Shown here one piece after another: positions 1-46,979 of a DNA stretch of 46,979 bases (position 1 is the stretch's first letter; each line of letters opens with the position of its first letter). The stretch covers positions 1 through 46,979 of the forward strand of contig JABWBH010000034.1 of assembly GCA_013360585.1 (NCBI GenBank). Direction: 5' to 3'. The notes beneath the pieces are model-generated. The model ran no database searches. It was not told the origin of the DNA and saw only the letters and a list, made by a program, of their open reading frames with translations. This DNA comes from Phycisphaerae bacterium (GTDB lineage Bacteria > Planctomycetota > Phycisphaerae > UBA1845). The position numbers and the translations under genes are program-made.

Positions 1-1607
1 ATCAGCGGGACGAGCAGGCGCCAGGAGCGCTGAGCGACGAAGCCCCCGGTCGCCTCCCACGCGGCGCCCAGCGGCTGCCACGCCAGCCGCACCGACGACA
101 ACAGCGCGTCCACATAAGGGCACACGTGCGGGGTCATGCGCACCAACTGCTTGAAATACATCCACGCCGCGTACACGCTCTCGAGGTCGCCCGTCGTTCG
201 GCCGGTGCGGATGATGATCCAGCCGCGATCCGGAGCCGCGCGGTCCGGGGCGGCGGACGACGTCGCGCGGACGGATCGCTCAGCGCCGGTGAAGGACACG
301 ATCTGGTCGCGCAACTCGACGGCGGGCACGTCCGCGTCATGCACGCGGCAGCCCCGGAAGCGCACCGCCATCTCTCGAATGAGCGAGCGGAACTCCGCCT
401 CCGTGGCGAGCGGAACGCAGAATTGCCCGAGTCCGCCGACCCCGCACCCGAGCAGGTTCAGCACCAGGGTCATCAGCGGCGCCGGTTCGCCCAACGTGGA
501 CGGAGGCGCTTCGAGCGGCAGCAGGTCGAGGACATAAAATCCGCCGCCGTCGGTGGAGCGGGCGAGACCAACGACACGGTCGCTGGCCGCGTCCGTGTTG
601 CACAGCGACTTCAGCAGCGGCGACAACTCCCACCGGTCGCAGAGGGCCTTGAACGCGGCGGTTCGGGTCGCCTGACGTTGCACGAAAGCGCCCGGCGTTG
701 ATCCTTCCCAGGCGAAAGGGAACCCGTCATGCAGGGCGAATCCGCGCGTCGCCGGACCGTTCCACGTGACGTAGGCATGCATCGGATCCTCTGGTTGCTC
801 GACCGTCCGCACGCGCATTGCCCCGCGCGACGCTGACGCCGTCGCCGGCAGCGACACGACGACCACGCGGTTCGCCGCAAACCTCAGAAGCGCCCCGATC
901 GAACTCAGACCGCGCGGCAGGCGATCCTCAGGAAGGAGAACCGCATCGTACCGCTCAAGAGCGGCGAGGGAAGTTTCGGCGGGCAGGACGTCAAGCCTCG
1001 GTCTGCCGCATTCACCGTCCAGCGCGGCAAGCAGAAGGCTCACCAGCCGCCGCCCCGGATCCCTGACGCACAGCGCGACGCGCCGGACCGACGAAGCGGA
1101 GGGGGGGCCGGCGGGCGGGATCGCCAGCGCGTGCGAGCGCCACTCGGGTTCGAGGATCGGTATCACCGCCGCACCGAGCACGTCGAGCGCGCCGCGCGAC
1201 CGGACCGCGCCGACGCGAACGCGCAGCGTGACCGTCCCCTCCGGCGTTTGCAGGTACGCACGCACGCGCACCGGCGTCCGCGCGACGAGGATCGGCTCCG
1301 TGATCCACTCCCGGATGACGCGCCCGCGCGCGTCCAGCGCCTGCGCGACGAGCGCCGCCCCGGAATCGGAGGCACTTCCCTGCAATTCGCATCGCACTTC
1401 CGCTTCGATGCGGACGGGCTTTCCGCCGCGCAGCGCCGTCGTCTGCTCGATCCCGCAGCTCGACCGCGGGGACTGAAGCTCAATCCGCGCGCCCCGGCCG
1501 TCTTCCGGAAACGGCGCAACGCGCGGCGCTCCCGGTGCGGCGATGGCGCGCCAGCGCTCCAGCCCGGATCGTGTCCACGTCAACCCCCCGTTGCGAAGCC
1601 GGTTCAC
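1..1607 (-). CDS. Hypothetical protein, C-terminus cut by window edge; possible GATase-like domain
   Basis: A minus-strand frame stays open for about 535 codons, from just past the end of uvrA to the left edge, so the C-terminus is missing. I translated it by hand. The first ~150 residues look like a beta-rich domain (alternating short hydrophobic strands, many Arg/Val). A region follows with the texture of a Rossmann or class I glutamine-amidotransferase-like fold (LDVLPAETSLAALERYDAVL, later GGGFYVLDLLPLEA), as in large planctomycete proteins of unknown role. No catalytic triad can be assigned. The start is uncertain. GTG at 1607 has no Shine-Dalgarno sequence, whereas an ATG at 1632, overlapping the end of uvrA and preceded by AGGAGG, is in a different frame separated by a run of six C (1584-1589). 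A one-base length error or real indel there would join them. Function unknown; the coding call is firm, the domain idea weak. Confidence 0.7.
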   Translation of the reverse strand, partial: MNRLRNGGLTWTRSGLERWRAIAAPGAPRVAPFPEDGRGARIELQSPRSSCGIEQTTALRGGKPVRIEAEVRCELQGSASDSGAALVAQALDARGRVIREWITEPILVARTPVRVRAYLQTPEGTVTLRVRVGAVRSRGALDVLGAAVIPILEPEWRSHALAIPPAGPPSASSVRRVALCVRDPGRRLVSLLLAALDGECGRPRLDVLPAETSLAALERYDAVLLPEDRLPRGLSSIGALLRFAANRVVVVSLPATASASRGAMRVRTVEQPEDPMHAYVTWNGPATRGFALHDGFPFAWEGSTPGAFVQRQATRTAAFKALCDRWELSPLLKSLCNTDAASDRVVGLARSTDGGGFYVLDLLPLEAPPSTLGEPAPLMTLVLNLLGCGVGGLGQFCVPLATEAEFRSLIREMAVRFRGCRVHDADVPAVELRDQIVSFTGAERSVRATSSAAPDRAAPDRGWIIIRTGRTTGDLESVYAAWMYFKQLVRMTPHVCPYVDALLSSVRLAWQPLGAAWEATGGFVAQRSWRLLVPL

Positions 1608-1618
1608 CGATCGACGAC

Positions 1619-4600
1619 TCAAGCGGATCCATCCTCCTCCTGATATTCGACGCGCGAGCGATCGCCGCTGCGCGACTCGCCCGTCCCCGTCGCCGCCTGC
1701 CAGACCGCGCCCAGCCGCCGCACCGGAACGTCCTCGGGAAGGCACACGTTGAACTTCAGCAGGCTCGTTTCGCCTTTCGCGAGGATCTTCGGCATGCGGC
1801 CGAGGTTCTCGACCTGCGTCGGCGTCAGCGCGCCGTTCGGCGCGGACAACTCAACGACCAGAGCGCGCGCCGAATTCGTCACGATCCGCACCGCGGGAAC
1901 GCGTGCCGACTCCCGCCGAAGCACCACCGCCCCGCGTTTCCGCCAGTCCACGTTCAGCGCCCGATCCAGCTTCTGAAACTGCCCGATCAGCCACAACAGT
2001 GTGTCCGGCTTCCACTTCGCCGGCGTGTTGCGCGACAGGCCCAACTGGCGCAGATGCCGCTGACGCGGATCCGCCGGTTCGTCGTGCCGTGCGGCCCGCG
2101 CCGGGACGCCCCCCCCGTTTTGATCGGAGGCGCTCGCGCCGCCGACGGCCGCGCCCGCCGCGGAAAGATAAGCCGTCGCCGCCTCACGAAGAAACGTCTT
2201 CCAGGTCCGCTTGTCAATGTCGCGCATGTCGCAGGGGAGGATGCGCACGTGCTCCCAGCCGGCCTGCGCTTTGCGGATGTTGACCCGCGGCCAGCGCCCG
2301 TAGATCGGAAGGTCGGTCCGCTCGTCAAGCGTTTTCAAGCCGAGGCGGCGATTCAGCTCGACTTCGCGGAACGTCCCGTCCGGCACGCGCAGGTTGACGT
2401 CAACCAGATCCTGCCCCCCGGTGAGGAGGTGACAGAACCACGTCACCTCCTTCCGCGGCGAGCGGATCTCGATCCGCGCCCGGTCGTTCCAGTCCGACGG
2501 CGCAAACCCCTCGACCTCCTCGATCGCACCCACGATCCACTCTATGACGCTCGGATCCCAATGCACTTTCTTTTGCGAGGCCGCGATCCGGTCCTTCAGG
2601 TGCCACTTCCGCCCGTCCGTCTGCCACGGAGCGTGCGCGGTCTCCTGCACGCGGACGGCTTTGCGCAGCTCGGACTCGGCGAGCTTCTGTTTCGCCTCGT
2701 CCCAGACCGGACGCGGCGCGCGGGGACCGGCGTCCAGCACCGGCCTCAGCGCCCGCCCGGTGTGCGACGCCTCGCAGGCAGCGACCGTCTCGGGCGGACC
2801 CTCCACGACGATCCGCCCGCCGCCTTCGCCCGCCTCCGGACCCAGGTCGATCACCCAGTCACAGGTCTTGATCACGTCCAGGTTGTGTTCGATGCAGAGG
2901 ATCGTGTTGCCCAGGTCCACGAGGCGGTGCAGGACGTTCAGTAGCTTCTGAATGTCGTCGAAATGCAGCCCGGTCGTCGGCTCGTCAAGCACGTAAACCG
3001 TCTGACCGGTGGAAGGCCGGGCGAGCTCCGTCGCCAGCTTGATCCGCTGCGCCTCGCCGCCCGACAGCGTCGCCGCCGACTGCCCCAGCGGCAGGTAGCT
3101 CAGTCCCACGTCGTCGAGCATCTGAAGCGTCCGCCGAACCTTCGGAACGGACTCGAACAACTCGATCGCCTGCGCCACGGTCATCGTCAGGACGTCCGCG
3201 ATGTTGCGCCCCCGGAACCGCACCTCCAGCGTCTGCGACTGATAACGCGTTCCCCGGCAGTTGTCACACTCCACCCAGACGTCGGGCAGGAAGTGCATCT
3301 CGATGCGCCGCTGCCCCATCCCTTCGCACGTCTCGCAGCGCCCGCCCGACGCATTGAAGCTGAACCGCCCCGGCGTATACCCGCGCACCTTCGCGTCCGG
3401 CAGACGCGCGAACAACTCGCGGATAATGTCGAACACCCCCGTGTACGTCGCCGGCGTGCTTGTCGGCGTCACGCCGATCGGCGACTGATCCACGTTCACC
3501 GCCTTCGCGACCCGATCCAACCCCTCAATCCGGTCATGCGCGCCGACGCCGACCCGCTCCCCGTGCAGCCGCGACGCCAGAGCGTGGTACACGATGTCCG
3601 TGACGAGCGTGCTTTTTCCGCTTCCCGACACTCCCGTCACGCACGTGAACCGCCCCAGCGGAAACGCGACGTCGATCCCCTTGAGGTTGTTCTCCCGCGC
3701 GCCGTGAACCCGGAGCCACTTCAGATCCTTCGCATCGGCGCCGTCAGCGCGCACCGGACGGCGGTTCGTCGGCGCGGGGATCGAGCACGTGTTCGCCAGA
3801 TAACGACCGGTCAAAGAGTCTTCCAGATCGCGCAGCCGCTTCGGCGGGGCGTCGGCGACAATGCGGCCTCCGAGCGCGCCCGCGCCGGGACCGAAGTCCA
3901 GCACCCGGTCCGCCGCGTCGATCACCTCGCGGTCATGCTCGACGACCAGCAAGGTATTGCCCAGGTCGCGCAGCTTGTGCAACGCGCGGATCAACCGGGC
4001 GTTGTCCCGCGGGTGCAGTCCGATCGTCGGCTCGTCCAGCACGTACAACACTCCGGTCAACCCCGTGCCGAGTTGCGACGCCAGCCGGATGCGCTGCGAC
4101 TCGCCGCCCGAAAGCGTCGGCGCCGACCGGTCCAGCGACACGTAATCCAGCCCGACATCCACCAGAAAGCGAAGCCGCGACCGCACCTCGTCCACCAGAT
4201 CGCCCGCCACGCGCTTCTCCCGCGCATTCAGCCGCAGCCCCTCGAACCACGCCAGCGCCTCCGACATTGGCATCGCGCACACCTCGGACAATCGCCGTCC
4301 GCGGAACCGCGCCGCCCTTGCGTCCGGACGAAGGCGACTTCCGGCGCACGCCTCGCACGGCACGTCCACCGCCATCTCGCCCAACCGTTGCCGGTAGACC
4401 CAGTTCGCCAGCGTCGCCCGGTGGATCGCCGGGTAGAACCCGCGCCACCGGATGCGTAAACCGGCGTTCACCTCGATCCACCGGTCGCCGGCGCCGTGCA
4501 GAAACGTCCGGCGATGCCCCTCCTCCAGGTCCGCCCACGCGACCGCCGGATCAAACCCGATCGTCTCCGCCACAGCGCACACCAGACGGTGCAGCATCGA

Positions 4601-7138
4601 CCCGCGCGGGATCCGCCCCCAGCCCGCTACCGCGCCGTCAAGGATCGACCGCCGGGGGTTCACGATGATCGCCGACGGGTTCGCGCCCTTCTGCACGCCC
4701 AGCCCCTCGCAGATCTCACACCACCCGAGCCGGCTGTTGAAGGAGAAATGATGCGGCGTCAGCTCCTCAAAACTCTCGCCGCACTCCTCGCACGCGCGAT
4801 ACTGCGAGAAGCGCAGTTCTCTGGGACGTGGACCGGATCCTTCGTCGCTCCCCGGCGAAATGCTCTCGTCTCGTGGCGACGAAGCGCTCGTCACGAGCAT
4901 CACGCCTTCGCCGCGCGACAGCGCGTGCTCGACGCTCTCCGCGAGGCGCGTGCGCTGAGCGGCACGGATCGTCAGGCGGTCGATCACCAGCTCGACCCGA
5001 TGCGCCCCCCGCGCGTCCACTTCCGGCGCGGCGTCGAGCGGGACGATCCGGCCGTCGAGGCGCACGCGCGCGTAGCCCTGCTTGCGCTCCCGCTCAAGGA
5101 GCTGCGCGTACGTCTCCTGTCCCTCGGGTTCGATCGGGGACAGCAGCGTCACCGCCGCTCCGTCCCCCAGCGCCAGAATCCGCTCGACGATCTGATCCGA
5201 CGTCTGCGTTCCGACCGGCACGTCGCAGTTCGGGCAATATCCCTCCGCCAGCCGCGCCCACAACACGCGCAGGTAGTCATAAATCTCCGTCACCGTCCCC
5301 GCCGTCGAGCGCGGCGAACGCCCCGCGGACTTCTGCTCAATGCAGATCGCCGGGGCGAGACCGTCGATGTGCTCGACGCGCGGCTTCTGCATCTGCCCGA
5401 GAAACTGCCGCGCGTAGGCCGAGAGCGACTCGATGTACCGCCGCTGGCCCTCGACGTAGAGCGTGTCGATCGCGAAGCTCGTCTTCCCGCTGCCCGACGG
5501 CCCGCAGCAGACCGTCATCGCCCGGTGCGGAACGTCGACGTTCACATGCTTCAGATTGTGCTCCGAGGCGCCCCGGACCCGGATCGTGTCGCCGTATTGC
5601 GAACCGCGCATCGCGTGTGCCGAGTGAACATCGCTTGCGATTTTTCCTGCCGCCGCCCGCTTGCGCCGCCGCCCGTCCGAGACCGGCGATGATCCGGTTT
5701 CCGCCGGCATTTCGTTATTCGGACTTCGCAATTCGACGTTCAACGCCCGCCGCAGCGCCTCCCCGGTATGACTCCCCTCGGTCTTCGCCACCTCCTCCGG
5801 CGTGCCTTCCGCAACGACCCTTCCGCCGTCCTCGCCCCCCTCGGGACCGAGATCGATCACCCAGTCCGCCGTCTTGACGACGTCGAGATTGTGCTCGACG
5901 ACGACCACCGTGTTGCCCGCGTCCACGAGACGGTGCAGCACTTCCAGCAGCTTGCGCACGTCCTCGAAATGCAGCCCGGTCGTCGGCTCATCGAGGATGT
6001 AAAGCGTCCGCCCGGTCGCCGCCTTCACCAGCTCCCGGGCCAGCTTGATCCGCTGCGCTTCTCCGCCCGACAATGTCGGCGACGGCTGACCCAGCTTGAC
6101 GTAATCCAGCCCCACGTCGTGAAACGTCTGAAGCATCGCCGCGATCTTCGGCTGGTGCGCGAAATGCTCCAGCGCCTGCTGCACGTCCATGTCCAGCACG
6201 TCCGCGATGCTCCTGCCCTTGTAAAGAACGTGCAGCGTCTCCCGGCTGAAACGCTTCCCCTCGCAAACCGGACACGTCACCCAGACGTCGGCGAGGAAAT
6301 CCATGTCCAGCCGGTTCGACCCGTTCCCCTCGCACGCCTCGCAGCGCCCGCCGCCGCGCTCCCCGGACGCGACATTGAAACTGAACCGGCTCTTCGTGTA
6401 CCCGCGCACCTTCGCATCCGGCAGCGCCGCATAAAGGTCACGGATCAGGTCGAAGAGCTTGATGTACGTGGCGGGGTTGGAGCGCGGCGTGCGTCCGATC
6501 GGGGTCTGGTCGATCGCGATGACTTTGTCGAGGTGCTCGGTTCCGTCGATCCGCCGGCACGCACCGGGCGTCGGGCCCGTCGCACCGTTCAGGTCGCGCA
6601 GCAGCGTCTCGCAGAGCACGTCGTTGACCAGCGAACTCTTGCCCGATCCCGACACGCCCGTCACGCACACGAACCGCCCCAGCGGGAACCCGACCGTGAC
6701 GCCCTTCAGATTGTTCTGCGTCGCCCCGACCACGGTCAGCCAGCCGGGCGAAGGCGGTGCATCCGGACTGATCGCGCCCCCCCGGACATCGGGCTTTCCC
6801 GGGGCGGGTTTTCTCCGGGCGGGCTTCGCAGCAACCCGGCCGGCGGGCTTCGGGGCGACGGGCGCTTCGGCTGCCTTGTCAGCGCTCGGCTCGGCTGCGA
6901 GCTTTGCGGGGACGCGCTTCGTGGCGGCGCGACGGGCGGCGACCTTTCCGGCGGCGGGCTTGCTCGCGGATGTCCCGGCAGCAGTCCTCCCGGCTTCCCG
7001 CTTTCCACCGTCCGAAGTTCGCGCGGTCCTGCCCGCGCGCTGCACCGCCGCGCCGCCCCGCGAAGCCCCGCCGCCCTCCGACGCGGGTTCGGCTTCCTTC
7101 AGGATCTCCGCTTTGTCCGTCTTTCCCCGCCGCCCCAT
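1619..7138 (-). CDS. uvrA: Excinuclease ABC subunit UvrA, three-ATPase-module form
   Basis: DNA-damage recognition ATPase of nucleotide excision repair; with UvrB it scans DNA for lesions in the cytoplasm. I chose ATG 7138, giving about 1839 aa, twice the usual ~950. A Lys/Ala/Arg-rich tail (residues ~1-135) precedes an extra NBD-II-type module: Walker A GVSGSGKSS ~163, paired CxxC zinc motifs ~270-290, signature LSGGEAQRIKLA ~356. A complete UvrA follows: NBD-I with Walker A GPSGSGKTS ~548 and signature ~1008, then NBD-II with Walker A GVSGSGKST ~1171 and signature ~1359. A C-terminal extension of about 380 residues (from ~1460) has no UvrA motifs and includes a Trp-rich, basic section. The frame stays open 59 codons further upstream, but that sequence looks non-coding. 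All three modules keep Walker A and signature motifs, so none looks dead. Confidence 0.96.
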   Translation of the reverse strand: MGRRGKTDKAEILKEAEPASEGGGASRGGAAVQRAGRTARTSDGGKREAGRTAAGTSASKPAAGKVAARRAATKRVPAKLAAEPSADKAAEAPVAPKPAGRVAAKPARRKPAPGKPDVRGGAISPDAPPSPGWLTVVGATQNNLKGVTVGFPLGRFVCVTGVSGSGKSSLVNDVLCETLLRDLNGATGPTPGACRRIDGTEHLDKVIAIDQTPIGRTPRSNPATYIKLFDLIRDLYAALPDAKVRGYTKSRFSFNVASGERGGGRCEACEGNGSNRLDMDFLADVWVTCPVCEGKRFSRETLHVLYKGRSIADVLDMDVQQALEHFAHQPKIAAMLQTFHDVGLDYVKLGQPSPTLSGGEAQRIKLARELVKAATGRTLYILDEPTTGLHFEDVRKLLEVLHRLVDAGNTVVVVEHNLDVVKTADWVIDLGPEGGEDGGRVVAEGTPEEVAKTEGSHTGEALRRALNVELRSPNNEMPAETGSSPVSDGRRRKRAAAGKIASDVHSAHAMRGSQYGDTIRVRGASEHNLKHVNVDVPHRAMTVCCGPSGSGKTSFAIDTLYVEGQRRYIESLSAYARQFLGQMQKPRVEHIDGLAPAICIEQKSAGRSPRSTAGTVTEIYDYLRVLWARLAEGYCPNCDVPVGTQTSDQIVERILALGDGAAVTLLSPIEPEGQETYAQLLERERKQGYARVRLDGRIVPLDAAPEVDARGAHRVELVIDRLTIRAAQRTRLAESVEHALSRGEGVMLVTSASSPRDESISPGSDEGSGPRPRELRFSQYRACEECGESFEELTPHHFSFNSRLGWCEICEGLGVQKGANPSAIIVNPRRSILDGAVAGWGRIPRGSMLHRLVCAVAETIGFDPAVAWADLEEGHRRTFLHGAGDRWIEVNAGLRIRWRGFYPAIHRATLANWVYRQRLGEMAVDVPCEACAGSRLRPDARAARFRGRRLSEVCAMPMSEALAWFEGLRLNAREKRVAGDLVDEVRSRLRFLVDVGLDYVSLDRSAPTLSGGESQRIRLASQLGTGLTGVLYVLDEPTIGLHPRDNARLIRALHKLRDLGNTLLVVEHDREVIDAADRVLDFGPGAGALGGRIVADAPPKRLRDLEDSLTGRYLANTCSIPAPTNRRPVRADGADAKDLKWLRVHGARENNLKGIDVAFPLGRFTCVTGVSGSGKSTLVTDIVYHALASRLHGERVGVGAHDRIEGLDRVAKAVNVDQSPIGVTPTSTPATYTGVFDIIRELFARLPDAKVRGYTPGRFSFNASGGRCETCEGMGQRRIEMHFLPDVWVECDNCRGTRYQSQTLEVRFRGRNIADVLTMTVAQAIELFESVPKVRRTLQMLDDVGLSYLPLGQSAATLSGGEAQRIKLATELARPSTGQTVYVLDEPTTGLHFDDIQKLLNVLHRLVDLGNTILCIEHNLDVIKTCDWVIDLGPEAGEGGGRIVVEGPPETVAACEASHTGRALRPVLDAGPRAPRPVWDEAKQKLAESELRKAVRVQETAHAPWQTDGRKWHLKDRIAASQKKVHWDPSVIEWIVGAIEEVEGFAPSDWNDRARIEIRSPRKEVTWFCHLLTGGQDLVDVNLRVPDGTFREVELNRRLGLKTLDERTDLPIYGRWPRVNIRKAQAGWEHVRILPCDMRDIDKRTWKTFLREAATAYLSAAGAAVGGASASDQNGGGVPARAARHDEPADPRQRHLRQLGLSRNTPAKWKPDTLLWLIGQFQKLDRALNVDWRKRGAVVLRRESARVPAVRIVTNSARALVVELSAPNGALTPTQVENLGRMPKILAKGETSLLKFNVCLPEDVPVRRLGAVWQAATGTGESRSGDRSRVEYQEEDGSA

Positions 7139-7474
7139 CCCTACCCGCCACCCCTCGACGCCGTGCGACGCCCACAAGACATGTCCGCATGACCAGGCGA
7201 TTACATCCGATTGCAGCGAGAATGTCACGCCGCGACGAGCGGCTTGATGACAGCAGAACAAAGGTCGAATCCGTGCGAACCGCGAACTTCTACACTCGCG
7301 CGGAGTTGAACCCAAGGTTTGAAAACCTCCGGCGAGCCTTCAGGAAAACTACTACCTTGCCGGCGCGGCTCGGTTATGAAATCGCGCCCTGGCTCGGCCT
7401 TGCCGTTTCCCCCGGGGATGCGTCTCCTCCGACAGGCTCAGAATAACCCTCGATGCGCGTCGGCTCAGTCGCTC
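7139..7474. other. Intergenic region upstream of uvrA
   Basis: 336 bases between the uvrA start and the porin stop. It holds the 5' leader of uvrA and a weak promoter-like pair at 7287-7315 on the minus strand. I found no convincing LexA-type operator and no additional gene. Confidence 0.5.
7287..7315 (-). promoter_or_regulatory. Possible sigma70-type promoter for uvrA
   Basis: On the minus strand TTGGGT (7315-7310) is followed after 17 bases by TAGAAG (7292-7287). Start of transcription would fall near 7280, giving a leader of about 140 nt. The match to consensus is partial, so this is tentative. Confidence 0.3.
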
Positions 7475-8830
7475 TCAGAACGACAGTCGAAGGCGCACGC
7501 CCGCCGTGACGGCATGACCTACGCCGTCGATGGCGCCGGGGTTGTGGACGTACTGGACATCCGGCGTCAGAACGCACCACGGCGTCAACTCGATGGCGTA
7601 GTACAGTTCGTATACGGCCTCCGTGCCGGCGGTTTCGTTGATGAAGCGCCGATACTGGGCGGACGACGTCTGCGCGGCGAACCCGAAGGCGGCGACGTCG
7701 TTGTCGCGACCCGGAACCAGGCCGCGGTAGGACACGCCCGCGGACCAGAACGTGTTCGTGCGATTCAGGCGCGAGTCGCGGTAGCCGTACCGGCCGAATA
7801 TTGACAGACCCTGCTCCGATCCCGCCTGCTCCCGGAAAACTCGCTGATCGGCGCTGACGTAGTATCCGTAGTCGTCCGTCCGGGTGCGCGGCTTCTCGTC
7901 TTCGTCAAGCAGCACGTTCTTGTCGCGCGGGTCGTAGACCAGTCCGACGCGCCAGCTTCCGGGCAACGACCCACGAGCGGAGGGCAACGTCAACGTAATC
8001 TCGTGCTCCATGTAGGCGAAAAACGCGGAATCGTCATGCAGCGCGGTCGAGAACCCGGGTTTGTATAAGATGGACTCGGCGTCGCCGGCGCCGGCGATGA
8101 ACGTGTATTGCGGGATAGGCTTAAGCGAAAGCGCCGCGCCAAGCCCGATGTTCAGCGGGATCAGCGGGTTGTTGTCCAGCATCTGGTGCAGGAACTGCTT
8201 GTCCTCGCTGTTGGCGACGGCGTTGCGGTCCACGATCGTCTGAAAATCGAGGAATCCGACGGTCAGACTGACGCGGCGGTCGAGGAAATGCTTGCGCACC
8301 CACGCCTGCCCGACGTGCAGATCGACATGCCCGTCGGCGTCGTCGTTGACCTGCGTCAGGCCGTCAACGTATGCGTTGACGCCCAGCCCGCAGTTCTGCT
8401 GCGCGTGGATGAGCGCCTCGGTCTCGGGCATCGCCGAGAGCTTCTCCAGATCGAGGATCAGGATCAGGTCAAACGACGCGCTGCCTCGAGGGCTTCCGTC
8501 GGTGGTGCGTCCGCCTTTGAGCACCGCCTGAAACTGCTGATTGTAATAAAGCTGAAAATCCACCCCTGCGGACTTGAGATCCCGCCGCCATCCTCCCCAG
8601 TCCCCGGTCGCCGTCGCTCCCGCGGGGTCGGCGAACGCCTGAGGCGGGGGTTGCGCCGCCTGACGATCCTGAGGGGAGGCGCTTGACGTGGGTTCACCTG
8701 GCGGGGCGGGCGTGGAGGGTGGTGTGCCGGGCAAGGCGTCGGCGGCCGGGACAACGTTCGCCGCAGCACTCGACCCAACGACAGCGGCACACACGGCAAT
8801 CCACATCGGGATGGATCGGGCGCCAATCAT
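7475..8830 (-). CDS. OprB-family carbohydrate-selective porin
   Basis: Outer-membrane beta-barrel for passive uptake of sugars or other small solutes. ATG 8830 starts a normal Sec signal peptide (MIGARSIPMWIAVCAAVVG, then Ala-rich), with the mature protein beginning near residue 30-35. A Pro/Ala-rich linker precedes the barrel. OprB hallmarks include a GDWGGWRRDL segment near residue 80, a repeated alternation of amphipathic strands with Tyr/Phe girdles, 'QYVHNPG' near the C-terminus and a terminal Phe, the usual signal for outer-membrane assembly. Length 451 aa suits the family. The frame is open upstream to 8923, but that stretch lacks signal-peptide character. It is transcribed away from the cytochrome gene; substrate unknown. 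Confidence 0.9.
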   Translation of the reverse strand: MIGARSIPMWIAVCAAVVGSSAAANVVPAADALPGTPPSTPAPPGEPTSSASPQDRQAAQPPPQAFADPAGATATGDWGGWRRDLKSAGVDFQLYYNQQFQAVLKGGRTTDGSPRGSASFDLILILDLEKLSAMPETEALIHAQQNCGLGVNAYVDGLTQVNDDADGHVDLHVGQAWVRKHFLDRRVSLTVGFLDFQTIVDRNAVANSEDKQFLHQMLDNNPLIPLNIGLGAALSLKPIPQYTFIAGAGDAESILYKPGFSTALHDDSAFFAYMEHEITLTLPSARGSLPGSWRVGLVYDPRDKNVLLDEDEKPRTRTDDYGYYVSADQRVFREQAGSEQGLSIFGRYGYRDSRLNRTNTFWSAGVSYRGLVPGRDNDVAAFGFAAQTSSAQYRRFINETAGTEAVYELYYAIELTPWCVLTPDVQYVHNPGAIDGVGHAVTAGVRLRLSF

Positions 8831-9016
8831 AAATGCCGCGGCGCAGTCGCCGCACTGATCTTCTGAGCAAGCCCGTTGCTCACACCCGGATCGCGGACCC
8901 CGGCCGGTTCCGCGCCAGAGCAATCACGGGCCTTCGGTCCCCCGCGGAGCAGAACTCCGCAATCCGATCCGGGAGAAGGGAGGCCGCACCCCCCCGCCAA
9001 CGAACCGCGAATCCGC

Positions 9017-9045
9017 TTGACTCTCAGGATCATCTGGCATGATAA
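9017..9045 (+). promoter_or_regulatory. Putative promoter for the cytochrome c'-like gene
   Basis: TTGACT (9017-9022), 17-base spacer, TGATAA (9040-9045). The -35 is one base from consensus; the -10 is weak. Transcription from here would carry the inverted-repeat segment 9106-9207 in the 5' leader of the gene starting at 9262. Confidence 0.45.
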
Positions 9046-9105
9046 GTGCCAATTCCTGTATCCGAGGGTGTGCGTCACCCCGACATGCCGGGATGACTCG
9101 AATGT

Positions 9106-9207
9106 TGTTTCAAGATCAAGCCACGACCGCCGGCCCTTGACGCCGCACCGCGATGTCAAGGGAAAGAAAGCCTTGTTGTTCCGCGCTGCTGAGAACGTCT
9201 TGAAACA
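9106..9207 (+). repeat. Nested inverted repeats (structured leader or operator)
   Basis: Outer arms TGTTTCAAGA (9106-9115) and TCTTGAAACA (9198-9207) are perfect complements of 10 bases. Inside them CCCTTGAC (9134-9141) and GTCAAGGG (9155-9162) form a perfect 8-base stem with a 13-base loop. The arrangement could fold as a long RNA stem with an internal hairpin, 55 nt before the ATG of the next gene. I do not recognise a known riboswitch. Confidence 0.6.
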
Positions 9208-9261
9208 GCGATGGAGGCGTTGCTGCCGTCGCAGGGCGTGCGACGATCGAGAGGATCGCTT

Positions 9262-9888
9262 ATGCGAAGTCACGCATTGGGACGCGGGGGCGTCGCCCTT
9301 GCGCTTGTCGCTGCGGCAGCCGGTCTGGGCGCCTGTGCGAAATCGGATCGCGGACCGGTTCAGACCGAACCCGCGTCCGGTCGAAGCCCCCACGCGCACG
9401 GGGTCTTCAGCGACCGCCTGCGAGCGATCATGACGGAAGTGGAGCGTGCCGCGCGCACGGCGTGGCCTCAGGAGGTGGACGCGGAGTCGTCCGCAACTGC
9501 GTCCCAGCGCGCCGCCGCCTTGACGAGGATGGCGGGACCGGCGGCGGGTCTGGAGGCGGCGGCGGGAAAACTGCCCGATGCGGTTGCTCATGTCCGCCTC
9601 AGCCAGGCGGATCGCCGTGCGTTTGAGGCGCTGGCGGCGACGCTCGGCGAACAAACCGGGACGCTGCGGGCCCGGATCGACGCGGGCGATCTGGATGGGG
9701 CGCGTGAAACGCTCACGCATATCAACGCCACCTGTATCTCCTGCCACGAACGCTTTCGCGACGTATCAGGCCCGATGCTCGACACCGGTCCGCAACACGC
9801 CGCCGTACCGCGACGCTCACCGACGGCCTGTGTGTCCCGAACGTTCCTCGACCGGTTGCCGTCGCGAGAAGAAGCCTTGTCGCGGTGA
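9262..9888 (+). CDS. Cytochrome c'-like lipoprotein
   Basis: Predicted periplasmic c-type haem protein. ATG 9262 is preceded by GAGAGG at good spacing and begins a lipoprotein-type signal peptide: basic start, hydrophobic stretch, then LGAC, so Cys is likely lipidated. The mature part is helical and Ala-rich. A haem-binding CISCH lies at residues 158-162 in the context CISCHERFRD, near the C-terminal end, the layout of four-helix-bundle cytochromes c'. About 45 residues follow the haem site, longer than usual, and the last part is low in structure. Length 208 aa. Role (electron transfer, NO or CO binding) cannot be told from sequence. Divergent from the porin gene. Confidence 0.85.
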   Translation: MRSHALGRGGVALALVAAAAGLGACAKSDRGPVQTEPASGRSPHAHGVFSDRLRAIMTEVERAARTAWPQEVDAESSATASQRAAALTRMAGPAAGLEAAAGKLPDAVAHVRLSQADRRAFEALAATLGEQTGTLRARIDAGDLDGARETLTHINATCISCHERFRDVSGPMLDTGPQHAAVPRRSPTACVSRTFLDRLPSREEALSR

Positions 9889-9974
9889 GTCCGCCGGCGC
9901 CCAACCGGGTGGCCTTCATGTTGTAGTTGCCGGGTGACGCATTCCGGAGGATTGCGGATCCGGCGGACAGGTGG

Positions 9975-10002
9975 TTGACACGATCATCCGGTTCGGAACG
10001 AT
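9975..10002 (+). promoter_or_regulatory. Putative promoter immediately ahead of the LAB_N gene
   Basis: A perfect -35 TTGACA (9975-9980) is followed at 16 bases by AACGAT (9997-10002, 3 of 6 matches). Transcription would start within a few bases of ATG 10011, which has no Shine-Dalgarno sequence, so the transcript may be leaderless. It would drive the whole 10.0-17.8 kb cluster. Confidence 0.4.
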
Positions 10003-10010
10003 ACCCCTTC

Positions 10011-10634
10011 ATGAGAGTGTGCCTTGCGTGGGCGGCGCTGACCCTGGGGTTCACCGCGGCGAGTTCCTTCGTCTTCGGACAGAGTGACGCCGCCGGTGCG
10101 ACCTCCGCCGAAGACGCGGCGCAGACCGGGGTTCCGCCCGAAGCCCTGCGTCAGCGGATCATTGAGTTGGGGCGCGACGAGGTCGATGACGCGGTCTTCC
10201 GGCGGGAAGTCGAGCGCCTGATCGGCGAGGAGATCGCCCCGACGGGGTGGGTCGAGCGCGTCCGGGGGACGCTGTCGAATCCGTGGGTGATCTTCGGGTT
10301 CGCAGCGCAGGGCGTGTTCATGATGCGGTTCGTCGTGCAGTGGATCGCCAGCGAGCGGCGGAAACGAAGTTACGTTCCGATCGCGTTCTGGTGGCTGTCG
10401 CTGGCGGGCGGGATCAGCCTGATGACGTACGCGTATCACCGGCGGGATCCGGTGTTCCTTTTCGGACAGGCGCTGGGGTGCGTGATCTACGTGCGCAATC
10501 TGCTGCTGATCCGGCGACGGGCGGAGGCGCATCGGGACGCGGTCGAGGAGCGAGCGGTCAGGTCACGCGCGTCGCTTGACGGTGACGCGATGCCGCGCGA
10601 CGGCGCCGCTTCGTTGGAGGTCTCCGGCGGATGA
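10011..10634 (+). CDS. Lipid A biosynthesis N-terminal domain (LAB_N) membrane protein
   Basis: First gene of the envelope glycan cluster. ATG 10011 starts a signal peptide or first helix (MRVCLAWAALTLGFTAASS). A soluble, acidic stretch of about 70 residues follows, then the LAB_N domain at ~80-180: 'NPWVIFGFAAQGVFMMRFVVQW', 'SERRKRSYVPIAFWWLSLAG', 'LIYVRNL'-like VIYVRNLLLIRRR, with three membrane helices. This domain occurs with dolichyl-phosphate-mannose-synthase-like glycosyltransferases and in lipid A modification proteins; its exact activity is not established. Here it overlaps the next gene, a GT2 enzyme, by 4 bases, matching that association. An alternative TTG start at 9927 is unlikely because the extra residues are not hydrophobic. 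The tail after ~190 is charged and variable. Confidence 0.88.
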   Translation: MRVCLAWAALTLGFTAASSFVFGQSDAAGATSAEDAAQTGVPPEALRQRIIELGRDEVDDAVFRREVERLIGEEIAPTGWVERVRGTLSNPWVIFGFAAQGVFMMRFVVQWIASERRKRSYVPIAFWWLSLAGGISLMTYAYHRRDPVFLFGQALGCVIYVRNLLLIRRRAEAHRDAVEERAVRSRASLDGDAMPRDGAASLEVSGG

Positions 10635-11740
10635 CCCGGATGAACCAGGGGGGCAACAAGATCGGCGGCGCGGATTCCGCTTCCCGGGCTAAGACGCGGG
10701 CGTCGGGCGGGGGGGCGCCGTCAGGCGGATCGCCCGCTCTTTCGATTGTGATTCCGGCATACGACGAGGCCGGGAACGTCGGTCCGCTGCTGGAGGAAGT
10801 GCGCCGAGAGGCGGACGCACTGGGGCGATCCTACGAAATCGTCGTCGTCAACGACGGGAGCCGCGACGGGACGGATCGCGCGCTCGACGAGCTGGCTCGC
10901 GGCGACGCGAGAATCCGCGTCATTCACTTCGCGGCCAACTTCGGACAGACGGCGGCACTGGCGGCGGGGCTGGAGGCGGCGACGGGCGACGTCATCATCA
11001 CGATGGACGGCGACCGTCAGAACGATCCGTCGGAGATGCGCCGTCTGATCGAGAAACTCGACGAAGGTTACGCCTGCGTCAGCGGGTGGCGGCGGGACCG
11101 CCACGACGACGCGCTGCGCAGCTTCGCGTCCCGCATCGCCAACCGATTGATCTCGAAGGCGACGAGCCTTCCGCTGCACGACTACGGATGCACGCTGAAG
11201 GCGTACCGCCGGGACGCCCTGGATCCGAGCCAGCTTTACGGCGAGATGCACCGGTTTCTTCCGGTGTACGTGCGGGCGCGGGGCGGGTCGGTGGCGGAGA
11301 TCGTGGTGCGCCACCGGCCGCGCGTCGTCGGCGTCAGTAAATACGGGTTCTCGCGCATCCCGCGCGTGCTGGCGGATCTGGCGCTGGTCCGCCTGCTCTT
11401 CAAATACCGGACGCGCCCGTCGCATCTTTTTGCAAAGGTGGCGGGATATCTTTTTGCGACGGGGGCGCTGGTTGGCGGCTACGGCGTGGTGCGCGGACTG
11501 GGAAAAGCGCCGATCCTGGATATGCCTGTGCTGCTGGCGGCGGTTCTGGGCGTCGGGAGCCTGTCACTGGTCGGCATCGGGCTTTGCTGCGAACTTGTGA
11601 TGCGCAATCATTTCTACGTCCTCGGACGCCGTCCGTGGCGCATTGCACGGACGGTCAACCTTCCAGACCCCGCCGCGACCGGGATGGTGTCGGATCGAAC
11701 CGCGCCGACGAAGGCGGTGCAGGGTCATGCCCCTCTTTGA
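10631..11740 (+). CDS. Family 2 glycosyltransferase, polyprenyl-phosphate sugar transferase type
   Basis: Likely transfers a sugar from a nucleotide donor to a polyprenyl phosphate at the inner membrane (DPM1/ArnC/GtrB group). ATG 10631 has GGAGG ten bases upstream and overlaps the previous stop by 4 bases. A Gly/Ser/Ala-rich leader of ~35 residues precedes the GT-A domain: SIVIPAYDEAGNV, VVVNDGSRDGT, then MDGDRQND near residues 124-131 carrying the metal-binding acidic motif, and a GCTLKAYRRD segment. Two C-terminal hydrophobic helices (~265-330) anchor it, as in this group. Length 369 aa. With the LAB_N protein just upstream it suggests a flippase/transferase pair for lipid-linked sugar. 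Donor sugar unknown. Confidence 0.92.
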   Translation: MTRMNQGGNKIGGADSASRAKTRASGGGAPSGGSPALSIVIPAYDEAGNVGPLLEEVRREADALGRSYEIVVVNDGSRDGTDRALDELARGDARIRVIHFAANFGQTAALAAGLEAATGDVIITMDGDRQNDPSEMRRLIEKLDEGYACVSGWRRDRHDDALRSFASRIANRLISKATSLPLHDYGCTLKAYRRDALDPSQLYGEMHRFLPVYVRARGGSVAEIVVRHRPRVVGVSKYGFSRIPRVLADLALVRLLFKYRTRPSHLFAKVAGYLFATGALVGGYGVVRGLGKAPILDMPVLLAAVLGVGSLSLVGIGLCCELVMRNHFYVLGRRPWRIARTVNLPDPAATGMVSDRTAPTKAVQGHAPL

Positions 11741-11854
11741 GCGGCCCAGGGTCCGGCTGCCCTCCGAACCGCCGCCGTTCCAGCCCAGCGATCGCTTTAT
11801 CCGATAAATCTCCGGCGTTCCGCGCCGGGTATCCGCGCGGAGCCGGAGAAAGTC

Positions 11855-13009
11855 ATGCACAAGGTCACGGATCGCCGGTCTTCGTCGCCCGTGAGGCGCG
11901 TTCCGGTCTGCGCGCCGGTTCTGGACGGACGCGAGCGCGCGTACGTTCTCGACGCGCTGGACAGCGGCTGGGTGTCCTCGCAAGGCGAGTACCTCGACCG
12001 GTTCGAGCAGGCGTGGGCGCGGGCGTGCGGCGCGGCGCACGGCGTGGCGTGCTGCAACGGGACCGCGGCGCTGCACCTGGCGCTGAAGGCGTTGGGCGTC
12101 GGCCCCGGCGACGAAGTGCTGATCCCGGCGTTCACGTTGATCGCCTCGGCCAACATGATTCACCTTGCGGGGGCGAAACCCGTGCTGGTGGACGTCCGTC
12201 CAGATACGTGGTGCATCGACCCGCGGCGCATCCGGGAGAAGATCACGCCGCGAACGCGGGCGATCATGCCGGTGCATATGTACGGACACCCGTGCGACAT
12301 GGACCCGATCCTCGCCATCGCCCGGGAGCACGGGCTTTATGTCATCGAGGATGCGGCGCAGGCCCACGGCGCCACGTATCAGGGGCGTCCCGTCGGCGGG
12401 TTCGGCGACGCGGCGTGCTTCAGCTTTTACGGAAACAAGATCATCACCTGCGGCGAAGGCGGGATGGTGCTGGCGCAGGACGCGGCGGTCGCGGAGCAGC
12501 TGAGATTGTTGCGGAATCAGGCATTCGGACCGGTCCGCTTCGTACACGACGAGATGGGTTTCAACTACCGCCTGACGAATCTTCAGGCGGCGATCGGCCT
12601 GGCGCAGGTGGAGCGGATCCAGGAGAAACTCGCCCGGAAGCGCGCGATTGCCGAGCGGTATGACGCGCTGCTGAAAGACGTCGAAGGCCTGCGCCGTCCG
12701 GTCGAGCTTCGCGGTTGCCGGAACGTGTACTGGATGTACGGCGTGGTGCTCGAGGAGGGGTTCGGGTGCGAGCGCGGCGCGACGATGTCCAGGCTGGCCG
12801 AACGCGGCGTGGAGACGCGTTCGTTCTTCATTCCGATGAATCAGCAGCCGGTCTTCGACGGGCGCGACCCGCACCGGCTGGACCTCCGCGGGCGCTACCC
12901 GGTCAGCGAGCATCTGGGCGCGAGCGGACTGTATCTGCCGTCGGGCGAGGGGCTGACGGAAGCGGAACAGGAATACGTGGTGGAGCAGTTGCGGGCATGT
13001 CAGCGTTGA
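11855..13009 (+). CDS. DegT/DnrJ/EryC1/StrS family PLP-dependent aminotransferase
   Basis: Makes an amino sugar by transamination of a nucleotide-linked keto-sugar. ATG 11855 has GGAG eight bases upstream. Fold type I features: the N-terminal pattern DSGWVSSQGEYLDRFE, a Gly/Ala cofactor-loop (ACGAAHGVACCNGTAALHLA), VIEDAAQAHGA with the conserved Asp, and the PLP lysine K195 in YGNKIITCGEGG. Length 384 aa is normal. It is separated by 114 bases from the upstream GT2 and overlaps the next GT2 by 13 bases, so all probably act on the same glycan. The substrate (for example a 4-keto-6-deoxy sugar) cannot be decided; no dehydratase for such a sugar lies in the window. Confidence 0.94.
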   Translation: MHKVTDRRSSSPVRRVPVCAPVLDGRERAYVLDALDSGWVSSQGEYLDRFEQAWARACGAAHGVACCNGTAALHLALKALGVGPGDEVLIPAFTLIASANMIHLAGAKPVLVDVRPDTWCIDPRRIREKITPRTRAIMPVHMYGHPCDMDPILAIAREHGLYVIEDAAQAHGATYQGRPVGGFGDAACFSFYGNKIITCGEGGMVLAQDAAVAEQLRLLRNQAFGPVRFVHDEMGFNYRLTNLQAAIGLAQVERIQEKLARKRAIAERYDALLKDVEGLRRPVELRGCRNVYWMYGVVLEEGFGCERGATMSRLAERGVETRSFFIPMNQQPVFDGRDPHRLDLRGRYPVSEHLGASGLYLPSGEGLTEAEQEYVVEQLRACQR

Positions 13010-13788
13010 CGCCGGTTCTGACGGGGTACGCCGACGAGCGGAACGCCGCGGAAGAAGCGGCACGTCGGCCTGCGCCGTTTCAGCCGAAGCTGACATCGAT
13101 CATTCTGGCCACCTACAACGAGCGCGAACTGATCGCGGACACGATCCGTGGGATCTTTGAGCACGTGACCGGTGAAGTTGAGGTCATCGTGGTGGACGAC
13201 GACTCGCCGGATCAGACGTGGAAGCAAGTCGCCGAGATAGGAGATGATCGGGTCAAAGTCATCCGCCGGGTGGCGACTCGGGGGCTGGCGTCAGCATTCA
13301 ACCGCGGGATCATCGAGTCACGCGGCGACGTGGTGGGCTGGATGGACGCGGACATGTGCATGCCGCCCTCGCTCCTGCCCGAGATGATCCGCCGTCTTCA
13401 GGACGCGGAGGTCGTCGTCGGATCGCGTTATGCGCCCGGCGGAAGCGACAACCGCCACGCCCTGCGGGTCTTCGCCAGCCGGCTGATCAACCGTTTCGCG
13501 GGCCTGGTTCTGGGCTACGGCATCCGTGACTACGACAGCGGTTTTGTGGTGCTGCGGCGGAGCGTGTTCGACCGAGTATCCATCATCCCGACGGGATACG
13601 GAGCGTATTTCATCGAGTTTCTTTTCACGTGCCGTCGGAAGGGCCTTCGCGTGACCGAAGTGGGGTACGCGTTTCGAGACCGGGCGGTGGGGGTGTCCAA
13701 GTCGGCGCCGAGCCTGCTTCGCTTCTTCTGGACGGGGATGGGCTACGTCACGCGTATTCTGACAGCGCGTTTCCGGAGGATCGACTGA
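12997..13788 (+). CDS. Family 2 glycosyltransferase (DPM1-like)
   Basis: Second GT2 enzyme of the cluster. ATG 12997 lies inside the end of the aminotransferase (13-base overlap); the frame is open further upstream, but that part shadows the aminotransferase. After ~30 variable residues the GT-A core begins: SIILATYNERELIADTI, VIVVDDDSPDQTW, GLASAFNRGI and WMDADMCMPP with the metal-binding Asp pair at about 117/119, then 'GSRYAPGGSDNR'. It has a short C-terminal amphipathic section and no clear membrane anchor, unlike the first GT2. About 263 aa, the normal size of polyprenol-phosphate mannosyltransferase-type proteins. Followed without gap by the cupin gene (TGA then ATG). Donor and acceptor unknown. 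Confidence 0.92.
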   Translation: MSALTPVLTGYADERNAAEEAARRPAPFQPKLTSIILATYNERELIADTIRGIFEHVTGEVEVIVVDDDSPDQTWKQVAEIGDDRVKVIRRVATRGLASAFNRGIIESRGDVVGWMDADMCMPPSLLPEMIRRLQDAEVVVGSRYAPGGSDNRHALRVFASRLINRFAGLVLGYGIRDYDSGFVVLRRSVFDRVSIIPTGYGAYFIEFLFTCRRKGLRVTEVGYAFRDRAVGVSKSAPSLLRFFWTGMGYVTRILTARFRRID

Positions 13789-14202
13789 ATGCCCGCGACT
13801 TCCCCCAGAACGAACTCCAGCATGCACGACGTGATTCACCCCTCGTTCACCCGGCGTGACGAGCGGGGCACCTTCACGGAAGTGCTGCGTGAAGGTCCGT
13901 GGCACACCGTCATCACGGGGAATATGCGATCCGGGGCCGTGCTGGGGCATCATTATCACCGCCGGACGCGAATGTGCTTTTTTCTGCTGCGCGGGCGCGC
14001 GACGGTGCAGATTGTCCGCGTAACCGACGGGCATCGCCGGACCACCCACCTGGAAACCGGCGAGGGGACGTATCTTGAGACGAACGAAGCGCACGCGATC
14101 CGCTTTCTGGCCGACGCGGAGTTCCTGCTTCTGAAGTCCGAACCTTATGACCCCGCTCGACCCGACACGATCCCGTTCCGGGTCGAAGACGACCCCGCCT
14201 GA
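13789..14202 (+). CDS. Small cupin-fold protein, WxcM/FdtA-like
   Basis: A 137-residue single-domain cupin. The barrel motif 1 is visible as GHHYHRRTRMCFFLLRG (residues ~52-68), with His residues placed to bind metal or substrate; motif 2 lies around ETNEAHAIRFLADAEF. Such proteins in sugar clusters are often nucleotide-sugar isomerases/epimerases (FdtA, WxcM C-terminal type) but can be non-catalytic. Here it sits between a GT2 and methyltransferases in an operon with an aminotransferase, which supports a sugar role. ATG 13789 directly follows the preceding stop. An internal Met at residue 12 is an alternative start. Confidence 0.8.
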   Translation: MPATSPRTNSSMHDVIHPSFTRRDERGTFTEVLREGPWHTVITGNMRSGAVLGHHYHRRTRMCFFLLRGRATVQIVRVTDGHRRTTHLETGEGTYLETNEAHAIRFLADAEFLLLKSEPYDPARPDTIPFRVEDDPA

Positions 14203-14223
14203 CCGCCCGACCGACGAATCACG

Positions 14224-14970
14224 ATGGAACCGGCCGAGTACAACCGTCTTCGTCACTTCGAGACCTGGTACTGGTGGTACCTGGCGCAGCGCGAGAATGT
14301 TCTCGAGGCGATCCGGGAGCTGCGTTTGCCCCGGGAAGCGCGGGTGTTCGACGCCGGGTGCGGAACGGGGGGCAATCTTGAAGCGGTGCTGTCGGATGCT
14401 CCGGTCCGCGGATACGGAGCGGATGTGTCGCCGCTGGCGGCGTCGCACTGGGGAGCGGAGCTTCAGCGAACCGGGTGTGTCGCTTCCGTCAATGACCTGC
14501 CCTACGCGGACGAGGTCTTCGATCTGGTGTATTCGGTGGACGTGCTCGGATGCCGAGGGGTTGACCCTGGGCGAGCGTTGAATGAGATGGCGCGGGTGCT
14601 GAGGCGCGGCGGCGCGTTGGTGCTGTTGCTGCCTGCGTTTCAGTGGTTGCGCTCGGCACACGACGAAGCCGTCCACTCCGAACGAAGATACACGGTCGAA
14701 TCCCTGAGGAGGGCGGTCCAGGCATCGGGTTTCCGCGTCCTGAAGGCGGGATACCGATTTTCGTTGTTTTTTCCGATGATTGCGGCGGTTCGGCTGGCGC
14801 GGAAACGACGCGTCGGCGGGGGATCGCCTGAGTCCGATCTGGCGTCGCTTCCGAACTGGCTGAACACGGCGCTGCTGAGTGTCAGCCGGCTGGATCATTG
14901 CTTGTGTCGTCGCGTTCCGCTGCCTTTCGGATCGACGGTGCTGCTCATGGCGCGAAAGGAGGCGGGATGA
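14224..14970 (+). CDS. Class I SAM-dependent methyltransferase
   Basis: Probably methylates a small molecule or glycan in the same pathway. Motif I is VFDAGCGTGGNL at ~43-54, followed by an acidic strand end (GYGADVS), motif near LPYADEVFDLVYSVDVL (~98-114) and ARVLRRGGALVLLLPA (~124-139), the usual order of Methyltransf_11/23 proteins. The N-terminus has an aromatic-rich HFETWYWWYLAQRE segment seen in this group of bacterial methyltransferases near glycosyltransferases. A hydrophobic stretch around 180-195 (FSLFFPMIAAVRLA) suggests membrane contact. Length 248 aa. Overlaps the next methyltransferase by 4 bases (ATGA). Confidence 0.88.
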   Translation: MEPAEYNRLRHFETWYWWYLAQRENVLEAIRELRLPREARVFDAGCGTGGNLEAVLSDAPVRGYGADVSPLAASHWGAELQRTGCVASVNDLPYADEVFDLVYSVDVLGCRGVDPGRALNEMARVLRRGGALVLLLPAFQWLRSAHDEAVHSERRYTVESLRRAVQASGFRVLKAGYRFSLFFPMIAAVRLARKRRVGGGSPESDLASLPNWLNTALLSVSRLDHCLCRRVPLPFGSTVLLMARKEAG

Positions 14971-15776
14971 GCCTGTCGCGATCGTGGCAGTTCGTGGGCG
15001 GCGTAGACGGCTGGTCGTACCGGTTCTTTGATGCGCTGCGACGGAGGGTCAACCGACGTCTTGTGCGATTCCTGACGCAATCGCTGGAACAGCGACCAAC
15101 CGCAGGAAACGAGGGTGGAGGGCGGGCGCTTGCCGACCGCGGCTGGCGCGTGATGGAGGCGGGTTCCGGAACGGCTTTTGCGACGTCACTCTTCGCCGAT
15201 GATGCCCGGACGACCGCGGCCGTCTGTCTGGACTCGGACGAGGAGGCGCTGCGCGCCGCCCGGGCGCGGGATCCACGTGTGCTGGCGGTGGTCGGGGATC
15301 TTCGAGCAATGCCTTTCCGCGACGGCGCCTTCACCCTGGTCTTCAACAGCAGCACGCTCGAGCATCTCGACCGACCGCTGGACGGCCTGAAGGAAATGAC
15401 GCGCGTGTGTCACTTGCGGGGCCGCGTGTTCGTCGGCGTGCCTTATGCCGCCGGACCGCTGGGTTTTCAACCGCTGATTCGACGGACGCCCTGGGGAACG
15501 TGGATCGGTCCCGTGTTCAGCCGACGCGCGCTGGACGCGCTCCTGCGGCGGGCGGGGCTGACCGTCGAGTCCGGGTTGACGTATTTCTGGCGGTTCTTCA
15601 TCGGCGCGGTCGCACGCCGGTCCGAAAGCGTCCTCGTCGAACGACGGGTCGACACTCTTGAGATCCCACCTGGTTCACCGATGTCGGAGGCGTTAGCGCC
15701 CGCATCGGACGCGCGCCCCGCGACACGGGTCGGCGCTGCGGAACCGGATATCGGCGACGAGGAGTCGCGGATATGA
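14967..15776 (+). CDS. Class I SAM-dependent methyltransferase
   Basis: Second methyltransferase of the pair; 269 aa from ATG 14967, which overlaps the previous stop and has AAAGGAGG upstream. The AdoMet-binding core: VMEAGSGTAFATSLF (motif I, residues ~53-67), CLDSDEEAL (acidic residue binding ribose), GDLRAMPFRDGAFTLVFNSS (~110-129), then STLEHLDRP. The 'SSTLEHL' element is typical of Methyltransf_11. A C-terminal extension of ~50 residues is Pro/Ala-rich and not part of the fold. The N-terminus is basic (RRRVNRRLVRF). It does not resemble the preceding methyltransferase beyond the fold, so this is not a recent duplication. Overlaps the next gene by 4 bases. Confidence 0.87.
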   Translation: MSLSRSWQFVGGVDGWSYRFFDALRRRVNRRLVRFLTQSLEQRPTAGNEGGGRALADRGWRVMEAGSGTAFATSLFADDARTTAAVCLDSDEEALRAARARDPRVLAVVGDLRAMPFRDGAFTLVFNSSTLEHLDRPLDGLKEMTRVCHLRGRVFVGVPYAAGPLGFQPLIRRTPWGTWIGPVFSRRALDALLRRAGLTVESGLTYFWRFFIGAVARRSESVLVERRVDTLEIPPGSPMSEALAPASDARPATRVGAAEPDIGDEESRI

Positions 15777-17758
15777 TCGCGGCGGTATTGTTCGTGGCGG
15801 CGTTCTTCCCGGTTTACCTGCTGCTGCGCGAACCCTTCCGGAAGCTTCCGCTTCACATCGACACGGGTTTCTACGTCTCGAACGCCACGCTCGCGACCGG
15901 CCGCTGGGATTTCCGGCGCGGTTGGAACGCGCATTCTGCGGGGGGCAGCAAGCTGATCCCCGAGGCGTTCTTCTCCCGTCTCTACCTGCTCGGGCGTCGA
16001 GGCTCGGACGCCGGGACGGCGGCGCGACGCTACCTTTCGTGGTCGCGCTGCGGGACGTCGGTGGTGAACTACGTTTCCTGCATCCTGACCGGTGTTCTGG
16101 CGATGACCCTGGCCGATTTTGATGTTCGACTCTTTTACGCCGGATTGATCTGTCACGCCCTCTTGTCCAGCGAGCCGCATTACGGGGGCGGGTTCGAGTG
16201 CGCCGAAGTCTTCGAGGTTCCGTTTCAGCTTCTCAGCGTGGTCGCCTTCGCGATCGGAGTGAAGTCGGAAGCGCCGGACCTGGTGGCGCTGGCGGCGTTC
16301 TCGTTCGCATTTGAAGCTTGTTTTGTGAAGCTCAGCGGCGCCGTGAGTTGGACCGTTTTCTTCGGCGCAGGAATCGCGTTGGCGCCGTGGACCGCGGTTT
16401 CGGTACTGGCAGGCGGAGGCGCCGCCACGTTGATGTTCGCCGGGTGGCTCGTCTATCTCGGGCAAAGCCCGGTGCAGTGGCTTGTTCCGCTTCGGGGGCA
16501 CGAAGCGAGCTTTGCGAAGCGCGGCTCAGGCGTGCGTTACGGGCATCGTTTGCTCGAGAAAGGCAGTCGCTTCGTTCGAACCACCGTGCGACAACCGGTG
16601 ATTCCGCTGCTGGCGGCGGCGTCTGCGTTTCTGAACGCAACGCCGGATTCCTTGATCATCCTCTATCTTCTGGCGGCGTTGGCGGCATACGCGGTGCAGA
16701 ATACGGATTGTCGGTATTACCTGCTTCCGGTGCTTCCGCCGATTGCGGTCTGTGCGGCCGGCGCGGTGGTGGCGCTGGTGGACCAGGGGGCGGCGGGGAT
16801 CGGAGTGGGCGTCGTCGCGGCGTGGTTCTGGCTGATCGGAACGCCGGTGCGCGCCGCTTTCATGAACCCCGTGCGGCGGAACCGCTGGGTCTGGAGCGGG
16901 TCATTGAATCCGGCGCGTGCCGATGAAAACGCGGCGCTTGCCGGGTTTTGCGAAGGAGTAAGAACGATCGTCAGCGGGCGTTCGCTCCTGGTTTACGGAC
17001 CTCACAATCAGGCGGGCGTGCTGATCGGGTCGGGATGGCCGACCCCGATCGTGGCGCCGGAGCATTACCTGGACGACATGCATCCGGGATGGCAGGCCGA
17101 GTTGAACGAGAGGATGCTCGCCGATCCGCCGGCATTCGTTCTTGACACGGGGCGATGCTTTGACGTGGAGGCGGCGCACGTGGGGCTGGGGCTGGGCTAC
17201 CAGGTCGCAGCGCAGCAGACCGGATTCAGACTGTATCAGCTTGCCAGCCGCGAGGAACCCGGTGGGACCGTTGCGAAGGTGCGGACGTGGAGGCCGCTGA
17301 GCGGATCAGAGTGGGCGCGTTCCGGGCCTGCCGAGACGAACAAAGACAGCGCGGCGGGTTCGCAAGACGGACGAACGCATGACTTCGAGGACCACGTTGT
17401 ACTGCGCCGACTTTTGACTTCGCTGGCGGCGGGTGGATGTCGCGGAATCGGCGTATACGGCGCGGGGCGCTTCACGATCCGGATGGCGGACGTCTACCGG
17501 GCGTCGCCGGTTCCGGTGCGCGTCATCCTGGATGACGCGCCGCGACCGGATGCTCAGGGGCGCTTTCTGGACTGGCCCGTCGTCGAACCGTCGCGGGTTC
17601 GCGAGTTCAACGTGGACGCGATCGTGATTTCGACGGACCGGTTCTCGCGCGCGATGCGCCGGCGGTGGCGCGAGTTGGGGTTGTCCGAAATTCCGTCTTT
17701 TCCGATCGACACCCGCGCGGTAAGCACCCCGTCGCTTACAACATCATCCGCTCGATGA
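15773..17758 (+). CDS. Large membrane protein, GT-C glycosyltransferase-like, with fused C-terminal nucleotide-binding domain
   Basis: Last gene of the cluster, 661 aa. Residues ~1-370 contain about ten hydrophobic helices. The first is followed by a loop with [13 protein letters not shown], whose acidic residue is placed as in GT-C enzymes that use polyprenyl-linked sugars. Periplasmic-type sequence (~370-500) follows, including '[17 protein letters not shown]'. After a polar linker a separate domain (~545-650) begins with [18 protein letters not shown], a Rossmann-type glycine motif, then [20 protein letters not shown] and [15 protein letters not shown], the pattern of the N-terminal nucleotide-binding domain of PglD-like and CoA-binding proteins. 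Such fusion is unusual. The GT-C assignment is inference from topology. Its 3' end overlaps the convergent accC by 23 bases. Confidence 0.75.
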
Positions 17759-19076
17759 ACCCGGTGTCCATCTGGCCCTCGATGAAGCGTTCGTGCTCAA
17801 GGATGCGGAGGTGGAAGGGGATCGTCGTTTTGATCGGCTCGATGACGAACTCGCGGAGGGCGCGCTGCATGCAGCGGATCGCGTCCAGGCGCGTCGGCTG
17901 ATGCACGATGACCTTGGCGACCAGCGAGTCGTAAAACGGCGAGATGCGGTAGCCCTGGTAGGCGTGGGTGTCGACGCGGACGCCGTGTCCGCCGGGGGGG
18001 CGGAATTTTTCGATCAACCCGGCGCAGGGGCGGAAGTTGTACGACGGATCCTCGGCGTTGACGCGGCACTCGATCACGTGTCCGTGCGGGACGAGCGTCC
18101 GCTGGGTCAGGGCGAGCGGTTCGCCCGCGGCGACGCGAATCTGCTCCTTGATGAGATCGGCGTCGGTGAGCAGTTCGGTGACGGGGTGCTCGACCTGGAT
18201 GCGCGTGTTGACCTCGATGAAGTAGAACTGCTTCTTCGCATCGACGAGGAACTCGACGGTGCAGGCGGTCGAGTACTTCGCCGTCTTCGCGAGGCGGACG
18301 GCGGCCTCGCACAAATGCCGCCGGGTGCGCGCGTCGATCGCCGGCGAGGGAGACTCCTCGATCAGCTTCTGATGCCGGCGCTGCGACGAGCAGTCGCGCT
18401 CGAAAAGGTGAATGACGTGCCCCTGGGTGTCGGCGAGGATCTGCACCTCGACATGCCGCGGCTGCTCGATGAACTTCTCAAGGTAGATCGCGTCGTTGTT
18501 GAAGGCGGCCTTCGCCTCCTGACGGGCCTGCTTGACCAGCGGGTGCAGTTCCGTGCGGTCGCGGACGATGCGCATCCCGCGTCCTCCGCCGCCGGCGGAC
18601 GCCTTGATCATGATCGGAAAGCCGATCTTCTCCGCCATCGCGGTGAGGTCTTCATCGGATTCGATGACGCCTTCGGAGCCTGGGACGACGGGAACCTTCG
18701 CCTTCTTGGCGATCTCACGGGCGGTGGCCTTGTCGCCGAGCATGCGCATCGCGTCGGCGCTGGGGCCGATGAAGGCGATGTTGCACTCGCGGCACATGTC
18801 GGCGAACTGGGCGTTTTCGGCGAGGAAGCCGTAACCGGGGTGGATCGCGTCGGCGCCGCTGACCTCGGCGGCGGCGATCAGGCGATCGGGGCGAAGGTAG
18901 CTTTCCCGCGGGGTGTTGCCGCCGATGCAGATCGCCTGATCCGCGAGATTCAGGTAGACGGCGTCGCGGTCGGCTTCGGAAAACACGGCGACCGTCTCGA
19001 TGCTCATCTCCCGGCACGCGCGAAGGACTCGCAGGGCGATCTCTCCGCGGTTGGCGATGAGGATGCGTTTGAACAT
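17736..19076 (-). CDS. accC: Acetyl-CoA carboxylase biotin carboxylase subunit
   Basis: Carboxylates biotin on AccB with ATP and bicarbonate, the first half-reaction of malonyl-CoA formation. Full-length (446 aa; usual 445-450). The N-terminal domain [20 protein letters not shown], the ATP-grasp glycine loop [12 protein letters not shown] (~162-173), [14 protein letters not shown], and the catalytic stretch [17 protein letters not shown] (~285-300) are all intact. ATG 19076 lies 14 bases after accB's stop, so the two form an operon. The carboxyltransferase subunits are not in the window. The last 23 bases overlap the end of the convergent membrane-protein gene at 17758. Confidence 0.97.
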
Positions 19077-19090
19077 GACGATGCCGGGGG

Positions 19091-19555
19091 TTAAGGACGG
19101 CGCACGCCGAAGAGCGGTTGTCCGTATTCGACGGCCTGCTCGTTGGCGACGTAGATCTTCTCGATGACGCCGTGCGTCTCGGCCTTGATTTCGTTGAACA
19201 CCTTCATCGCCTCGATGATGCAGACGACGGTGTCCGGGTGAATTTCCTGCCCGACCTTGACGAACGCGGCCGCCCCGGGCGAAGACGAGGCGTAGAACTT
19301 CCCCACCATCGGCGAGGTGATGCGGATCAGGGCGTCGTCATGCGCGGCCGCGGCGACGGGCGGAGCGGGGGACGCAGCAGGCGCCGTCATCGGAACCGCA
19401 TGCATCATCGCCGGCTGAACCGCGACCGGGGCGCCGGACGCCGGCCCGGGGCGCCGCAGGACGAGCTCCTCCTCGCCGTGCCTGATCGTGACCTCCATCA
19501 GATCGTTGGCCACCATCATTTCGACGAGTTGTCGTATCCGTTCTATCTCGTCCAA
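19091..19555 (-). CDS. accB: Acetyl-CoA carboxylase biotin carboxyl carrier protein
   Basis: Carries biotin between AccC and the carboxyltransferase. I chose TTG 19555: it gives [20 protein letters not shown], the typical AccB N-terminus, with GGGAGG eight to nine bases upstream. GTG 19597 is in frame but would add 14 untypical residues and place the ribosome site inside the gene. A flexible Ala/Pro linker (~50-75) joins the helix-rich start to the biotinyl domain: [15 protein letters not shown], then EAMKVFNEI with the biotin lysine at about 118. Length 154 aa. Followed by accC. Confidence 0.95.
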
Positions 19556-19626
19556 GATAAAGCGCCTCCCTCGGACCGGGTCTGACGGGGGATGCACCTG
19601 ACGCCTTGCGAGGGCGAACCCGCCCG

Positions 19627-20730
19627 TTACCGCAGGAGTGCATCTTCAATCCGCTTGCCCAGACTCGTCAGTATCCTCGCTCCGCGCGGCATGACCAGCA
19701 CGTCGTCCTCAATCCGGACGCCGCCGACCCCCGGCAGATACACGCCGGGTTCGATCGTCACGACCATCCCCGCCTGCATCGGCGCGTCGGAACGCCAACT
19801 CACCGACGGAGGTTCGTGAACGTCCAGCCCCAGACCGTGCCCCAGTCCGTGCGTGAACCTCGGACCGAATCCCTCGCGCCGAATGTGCTTCCGCGCGACC
19901 GCGTCCACGTCGCACATCCGCGCCTCTGGTCGGACCGCCTCGATCGCCCGGATCTGAGCGCCCAGCACGGCCTCGTAAACCTTCCGCATGCGGGCGGAAA
20001 CGCTACCGATGAAGATCATGCGGGTCAAGTCGCTGCAATATCCTTCCCAGCGAGCGCCCCAGTCGACGAGGATCGCGCTGCCCTCGCGCACTTTCCGGAC
20101 GCCGGGGCGGGCGTGCGGGAGCGCCGCGTTCGGCCCCTCAGCGATGATGGTCGAGAACGCGGGCTTGCGCGATCCGCGACGCTTCATCTCGTACTCGAGG
20201 CGGGCGGCAAGCTCAAGCTCCGTCTGCCCCGTGCGGACGGACTTGCGCAGCGCGGTGAACGCCTCCTCGGCGATCGAGACGGCGCGCTTCATGCAGCGCA
20301 GATCCTCCGCGTCCTTCAGCAAGCGCATCGGGCCGACGATCGGCGGCGCACCAACCAGCGCGGTCGGCCGGCAGAGTTTCTTCAGCTCGGCCAGCGCGCC
20401 GACGTTCAAACCGTCCGGCTGATACCAGACTTTGCGAAGGCGCAGCGCGGCGCACGCCCGGGCGATTTCCTGATTCAGCGTCCCCTTCCGCATCCAGACC
20501 CGGGCCCAGCGCACCTCGCGCCGGGCTTCGGATTCAAAGCGACGGTCCGTGAGAATGTGCGTCTTACCGGGAAGAATCAACGCAGCGGAGTCCTCGCCTG
20601 TGTATCCGGTAAGATAAAAAAGGTCGGCGTCACGGGTCACCAGCAGGGCGGAAACGCCCTCCTGGCGCATCCGCGCCCGACAGCGGTCAAGTCGGTCCGC
20701 GACGTGCGCGGACATCCGGGTTCGGCTCAT
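19627..20730 (-). CDS. Xaa-Pro aminopeptidase / M24B family metallopeptidase
   Basis: Cleaves N-terminal residues next to proline; cytoplasmic, two metal ions. ATG 20730 is preceded by AAGGAG at six bases; the longer frame to 20802 is less likely. The N-terminal creatinase domain (~1-140) has the usual [15 protein letters not shown] motif. The pita-bread catalytic domain (~150-365) has all five metal ligands in place: [16 protein letters not shown] (two Asp), [14 protein letters not shown] (His), [10 protein letters not shown] (Glu) and [11 protein letters not shown] (Glu). Length 367 aa. It lies directly upstream of accB-accC on the same strand (71-base gap), a neighbourhood conserved in many bacteria, often with elongation factor P in between; efp is absent here. 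Confidence 0.94.
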
Positions 20731-20844
20731 GCAAGGCTCCTTGCAAGTGCGTCGTTCGAGGGAGCGGTCAAGCCCGCTCGGCGGAGAATCTTCGGGCGAC
20801 ATCGAGACCGTGTCAAAGCGGAGGGGCGACGCGCGAAAGCGGGA

Positions 20845-21876
20845 TCACAGCGCAATCAACGTCTCGTCCAGTTCCGCCGGCAGCGCCGCAAGCAAGGTGG
20901 TGAAGCGCGGGTCCGCATCAAGCCCGAGGTCCGATGCGACGTCGGCATTCAGCAGATCATAAGGCTGGTAGGGCGCGAACTCGAGCAGCGCGAGGATCAT
21001 GTCGGTCAGGAGGAGTGCCTGGCGCTCGACGGCGAGGGGATCGGCGGCGTCGGGGCGGACATGATGGTCGCGGATGAGCGCGGACAGGTTCCTCGGCAGC
21101 TTCCACGCCGTGGCGAGCAGCTCGCCCAACTCCTGATGCGCAAGTTCGCAGAGGTGCTCGAACTCGTCATCGGCGACGCGCACCTTCATCTTCGCCTCCT
21201 CGGCCGAGACGATGCGCAGGACGAGGACGTTGCCGATGTCGTGCAGCAGCCCGGCGAGGAAAGCGTCGTCCGGGTCGCGCCCGATGAGGGGTGCAAGCCC
21301 GTGCATGATCCACGCTCCGGCCTGCGCCCGACGCCAGAGCGTCTGCGCACGCCGAGGATTCCCCGCGCGGGACTCGAACATCGCCGCCTGAAGCGCCTGA
21401 TGCATCATCAGCGTGCGCAAGGCCCGCGTACCGAGGCGCGTGACGGCGGTGCGGATCGAGGTGATCTCGGACTCGCCGCGGTAAAAGGGCGAGTTGATCG
21501 TCCGCAGGATCGCGGCGGTCAGCACCGGATCGTCGGAGATCAGCCGGGCCACCTCCGCGAAGTCGCAATGCGGGTGACGCAGCTCCTTGAGTACTTGATC
21601 GGGGGAAGCCGGCATCGCCGGGAGCGTCAGATCATGCCCGTCGAAATGCGACGCGAGGATGTTTTCGAGGAACCGGACCTCGGGCGAGGGGTTCTCGCAC
21701 CGCGACGGAACGGGCGCCGTCAACGCGGGCGGTTCCGGGGACCACCACGCCGCCGCCGGGAACTCGGCTTCCAGGACGGCGACGCCGCCTTCCGCACTGC
21801 GCGCGGGTTCGGGCGACCCAGCATTGCTTGCGCCACCGACGCCCAGCGCCGTCAGAAACCAGTCCCAGAACGCCAC
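20845..21876 (-). CDS. HDOD-domain signalling protein
   Basis: 343 aa. The HDOD domain spans ~70-265: LPAMPASPDQVLKELRHP, the segment ARLISDDPVLTAAILRTIN, TAVTRLGTRALRTLMM and DAFLAGLLHDIGNVLVL, where an HD pair is retained although HDOD domains generally lack full phosphohydrolase residues. The first ~65 residues are a variable Ala/Pro/Glu region beginning MAFWDWFLTALG, which may be a membrane-proximal amphipathic helix. HDOD proteins act in signalling (motility, stress, cyclic-di-nucleotide networks). It lies 79 bases after the MotA/ExbB-like gene on the same strand. Target unknown. Confidence 0.9.
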   Translation of the reverse strand: MAFWDWFLTALGVGGASNAGSPEPARSAEGGVAVLEAEFPAAAWWSPEPPALTAPVPSRCENPSPEVRFLENILASHFDGHDLTLPAMPASPDQVLKELRHPHCDFAEVARLISDDPVLTAAILRTINSPFYRGESEITSIRTAVTRLGTRALRTLMMHQALQAAMFESRAGNPRRAQTLWRRAQAGAWIMHGLAPLIGRDPDDAFLAGLLHDIGNVLVLRIVSAEEAKMKVRVADDEFEHLCELAHQELGELLATAWKLPRNLSALIRDHHVRPDAADPLAVERQALLLTDMILALLEFAPYQPYDLLNADVASDLGLDADPRFTTLLAALPAELDETLIAL

Positions 21877-21955
21877 GACGTTTCTCCAGATGCGCGGGAT
21901 AGGCCTCGGGTCGAGGCATGTCGCCGACTGCCGAAACGACGACCGGCGATTCCGG

Positions 21956-22570
21956 TCAGGCAGCGCCCAGCGCCTGCCAGACCAGAACGAAGATGCCCGT
22001 AATGCTCATCACGCCGACGAGGCATGCCGACGACGCCTCGGCGAACTCCCGACCTCCGCGGCGCCCGTCGTCCGCAACGTTGCGCCCGACCCGGATCATC
22101 GCGCACCAGCAAAGACTCGCCTGCACGACGCCGTAAATCTGCGACAGCAGCACCAGCGCGACCGCCGGACCGAGCGCGGCGGGGTCCGCCAGGCCGCGCA
22201 GCACCATCACGGCGCCCGCCAGCGTGCCGAACAAACCGCACATCAGCGACGCCGTCGCGGCGAAGCGCAGGAACTCTCGTGCCGACGCCGCGTTCCGCGT
22301 CGAATGCTCCCCCGACGCAAGACAGGAGCAGGTATCAATGAACCCGCGCGCGCCGAACGCCAGCAGCAGCAGCGTGAACGTCCCGCCGGCGGTGATGATC
22401 AGACTCGTGAGGTCAAAAAGGACAGAGAGGATCTCAACCGACGGATGCCCGATCGCCAGACTCAGGAAAAGAAAACAAACCGCTGCGAGGGTAATCACCG
22501 TGGCGAGGGGGCGACGGGCGCGGACATCATCCCGCGCGGATCCGGAAAGGCTCGAACTCAACGGCGTCAT
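21956..22570 (-). CDS. MotA/TolQ/ExbB-like proton channel protein
   Basis: 204 aa from ATG 22570 (GAGGAG eight bases upstream). Four hydrophobic helices: ~27-45, 55-75 (FDLTSLIITAGGTFTLLLLA, which matches the second MotA helix with its GGT), 105-135 (SLMCGLFGTLAGAVMVLRGL, the conserved third helix) and 140-195. The small cytoplasmic loop is shorter than in flagellar MotA. No MotB, ExbD or TolR partner and no flagellar gene is in the window, so whether it energises a motor, a Ton/Tol system or something else is unclear. Same strand as the HDOD gene downstream. Confidence 0.75.
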   Translation of the reverse strand: MTPLSSSLSGSARDDVRARRPLATVITLAAVCFLFLSLAIGHPSVEILSVLFDLTSLIITAGGTFTLLLLAFGARGFIDTCSCLASGEHSTRNAASAREFLRFAATASLMCGLFGTLAGAVMVLRGLADPAALGPAVALVLLSQIYGVVQASLCWCAMIRVGRNVADDGRRGGREFAEASSACLVGVMSITGIFVLVWQALGAA

Positions 22571-22815
22571 GCAGGCGGCTCCTCGGGATGACTTCAACCC
22601 GCCGCATCGGGCGGATGCCTCAAGGGTTCATCGACCGGCTGAAGACCGGGGTTGATGCCGCACAAACGGGAGTCAGACGGGGGCGGCGCTTCTGGACCGA
22701 GGCCTCGGGTGGACAAGTCGTCACCGCGGCAGGAATTGCGCGTCACCGGAGGTTTTCAGGAGAACCCGGTTACGCAGATCGGGCGCGGATCGCGGGGCGG
22801 AGGGAACGTATCAGG

Positions 22816-23424
22816 TCAATCTCCGTCGGCGGGTTCGCCTGTTCCCGTGAGGATCCCGGCCGCTTTCGCATCGTGCTCGCTGACACAGGTGATGCGCGGC
22901 GGCGACGCTCCCTCGGGGTTCGCGGTTCCGCCGCCGAGAATCGCGGCGATCCGCCGGTCGCCCTCGTCGCGCGCAACGTCGGTCAACTTCCGCGTCGAGC
23001 GAACGATGACGCGAACCTCGTGATACGGCACGCCGCGCAATTTCCGCGGAATCTCGGGATCGGAAAGCTCCTCGGCGCGGAGGTACCCGATCGCGGTCCA
23101 GCGCGGCTCCACGCGGCGCAGCATCTGCATCTGATGGAGCACGACGGGGCTGAGCACCGCGCCCGGCGTGGGGGCGATATGCACCGTGACGGAGCGGTCC
23201 TTGTACATCGTGAGGGCGTCGACCCACCAAAAATCATCGAACCAGCTTGCGAGATCTCCGTCCGGGCCGGTCACTTCGAGGATCAGTTCGACGGGACCGG
23301 CGTTCGGTCCGACTTCGATCCGTCCCGTCCCTCCCCAGGGGATCGTTCGCTTGAGGACTTCGACGGGGACAGTGCGCGTCCGCACGGTGCGCTTCCGTGT
23401 GCTGGTTTCCGTAGTCATGTTCAT
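22816..23424 (-). CDS. Hypothetical protein, unknown family
   Basis: 202 aa, not recognised. ATG 23424 has GGAG seven bases upstream; ATG 23418 is an alternative. The N-terminus is Thr/Arg-rich (TETSTRKRTVRTRTV) with no signal peptide or membrane segment. The middle looks like mixed alpha/beta with IEVGPNAGPVELILEV and an aromatic run DDFWWVDALTMYKDR; the C-terminal 40 residues are low in structure. Codon use fits the neighbours. It is divergent from the sulfatase-fold gene (233-base gap) and 245 bases from the MotA-like gene. No function is proposed. Confidence 0.7.
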   Translation of the reverse strand: MNMTTETSTRKRTVRTRTVPVEVLKRTIPWGGTGRIEVGPNAGPVELILEVTGPDGDLASWFDDFWWVDALTMYKDRSVTVHIAPTPGAVLSPVVLHQMQMLRRVEPRWTAIGYLRAEELSDPEIPRKLRGVPYHEVRVIVRSTRKLTDVARDEGDRRIAAILGGGTANPEGASPPRITCVSEHDAKAAGILTGTGEPADGD

Positions 23425-23657
23425 TCGACAACTCCGTGAGGCGCGAAGGGCGATCGCGCATCCTGTGCCTTATCGGAAGCAAGGCGAATTTGGCTTGACC
23501 GCGGTTGCGGCAAGTCCCCTGAGGAACGAATATCCCGCCGGTCGGAGCGTTGTGCAGGGGCAGGGCGAAATGCCCGATGGGCACAATGCTGAGGTTTGCA
23601 GGCGTCGATCTCAGGTGGGCAAAAAGACCTTAAGGACTGACGGCGAGGTGTTTTAAG

Positions 23658-25361
23658 ATGCTTATTTTTAAAAGGTTGTGCGTAATCGGCGCGATTGCAG
23701 CTTTCTTAGGCGTCCTTGCTGCAGGGCTTCAATCGGCGGCGGCGGAGCCTCAGATTCGGGGCGCCGCCCGGGAGCCGCATCCTGCCCGCCTCGGCGGGCT
23801 GGGGTACCTGTCGGTTGCGGCGCCGGTCCTCAGCGCAAGCGCCGGTGACCTTCCGGCGGATCTGACGACTCCCGGGAAACCACGTCCGGAAGGCAAGCCT
23901 TTCTGGGAGGGGAAAAAGCGCAACCTCATTATCATGACGCTCGACACGACCCGCGCCGACCACATCAGCGCTTACGGCGTACACCCGGACCTGACGCCGC
24001 ACATCGACAAGCTGGCCGCCACGGGAACACTGTTCCTGAACGGCATGAGTCAGACGAACCAGACCAACCCCAGCCACATGACGGTCATGACCGGTCTGAT
24101 GGGCATCGAACACGGGATTCTGGACAACGAGCAGCAGATCGAACGCGACGTGGACATGCTTCCGGCGGCGTTCAAGCGCGCCGGGTATCGCACGGCCGGG
24201 TTCCCGTCGTCGTCGCACGTATCCGCGTGGCTGGGGTGGAAGGGGTTTGACCACATTTACGACGTCGCCCCGGATCCGAAGACATATCTTTCGGCCGAGG
24301 AAGTCACGGATCGCGCGCTGGAGTGGCTGGGCAAGAACGAGACCGAGCCTTTCTTCATCTGGGTGCATTACTGGGATCCGCATGCGCCGTATGCGCCGCC
24401 GAAGAACCTTCTATCCAAGTATTACCAGGGCAATCCGAAGGCGCCGGGCAAGGAGGAGATCCGCAAGCACCCGAGCATCCAGAAAAGCAAGTGGCTTACC
24501 GGCGTGACGGACCTCGAGTATCCGATGGCGCTGTACAAGGCCGAGGTCAATTACACGGACCTTCACATCGGGCGGCTGCTCAAATACCTCGACGAGAAGG
24601 GGCTGGCGGAGACGACGGGCATCGTGCTGGTCGGCGACCACGGCGAGAACCTCGGCGAGCACGAGATGTATTTCAATCATTATTTCACGTTCGAGCCGTC
24701 GCTGCGCGTGCCCTTCATCATGCGCATGCCGGGACTGAAACCGGGCGTGAAGGTCTCGGAGCGCGTCACGCAGCTCGACATCGCACCGACGATCGCCGAG
24801 CTTTACGGGATCGAGTTCAAGAACCCGCTGCGCGGCGTCAGCCTGGCGTCGGCGATGAAGGGCGAGAAGGACGCGGCGCTGTCCTCTCGCCAGGTGTTCG
24901 TCCACGAGCACGGCAACAACCGCCAGATCGTCATCCGCGACGGAGACATCAAGGTCATTTACAGCATTACGCCGTTCAAGACACACCCGCCGCTGCACGT
25001 CGAGGCCGGCGAGATCTGGGTCTACGACTTATCGCGCGACCCGACGGAGTCGAAGAATCTCGCCGAGATCCGAAGCGACCTCGTTGAGAAATACCGGCCT
25101 TATGTGCAGAAGTGGTTCGATCTGAAGGGCACGGGCAGCATGAGCGAGGACGAAGACGCCCGCCCGAATCTCACGCCCGCGCAGAAAAAGGCGCTGGAAG
25201 GGCTGGGTTACATGGACGACCCGGACGAGGAGGAGGACGAGGCTCCCGTGAAGGGCAAGGGCAAAGCTCCCGCGAAGAAGGGTGCGGAGGATCCGGACGA
25301 CCCGGATGAGGGCGAGCCGAAGCCTTCGGACGCCAAGAAGAAGCCGAAGAAGGATGAGTAG
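23658..25361 (+). CDS. Secreted sulfatase-fold (alkaline phosphatase superfamily) protein with Thr nucleophile
   Basis: 567 aa with a signal peptide (MLIFKRLCVIGAIAAFLGVL, cleavage after AAA ~29). The sulfatase-fold core spans ~85-450: IIMTLDTTRADHISAYG with the metal-binding Asp, TNPSHMTVMTG at residues 136-146, and VLVGDHGENLGEHEMYFNH with further Asp/His ligands. The nucleophile position holds Thr136 and the motif is T-N-P-S-H, not the C/S-x-P-x-R needed for formylglycine. It is therefore more likely a phosphodiesterase- or phosphotransferase-like member than a true sulfatase. Near the C-terminus 'LTPAQKKALEGLGYMD' is typical of the group. The last ~60 residues are an Asp/Glu/Lys/Pro-rich tail. 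Start ATG 23658 has a weak AGGT ribosome site. Substrate unknown. Confidence 0.9.
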   Translation: MLIFKRLCVIGAIAAFLGVLAAGLQSAAAEPQIRGAAREPHPARLGGLGYLSVAAPVLSASAGDLPADLTTPGKPRPEGKPFWEGKKRNLIIMTLDTTRADHISAYGVHPDLTPHIDKLAATGTLFLNGMSQTNQTNPSHMTVMTGLMGIEHGILDNEQQIERDVDMLPAAFKRAGYRTAGFPSSSHVSAWLGWKGFDHIYDVAPDPKTYLSAEEVTDRALEWLGKNETEPFFIWVHYWDPHAPYAPPKNLLSKYYQGNPKAPGKEEIRKHPSIQKSKWLTGVTDLEYPMALYKAEVNYTDLHIGRLLKYLDEKGLAETTGIVLVGDHGENLGEHEMYFNHYFTFEPSLRVPFIMRMPGLKPGVKVSERVTQLDIAPTIAELYGIEFKNPLRGVSLASAMKGEKDAALSSRQVFVHEHGNNRQIVIRDGDIKVIYSITPFKTHPPLHVEAGEIWVYDLSRDPTESKNLAEIRSDLVEKYRPYVQKWFDLKGTGSMSEDEDARPNLTPAQKKALEGLGYMDDPDEEEDEAPVKGKGKAPAKKGAEDPDDPDEGEPKPSDAKKKPKKDE

Positions 25362-25505
25362 GCGGTGCTTTCACGAGTCCGGGCGCGTTCGCACGCCTAC
25401 CTCCTCTCCTCGCGTGCTTGATGTGCGACGCGCCGCGCGCGACGATGTTCATCGCGCCGGGCGGCGCTGCGGGGCACAACCTCGAGCGTTGCTGCGCGAA
25501 CGTAC

Positions 25506-26456
25506 ATGCCGCACGAACATCGGATTCTTGTTCTCGATCACCTCGACGATGATGCGCTGCGGCGCCTAGCCGCTGCGGGCGAGGTCGTCCGCGCGGACCC
25601 GGCGTCGGATGACGAGTTGCATCGCCTGCTGTCGGATGCGAACGCGGTGATCCTCCGGACGCGCACGCGTCTGACCCGCTCTGCGCTGGCCGTCGCCGGG
25701 CGTCTGAAGGTGATCGGCCGCGCGGGCGCGGGCGTAGACAACATCGACGTGGCGGCGGCGGCTGAGCGCGGAATCCTCGTCGTGAACACGCCGGACGCCG
25801 CGACCGACGCCGTCGCGGACCTGACCGTCGGCCTCATGATTTCTCTGCTACGTCGGATTCACGAAGGCGACGCGGAGATTCGACGGGGACGTTACGCGGA
25901 GGGGCGTTCGCGGTCGCCGGGGCGTGAGCTGCACGAGCTGACGCTGGGGGTGGTGGGGATGGGCCGCGCGGGGACGGCCGTCGGACGGCGCTGCCGCCTC
26001 GGGTTCGGGATGCGTGTGCTTTTCACGGACCTCCGTGAGATCGGGTGGTTGCCCTTTACGGCGCAGGCGGTCGGGCTTGAGCAATTACTGGCGGAGTCGG
26101 ACGTGGTGTCGCTGCACGTGCCGCTGAATCCGACGACCCGGCGCCTGATGAACGAATGCACGCTGTCGCGGATGCGATCCTCCGCAATGCTCATCAACAC
26201 GTCGCGCGGGGAGGTTGTTGACCCCGAGGCCGCAGCCGCGGCCCTTGAGTCGGGGCGTCTCGCCGGATACGCGGCGGATGTGCTGGACGCCGAGCCGCCG
26301 GCGCCGGATCACCCGCTGCTGCGCGCCCCGAATGTCCTTCTGACGCCGCATATCGGCGCGCGGACGCGGTCCGCCCAGGCGCGCATGAGCGACGTGGTGG
26401 ATGACGTGGTGCGCGTCCTTGCCGGCGAGGCGCCGCGGTTCCCGGTCGAGGCGTAG
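25506..26456 (+). CDS. D-2-hydroxyacid dehydrogenase (phosphoglycerate dehydrogenase type)
   Basis: NAD-dependent oxidoreductase, 316 aa, probably 3-phosphoglycerate dehydrogenase-like. The substrate domain contains VIGRAGAGVDNIDVAAAAER and NTPDAATDAVADLTVGLM. The NAD-binding glycine motif is GVVGMGRAGTAVGRR (~142-156). Catalytic residues are visible: Arg in LINTSRGEVVDPEA, Glu in AADVLDAEPP and His in LTPHIGARTRSAQ. No C-terminal ACT domain, so it is the short form. The ribosome site ahead of ATG 25506 is poor, so the start is moderately sure. It lies 144 bases after the sulfatase-fold gene; serine synthesis is possible but no serC or serB is nearby. Confidence 0.92.
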   Translation: MPHEHRILVLDHLDDDALRRLAAAGEVVRADPASDDELHRLLSDANAVILRTRTRLTRSALAVAGRLKVIGRAGAGVDNIDVAAAAERGILVVNTPDAATDAVADLTVGLMISLLRRIHEGDAEIRRGRYAEGRSRSPGRELHELTLGVVGMGRAGTAVGRRCRLGFGMRVLFTDLREIGWLPFTAQAVGLEQLLAESDVVSLHVPLNPTTRRLMNECTLSRMRSSAMLINTSRGEVVDPEAAAAALESGRLAGYAADVLDAEPPAPDHPLLRAPNVLLTPHIGARTRSAQARMSDVVDDVVRVLAGEAPRFPVEA

Positions 26457-26566
26457 GCGATCGGGCGGTCGTCACAGCCAGCGTTCGCAAGGTTCATCAG
26501 AAGCCGCGTGCGGGAGGAGCCGCGGGCGGGCTTGTGCAGACCTGTCGGTTCGGCGGCGGCGGCGGG

Positions 26567-26572
26567 TATAAT
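26567..26572 (+). promoter_or_regulatory. Consensus -10 hexamer upstream of the VPS10-type gene
   Basis: TATAAT at 26567-26572, 119 bases before ATG 26691. No good -35 exists at 16-19 bases (only TGTCGG at 18), so this is a weak promoter call; it stands out because the surrounding DNA is very GC-rich. Confidence 0.3.
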
Positions 26573-26690
26573 CCGACCTGGTTGCGGAGGCTTCGCGTCG
26601 CACGTGGCTCGGCCTGCTGAACGCCGATCGCCGGCGCCGTCGTGCGGTCTGCGCCCGGTGTGCCAACCCGCCTCCAACGGGAGAATCCAC

Positions 26691-29600
26691 ATGAACCGGA
26701 TCGTTGCCTTGATGAACTGCTGCAAACGCTGCTTGCCAGGTTCAACCGCCCCGCTTTCTTGCGGGCGCGGTTCGGTTAAGAGGCCGCGTCGAAGTCTTGC
26801 AGCGTTGGTCGTCGCCTGTCTGATTGCAAGCCTGTCGAGGGTTCATGCGGCGGAGGAAGGCGGAGGCGGGTCCGTCCTGAACGAGGCGTGGGTGGAGTCG
26901 CTGTCGTGGCGGTGCATCGGTCCGGCGAACATGGGCGGGCGCATCACCGCGATCGCTGTGTACGAGGCCGATCCGTCGATCTGGTACGTCGCGACCGCCA
27001 GCGGGGGGCTGCTGAAGACGGTGAACAACGGCGTGACGTTCGAGCACCAGTTCGACCACGAGAACACGGTGTCGATCGGCGACGTGGCGGTCTTTCAGGG
27101 AAACGCCGACATCGTCTGGGTGGGGACGGGCGAAGCGAACCCGCGCAACAGCGTCTCCTGGGGCGACGGCGTCTACCGCTCGACGGACGGCGGCAAGGCG
27201 TGGGCACACTGCGGGTTGAAGGGGAGTTTTCAGATCGGGCAGATCGCGCTGCACCCGACGAACCCGGACGTGGCGTACGTCGGAGCGCTCGGACGGTTGT
27301 GGGGACCGAACGAGGAGCGCGGATTGTTCAAGACCGTCGACGGCGGCAAGACCTGGGAGAAGGTGCTTTACCTCGACGAGCGGACGGGGGTCATCGACGT
27401 GCAGTTGAAGCCCGGCGACCCCGACACGCTGCTGGCGGCGACCTACGAGCGGAAGCGCGACGCCTTCGACGGGAACGATCCCACGGTGAAGATCGCGCCC
27501 GGGAGCGGACTTTATCGAAGCACCGACGGCGGGCGCAACTGGGTGAAGGTCGTGCGAGGGCTTCCGACGGGCCTTCTGGGGCGCATCGGGGTCGAGTTCT
27601 ACCGGAAGGATCCGAACATTGTTTACCTGGTGCTGGAGTCGGAGCAGATCGGGAAGGAGCCGGTGAACGCGGCGTACTTCGGCGTTCGCGGGGAGGATGC
27701 GAACGTCGGGGCGCGGCTGACGGAGGTGACGAAGGACGGACCGGCGGACAAGGCCGGACTTCTTGTCGGCGACGTGGTGGTGGCGGTGGATGACGAGACG
27801 ATCCACGGCTACGACGACCTGAACCGGGCGATCCGGCGGCGGCTGGCGGGCGAGCAGGTGCGGATCGAGGTGTCGCGGGAGCGTAAGAGCGTTTTTCTGG
27901 ATGCGACGTTCGGCGAGCGCCCGGGCGCGAGCACGGCGCCGGCGGCGGAGGGCGCGCCGCGCGGTCCGCAGAGCGCGTCGGCGACGGCGCCGTTCAGTTC
28001 GGGTCTGGGCGGGCAGCGTGAGAACGTCCACGACCAGCAGGGTCCGGACGGACACGAGTTCGGCGGGGTGTACCGCTCGACGGACGGCGGGGAGTCGTGG
28101 ACGCGCATCAACAGCGTCAACCCGCGCCCGATGTATTTCAGCGAAATCCGCGTTGACCCGAGCGACAGCAATTACGTGTACGTGCTGGGAATTTCGCTGT
28201 ACCGGTCGAAGGACGGCGGATCGACGTTCACGGCGGACGGCGGGAACGGCGCGCATCCGGATCATCACGCCTTGTGGATCGACCCGCGCGACGGACGGCA
28301 TCAGATTCTCGGAAACGACGGCGGCGTCTACGTCACCTACGACCGGCAGGATCACTGGGACCACCTGAACAACACGGCGATCGGCCAGTTCTACCACGTC
28401 GCGGCCGGCCCGAACCGGGATTACATGGTTTACGGCGGGTTGCAGGACAACGGGAGCTGGGGCGGGCCGAGCCGGTCGCGATCCGGTCGCGGTCCGATCA
28501 ACCAGGACTGGATCAACATCGGAGGTGGCGACGGATTCGTGTGCCTTGTCGATCCGACGGACGCCGATCAGGTGTACTTCGAGAGCCAGAACGGCGGGAT
28601 GGGGCGGATCAACCTGCGCACCGGCGAGCGCGGGTTCATCCGGCCGCCGGCGGACCGCGGGGTGCGATATCGGTGGAACTGGAAGACACCGATGATCCTC
28701 TCGCATCACAACACGGAGATTCTTTATGCGGCGGGGAACTACGTTTTCCGGTCGCTGAAGAAGGGCGAGGGGATGAAGCGCATTTCGCCGGAGATCACCC
28801 GCACGGATCAGGGCAGCGCGACGGCGCTGGCCGAGTCGAAATTCGACCCCGACGTGCTTTATGTCGGGACGGACGATGGGGCGTTGTGGGTGACGACCAA
28901 CGGCGGTCACCAGTGGACGGCGCTGACGGATTTTCCGAAGGAGCAGACCCCGGCGGGTGCGGCGGATCGCTCCGTCCTTGAGGCGACGGCGCGCAACGTT
29001 GCCGAGTCGGCGTCGTCCGCGGCGTCGGCAATCCTTAAGGCTGCCGCGCAGATTGCAGAGAACCCTCCCGCCGCGCGGCCGCGAGAGCCTGACTCCCCGC
29101 CGGCGCCGCCCGCTCAGCCGCCTTCGGATCCGCCGCGCGCGGAGGGAACCCCGCCGAGCGAGGGGGGACGTGCGCCGGGTCGCGGCGGGTTCACCGCAAT
29201 GCTCCAGCGGATGGACGCCGACGGCGACGGGAAAATCACGAAGGACGAGGTTCCGGAGCGGGTGCAGGGAATGTTCGAACGTCTTGATGCGGACCGCGAC
29301 GGGGCGATCTCGCAGGAGGAAATACGGCAAGCCGGTGAACGTGCCCGCAGCGAGGGCGGCGCACCGGGACGCGGCGGACCTCCGCCGCGTGAAGGTTCGG
29401 GCGACCCGCCGCCCGGCGCCCCTCCCGCCTCGCACGGACCGTCTTCCCAGGAAACGCCGGCTGCCCCAACGCAGGCCGGGAAGGACACGGCTGCCGGCGC
29501 TGCCGCCCTGGTGGGCACGTGGTCAGGGCAGTTGATCAGCGACCAGATGCCGCCGGGGGCCGGGGCATTCACGCTGACGTTCAAGGTCGACGCGGCGGGT

Positions 29601-30935
29601 GTGTTGTCAGGCGTTGTTGCGTCGCAGATGGGCGAGAGCGAGATGCTGGACGTCAAGTTCGATCCGTCCGGTGGACGGCTGACCTTCGCGGCGCAGCGCG
29701 AGGGAGCGTCGTTCGACTTCGAAGCGAACGTCAAGGGCGAGCGTATGAGCGGGCGGTTCGTGGCGGAGGGCGGCGTGTTCGAGATGGACTTCGAGGCGAC
29801 GCGCAAGGCGACGCCAACGTCAACCGGTGCGGATGCCGCGGCGCAAGCCCCTGCGGCGCAGTCGCCCACCGCTCCGAACGCGACCGTCGCGCCGGCAGTC
29901 TCCCCGGAAGGAATTGCGGCGGCGGGAGGCGTGGGGAGTGCGGGCGGGGCGACGGCGGGGCCGACGACTTCGTCTTCAGGCGGAACCAACCTGAACACGT
30001 TGCTGCCCGGACCGCGGTGGGTCAGCAGCCTCGAAACTTCGCGGTTCAAGGCGGGTCGCGTGTACGTCACGTTCGACGGACATCGGTCCGACGATGACGA
30101 GCCTTATGTCTTGATGTCAGAGGATGAAGGTAAGACGTGGAGGTCAATCCGGGCGAACCTGCCGACATCGGCAGGTTCAACGCGCGTCATCCGTGAGGAC
30201 GTGGTCAACGAGGACATCCTTTATCTCGGGACGGAGTTCGGCGCGTACGTCAGCGTCGATCGGGGCGGAAGCTGGACGAGGCTCAACACGAACCTGCCGA
30301 CCGTGGCGGTGCATGAGTTCGCAATTCATCCGACCGCCGGCGAAGTCGTCGCGGCGACGCACGGGCGAAGCCTCTGGATTCTCGACGTGACGCCGATCCG
30401 GCAGATGACGCGCAAGACGGTCACGGCGGATGCACACTTGTTCAAACCGAACAACCAGATTTACTGGCGTCCCGAACCCAGCCGCGGGGACTCCGGCGCC
30501 CGGCGCTTTGTCGGAGAGAACCCGAACGATCAGGCGGAGATCTTCTACCTGCTGCGCGAACCCGCGCAGCGCGTCAGCCTTGAGATTCAGGATCTTTCCG
30601 GCGAGTTGATCCGCACGCTGGAGCCGAAGCGCGAGGCCGGTCTGCACCGGGTGACGTGGGATCTGCGTCGGACGCCGCCGGAAACGCCTCCGGGCGGAGG
30701 TCCGCCGGGTGGGGGGCGTTTTCGCGGAGGGGCGTCGCTGGTTCCCTCGGGCAGTTACGTCATCGCGCTCAAAGTTGACGGAAAGACGCTGACCGAGCGG
30801 CTCGAAGTGCAAACCGACCCGGAGTATCCGGATTACCGTCCGTGGGAGCGCGGCGGAAGCGGAGCGGAAGATGAGATCGCGGGACCGGAGGACGCCGACG
30901 GGACGGGAACCGATGATCGCGGACCGGAACTTTGA
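26691..30935 (+). CDS. Large secreted VPS10/sortilin-type beta-propeller protein with PDZ, EF-hand and lipocalin-like inserts
   Basis: 1414 aa from ATG 26691 (GGGAG nine bases upstream); the frame is open 61 codons further up without signal-peptide character. A long basic leader precedes a hydrophobic helix (LAALVVACLIASL), a secretion signal. BNR/sortilin propeller blades recur as VYRSTDGGKAW, LFKTVDGGKTWEK and GGVYRSTDGGESWTRIN. A PDZ-like domain is inserted at ~330-405 (DGPADKAGLLVGDVVVAVDD). After more blades come two EF-hand loops at ~835-885 (DADGDGKITKDE, DADRDGAISQEE), then a lipocalin-like strand region ~936-1041, further blades to ~1243, and a FlgD-like Ig segment ~1281-1336. It probably acts in the periplasm or outside the cell, perhaps binding peptides or calcium. 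Its stop is 104 bases before the tricorn-like gene. Catalysis not shown. Confidence 0.85.
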   Translation: MNRIVALMNCCKRCLPGSTAPLSCGRGSVKRPRRSLAALVVACLIASLSRVHAAEEGGGGSVLNEAWVESLSWRCIGPANMGGRITAIAVYEADPSIWYVATASGGLLKTVNNGVTFEHQFDHENTVSIGDVAVFQGNADIVWVGTGEANPRNSVSWGDGVYRSTDGGKAWAHCGLKGSFQIGQIALHPTNPDVAYVGALGRLWGPNEERGLFKTVDGGKTWEKVLYLDERTGVIDVQLKPGDPDTLLAATYERKRDAFDGNDPTVKIAPGSGLYRSTDGGRNWVKVVRGLPTGLLGRIGVEFYRKDPNIVYLVLESEQIGKEPVNAAYFGVRGEDANVGARLTEVTKDGPADKAGLLVGDVVVAVDDETIHGYDDLNRAIRRRLAGEQVRIEVSRERKSVFLDATFGERPGASTAPAAEGAPRGPQSASATAPFSSGLGGQRENVHDQQGPDGHEFGGVYRSTDGGESWTRINSVNPRPMYFSEIRVDPSDSNYVYVLGISLYRSKDGGSTFTADGGNGAHPDHHALWIDPRDGRHQILGNDGGVYVTYDRQDHWDHLNNTAIGQFYHVAAGPNRDYMVYGGLQDNGSWGGPSRSRSGRGPINQDWINIGGGDGFVCLVDPTDADQVYFESQNGGMGRINLRTGERGFIRPPADRGVRYRWNWKTPMILSHHNTEILYAAGNYVFRSLKKGEGMKRISPEITRTDQGSATALAESKFDPDVLYVGTDDGALWVTTNGGHQWTALTDFPKEQTPAGAADRSVLEATARNVAESASSAASAILKAAAQIAENPPAARPREPDSPPAPPAQPPSDPPRAEGTPPSEGGRAPGRGGFTAMLQRMDADGDGKITKDEVPERVQGMFERLDADRDGAISQEEIRQAGERARSEGGAPGRGGPPPREGSGDPPPGAPPASHGPSSQETPAAPTQAGKDTAAGAAALVGTWSGQLISDQMPPGAGAFTLTFKVDAAGVLSGVVASQMGESEMLDVKFDPSGGRLTFAAQREGASFDFEANVKGERMSGRFVAEGGVFEMDFEATRKATPTSTGADAAAQAPAAQSPTAPNATVAPAVSPEGIAAAGGVGSAGGATAGPTTSSSGGTNLNTLLPGPRWVSSLETSRFKAGRVYVTFDGHRSDDDEPYVLMSEDEGKTWRSIRANLPTSAGSTRVIREDVVNEDILYLGTEFGAYVSVDRGGSWTRLNTNLPTVAVHEFAIHPTAGEVVAATHGRSLWILDVTPIRQMTRKTVTADAHLFKPNNQIYWRPEPSRGDSGARRFVGENPNDQAEIFYLLREPAQRVSLEIQDLSGELIRTLEPKREAGLHRVTWDLRRTPPETPPGGGPPGGGRFRGGASLVPSGSYVIALKVDGKTLTERLEVQTDPEYPDYRPWERGGSGAEDEIAGPEDADGTGTDDRGPEL

Positions 30936-31039
30936 TCGCCCCTGAAGCGCAAGAACCTGTCGGGACGCATGTGAGGGGGGTGAAGACGCCGCGAGGGGGC
31001 GGTATATACCGGGTTTCCAGTTTTTCAAGGAGATTCGGT

Positions 31040-34000
31040 ATGCGTACTCGTCGGTCGGCGTTGATCTTTTCCGGGCTGCTTCCGTTTCTGCCGTGCGGCT
31101 GTGCGATGGCGCAGCCGTCAGTGACGCAGGAGGGCACGCGCCCTCACGGGGGGATGCTGCGGTACCCGGACGTGAGCGCGACGCATGTTGCGTTCGTTTA
31201 CGCCAACGACATCTGGCTGGTGCCGCGCGACGGGGGTCTTGCGGCGCCGCTGGCGAGTCCGTCGGGGCAGGAGATGTTTCCGCGGTTCAGCCCGGACGGA
31301 CGGCAGATCGCCTTTCTCGGCAATTATGAGGGGAATCCCGACTTGTATGTCCTGCCGGTGACGGGGGGCGTGGCGGCACGCGTCACGCATCACCCGTCGG
31401 CGGAACTGCTGACGGACTGGACCGCCGAAGGACGCCTTCTTTACTTCGCGAGCGGGTTGGGAGGACTCACGCGACAGACCCAGCTTTTCACGGTCGATCC
31501 GACAGGGGGGCTGCCGGCGCAGGTTCCCGTGCCTTACGGGGCCAACGGCGCGATCAGTGCTGACGGGACGTGGTTGGCGTACACACCGCACTCGATCGAC
31601 ATGCGGACGTGGAAGCGCTACCGGGGCGGGATGGCGACCGACCTCTGGTTGTTCAATCTGAAAGACCGGTCGTCACGGCAGATCACGAACTGGGAGGGCA
31701 CGGACACGTTGCCAATGTGGCACGGCGACAACGTGTACTACCTGTGCGACGCGGGCGAGAATCACAAGCTTAACCTCTGGGCCTACCGCGTGTCCGACGG
31801 TCAGCGCCGGCAGGTCACGAATCTCGACACCTTCGACTGCCGCTGGCCCGCGATGGGACCGGGACCGGACGGCAAGGGCGAGATCGTCTTCCAGCACGGG
31901 TCGAAACTGATGCTGCTCGATCTGGCGACGGAAAAGACCCGGACCGTCGAGGTCGTCATTCCGGGGGATCGTCCGAAGATTCGAGCGAAAGCGGTGGATC
32001 CGCTGGACAATCTGGGCGGGTCGGATCTGTCCGCGACCGGCAAGCGGGTGGTCATCGAAGCCCGCGGCGATCTTTTCACCGTCCCGGCGCAGGAGGGATC
32101 GACGCGCAGTCTGACGCGAACGAGCGGCGCGGCGGAGCGGGATCCGAGCTGGAGCCCCGACGGGCGCTGGATCGCGTACTTCTCCGACGCGACCGGGGAG
32201 TATGAGCTTTATGTCACGCGCGCGGACGGCAAGGGGGAGACCCGGCAACTGACGCGCGACAGCCGGACGTTCTACTACAACCCGCGCTGGTCGCCGGATT
32301 CGAAGTGGATCGTGACGAACGACAAGGCCGGCGTCTCGCGCCTGCACAACGTCGAGACGGGCGAGACGAAGGTGCTCGACGTGGATCCGTGGACGGGCGC
32401 GCCGGGCGTGAGCTGGTCGCACGACAGCGGCTGGATCACGTGGGCGCGCGGGACGGAGACGAACACGAACGGCGCGATCTTCCTGCACCACGTGGCGACG
32501 GGCGAGACGCACCAGGTCACCAGCGGGATGTTCAACGACTCCGCGCCGACCTTCGATCGCAAGGGCGACTACCTCTACTTCGCGAGCAACCGCGAATTCA
32601 CTCGTCCGACTTATGAGGACGTCGGCACGACGTTCATCTACGCGGACACGGACCGCCTCGTCCTCGTCCCGCTCCGCAAGGACGTGAAGTCGCCGTATCT
32701 GGCGAAAAGCGACGAGGAGGAACCGAAAAAGGAAGGCGAGAAGAGCGACGACGAGAAGAAGGAGGGCGACGAGAAGAAGGAGGGCGAGGAAAAGAAGGAC
32801 GAAGATGGTGACGACGGAGACCCGCCCGCCGACGCGGACAAGCCCGGCGAGGAATCCGGCGATGCGGCGGACGGCGACGCGCAGGAGTCGGGCGACAAGC
32901 CGTCCGACGACGGCAAGGGTGAGAAGAAGGACGACAAGGACGCCAAGAAGGACGAGGAAAAGAAGCCCGTCACGATCGACCTCGACGGTTTCGAGCGTCG
33001 GGCGATCCTGCTGCCCGTCGACCGGGGGCAGTTCTTCGGCTTGATGGTGTCAGAGAAGGGACACCTCGTTTACGGGCGGGCGCGGGCTGGCGGCGCGGAC
33101 GACGGTCCGGGCGGGGGGATCTCGCTGAAACTCCTCGACGCGATCGCGGAGAAAAAGGATGACCGGAAGGAGAAGACGATCGCGGACGGCGTCGCCGGGT
33201 TCGGCCTGTCCGCCGACGGAAAGAAGCTCCTCGTCGTCAAGCCCGGCGGTCGCCAGATGTACGTCGTCGAACCGGCGGCGGATCAGAAGCTGGAGAAAGC
33301 CGTCCCGCTCGACGGGCTGCGGATGACCGTCGAACCGCGTGAGGAGTGGCGGCAGATCTTCACGGAGGCGTGGCGCGTGCAGCGCGACTTCTTCTACGAC
33401 CCGCACATGCACGGCGTGGACTGGAACGAAGTCCGCGAGCGTTATCTGAAGATGCTGGAGGACTGCACGTCGCGCGAGGATGTGACTTACGTCATCGGCG
33501 AGATGATCTCCGAGTTGAACGTCGGACATGCGTACGCCCGCGGCGGCGGCGACGTCGAGCAGGGGCCGAGCGTCTCGGTGGGCATGCTCGGGTGCGACTT
33601 CGAGCGCGTCACGGATCCGCAGGCGGGCGCGGTATACCGGATCGCCCGCCTTCTGGAGGGCGCGCCGTGGGATCTGGACGCCCGCGGTCCGCTCAGCGAG
33701 CCCGGCGTCAACGTCAAGGAGGGTGACTTTCTCCTCGCGGTCAACGGCGCACCGATCGATCCGGCGAAGGATCCGTGGGCGGCGTTTCAGGGACTGGCGG
33801 GCAAGACCGTGACGCTCACGGTTTCTGAGAAGGCGAGCCTCGACGACTCCGCGCGTGAAGTCGTCGTCACGCTCCTTTCCAGCGACACGAATCTGCGCTA
33901 CCGGGCGTGGATCGAACGCAACCGGAAATACGTCGCGGACAAGACCGACGGTCGCGTCGGGTACATCTACGTCCCCAACACCGGGATCGACGGGCAGAAC

Positions 34001-34579
34001 GATCTCTTCCGCCAGTTCTACGGCCAGCGCGACAAGGCCGCGCTGATCATCGACGAGCGCTGGAACGGCGGCGGGCAGATCCCGACGCGGTTCATCGAGC
34101 TGCTCAACCGACCGGTGACGAATTACTGGGCGCGGCGCGACGGGAATGACTGGACGTGGCCTCCGGACTCGCATCAGGGTCCGAAGTGCATGCTCATCAA
34201 CGGCCTGGCGGGTTCGGGCGGCGACATGTTCCCGGCGCTGTTCAGGCAGTCGGGGCTGGGCAAGCTGATCGGCATGAGGACGTGGGGCGGGCTTGTCGGC
34301 ATCTCGGGCAATCCGCAACTGATCGACGGCGGGAACATCACCGCGCCGACCTTCGCCTTTTACGAGCGCGACGGAACCTGGGGCATCGAAGGTCACGGCG
34401 TTGATCCGGACCTCGAGGTGATCGACGACCCGGCGAAGATGGCGGACGGCGGCGATCCGCAGCTCGACGCGGCGATCGCGCACCTGCTGGAGGAGCTTCA
34501 GCGCAATCCTTATGTCAAGCCCGCGCGCCCGGCTTACCCGGATCGCAGCGGGATGGGCATCCGCGAGGAAGACAAGTAA
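31040..34579 (+). CDS. Tricorn-type protease homolog (propeller, PDZ, S41-like core)
   Basis: Serine protease for peptides. ATG 31040 has AAGGAG seven bases upstream and starts an exported protein: MRTRRSALIFSGLLPFLPCG, cleavage near AMAQ. Order: WD40-like PD40 propeller (~35-540, with repeated 'FSPDGRQIAF', 'WSPDGRWIAYFSD', 'WSPDSKWI'), a highly charged Lys/Glu/Asp insert (~553-643), C1 domain, a PDZ domain (~845-945), and the S41-type core. Candidate active-site residues are His in NVGHAYARGGG (~829) and Ser in AGSGGDMFPAL (~1058), with VDPDLEVIDDP near the end. The 1179-residue length fits tricorn. Immediately downstream of the VPS10 protein, so they may be co-transcribed. Whether it assembles into a tricorn-like capsid is unknown. 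Confidence 0.92.
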   Translation: MRTRRSALIFSGLLPFLPCGCAMAQPSVTQEGTRPHGGMLRYPDVSATHVAFVYANDIWLVPRDGGLAAPLASPSGQEMFPRFSPDGRQIAFLGNYEGNPDLYVLPVTGGVAARVTHHPSAELLTDWTAEGRLLYFASGLGGLTRQTQLFTVDPTGGLPAQVPVPYGANGAISADGTWLAYTPHSIDMRTWKRYRGGMATDLWLFNLKDRSSRQITNWEGTDTLPMWHGDNVYYLCDAGENHKLNLWAYRVSDGQRRQVTNLDTFDCRWPAMGPGPDGKGEIVFQHGSKLMLLDLATEKTRTVEVVIPGDRPKIRAKAVDPLDNLGGSDLSATGKRVVIEARGDLFTVPAQEGSTRSLTRTSGAAERDPSWSPDGRWIAYFSDATGEYELYVTRADGKGETRQLTRDSRTFYYNPRWSPDSKWIVTNDKAGVSRLHNVETGETKVLDVDPWTGAPGVSWSHDSGWITWARGTETNTNGAIFLHHVATGETHQVTSGMFNDSAPTFDRKGDYLYFASNREFTRPTYEDVGTTFIYADTDRLVLVPLRKDVKSPYLAKSDEEEPKKEGEKSDDEKKEGDEKKEGEEKKDEDGDDGDPPADADKPGEESGDAADGDAQESGDKPSDDGKGEKKDDKDAKKDEEKKPVTIDLDGFERRAILLPVDRGQFFGLMVSEKGHLVYGRARAGGADDGPGGGISLKLLDAIAEKKDDRKEKTIADGVAGFGLSADGKKLLVVKPGGRQMYVVEPAADQKLEKAVPLDGLRMTVEPREEWRQIFTEAWRVQRDFFYDPHMHGVDWNEVRERYLKMLEDCTSREDVTYVIGEMISELNVGHAYARGGGDVEQGPSVSVGMLGCDFERVTDPQAGAVYRIARLLEGAPWDLDARGPLSEPGVNVKEGDFLLAVNGAPIDPAKDPWAAFQGLAGKTVTLTVSEKASLDDSAREVVVTLLSSDTNLRYRAWIERNRKYVADKTDGRVGYIYVPNTGIDGQNDLFRQFYGQRDKAALIIDERWNGGGQIPTRFIELLNRPVTNYWARRDGNDWTWPPDSHQGPKCMLINGLAGSGGDMFPALFRQSGLGKLIGMRTWGGLVGISGNPQLIDGGNITAPTFAFYERDGTWGIEGHGVDPDLEVIDDPAKMADGGDPQLDAAIAHLLEELQRNPYVKPARPAYPDRSGMGIREEDK

Positions 34580-34635
34580 AGGCGGAACGCGCCCGGCGCG
34601 CGAGGCTCTGCCTCGCCGATCCGCAGACGCATGAC

Positions 34636-34685
34636 GCGGCGCACGTTCCGGCTCAACGCCCGGGGCGTGCGCCGCGGCGCTTTTT
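34636..34685 (+). terminator. Rho-independent-type terminator after the tricorn-like gene
   Basis: GCGGCGCACG (34636-34645) pairs perfectly with CGTGCGCCGC (34666-34675) over a 20-base loop, and TTTTT follows at 34681-34685. It lies between convergent genes; a further hairpin (GCGAGGC/GCCTCGC, 34600-34616) precedes it. Confidence 0.55.
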
Positions 34686-35113
34686 CAATCCGCCTGAACG
34701 ACGGTCGTCTTCGGTGGAACGACGACGGCGTTGCCGATCGCCACGTCCTCGCCGGACTGGTTCGTGCAGGAGACGAGCAGGCGCACGCGCTTCGGGTTGA
34801 TGACCTCCATCACGACGGCCCGCGCCGTCACCGTGTCGCCGATGAAGACGGGCTTGAGGAAGCGGATCTCCAGTTGGACAAAGATCGTCCCCAGTCCGGG
34901 GATTTCGCTGCCGAGCACGGTCGAGATGATGCCCGCGGTGAGGATGCCGTGCGCGATGCGCCGCCCGAAGGCGCTGCGGCGGGCGTACTCCTCGTCGATG
35001 TGCAGAGGGTTGAAGTCGCCGGAGGCGTCCGCGAATGCGAACACGTCGCGGTCCGTGATCGTTTTACTGAACGATCCGGCGTCGCCGACCTTGAGCGTCT
35101 CGCGCGTTCTCAT
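34685..35113 (-). CDS. MaoC-like (R)-specific enoyl-CoA hydratase
   Basis: Hydrates trans-2-enoyl-CoA to (R)-3-hydroxyacyl-CoA. 142 aa, single hot-dog fold. The hydratase-2 motif is clear: TDRDVFAFADASGDFNPLHI followed by DEEYARRSAFGRRIAHGIL, giving the catalytic Asp (~31) and His (~36). It matches PhaJ-type proteins in length and arrangement. In PHA producers PhaJ feeds monomers from beta-oxidation to PhaC; a pha cluster begins at 41.2 kb, so that role is plausible but it could equally serve fatty acid metabolism. The start at 35113 gives a typical MRTRETLKVGD beginning. The 5' end lies 67 bases after the degenerate amidohydrolase stop on the same strand. Confidence 0.9.
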   Translation of the reverse strand: MRTRETLKVGDAGSFSKTITDRDVFAFADASGDFNPLHIDEEYARRSAFGRRIAHGILTAGIISTVLGSEIPGLGTIFVQLEIRFLKPVFIGDTVTARAVVMEVINPKRVRLLVSCTNQSGEDVAIGNAVVVPPKTTVVQAD

Positions 35114-35180
35114 CCTCGCCTGATTCCTTTCCGACGCCGGACCGCGAGGCTCCGCGACGCGCCGGCTCGCCCGTCCGGCG

Positions 35181-36431
35181 TCATCGCTTCACGTCGCTGA
35201 CGATCTCGCCTTCGATGATCACGCCGATGCAGTGCGACGTGTATTCGAAGGGATCGGCGTCAAAGAGGGCGAGGTCTCCGTCTTTGCCCGGTTGCAGCGA
35301 GCCGACGCGATCCGCGACGCCGAGCATTCGCGCCGCATCGATCGTCAGACCTCGCAGCGCCTCATCGAACGACAGTCCGTTTCCGGCGGCGATCGCCGCC
35401 TCCAGCAGCACCACCCGCGTCTTCGGCACGTAGCTTTCGTAGCCGCTCTGGAACGCAAAAGGGATGCCCGCGTCGCGCAGCTTCGCGGGGGTCTCGAAGC
35501 TGAGGTTCTCCGCCTCGCCCACGGCGCGCTGCATCAGCGGATGCACGATGACCGGCACGCCCGCGGCCTTGATCTCGTCCAGCAGGATGTAAGCCTCCGC
35601 CGCGCCGTCGAGGATGATCCGCAGCTTGAACTCCTTCGCGAGGCGCAGCGCCCCCGCGATATCCTGCGCGCGGTGCGCCGTCACCAGCAGCGGCAGCCTG
35701 CCCGCCAGCACCTCCGCCAGCACTTCCAGCTTCAGATCGCGCGTCGGGCGCTTGCCGAGTTCGCTCACCTTCTCACGCCGGGCGAGGTACTCCTGCGCCC
35801 GCACCAGCTCCGCCCGGAGCATCGACATCATTTTCCCGCGTGTCCCGGGAGACTGCCCCCGCTCCTCTTTCTGCGCCGCGGTGGACAGGCACACGGCCAC
35901 GCACGCCGTCGGCACGACGACCGCGTCTTCGACGGTCCGCCCGGCCGTCTTGACGATCATCGTCTGCCCCGGAATCAGTTCGCCCGGCGCGTGCCCGGTG
36001 TGCAGCGTGGTCACGCCGAAACTGCGCACGTAAGCGACCAGCTCGTCGAACGTGTTGTAGGCGTCCAGCGCCCGAAGCTGCGGCTGCATCGGTTCGGAGC
36101 GCTCGAGCTGATCCTGATCGTGCGGGATGTTGAGGATCCCGGTCAGCCCCGCGGTCGCGTGCGCATCAATCAGCCCCGGCGTCACGACGGCGGCTTCAAG
36201 CACGCGATGCCCCTCGGGAATGCGCACGTCCGCCGCCGAACCCACCGCCGCGATCTTCCCACCGGTGATGACGACGACGCCGTCGGAGATCGGCGGACCC
36301 GCCATCGTGTGTACGACTTTGCCGCGCACCGCGACTTGCGCCTCCGCCGTCCCGACGGCCAGAGCGACAATCCCCGCCCACGCGACGATCCTCCGCCCTC
36401 GAGCCGCCGCTTTGCTTCCTGCATTGCTCAC
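35181..36431 (-). CDS. Amidohydrolase-family protein with degenerate metal site (possible pseudoenzyme)
   Basis: 416 aa. GTG 36431 overlaps the upstream gene's stop as GTGA and has GGAGGAGG seven bases before it, so the pair is translationally coupled. A signal peptide is likely (IVAWAGIVALAVGTAEAQ). Fold landmarks remain: VVITGGKIAAVGSAADV, GLIDAHATAG, GTRGKMMSMLRAELVRAQEY and LQPGKDGDLALFDADPFEY. The catalytic set is not kept. The HxH of the first strand is H-A-T (~90-92), the HHxSEA element of its partner is DGAAEA, and the HTDD element is QSGYE. The protein is full length with no frameshift, so loss of metal ligands without loss of the gene suggests a structural or regulatory partner. A different enzyme activity cannot be excluded. 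Confidence 0.85.
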   Translation of the reverse strand: MSNAGSKAAARGRRIVAWAGIVALAVGTAEAQVAVRGKVVHTMAGPPISDGVVVITGGKIAAVGSAADVRIPEGHRVLEAAVVTPGLIDAHATAGLTGILNIPHDQDQLERSEPMQPQLRALDAYNTFDELVAYVRSFGVTTLHTGHAPGELIPGQTMIVKTAGRTVEDAVVVPTACVAVCLSTAAQKEERGQSPGTRGKMMSMLRAELVRAQEYLARREKVSELGKRPTRDLKLEVLAEVLAGRLPLLVTAHRAQDIAGALRLAKEFKLRIILDGAAEAYILLDEIKAAGVPVIVHPLMQRAVGEAENLSFETPAKLRDAGIPFAFQSGYESYVPKTRVVLLEAAIAAGNGLSFDEALRGLTIDAARMLGVADRVGSLQPGKDGDLALFDADPFEYTSHCIGVIIEGEIVSDVKR

Positions 36432-37867
36432 TTCCCGGCCTCCTCCACGCAGCAAAGATACGGCGCCTGATCCCGTCCCGCGCCGTATCCGCCGACGGCG
36501 TGCAGACGGTCCTTCGGATCGCTGCGGTCGAAAACCTTCCGCCCCTCGACCCAGGTCTCCAGAACGTCGGTGTACACGCTGAAAGGGTCGCCGCTGAGGA
36601 TGACGAAGTCCGCGTCCTTCCCCGGCGACAGCGACCCGATCCGGTCGCCGAGGTCGAGCATCTCCGCACCCGAAAGCGTCACCGAGCGCAGCGCCGCCTC
36701 GCGCGAAAGTCCCGCCCGCATCGCCAGCGCCGGCATCCGCAGAAAAAGTCGCGAGTCCGTGATCCAGTCATCGGTGTGAAACGCGAGCTTGACCCCCGCC
36801 TTCTCCAGAACGCTTCCCGTCTCGAAGACCAGATCCCGCGCCTCCAGCTTTCCCCCCGGACTGTCCACCAGAATCGCCGAGCACGGCGCCCCGGCGGCGG
36901 CGATCTCGTCCGCCACTTTCCACGCCTCGCTGACGTGGTGCAGCACCACCCGGAACCCGAACTCCTTCGACAGGCGAAGCACCGTGATGATGTCGTCCGC
37001 CCGATGCGTATGATGATGCACGATCTTCGTCCCGCGCATCGCCTCGACCAGCATCTCCAGCCCCAGGTCGCGCGCCGGACGCTTCGACAGGTCGTCGCCG
37101 GCGGCGGCGATCCGGTCCCGGTATTCCTGCGCCTTGACGAACATCTCGCGCACGATCGCCGCGGATTTCCCCCGCGTGCCGGGGAAGGGTTTGTCGCGCA
37201 TCGAGTTTGTGCCGTTGGCCATCTTGATGCCGCCCGTCGGTCGCCTTTCCGCGTCAAGAATGAACCAGTCTTCGATCCGATCCCCGCCGCGCAGCTTCAC
37301 GTACACGGTCTGCCCCGACAGCAGGTGTCCCGACCCGGGCATGAGGTTGAGCGTCGTCAGCCCGCCCGCCACCGCCCGGCGGAAGCCCGAGTCGCGAACG
37401 TTGATCGAGTCGTAAATGCGAATCTCCGGCTGCATCGGGGCGCTGGAGTCCGCCCCGCCGACGCCGCCGATGTGGCTGTGCGTGCAGACCAGCCCCGGCA
37501 TGATGACTTTGCCCGCAACGTCGATGCGCGCCGCGCCTTCGGGAATCAGCGTGGACTCCGCCGGTCCCACCGTGAGGATGCGCCCGCCCTGCACCACCAG
37601 CGTCCCGACCGGAATCTCCGGTCCCGACACCGGGATCACCCGCGCCCCGACAAAAGCGGTCGCGCCCGTCTCCCGCGCCGCAACGTCCGTCTCCTGCAAC
37701 GTCTCGGCAGACCGCGCAGCCGGTGCAACGCCTTGCGACACGGCCGACCGCGCCGGCGCAGTCCCCCGCACCGCGACCGACGCGAGAAGCCCCGCAACCA
37801 GCACACCCGCTCTCAACGCTCGCCGTCCTCTCACCGCTCGCTTAATCCCGCATGCCCGCAGCTTCAT
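36428..37867 (-). CDS. Amidohydrolase (imidazolonepropionase-like), secreted, intact metal site
   Basis: 479 aa metal-dependent hydrolase. The N-terminus is basic then hydrophobic (RALRAGVLVAGLLASVAV), an export signal, followed by a low-complexity Ala/Thr/Ser linker to ~65. The barrel keeps the ligands: THSHIGG (~128-134), HHHTHRADD (~290), LHHVSEAW (~318) and FHTDDW (~385), then LSPGKDADFVILSGDPF. It probably hydrolyses cyclic amides, dipeptides or related substrates in the periplasm. The following gene is its degenerate paralogue, overlapping by 4 bases. Ribosome site before ATG 37867 is weak. Substrate unknown; a peptidase or prolidase-like role would fit the nearby tricorn-type protease. 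Confidence 0.9.
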   Translation of the reverse strand: MKLRACGIKRAVRGRRALRAGVLVAGLLASVAVRGTAPARSAVSQGVAPAARSAETLQETDVAARETGATAFVGARVIPVSGPEIPVGTLVVQGGRILTVGPAESTLIPEGAARIDVAGKVIMPGLVCTHSHIGGVGGADSSAPMQPEIRIYDSINVRDSGFRRAVAGGLTTLNLMPGSGHLLSGQTVYVKLRGGDRIEDWFILDAERRPTGGIKMANGTNSMRDKPFPGTRGKSAAIVREMFVKAQEYRDRIAAAGDDLSKRPARDLGLEMLVEAMRGTKIVHHHTHRADDIITVLRLSKEFGFRVVLHHVSEAWKVADEIAAAGAPCSAILVDSPGGKLEARDLVFETGSVLEKAGVKLAFHTDDWITDSRLFLRMPALAMRAGLSREAALRSVTLSGAEMLDLGDRIGSLSPGKDADFVILSGDPFSVYTDVLETWVEGRKVFDRSDPKDRLHAVGGYGAGRDQAPYLCCVEEAGK

Positions 37868-38512
37868 GCACTCTTCCCCTCACCCGCGCCGCGCGAACCC
37901 TTCTTTCTCGCGCCCGAACGTCCGCGCGTTTCCCGACACACCAGCATACGCCCCCGCGCCGCGGTCAACCACCGCACGCGCGCCGACGCCGAAATCCCCG
38001 ACATCCGCTGGTCTCCGTAATGCCGCCGAAAAGACGGTGGCGATGAGGGTATTCCGCTTTCGCCGCATTGGGTCGCCTTCCGGACCGAGGCTCCCGCAAG
38101 CGTCCGGTTCAGGCGCGCAGGCGGATCTCGAACCTCCCGCCGGGACTCGAGGTTATCAAGTTCGCGGTCCGGGATTTCAGATACCCCGGACCGCCTTCAA
38201 GGACTGCGGTCAGACCGCGTTTACACATACCAAACCTGTGACGGCCATCACGTTGAAGGGTTTGCAACTGAAAACGGACGTATCACGCGGATCGCGGGCA
38301 ACAACCACCGCGACGTGTTTCCGTTGATTCATCATTGCGGAAGGATCCTCCGGGGTCGCCCCTGATCTGCTCCGCCACGCAGGCGCCTTTCCCCAGGGGG
38401 AGCTCCCTGGCAAGGGCAGCGGGGCCTGCGATGCGGACCTCCACGAGAACGCCTGATTCGGTAAAAGGATAGCCAAGCAGGGACGGAGGCGCCTCAGCTT
38501 ACGGATGAGCGC
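37868..38512. other. Intergenic region with repeat copy A and a hairpin cluster
   Basis: Between the amidohydrolase start and the riboswitch promoter there is no convincing gene. It contains repeat copy A (37922-37988) and several strong inverted repeats: AACCTC/GAGGTT around 38131-38154, GCGGTCCGGG/CCCGGACCGC (38164-38173 and 38185-38194), GCGGT/ACCGC (38206-38218), and a nested GCAGGC/GCCTGC with CCAGGG/CCCTGG inside (38379-38429). Short open frames here lack codon bias. Confidence 0.6.
37922..37988. repeat. Intergenic repeat, copy A
   Basis: 67 bases matching 40871-40937 with 5 mismatches and no gaps; bases 37942-37979 are identical over 38 nt. The unit holds a short hairpin (GCGGT/ACCGC with CAACC loop, 37961-37975). 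It lies upstream of the amidohydrolase pair. Confidence 0.85.
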
Positions 38513-38540
38513 TTGACTAAGCGGAATCGCAACCTATGAT
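38513..38540 (+). promoter_or_regulatory. Promoter of the c-di-AMP riboswitch-kimA unit
   Basis: TTGACT (38513-38518), 16-base spacer, TATGAT (38535-38540); each hexamer matches consensus at five of six positions. Transcription would begin near 38547, exactly at the 5' end of the aptamer. Confidence 0.8.
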
Positions 38541-38544
38541 TCCG

Positions 38545-38670
38545 GCGATAAACGCTGAATCTCGCGTGGAGCGGGAGCGGGGGAACCACTTTTCTGGGGC
38601 GAATCGCCGCAAGGCGTAGGGCAACTCTTTCAGCCCAAGCCCGTCAGCTAACCTCGTAAGCGTTGAAAGA
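38545..38670 (+). ncRNA. ydaO-yuaA type c-di-AMP riboswitch
   Basis: Conserved elements occur in the right order. The P1 arms AACGCT (38551-38556) and AGCGTT (38659-38664) pair. Between them lie the GCGGGGGAACC-type segment (38577-38587), GGGGCGAATC (38596-38605) and the hallmark CCCGTCAGCTAACCTCGTAA (38640-38659). Known ydaO riboswitches bind cyclic di-AMP and turn genes off, notably potassium importers. A hairpin follows at once (AAGAGAG/CTCTCTT, 38667-38673 and 38701-38707), 30 bases before the start codon, and may be the expression platform; it lacks a U-run, so translational control is possible. Confidence 0.92.
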
Positions 38671-38736
38671 GAGACCCTGCCGGATCTCGCCGGAGGCCGA
38701 CTCTCTTGTCGAGTGAGGTTCTCCGGAGCATTGATC

Positions 38737-40749
38737 ATGAGCGGCCCGGCGTTGGCGTCGGACGGTTCGTCGCAATCCCCTTCTCAGGAAAAACAGACTT
38801 GGTTTAAGCGAGGCAAACACCTCGTGCTGGGTGCTCCGCGCGACCTTCGCGACCGGCAGGTCTTTCATCGTCTATCGATTGTCGCGTTCCTGGCGTGGGT
38901 CGGACTCGGAGCGGACGGCCTTTCCTCATCCGCCTACGGTCCGGAAGAGGCGTTCCGCACCCTGGGCGAGCACACGTATCTGGCGATCGCCCTGGCGCTG
39001 GTGACGGCGCTGACGGTCGTGGTGATTTCGATCGCCTACAGCGGCGTCATCGAGGAGTTCCCGCAGGGCGGCGGCGGATACATGGTCGCCACGAAACTGC
39101 TCGGCAGCAGCGCCGGGGTCGTCTCCGGCTGTGCTTTGCTGGTGGACTATGTTCTAACCATCACCATCTCGATCGCCGCGGCGGGGGACGCGCTGTTCAG
39201 CTTTCTGCCGATGGAATGGCGCTCGATCAAGCTGCCCGCGGAAGTTCTCACGCTCGCCGCGCTCACGGTGCTGAATCTGCGGGGCGTGCGCGAGTCCGTC
39301 ATGGTCCTGACGCCGTTGTTCCTCTTGTTCGTGCTCACGCATGCGGTGCTGATTTTCGTGGGCATCGGCCTCAAATCGCCGCAGTTTCCCGACATGCTTC
39401 GCGAGGCGTCCACCGATTTCTCCCGCGGACTTTCAACGCTGGGATGGGGCGGAATTCTGCTGCTGTTCCTGCACGCCTACTCTCTCGGCGGCGGAACCTA
39501 CACGGGGATCGAGGCGGTCTCCAACGGTCTGAGCATCATGCGCGAGCCGCGCGTGCAGACCGGCAAGCGCACGATGGTGTACATGGCCGCCTCGCTGGCG
39601 ATGACGGCGGGCGGGTTGCTCTTCAGCTACCTGCTCTGGGACGTGAGCTTCGTGGAGGGCAAGACCCTCAACGCCACTCTGCTGGAACGGTTCGTCGAGG
39701 TCGTACCGCTCGGGTACACGTTCGTCATCCTCACCCTGCTGGCGGAAGGGGCGATCCTGATCGTGGCCGCCCAGGCGGGGTTCACGGACGGTCCGCGCGT
39801 GTTGTCGAACATGGCGCTGGATTCCTGGGTACCGCGGCGCTTCGCGTCGCTGTCCGACCGGCTGACGGCGCAGAATGGCATCCTGATGATGGGACTGGCG
39901 TCGCTGGGGGCGATGGTCTACACCCAAGGCGACGTCCGCCACATCGTCGTCATGTACAGCATCAACGTGTTCGTCACGTTCTCGATGACGGAACTGTCGA
40001 TGGTCCGCCTGTGGTGGGGCCGGCGCAGCCACGGACCGCACTGGAAAAAGCGCATCAGCATCCATGTTGTGGGGCTGTTCATGTGCGTCACGATTCTCGG
40101 GGTGACGATTATCGAGAAGTTCGGGTACGGAGGATGGGTCACCCTGCTGATCACCGGCGGGTTGATCGCCCTCTGTTTCTGGATCCGCCGCCACTACCGT
40201 ACGATCAACCAGCGGCTGTCGACGCTCTTCGCCGGGCTGATCGAGACGCCGACCGTTCCGCGCAGCACCCCGGCCACGCTCGATCCGAGCCAGCCCACGG
40301 CCGGTGTGCTCGTCGGCGGATACAGCGGGCTGGGCATTCACACGACCATGACCGCGTTGAAGAACTTCCCCTCCCAGTTCAAGAACGTGGTGTTCATCTC
40401 CATCAGCGTCGTGGATTCCGCCGCGTACCGCGGGGAGGAAGGGATCGAGGAGCAGCAGCGCCGCACCGAGCGCGACCTCCAGCGCTACGTGGATTTCGTC
40501 CAGGCCCACGGCATCCCCGCAACCGCCCGCGGTTCGACGGCCACCGACGTCATCTCCGAACTGGAAAAAATCTGCAACCAGGTGGCCAAGGAGTTCCCAC
40601 GGATCACTTTCTTTGCGGGTCAACTCGTGTTTCAGCGCGAACGTTGGTACCAGCCGCTCCTGCACAACCAGACCGCCTTCGCCATCCAGAAGCGGCTGCA
40701 CTGGGCGGGCTTGACGATGGTAATCCTGCCGACACGCGTTCCGGCGTAA
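38737..40749 (+). CDS. kimA: KimA-like (YdaO family) APC-superfamily potassium transporter
   Basis: 670 aa. ATG 38737 has CGGAG at eight to nine bases; GTG 38713 is in frame but less likely. The N-terminus is soluble; about twelve hydrophobic helices follow from ~57 to ~490. Family signatures resemble Bacillus subtilis KimA: GADGLSSSAYGPEE (~70-83), EFPQGGGGYMVATKLLGSSA (~115-135), VDYVLTITISI, and VLNLRGVRESVMV. After the membrane part a cytosolic domain of about 150 residues begins at TAGVLVGGYSGLGIHTTMTA, as in KimA. The c-di-AMP riboswitch in front supports potassium import over amino acid transport, though the function is inferred from homology and control. Convergent with phaR. Confidence 0.9.
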   Translation: MSGPALASDGSSQSPSQEKQTWFKRGKHLVLGAPRDLRDRQVFHRLSIVAFLAWVGLGADGLSSSAYGPEEAFRTLGEHTYLAIALALVTALTVVVISIAYSGVIEEFPQGGGGYMVATKLLGSSAGVVSGCALLVDYVLTITISIAAAGDALFSFLPMEWRSIKLPAEVLTLAALTVLNLRGVRESVMVLTPLFLLFVLTHAVLIFVGIGLKSPQFPDMLREASTDFSRGLSTLGWGGILLLFLHAYSLGGGTYTGIEAVSNGLSIMREPRVQTGKRTMVYMAASLAMTAGGLLFSYLLWDVSFVEGKTLNATLLERFVEVVPLGYTFVILTLLAEGAILIVAAQAGFTDGPRVLSNMALDSWVPRRFASLSDRLTAQNGILMMGLASLGAMVYTQGDVRHIVVMYSINVFVTFSMTELSMVRLWWGRRSHGPHWKKRISIHVVGLFMCVTILGVTIIEKFGYGGWVTLLITGGLIALCFWIRRHYRTINQRLSTLFAGLIETPTVPRSTPATLDPSQPTAGVLVGGYSGLGIHTTMTALKNFPSQFKNVVFISISVVDSAAYRGEEGIEEQQRRTERDLQRYVDFVQAHGIPATARGSTATDVISELEKICNQVAKEFPRITFFAGQLVFQRERWYQPLLHNQTAFAIQKRLHWAGLTMVILPTRVPA

Positions 40750-40870
40750 GCGGGGGTCAATCCTGATCTCCGTGAAAAACCGGCGGCGAGCATGCGTCCG
40801 CCGCAGCGAACGCCGTGGACGAGGGAAAACCGCTTACCTTCGCGGTGTTCGGCAGGGTTGGCGCGATCGC

Positions 40871-40937
40871 CCGCGCGTCTCCCGAAACGTCAGCATACGC
40901 CCCCGCGCCGCGGTCAACCACCGCACGCACGCCGACG
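40871..40937. repeat. Intergenic repeat, copy B
   Basis: Same orientation as copy A at 37922-37988, with 62 of 67 identical bases by eye. It lies downstream of kimA, so the two copies bracket the riboswitch-kimA unit. Confidence 0.85.
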
Positions 40938-41045
40938 TCGGCGGGCCCAGCGACTGGATCGCTGGAACATACGAACGGACGGATCAAGGGAACCCCGTCG
41001 GCTCACAGGAGACGAGGGATGAACTGAAATGATGCCTTAACGTTG

Positions 41046-41075
41046 AAAAAGGGGTGCGCCTCCCTCCGGGAGGCG
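41046..41075 (-). terminator. Possible terminator for phaR
   Basis: On the minus strand the perfect stem CGCCTCCC/GGGAGGCG (three-base loop) is followed by CACCCCTTTTT. It is about 150 bases past the phaR stop codon. The distance and the interposed CACCCC make this tentative. Confidence 0.3.
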
Positions 41076-41228
41076 AATTTCATCGGGAAAAACCGGCATC
41101 ACAAAGACCGATCCCAGGTTCTTCAACGCGCTGTTATGACGTCGGGCGGAACAGTCGGGCTGGGGTTCTGCCTCGGGGGAAAGGCCCTGATATGCGCGGC
41201 GGGGAAACTCCTCCCGGACCGTCAGCCT

Positions 41229-41837
41229 TCATCCCCGTCCCTGTTGCGGGCGTGGGTCTGAAGGCGGCTCGGGGCGGATCGCTTCGAGGCGTCGGGCGAG
41301 TTCGGCGAGTTGGCGTCGCAGATCCTCGACCTCGGCGGCGGAGTCTGGCGGCGCCGGTTCGGAGGCGTCCGTGTCCGCGTCGGTCCGCCCGTTCTGAACC
41401 GTGTCCGGTGCTTTCGGGGCGAAGGAGCGCATCATCGCCTGGGCCCACTCGATCGGGCTGATCATCTCGCCGGACATCGCCCGGTTCATCACGTCGTCGA
41501 GCTGCCGACGGGATTGCACCATCGGATGCGTCAGCGGGGCGAGGAAACCCTCCATCGCGGTGCGGAACGCCGAAGGCTTCGAGCGCACCAGGGCGTGAAG
41601 AATCCACGTCGGGAAGAGATGCAGCTTCGGGGGATCCTTCTCCAGCAGGATCTGGATCAGGATGACATTCGTGATGTCCTCCCCGGTGCGCGTATCCGTC
41701 ACCTCGAGCGTCTTGCCCTCCAGCAACCCCTCATGAAGCTCCTGAAGCGTGACATGCCGGCTTTGCGTTGTGTCGTAGAACCGCCGGTTGGGGTACTTCT
41801 TGACCTGCATGATCTGGCGGCCCTTCGGCTCGCTCAT
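41229..41837 (-). CDS. phaR: PHA synthesis regulator PhaR
   Basis: DNA-binding repressor that senses PHA granules and controls phasin expression. 202 aa. The N-terminal PHB/PHA accumulation regulator domain is clear: VKKYPNRRFYDTTQSRHVTL (~12-31), then TRTGEDITNVILIQILLE (~50-67). The middle region (~75-135) is typical granule-binding sequence, helical and Met/Arg-rich; the last ~60 residues are acidic with a short coiled coil (EVEDLRRQLAELARRLEAI). Start ATG 41837 has AAAGGGGGG upstream. It is divergent from the phasin gene, so it can act on the shared AT-rich region 41838-42093, as PhaR does in proteobacteria. Confidence 0.95.
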   Translation of the reverse strand: MSEPKGRQIMQVKKYPNRRFYDTTQSRHVTLQELHEGLLEGKTLEVTDTRTGEDITNVILIQILLEKDPPKLHLFPTWILHALVRSKPSAFRTAMEGFLAPLTHPMVQSRRQLDDVMNRAMSGEMISPIEWAQAMMRSFAPKAPDTVQNGRTDADTDASEPAPPDSAAEVEDLRRQLAELARRLEAIRPEPPSDPRPQQGRG

Positions 41838-41850
41838 CGCGCCCCCCTTT

Positions 41851-41979
41851 GTGCTGGTTTCGCACTAAAGAAAGGATAGGACAAGGGGGGAGAAGTGTCA
41901 AAGGGTGGCGAGTTTCTGTTTTATAATATCATGTAATTTATATGTTTACGATAAAAATCGCTCTTTTTTTGCAATTGCA
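41851..41979. promoter_or_regulatory. Candidate PhaR operator sites
   Basis: TGC-rich inverted repeats lie in the phaR-phasin intergenic region: GTGC...GCAC (41851-41854, 41862-41865) and the perfect palindrome TGCAATTGCA (41970-41979), which ends nine bases before the phasin -35. Known PhaR sites in Paracoccus and Ralstonia contain TGC/GCA-type inverted motifs; assignment here is inference. Confidence 0.45.
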
Positions 41980-41988
41980 CGAAAACGC

Positions 41989-42017
41989 TTGACGCGAACG
42001 CAAAAATGTGGTAGACT
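41989..42017 (+). promoter_or_regulatory. Strong sigma70-type promoter for the phasin gene
   Basis: TTGACG (41989-41994), 17-base spacer, TAGACT (42012-42017), in an AT-rich stretch that is exceptional for this genome. Transcription would start around 42024, giving a leader of about 70 nt. Confidence 0.8.
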
Positions 42018-42093
42018 ACTATCGGCAACTGACAAGAGCCTCCGGACAGGTCGCGGGGGCGGACGGAAACCCCAGGCAAGGGAGATGCAAGAC

Positions 42094-42567
42094 ATGACTC
42101 AAACACCTGATTTTATGACGGACATGATGGACCAGGCGCGACAGACGGTCGAGGCCGGGGTTCAGGCTTCGACGCGGATGTGGGACGCGACGACCCGCTT
42201 TGCGACCCTGACGCCCGTGTTCAGCCCGCGCTTTGAGGACATCAAGACGGGCAACGAGCGGATGACCCGGAACTTCGCGCCGGTGATGCGCGAGAGCTTC
42301 GACCTCTTCGCCGGGGCGATGAACGCGCAGGTCCGCTCCAACCTGGATTTCTTCAAGCGGACGATCGACAAGACCCACAGCGGCAAAGACGTGAACTGGT
42401 CTGCGGCGGCGCAGGAGACGATGCGCGACGCCTTCGGAACGATGCGCAGCGGGTTCGACGTGGTCGCTGAGACGGGCACGAAGATGATGAAGAGCTGGGC
42501 GTCGCTGTTCGGCGAGTGCTGCGGCGAGAAGTGCGACGCGAAAGCGGCGCCGAAGCCCGTCAAGTAG
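42094..42567 (+). CDS. Phasin, PHA granule-associated protein
   Basis: 157 aa; coats PHA granules. I chose ATG 42094 (AAGGGAG ends nine bases earlier) over ATG 42085, which abuts the ribosome site, and over the frame's earlier starts in AT-rich non-coding DNA. The sequence is helical and amphipathic without membrane helices: TPDFMTDMMDQARQTVEAGV, FAPVMRESFDLFAGAMNAQV, MRDAFGTMRSGFDVVAETG. Met, Phe, Gln and Ala are abundant as in phasins. The C-terminus ends in Cys/Lys-rich CCGEKCDAKAAPKPVK, unusual for the family. Position between phaR and phaA supports the call. Confidence 0.85.
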   Translation: MTQTPDFMTDMMDQARQTVEAGVQASTRMWDATTRFATLTPVFSPRFEDIKTGNERMTRNFAPVMRESFDLFAGAMNAQVRSNLDFFKRTIDKTHSGKDVNWSAAAQETMRDAFGTMRSGFDVVAETGTKMMKSWASLFGECCGEKCDAKAAPKPVK

Positions 42568-42619
42568 AACCTGAGATTCCCTACACCAGGTCGCGGTTCG
42601 ACCGGAAACAGGCTCGGGA

Positions 42620-42625
42620 TATGAT
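42620..42625 (+). promoter_or_regulatory. -10 element and overlapping palindrome upstream of phaA
   Basis: TATGAT (42620-42625) sits inside the near-palindrome CGGGATATGATCCCG (42615-42629). A possible -35 (TTCGAC) lies 17 bases upstream but matches poorly. A regulator bound to the palindrome would block the -10. Confidence 0.45.
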
Positions 42626-42743
42626 CCCGCGCCTGATCCGGTCGGCCGCGACCTGTCCCCCTTTCGGATGGGCGCGAGGTGCCGCGGCGGGTGGAAGCGA
42701 CGTCGGCCTGAAAGTGCGCGAGAGTGAAGAAGGGGCAATCGGC

Positions 42744-43925
42744 ATGTTGAAGAACGTGTACGTGGCGGGCGGCGTGCGAACGCCGTTCGGGGCGTTCAAC
42801 GGGGCGCTGGCGTCGATGCGGGCGCCGGAGCTGGGGAGCCTGGTCATCCGACACGCGCTGGAGCGCAGCGGGGTCGACGGAAAAAGCGTCGACCACGTGT
42901 ACTTCGGCAACGTGATCCAGGCGGGTCAGGGGCAGAACGTCGCCCGGCAGGCGGCGCTGGGCGCGGGACTGAACACCGGCATCGGCGCGGTCACGATCAA
43001 CAAGGTCTGCGGGTCGAGCCTGCGGGCGGTCATCATGGCGTCGCAGACGATCCAGTGCGGCGACGCGAACGTGATCGTCGCCGGCGGCTGCGAGAGCATG
43101 ACCAACGCGCCCTATCTTCTCACGAAGGCCCGCTCGGGCTACCGGATGGGCCACGGCGAGCTTATCGACAGCATGATCCACGACGGGATCTGGGACGTTT
43201 ACAAGAACAAGCACATGGGCTCATGCGGAGACATGTGTGCCGCGAAATACAACTTCTCCCGCCAGGAACAGGACGCCTACGCCGTCGCCAGCTACACCCG
43301 CGCCGCCCAGGCGTGGCAGAGCGGGTTTTACAAAGAGGCCGTCATTCCCGTCGAGATCAAGTCCCGCAAGGGCGTCGAGACGGTGTCGATGGACGAGGAC
43401 GTCGCCAAGTTCGACGCCGCGAAGATGAGTACGCTCAAACCGGCGTTTTCGCCGGACGGGACGATCACGGCGGGCAACGCCTCGAACATCAATGACGGCG
43501 CGGCGGCGATGGTCGTGTACGGCGAGGAAGCGAAGACGTCGATGGGTCTCAAGCCCGTCGCCCGCATTCTCGGCTACGCCAACTACGCGACCGAGCCGGA
43601 CTGGTTCACCGTCGCCCCGGTTCACGCGATCAAGCGTTTGTGCGAGAAGCTGTCGCTGAAGACCAGCCAGGTGGACCTTTTCGAGATCAACGAGGCGTTC
43701 GCGGTGGTTCCGATGGTGGCGATGCGCGAGCTGGGGCTCGATCACGCGAAGGTGAACGCCTACGGCGGCGCGGTGTCGATCGGTCATCCGATCGGCGCGT
43801 CGGGCGCGCGGATTCTGAACACCTTGACGCGTGGTCTGCGGTGGACAAAGGGGCGCATCGGCATCGCCTGTCTGTGCATCGGCGGCGGCGAGGCGGACGC
43901 GGTGGCGGTGGAGCTGTGCGGGTGA
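42744..43925 (+). CDS. phaA: Acetyl-CoA C-acetyltransferase (PHA beta-ketothiolase)
   Basis: Condenses two acetyl-CoA to acetoacetyl-CoA, first step of PHB synthesis. 393 aa from ATG 42744 (AAGGGG upstream), the exact usual length. Catalytic residues occupy family positions: nucleophile C89 in NKVCGSSLRA, H348 in GHPIGASGAR, C378 in CLCIGGGEA. Other landmarks: GGVRTPFGAFNGAL at the start, AGGCESMTNAPYL (~118-130), EINEAFAV (~315-322). The extra upstream frame overlaps the phasin 3' end and is not coding. Followed at 28 bases by phaE. Confidence 0.96.
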   Translation: MLKNVYVAGGVRTPFGAFNGALASMRAPELGSLVIRHALERSGVDGKSVDHVYFGNVIQAGQGQNVARQAALGAGLNTGIGAVTINKVCGSSLRAVIMASQTIQCGDANVIVAGGCESMTNAPYLLTKARSGYRMGHGELIDSMIHDGIWDVYKNKHMGSCGDMCAAKYNFSRQEQDAYAVASYTRAAQAWQSGFYKEAVIPVEIKSRKGVETVSMDEDVAKFDAAKMSTLKPAFSPDGTITAGNASNINDGAAAMVVYGEEAKTSMGLKPVARILGYANYATEPDWFTVAPVHAIKRLCEKLSLKTSQVDLFEINEAFAVVPMVAMRELGLDHAKVNAYGGAVSIGHPIGASGARILNTLTRGLRWTKGRIGIACLCIGGGEADAVAVELCG

Positions 43926-43953
43926 GCAAGCTGCGGACGATGGAGCGAAGCAC

Positions 43954-44424
43954 ATGAACGAAAGCAACCCTTTCTCCGGCGCCGACGCCTGGATGAAATT
44001 CTGGACGGACGCGATGAGCAAGATGCCGGGCGCTCCCGGGGCGCCGGCGAGCGCTCCGCCTCCTGCGCCGGCGCTCTCGCCTTCCGAGATGCTGTCGAAG
44101 ATGCAGCAGACGTTCCTGGAGGCGTGGACGAAGGGGATGGATCAGTACATGCGCTCCGAGGCGTTTCTTCAGATGATGAAGAAATCGATGGAGAACGCCC
44201 TGGCGATGCGTCAGCAGCTCGATGAATTCCTGAGAAAAACGCTGCACGGCGCGCAGGCGCCCAGCCGCGCGGACACGTCGGACCTCATGCAGTTCCTGCA
44301 CACCTTCGAGGACCGCGTGCTGGATCAGCTCGCCGCGCTGTCGAAGCGCGTAGACGACCTCGAAGGCGGCGCGGGCGGCGGCGGCAGGACCGGCGGGAAG
44401 ACGAAACAGGGAGGCGGACGATGA
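43954..44424 (+). CDS. phaE: Class III PHA synthase subunit PhaE-like protein
   Basis: 156 aa. A Pro/Ala linker at ~25-40 is followed by helical Met-rich sequence: SEMLSKMQQTFLEAWTKG, MDQYMRSEAFLQMMKKSMEN, LMQFLHTFEDRVLDQLAALS. It ends with a coiled-coil-like heptad and a Gly/Arg/Lys tail. It is shorter than the ~300-360 aa PhaE of Allochromatium but has the same features (segments resembling phasins) and overlaps phaC by 4 bases (ATGA), the standard phaE-phaC order. ATG 43954 has GGAGCGAAG upstream. PhaE is needed for full activity of class III PhaC. Confidence 0.8.
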   Translation: MNESNPFSGADAWMKFWTDAMSKMPGAPGAPASAPPPAPALSPSEMLSKMQQTFLEAWTKGMDQYMRSEAFLQMMKKSMENALAMRQQLDEFLRKTLHGAQAPSRADTSDLMQFLHTFEDRVLDQLAALSKRVDDLEGGAGGGGRTGGKTKQGGGR

Positions 44425-45515
44425 GCGCGATGGACACCCTGACGCAGATGTGGAGCGCGGCGCTGTCGGACACGCAGAAGCAGTGGCAGGAGGCGCTGAC
44501 GAAGGCGGCGAGCTGGCCGAAAGTCATCGACGCCGCGCAGCGCGTCCGCGTGGGCATCACGCCGGGCGAACCGGTCTACAAGGAGGACAAGCTCCGCCTC
44601 ATTCATTACAACCACCCCGCCGCGCCGCGTTATGAGACGCCGCTGCTCTTCGTCTTCGCTCTGGTCAACCGGCCTTACATTCTCGACCTGAAGGAAGGCA
44701 AGAGCGTCGTTCAGCATTTCGTCCGCGGCGGGTTCGACACGTACAACGTGGACTGGGGCGTGCCTTCGGACGGCGACCGGTTCCTCGACCTGGAGGACTA
44801 CATCGAGCGCTACCTGCATCACTGCGTCGAGCGGATCTGCGAGCGCAACGGCGTCGAGAAGATCAACCTCGTCGGCTACTGCATGGGCGGGTCGATGAGC
44901 GCGATGTACGCCGCGCTGCACCCGGAGCGCGTGCGCAACCTGATCCTGATGGCCGCGCCGGTGGACTGGTCGTCGAGCGAGCATCCCCTGGCGCTGTGGA
45001 CGAAGGAGGAGTACTTCGACGTCGACAAGATGATCGAAGTCTTCGGCAACGCGCCGGCGGAGTGGCTGCAGTGGTCGTTCCTGCTGCTGCGCCCGGTGGA
45101 CAATCTCGTCGGCAAATACATCAACTTCTACAGGAACATGGAGGACGAGAAGTTCCTCGAGGACTTCTTCGCGATGGAGACGTGGCTGAACGACAACATC
45201 CCCGTGGCGGGCGAGATGTTCCGCCAGTTCGTCAAGCATTGCATGCAGCGCAATGAGCTGATCCAGGGGAAGCTCGAGATCGGCGGACGGCGCGTGGACC
45301 TGCGGAACATCACCTGTCCGGTGCTGAACCTGACGGCGAGCGCTGATCATCTCGTGCCGTGCGGACAGAGCCTGCCCTTCAACGCGGCGGTGGGTTCGAC
45401 GGACAAGGAGGCGATCACCTTCCCGGCGGGACACATCGGGCTGGCGGTGGGGTCGAAGGCGCATCGGGATCTGTGGCCGAAAGCGGTGGAGTGGTTGGGG
45501 AAGAGAAGTCGGTAA
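44421..45515 (+). CDS. phaC: Class III polyhydroxyalkanoate synthase PhaC
   Basis: Polymerises (R)-3-hydroxyacyl-CoA to PHA at the granule surface. 364 aa, the class III size (class I/II are ~560-590). Alpha/beta-hydrolase fold with lipase-like box GYCMGG, nucleophile C154. The triad is completed by D309 (TASADHLVP) and H338 (PAGHIGLAVG). TYNVDWGVPSDGDR near residue 110 and RNLILMAAPVDW near 178 are standard PhaC segments. Start ATG overlaps phaE. No lipase-type Ser at the elbow. Downstream SDR begins 43 bases later. Confidence 0.97.
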   Translation: MSAMDTLTQMWSAALSDTQKQWQEALTKAASWPKVIDAAQRVRVGITPGEPVYKEDKLRLIHYNHPAAPRYETPLLFVFALVNRPYILDLKEGKSVVQHFVRGGFDTYNVDWGVPSDGDRFLDLEDYIERYLHHCVERICERNGVEKINLVGYCMGGSMSAMYAALHPERVRNLILMAAPVDWSSSEHPLALWTKEEYFDVDKMIEVFGNAPAEWLQWSFLLLRPVDNLVGKYINFYRNMEDEKFLEDFFAMETWLNDNIPVAGEMFRQFVKHCMQRNELIQGKLEIGGRRVDLRNITCPVLNLTASADHLVPCGQSLPFNAAVGSTDKEAITFPAGHIGLAVGSKAHRDLWPKAVEWLGKRSR

Positions 45516-45558
45516 CGGGCGGCTGTGGACGACAGGCCGACAGCCGGGAGCGATACCC

Positions 45559-46380
45559 ATGAAACTCGAAGGAAAAGTCGCCGTGGTGACGGGCGCCGCC
45601 AGCGGCATCGGACAGGCGACGTGCCTGAAGCTGGCGGAAGAGGGCGTGGCGGCGATCGGGGCGGTGGACCGCAGCGAGGGTGTCCGGGAGTTCGCCCGGT
45701 CGCTCAATGACCGGTTCGGACGGGAGCTTCTGATGCCGTACTCGGGCGACGTGGTTGACGGCGCGTTCCGCGAGCGCGTCTTCGCGGACATCGAGACGAA
45801 ATTCGACGCGGTGCATATCTGCGTGCCGGCCGCGGGCATCACCCGCGACCGCCTCGCCGTCAAGCTCACCAACGGCAGCGAACCGCTGCGCCTCGATCTT
45901 TACAGCGAGGACGAGTTCCGGCGGGTGATGGACATCAACCTCATCGCGCCGATCTACTGGGCGCTGCGCACCGTCGGCTCGGTCGCCCTCTCGCGGAAGC
46001 GGGCGCGACTCGGACCGTGGGTTCCGGATGAGCGCGTCCAGGGCGGAATCGTGCTGATCGGCTCGGTCTCAAAAGCCGGAAACCGCGGACAGATCTCCTA
46101 CGCCACCGCCAAGGCCGGACTCGAAGGCGCACAGGCGACGCTGGCGATCGAGGCGATCTTCTACGGCGTCCGCTGCGCCATCATTCACCCGGGATTCACC
46201 GACACGCCGATGGTCCGATCGCTCGGCGACGACCTCATCCGCGAGCAGATTCTCCCGAACACCCAGTTGAAGCGCCTCATCCGCCCCGAGGAGATCGCCG
46301 AGGCCATCGTCTTCATGCTCCGGAATTCGTCGGTCAGCGGCGCTCTCTGGGCCGACGCGGGATGGCACCCAAGGGGTTAA
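45559..46380 (+). CDS. SDR-family reductase, probable acetoacetyl-CoA reductase (PhaB/FabG-like)
   Basis: NADPH-dependent reductase, 273 aa. The Rossmann motif is TGAASGIG (residues 11-18). Catalytic residues: S169 in LIGSVSKAGNRG, Y181 and K185 in YATAK. IIHPGFTDTPMV follows as in SDRs that accept acyl-CoA/ACP. Its place as the last gene after phaA, phaE and phaC points to reduction of acetoacetyl-CoA to (R)-3-hydroxybutyryl-CoA. It is longer than typical PhaB (~246 aa) by inserts around residues 95-115 (AVKLTNGSEPLRLDLYSED) and 135-155 (LSRKRARLGPWVPDERVQGG), so specificity is uncertain. ATG 45559 has a weak ribosome site (GGGAG fourteen bases upstream). Confidence 0.9.
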   Translation: MKLEGKVAVVTGAASGIGQATCLKLAEEGVAAIGAVDRSEGVREFARSLNDRFGRELLMPYSGDVVDGAFRERVFADIETKFDAVHICVPAAGITRDRLAVKLTNGSEPLRLDLYSEDEFRRVMDINLIAPIYWALRTVGSVALSRKRARLGPWVPDERVQGGIVLIGSVSKAGNRGQISYATAKAGLEGAQATLAIEAIFYGVRCAIIHPGFTDTPMVRSLGDDLIREQILPNTQLKRLIRPEEIAEAIVFMLRNSSVSGALWADAGWHPRG

Positions 46381-46505
46381 CCCTCCGGCCTGGCCTCTTG
46401 CGAAATCCGGCGGACCGCCCGGCGCGCCCTTGTGCCCCGGAGGGGCAGCCGAGAGCAGCCCAGCGATTTATCGTTGGGAGGCTTGGCGCTAGACTGCGCG
46501 GGTTT

Positions 46506-46532
46506 CCCAGCCCTGGCGGGCTGGGCTGTTTT
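46506..46532 (+). terminator. Terminator-like hairpin after the pha operon
   Basis: CCCAGCCC (46506-46513), loop TGGC, GGGCTGGG (46518-46525), then CTGTTTT. It could end transcription of phaA-E-C-SDR, or be part of the REP-like segment. Confidence 0.4.
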
Positions 46533-46540
46533 CCAGCGCC

Positions 46541-46595
46541 CCTTCCGGGGCTGAGACTTCCAGACGATCCTTCGGGACTGAGACTTCCGAATCAT
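46541..46595. repeat. Imperfect tandem direct repeat, 28-base period, two copies
   Basis: Copy 1 46541-46568 and copy 2 46569-46595 share CTGAGACTTCC and the CCTTC start; copy 2 lacks one base. Confidence 0.7.
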
Positions 46596-46649
46596 TCATT
46601 CACGAATGTGGAGCGCCTCCTGAGCCGCGGGCTTCAGCCCGCGCGAACG

Positions 46650-46677
46650 CTCGTTTCGCGGCGCGCCGCGAAACGAG
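46650..46677. repeat. Perfect 28-base palindrome
   Basis: Arms CTCGTTTCGCGGCG and CGCCGCGAAACGAG are exact complements with no loop base, centred at 46663/46664. No T-run follows, so it is more like a REP unit or binding site than a terminator. Confidence 0.75.
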
Positions 46678-46884
46678 AATGACGATTTAACTCGTACGTC
46701 GTTCATCGGACATCGTTCACGGCGCGCCGGCGTGGAGGTCCCCCTGCGGCGTTTCGGCGCACGGAAGGACCGGCGCCCGCCCGCGCGAGCGGGCACGCAC
46801 CGGCGATCCGTGGAACGCGGTGAAAACCGGGGACGGGCCGGGGGGCGCCGGGCGCGCTGGACGCGCGCGGAACGAGGCGCGCGG

Positions 46885-46979
46885 CTACCACAGCCACAGG
46901 CGCAGGACCGTGTCCGCGACGATCATCATGCCCAGGTGTTTGATGAACTCGCGCGCCGGCGACCAGTCGCGCCGGGCGA
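46885..46979 (-). CDS. C-terminal end of a minus-strand protein cut by the right edge
   Basis: From the window edge a minus-strand frame reads ARRDWSPAREFIKHLGMMIV, then ADTVLRLWLW, and stops at TAG (46887-46885). Only 30 residues are present. The hydrophobic, Trp/Leu-rich end suggests a membrane-associated or membrane-spanning C-terminus. No family can be named. Confidence 0.4.
   Translation of the reverse strand, partial: ARRDWSPAREFIKHLGMMIVADTVLRLWLW

Follow-up and report, generated by a model that had tools for sequence, protein, structure and literature searches.

The leader of a potassium-transporter gene in a Phycisphaerae bacterium (genome of 4.24 Mb, 97% complete) raises the question of whether a planctomycete reads c-di-AMP through an RNA sensor to control potassium uptake, and how ligand binding would be converted into a change in expression. 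The window, by which we mean the whole 46,979-nucleotide stretch of DNA analysed, was described in an earlier note as carrying a c-di-AMP riboswitch that controls a KimA-type transporter. We conclude with considerable confidence that the 5′ leader of this planctomycete (Phycisphaerae-like) KimA-type importer gene carries a c-di-AMP riboswitch that is an OFF switch and probably acts on translation. The features discussed below are listed in Table 1.

Table 1. Features of the kimA leader and gene, in positions of the window.
Feature	Position	Strand	Sequence or partner	Basis
Sigma-70-like promoter	38513..38540	+	TTGACT-16-TATGAT	Sole promoter-like site in 38200-39000 (10/12)
c-di-AMP (ydaO/yuaA) riboswitch aptamer, RF00379	38543..38678	+		103.7 bits, E 1.1e-23
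Aptamer strand of the 'pk' helix	38625..38632	+	CTCTTTCA; helix with 38664-38671	Paired cells 96.8%, covariation in 12 sequences
Switching strand 'a'	38664..38673	+	TGAAAGAGAG; alternative partners 38625-38632 (aptamer) or 38701-38707	
Strand 'b'	38680..38684	+	CCGGA; possible partners decoy 'c' or the true ribosome-binding-site region	Window p 0.37
Strand 'c', Shine-Dalgarno-like decoy	38690..38696	+	CCGGAGG; also pairs with CTCCGG 38721-38726	Sequence, folding
Strand 'd' (anti-sequestering helix)	38701..38707	+	CTCTCTT; complement of strand 'a'	dG -9.6
Shine-Dalgarno core	38725..38728	+	GGAG; 8 bases before ATG	Sequence
kimA, KimA-type K+ transporter	38737..40749	+	670 aa from ATG 38737	Homology, conserved residues

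A covariance scan with the ydaO-yuaA model gave 103.7 bits against a gathering score of 38, as the earlier note had expected, and the match spans all 134 model positions (1–134). In the alignment to RF00379, zero non-standard pairs are marked and the consensus base pairs are retained, and the aptamer is close to the consensus. The element is almost certainly a c-di-AMP riboswitch for kimA, and its aptamer would be expected to bind the ligand. Pairing between the 3′ tail and the aptamer (CUCUUU with AAAGAG) is important in this class and is absent from Rfam's nested structure line. Across 12 chosen leaders, 96.8% of the cells of the pk helix are paired, with two-sided changes in 3/8 pairs. The covariation score of the helix was matched by 1/500 shuffles, and all slid controls scored lower; 65/500 shuffles equalled the count of two-sided changes and 249/500 the variety of pair types. 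All these figures come from related sequences and are not to be taken as probabilities. Left out of this alignment, which also served for the a:d helix, were one leader with a long insert between strands a and d (L098), four leaders from which the layout is absent (L101, L102, L105 and L092), a near-copy of L006 (L162), and seven leaders of more distant proteins (L100, L108, L131, L132, L133, L134 and L136).

The promoter ends two bases before the RF00379 match, and the predicted transcription start, at approximately 38546–38548, would therefore fall within the unpaired 5′ edge of the aptamer, a few bases ahead of the first P1 pair. The earlier note had placed the start at the aptamer's first base; the predicted start does adjoin the aptamer edge, but it does not coincide exactly with base 1. 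Shuffled sequence is expected to contain 0.1 ± 0.4 promoter-like sites in the region where one was observed. We also compared 18 hand-chosen leaders, including the second RF00379 copy of the genome and the near-identical pair L006 and L162, over positions −60 to +12. In 16/18 leaders, the highest-scoring promoter-like pair reached at least 8/12, as against a mean of 3.9 and a maximum of 7/18 in 200 shuffle sets; the two misses were L105 and L146, with scores of 5 and 7, respectively. In 17/18 leaders, this pair ended at −13 to +3 relative to the aptamer; an alternative tie-break brought the count to 18/18, against a shuffle average of 7.3 and a maximum of 13. Because the Shine-Dalgarno core GGAG lies eight bases upstream of ATG 38737, we prefer this codon as the kimA start to the less likely GTG 38713 reported by the ORF tool. 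Folding of the window leader places hairpins between the aptamer and the kimA start, confirming the arrangement of promoter, aptamer, downstream hairpins and transporter start that had been described for this locus.

Strand a can pair either within the aptamer or with strand d, and the GGAGG decoy of strand c sits between strands a and d. The a:d complementarity in the window is stronger than expected from dinucleotide shuffles (p 0.007 and 0.017 in two runs). An initial test of 16 planctomycete kimA leaders found a downstream complement of strand a at p<0.05 in 6. That test excluded the same seven leaders of more distant proteins and ten of the 25 trkH leaders; adding them gave one more leader below 0.05 among the seven (L131) and 0/10 among the trkH leaders. 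Over 23 distinct planctomycete kimA leaders, 8 are below 0.05 and 15 are not significant, with a combined p of 1.9e-5 that is optimistic because the leaders are related; one of the eight is L131, where a truncated aptamer match misplaces strand a. The complement lies 23–28 bases downstream in 11/16 leaders and in a Zixibacterium leader (L007, p 0.23), and elsewhere in the other five. No leader reached p<0.05 among 25 planctomycete trkH, 11 deltaproteobacterial or other kimA, and 13 Verrucomicrobia kimA leaders, and we therefore do not extend the toggle to these groups. Within the 12 chosen leaders, the a:d helix showed no covariation beyond controls, its score being matched by 197/500 shuffles.

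The complementarity of strand b to the Shine-Dalgarno region had a p of approximately 0.05 or less in 9/17 kimA leaders tested, L105 having no testable region, and gave no signal in five trkH leaders (combined p 0.38). For the window itself, b:e sequestration was rejected as the leader's own hairpin, with a p of 0.37 against shuffles and a best fold that uses c:e. We computed the energy needed to open the Shine-Dalgarno region in nine leaders, five of kimA and four of trkH. Removal of strand a raised this cost in 6/9 leaders, including the window, where it was 3.4 kcal/mol with strand a and 6.4 kcal/mol without it, and L087, where the increase was just 0.3 kcal/mol; the effect ran in the opposite direction in L007, L098 and L091. 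Among the five kimA leaders, only the window and L006 agree clearly. When the tail of the window leader is folded, the Shine-Dalgarno sequence is predicted to be covered even with strand a free, and the ON state would therefore need folding during transcription.

These elements suggest a scheme in which high internal potassium would be expected to raise c-di-AMP, which would bind the aptamer and stabilise the helix that takes up its 3′ strand, a. With strand a sequestered, the competing downstream hairpin would no longer be held open, the ribosome-binding-site region would be covered, and KimA would not be made. At low c-di-AMP, the 3′ strand would instead pair downstream, the decoy would occupy the anti-Shine-Dalgarno strand, and translation would begin. 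We are highly confident that the switch would be an OFF switch; that it acts on translation is probable, with less assurance.

It is possible, though we think it doubtful, that the same aptamer controls the same target by transcription termination, either at an unrecognised intrinsic hairpin or in a Rho-dependent manner. Clear terminators occur in 6/11 deltaproteobacterial or other kimA leaders, all six deltaproteobacterial (L015, L019, L023, L039, L076 and L080), and the kdp riboswitch of Bacillus thuringiensis is described as terminating transcription (PMC6488665). The planctomycete kimA leader L100 also has a terminator-like hairpin that overlaps the 3′ end of its aptamer and may be real. 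By contrast, two methods found no intrinsic terminator in the window leader, and L100 and L162 were the only positives among 24 planctomycete kimA leaders scanned, the L162 site lying inside the coding region. The strand complementarity also targets the Shine-Dalgarno region in part of the planctomycete kimA leaders. Two further alternatives concern the gene and the ligand rather than the read-out. That the transporter is an amino-acid permease with a mere resemblance to KimA is suggested by two weak matches, one at 22.5 bits to Pfam AA_permease (cut-off 24.6) and one at 29.3 bits to NCBIfam TIGR00909 (cut-off 556.8). We rejected this identity, which we regard as extremely improbable: both scores are under the curated cut-offs, and KimA of Bacillus subtilis is the sole solved relative in the PDB at E<=0.001 (E 1.7e-55). 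In addition, the potassium-coordinating residues D36, Y43, T230 and Y377 of KimA align with D60, Y67, T256 and Y407 of the window protein, and these four sites are kept in 78–79 of 80 relatives, the remainder being gapped rows and one S. The earlier assignment of the gene to the KimA type therefore holds. The remaining alternative, that the aptamer is intact but starved of ligand or serving another dinucleotide, is one we consider very unlikely; the enzymes of the genome, on which it bears, are described next.

The earlier note had called for a search of the genome for a diadenylate cyclase and a phosphodiesterase, and both searches returned candidates. One protein with a DAC domain was found (133.9 bits), whose best solved relative is a diadenylate cyclase (E 4.2e-40). 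Candidate phosphodiesterases are a PgpH-type protein with HD, 7TM and extracellular domains (7TM-HD) and two stand-alone DHH/DHHA1 proteins; the four DHHA1 matches in the genome comprise these two, one RecJ and one further match. The ORF adjacent to the DAC gene (L005 6076-7092, − strand) has no Pfam match, and we therefore do not claim a CdaR/YbbR partner. The DAC of this genome reads D-L-G in place of the usual DGA motif. Among 30 Phycisphaerae loci inspected, a D[M/L][G/A] motif is present in 28/28 readable CdaA-like DACs, whereas the 18 CdaA-like DACs chosen from other planctomycetes comprise 17 with DGA and one with DGG, so the altered motif looks to be class-wide in Phycisphaerae, and it is this difference, in a sole DAC without canonical DGA, that speaks for a starved aptamer. 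However, the RHR motif is retained in 28/28 of the Phycisphaerae proteins, the DAC with the altered motif is the only DAC in six riboswitch-bearing genomes among those read, and the window aptamer is near consensus. In DacA of Mycobacterium tuberculosis, replacing the glycine of DGA with alanine is described as preserving activity and loss of RHR as abolishing it (PMC3328451); an active Phycisphaerae DAC is plausible by this analogy, although methionine or leucine at that position is a different change. Some Phycisphaerae have a second, different type of DAC, and the two that were read (L218 and L219) have DGA.

The genome carries a second copy of RF00379 (48.7 bits), with its own promoter-like site, ahead of a TrkH-type gene (153.7 bits). 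There are seven TrkA_N matches in the genome, and the one short candidate that was scanned has TrkA_N without TrkA_C; we therefore do not claim post-translational control of TrkH by c-di-AMP. With a cyclase domain, phosphodiesterase candidates, two riboswitches and potassium importers in one genome, the proposal of c-di-AMP signalling and potassium control in this outer-membrane lineage is supported. None of the three refuting outcomes named in the earlier note, a missing covariance match, a genome lacking a DAC-domain protein and a transporter placed among amino-acid permeases, was observed.

A direct effect of c-di-AMP on the transporter protein is also plausible, because the contact residues are present: R337 and H579-N580-Q581 of KimA correspond to R367 and H643-N644-Q645 of the window protein, with residue roles, including those of the potassium ligands, taken from the account of KimA in PMC10284832. 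The likeness to the B. subtilis structures (PDB 6s3k, 8b70 and 8b71) thus covers a homologous membrane domain, the potassium ligands and the equivalents of R337, H579, N580 and Q581. By contrast, the cytosolic domain is very diverged, with a second aligned stretch of 9.9 bits (i-E 1.7), and the pocket position S582 is T in the window protein. The R337 equivalent is R in 8/80 relatives, H or T being commoner, and the Q581 equivalent is Q in 3/80, E or H being commoner. The closest named KimA relative, from a Phycisphaerales MAG (L006), is 84% identical.

RF00379 was found in 40/294 sampled planctomycete genomes, with 46 copies, while DAC domains are present in 271/294 and KimA relatives in 49/294, four of these being merely weak partial matches. 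When copies were assigned through ORFs starting at most 900 bases downstream, 34/46 preceded potassium genes: 14 KimA relatives, 18 TrkH relatives (6 divergent) and 2 KUP. The others preceded APC-type permeases (4; 2 through Pfam and 2 through weak BLAST matches to KimA only), Band_7 genes (2; 1 through Pfam and 1 by eye) and a HAMP protein (1), and 5 have no assignment. Within the class Phycisphaerae, 75/397 genomes have a match, 74 of them above the cut-off. Another 29 class loci among the matches listed, mostly best-scoring, comprise 9 before KimA, 7 before TrkH, 6 before KdpA (3 through Pfam, 3 by eye), 3 before weak KimA-like permeases and 4 others.

The aptamer also precedes kimA well beyond the planctomycetes. 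A collection of 84,980 species yielded 95 kimA loci, of which the best 80 were examined. An RF00379 match is present in 27 of these 80; in 26, mostly from Deltaproteobacteria and Verrucomicrobia, the aptamer precedes the kimA match by no more than 700 bases. The gaps in L061 (624 bases) and L069 (642 bases) are long, and another ORF may therefore intervene; L038 and L060 have less than 400 bases of upstream sequence. A published list of phyla with predicted c-di-AMP riboswitches of potassium transporters already includes Cyanobacteria, Proteobacteria, Verrucomicrobia and Fusobacteria (PMC6488665). Together with the upstream aptamer at 26 of these best 80 of 95 loci, this list dates the view in the earlier note that the class is known mainly from Gram-positive bacteria. 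Our literature searches on c-di-AMP/ydaO riboswitches returned no work on planctomycete riboswitches and one unrelated co-mention; we do not claim that the element is unreported.

The closest parallel in gene content is B. subtilis, where kimA (ydaO) and ktrAB are described as a riboswitch-controlled pair (PMC7288161): the RF00379 aptamer and the pairing of a KimA-type transporter with a Ktr/Trk-type potassium channel are common to both systems. The kimA riboswitch of B. subtilis is described as using a transcription terminator (PMC9960051), unlike the window leader, where none was found. The kdpFABC riboswitch of B. thuringiensis likewise places a c-di-AMP aptamer before a potassium-uptake operon but is presented as transcriptional, with Kdp as the target (PMC6488665). 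The same source deems the kdp riboswitch apparently restricted to Bacillales, whereas Phycisphaerae loci in our set carry the aptamer before KdpA. For the read-out, the nearest counterpart is the nlpC riboswitch of Corynebacterium glutamicum, which is reported to have no canonical terminator and for which translational control was inferred from reporters, with a CTCC strand proposed to alternate between two GGAG partners, that of the ribosome-binding site and another approximately 20 bases farther upstream (PMC9960051). The logic resembles the decoy that we propose; the nlpC switch, however, is from an actinobacterium, targets a cell-wall peptidase and has reporter support, whereas the window switch concerns potassium uptake and is proposed from sequence and folding. 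A 2024 review also places ydaO among the riboswitch classes in which the ribosome-binding site is masked (PMC10907184). Given these two sources, the idea of translational control is not new.

The sensor class and its role in potassium control are already known; what this locus usefully adds is the lineage and a likely translational wiring. A broader picture, which we put forward tentatively, is that in Phycisphaerae a DAC with the class-wide D[M/L][G/A] motif would feed riboswitches on kimA, on trkH and, in relatives, on kdpA, that many kimA leaders and one from a Zixibacterium would share a translational platform in which the 3′ strand of the aptamer switches between its aptamer partner and a downstream mimic of that partner, with a decoy ribosome-binding site, and that the same ligand would inhibit KimA. 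Our analysis places a c-di-AMP potassium circuit, with a cyclase domain, phosphodiesterase candidates, two riboswitches and potassium importers, in the Planctomycetota, an outer-membrane phylum absent from the list of phyla quoted above (PMC6488665). After C. glutamicum, the window leader is a second candidate for translational control by c-di-AMP, here with a comparative set of leaders. Overall, these observations suggest that very distant bacteria share the kimA-plus-Ktr/Trk logic known from B. subtilis, with the read-out swapped between termination and translation.

All 28 readable CdaA-type diadenylate cyclases of the Phycisphaerae (loci L001 and L171-L199) carried D[M/L][G/A] at the position of the DGA motif, and the RHR motif was intact in all 28; these counts derive from 30 diadenylate cyclase loci of the class, 2 of which were not read by the search pattern. 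DGA or DGG occupied the same place in 18 chosen CdaA-type cyclases of other planctomycetes.

KdpA genes were observed downstream of c-di-AMP aptamers at several Phycisphaerae loci, with KdpA assigned by Pfam at L151, L157 and L163, and by eye at L153, L165 and L166. By contrast, PMC6488665 describes kdp c-di-AMP riboswitches as apparently restricted to Bacillales. At a Desulfobacteraceae locus (L076), two c-di-AMP aptamers, at 3618-3759 and 5975-6113, lie one on either side of kimA.

The window also contains a polyhydroxyalkanoate gene cluster and a match to the Acido-Lenti-1 RNA family, another copy of which is present at a Hydrogenedentes locus (L070).

Additional features of the window
Feature	Position	Details
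Polyhydroxyalkanoate gene cluster	41229-46380	PHB/PHA accumulation regulator, thiolase, PhaC-like synthase, SDR reductase
Acido-Lenti-1 RNA match	46506-46552	41.2 bits vs cut-off 37

Genes encoding SPFH/Band_7 and HAMP-domain proteins were also found downstream of planctomycete c-di-AMP aptamers (L086, L110 and, by eye, L128), and are possible non-potassium targets of these aptamers.
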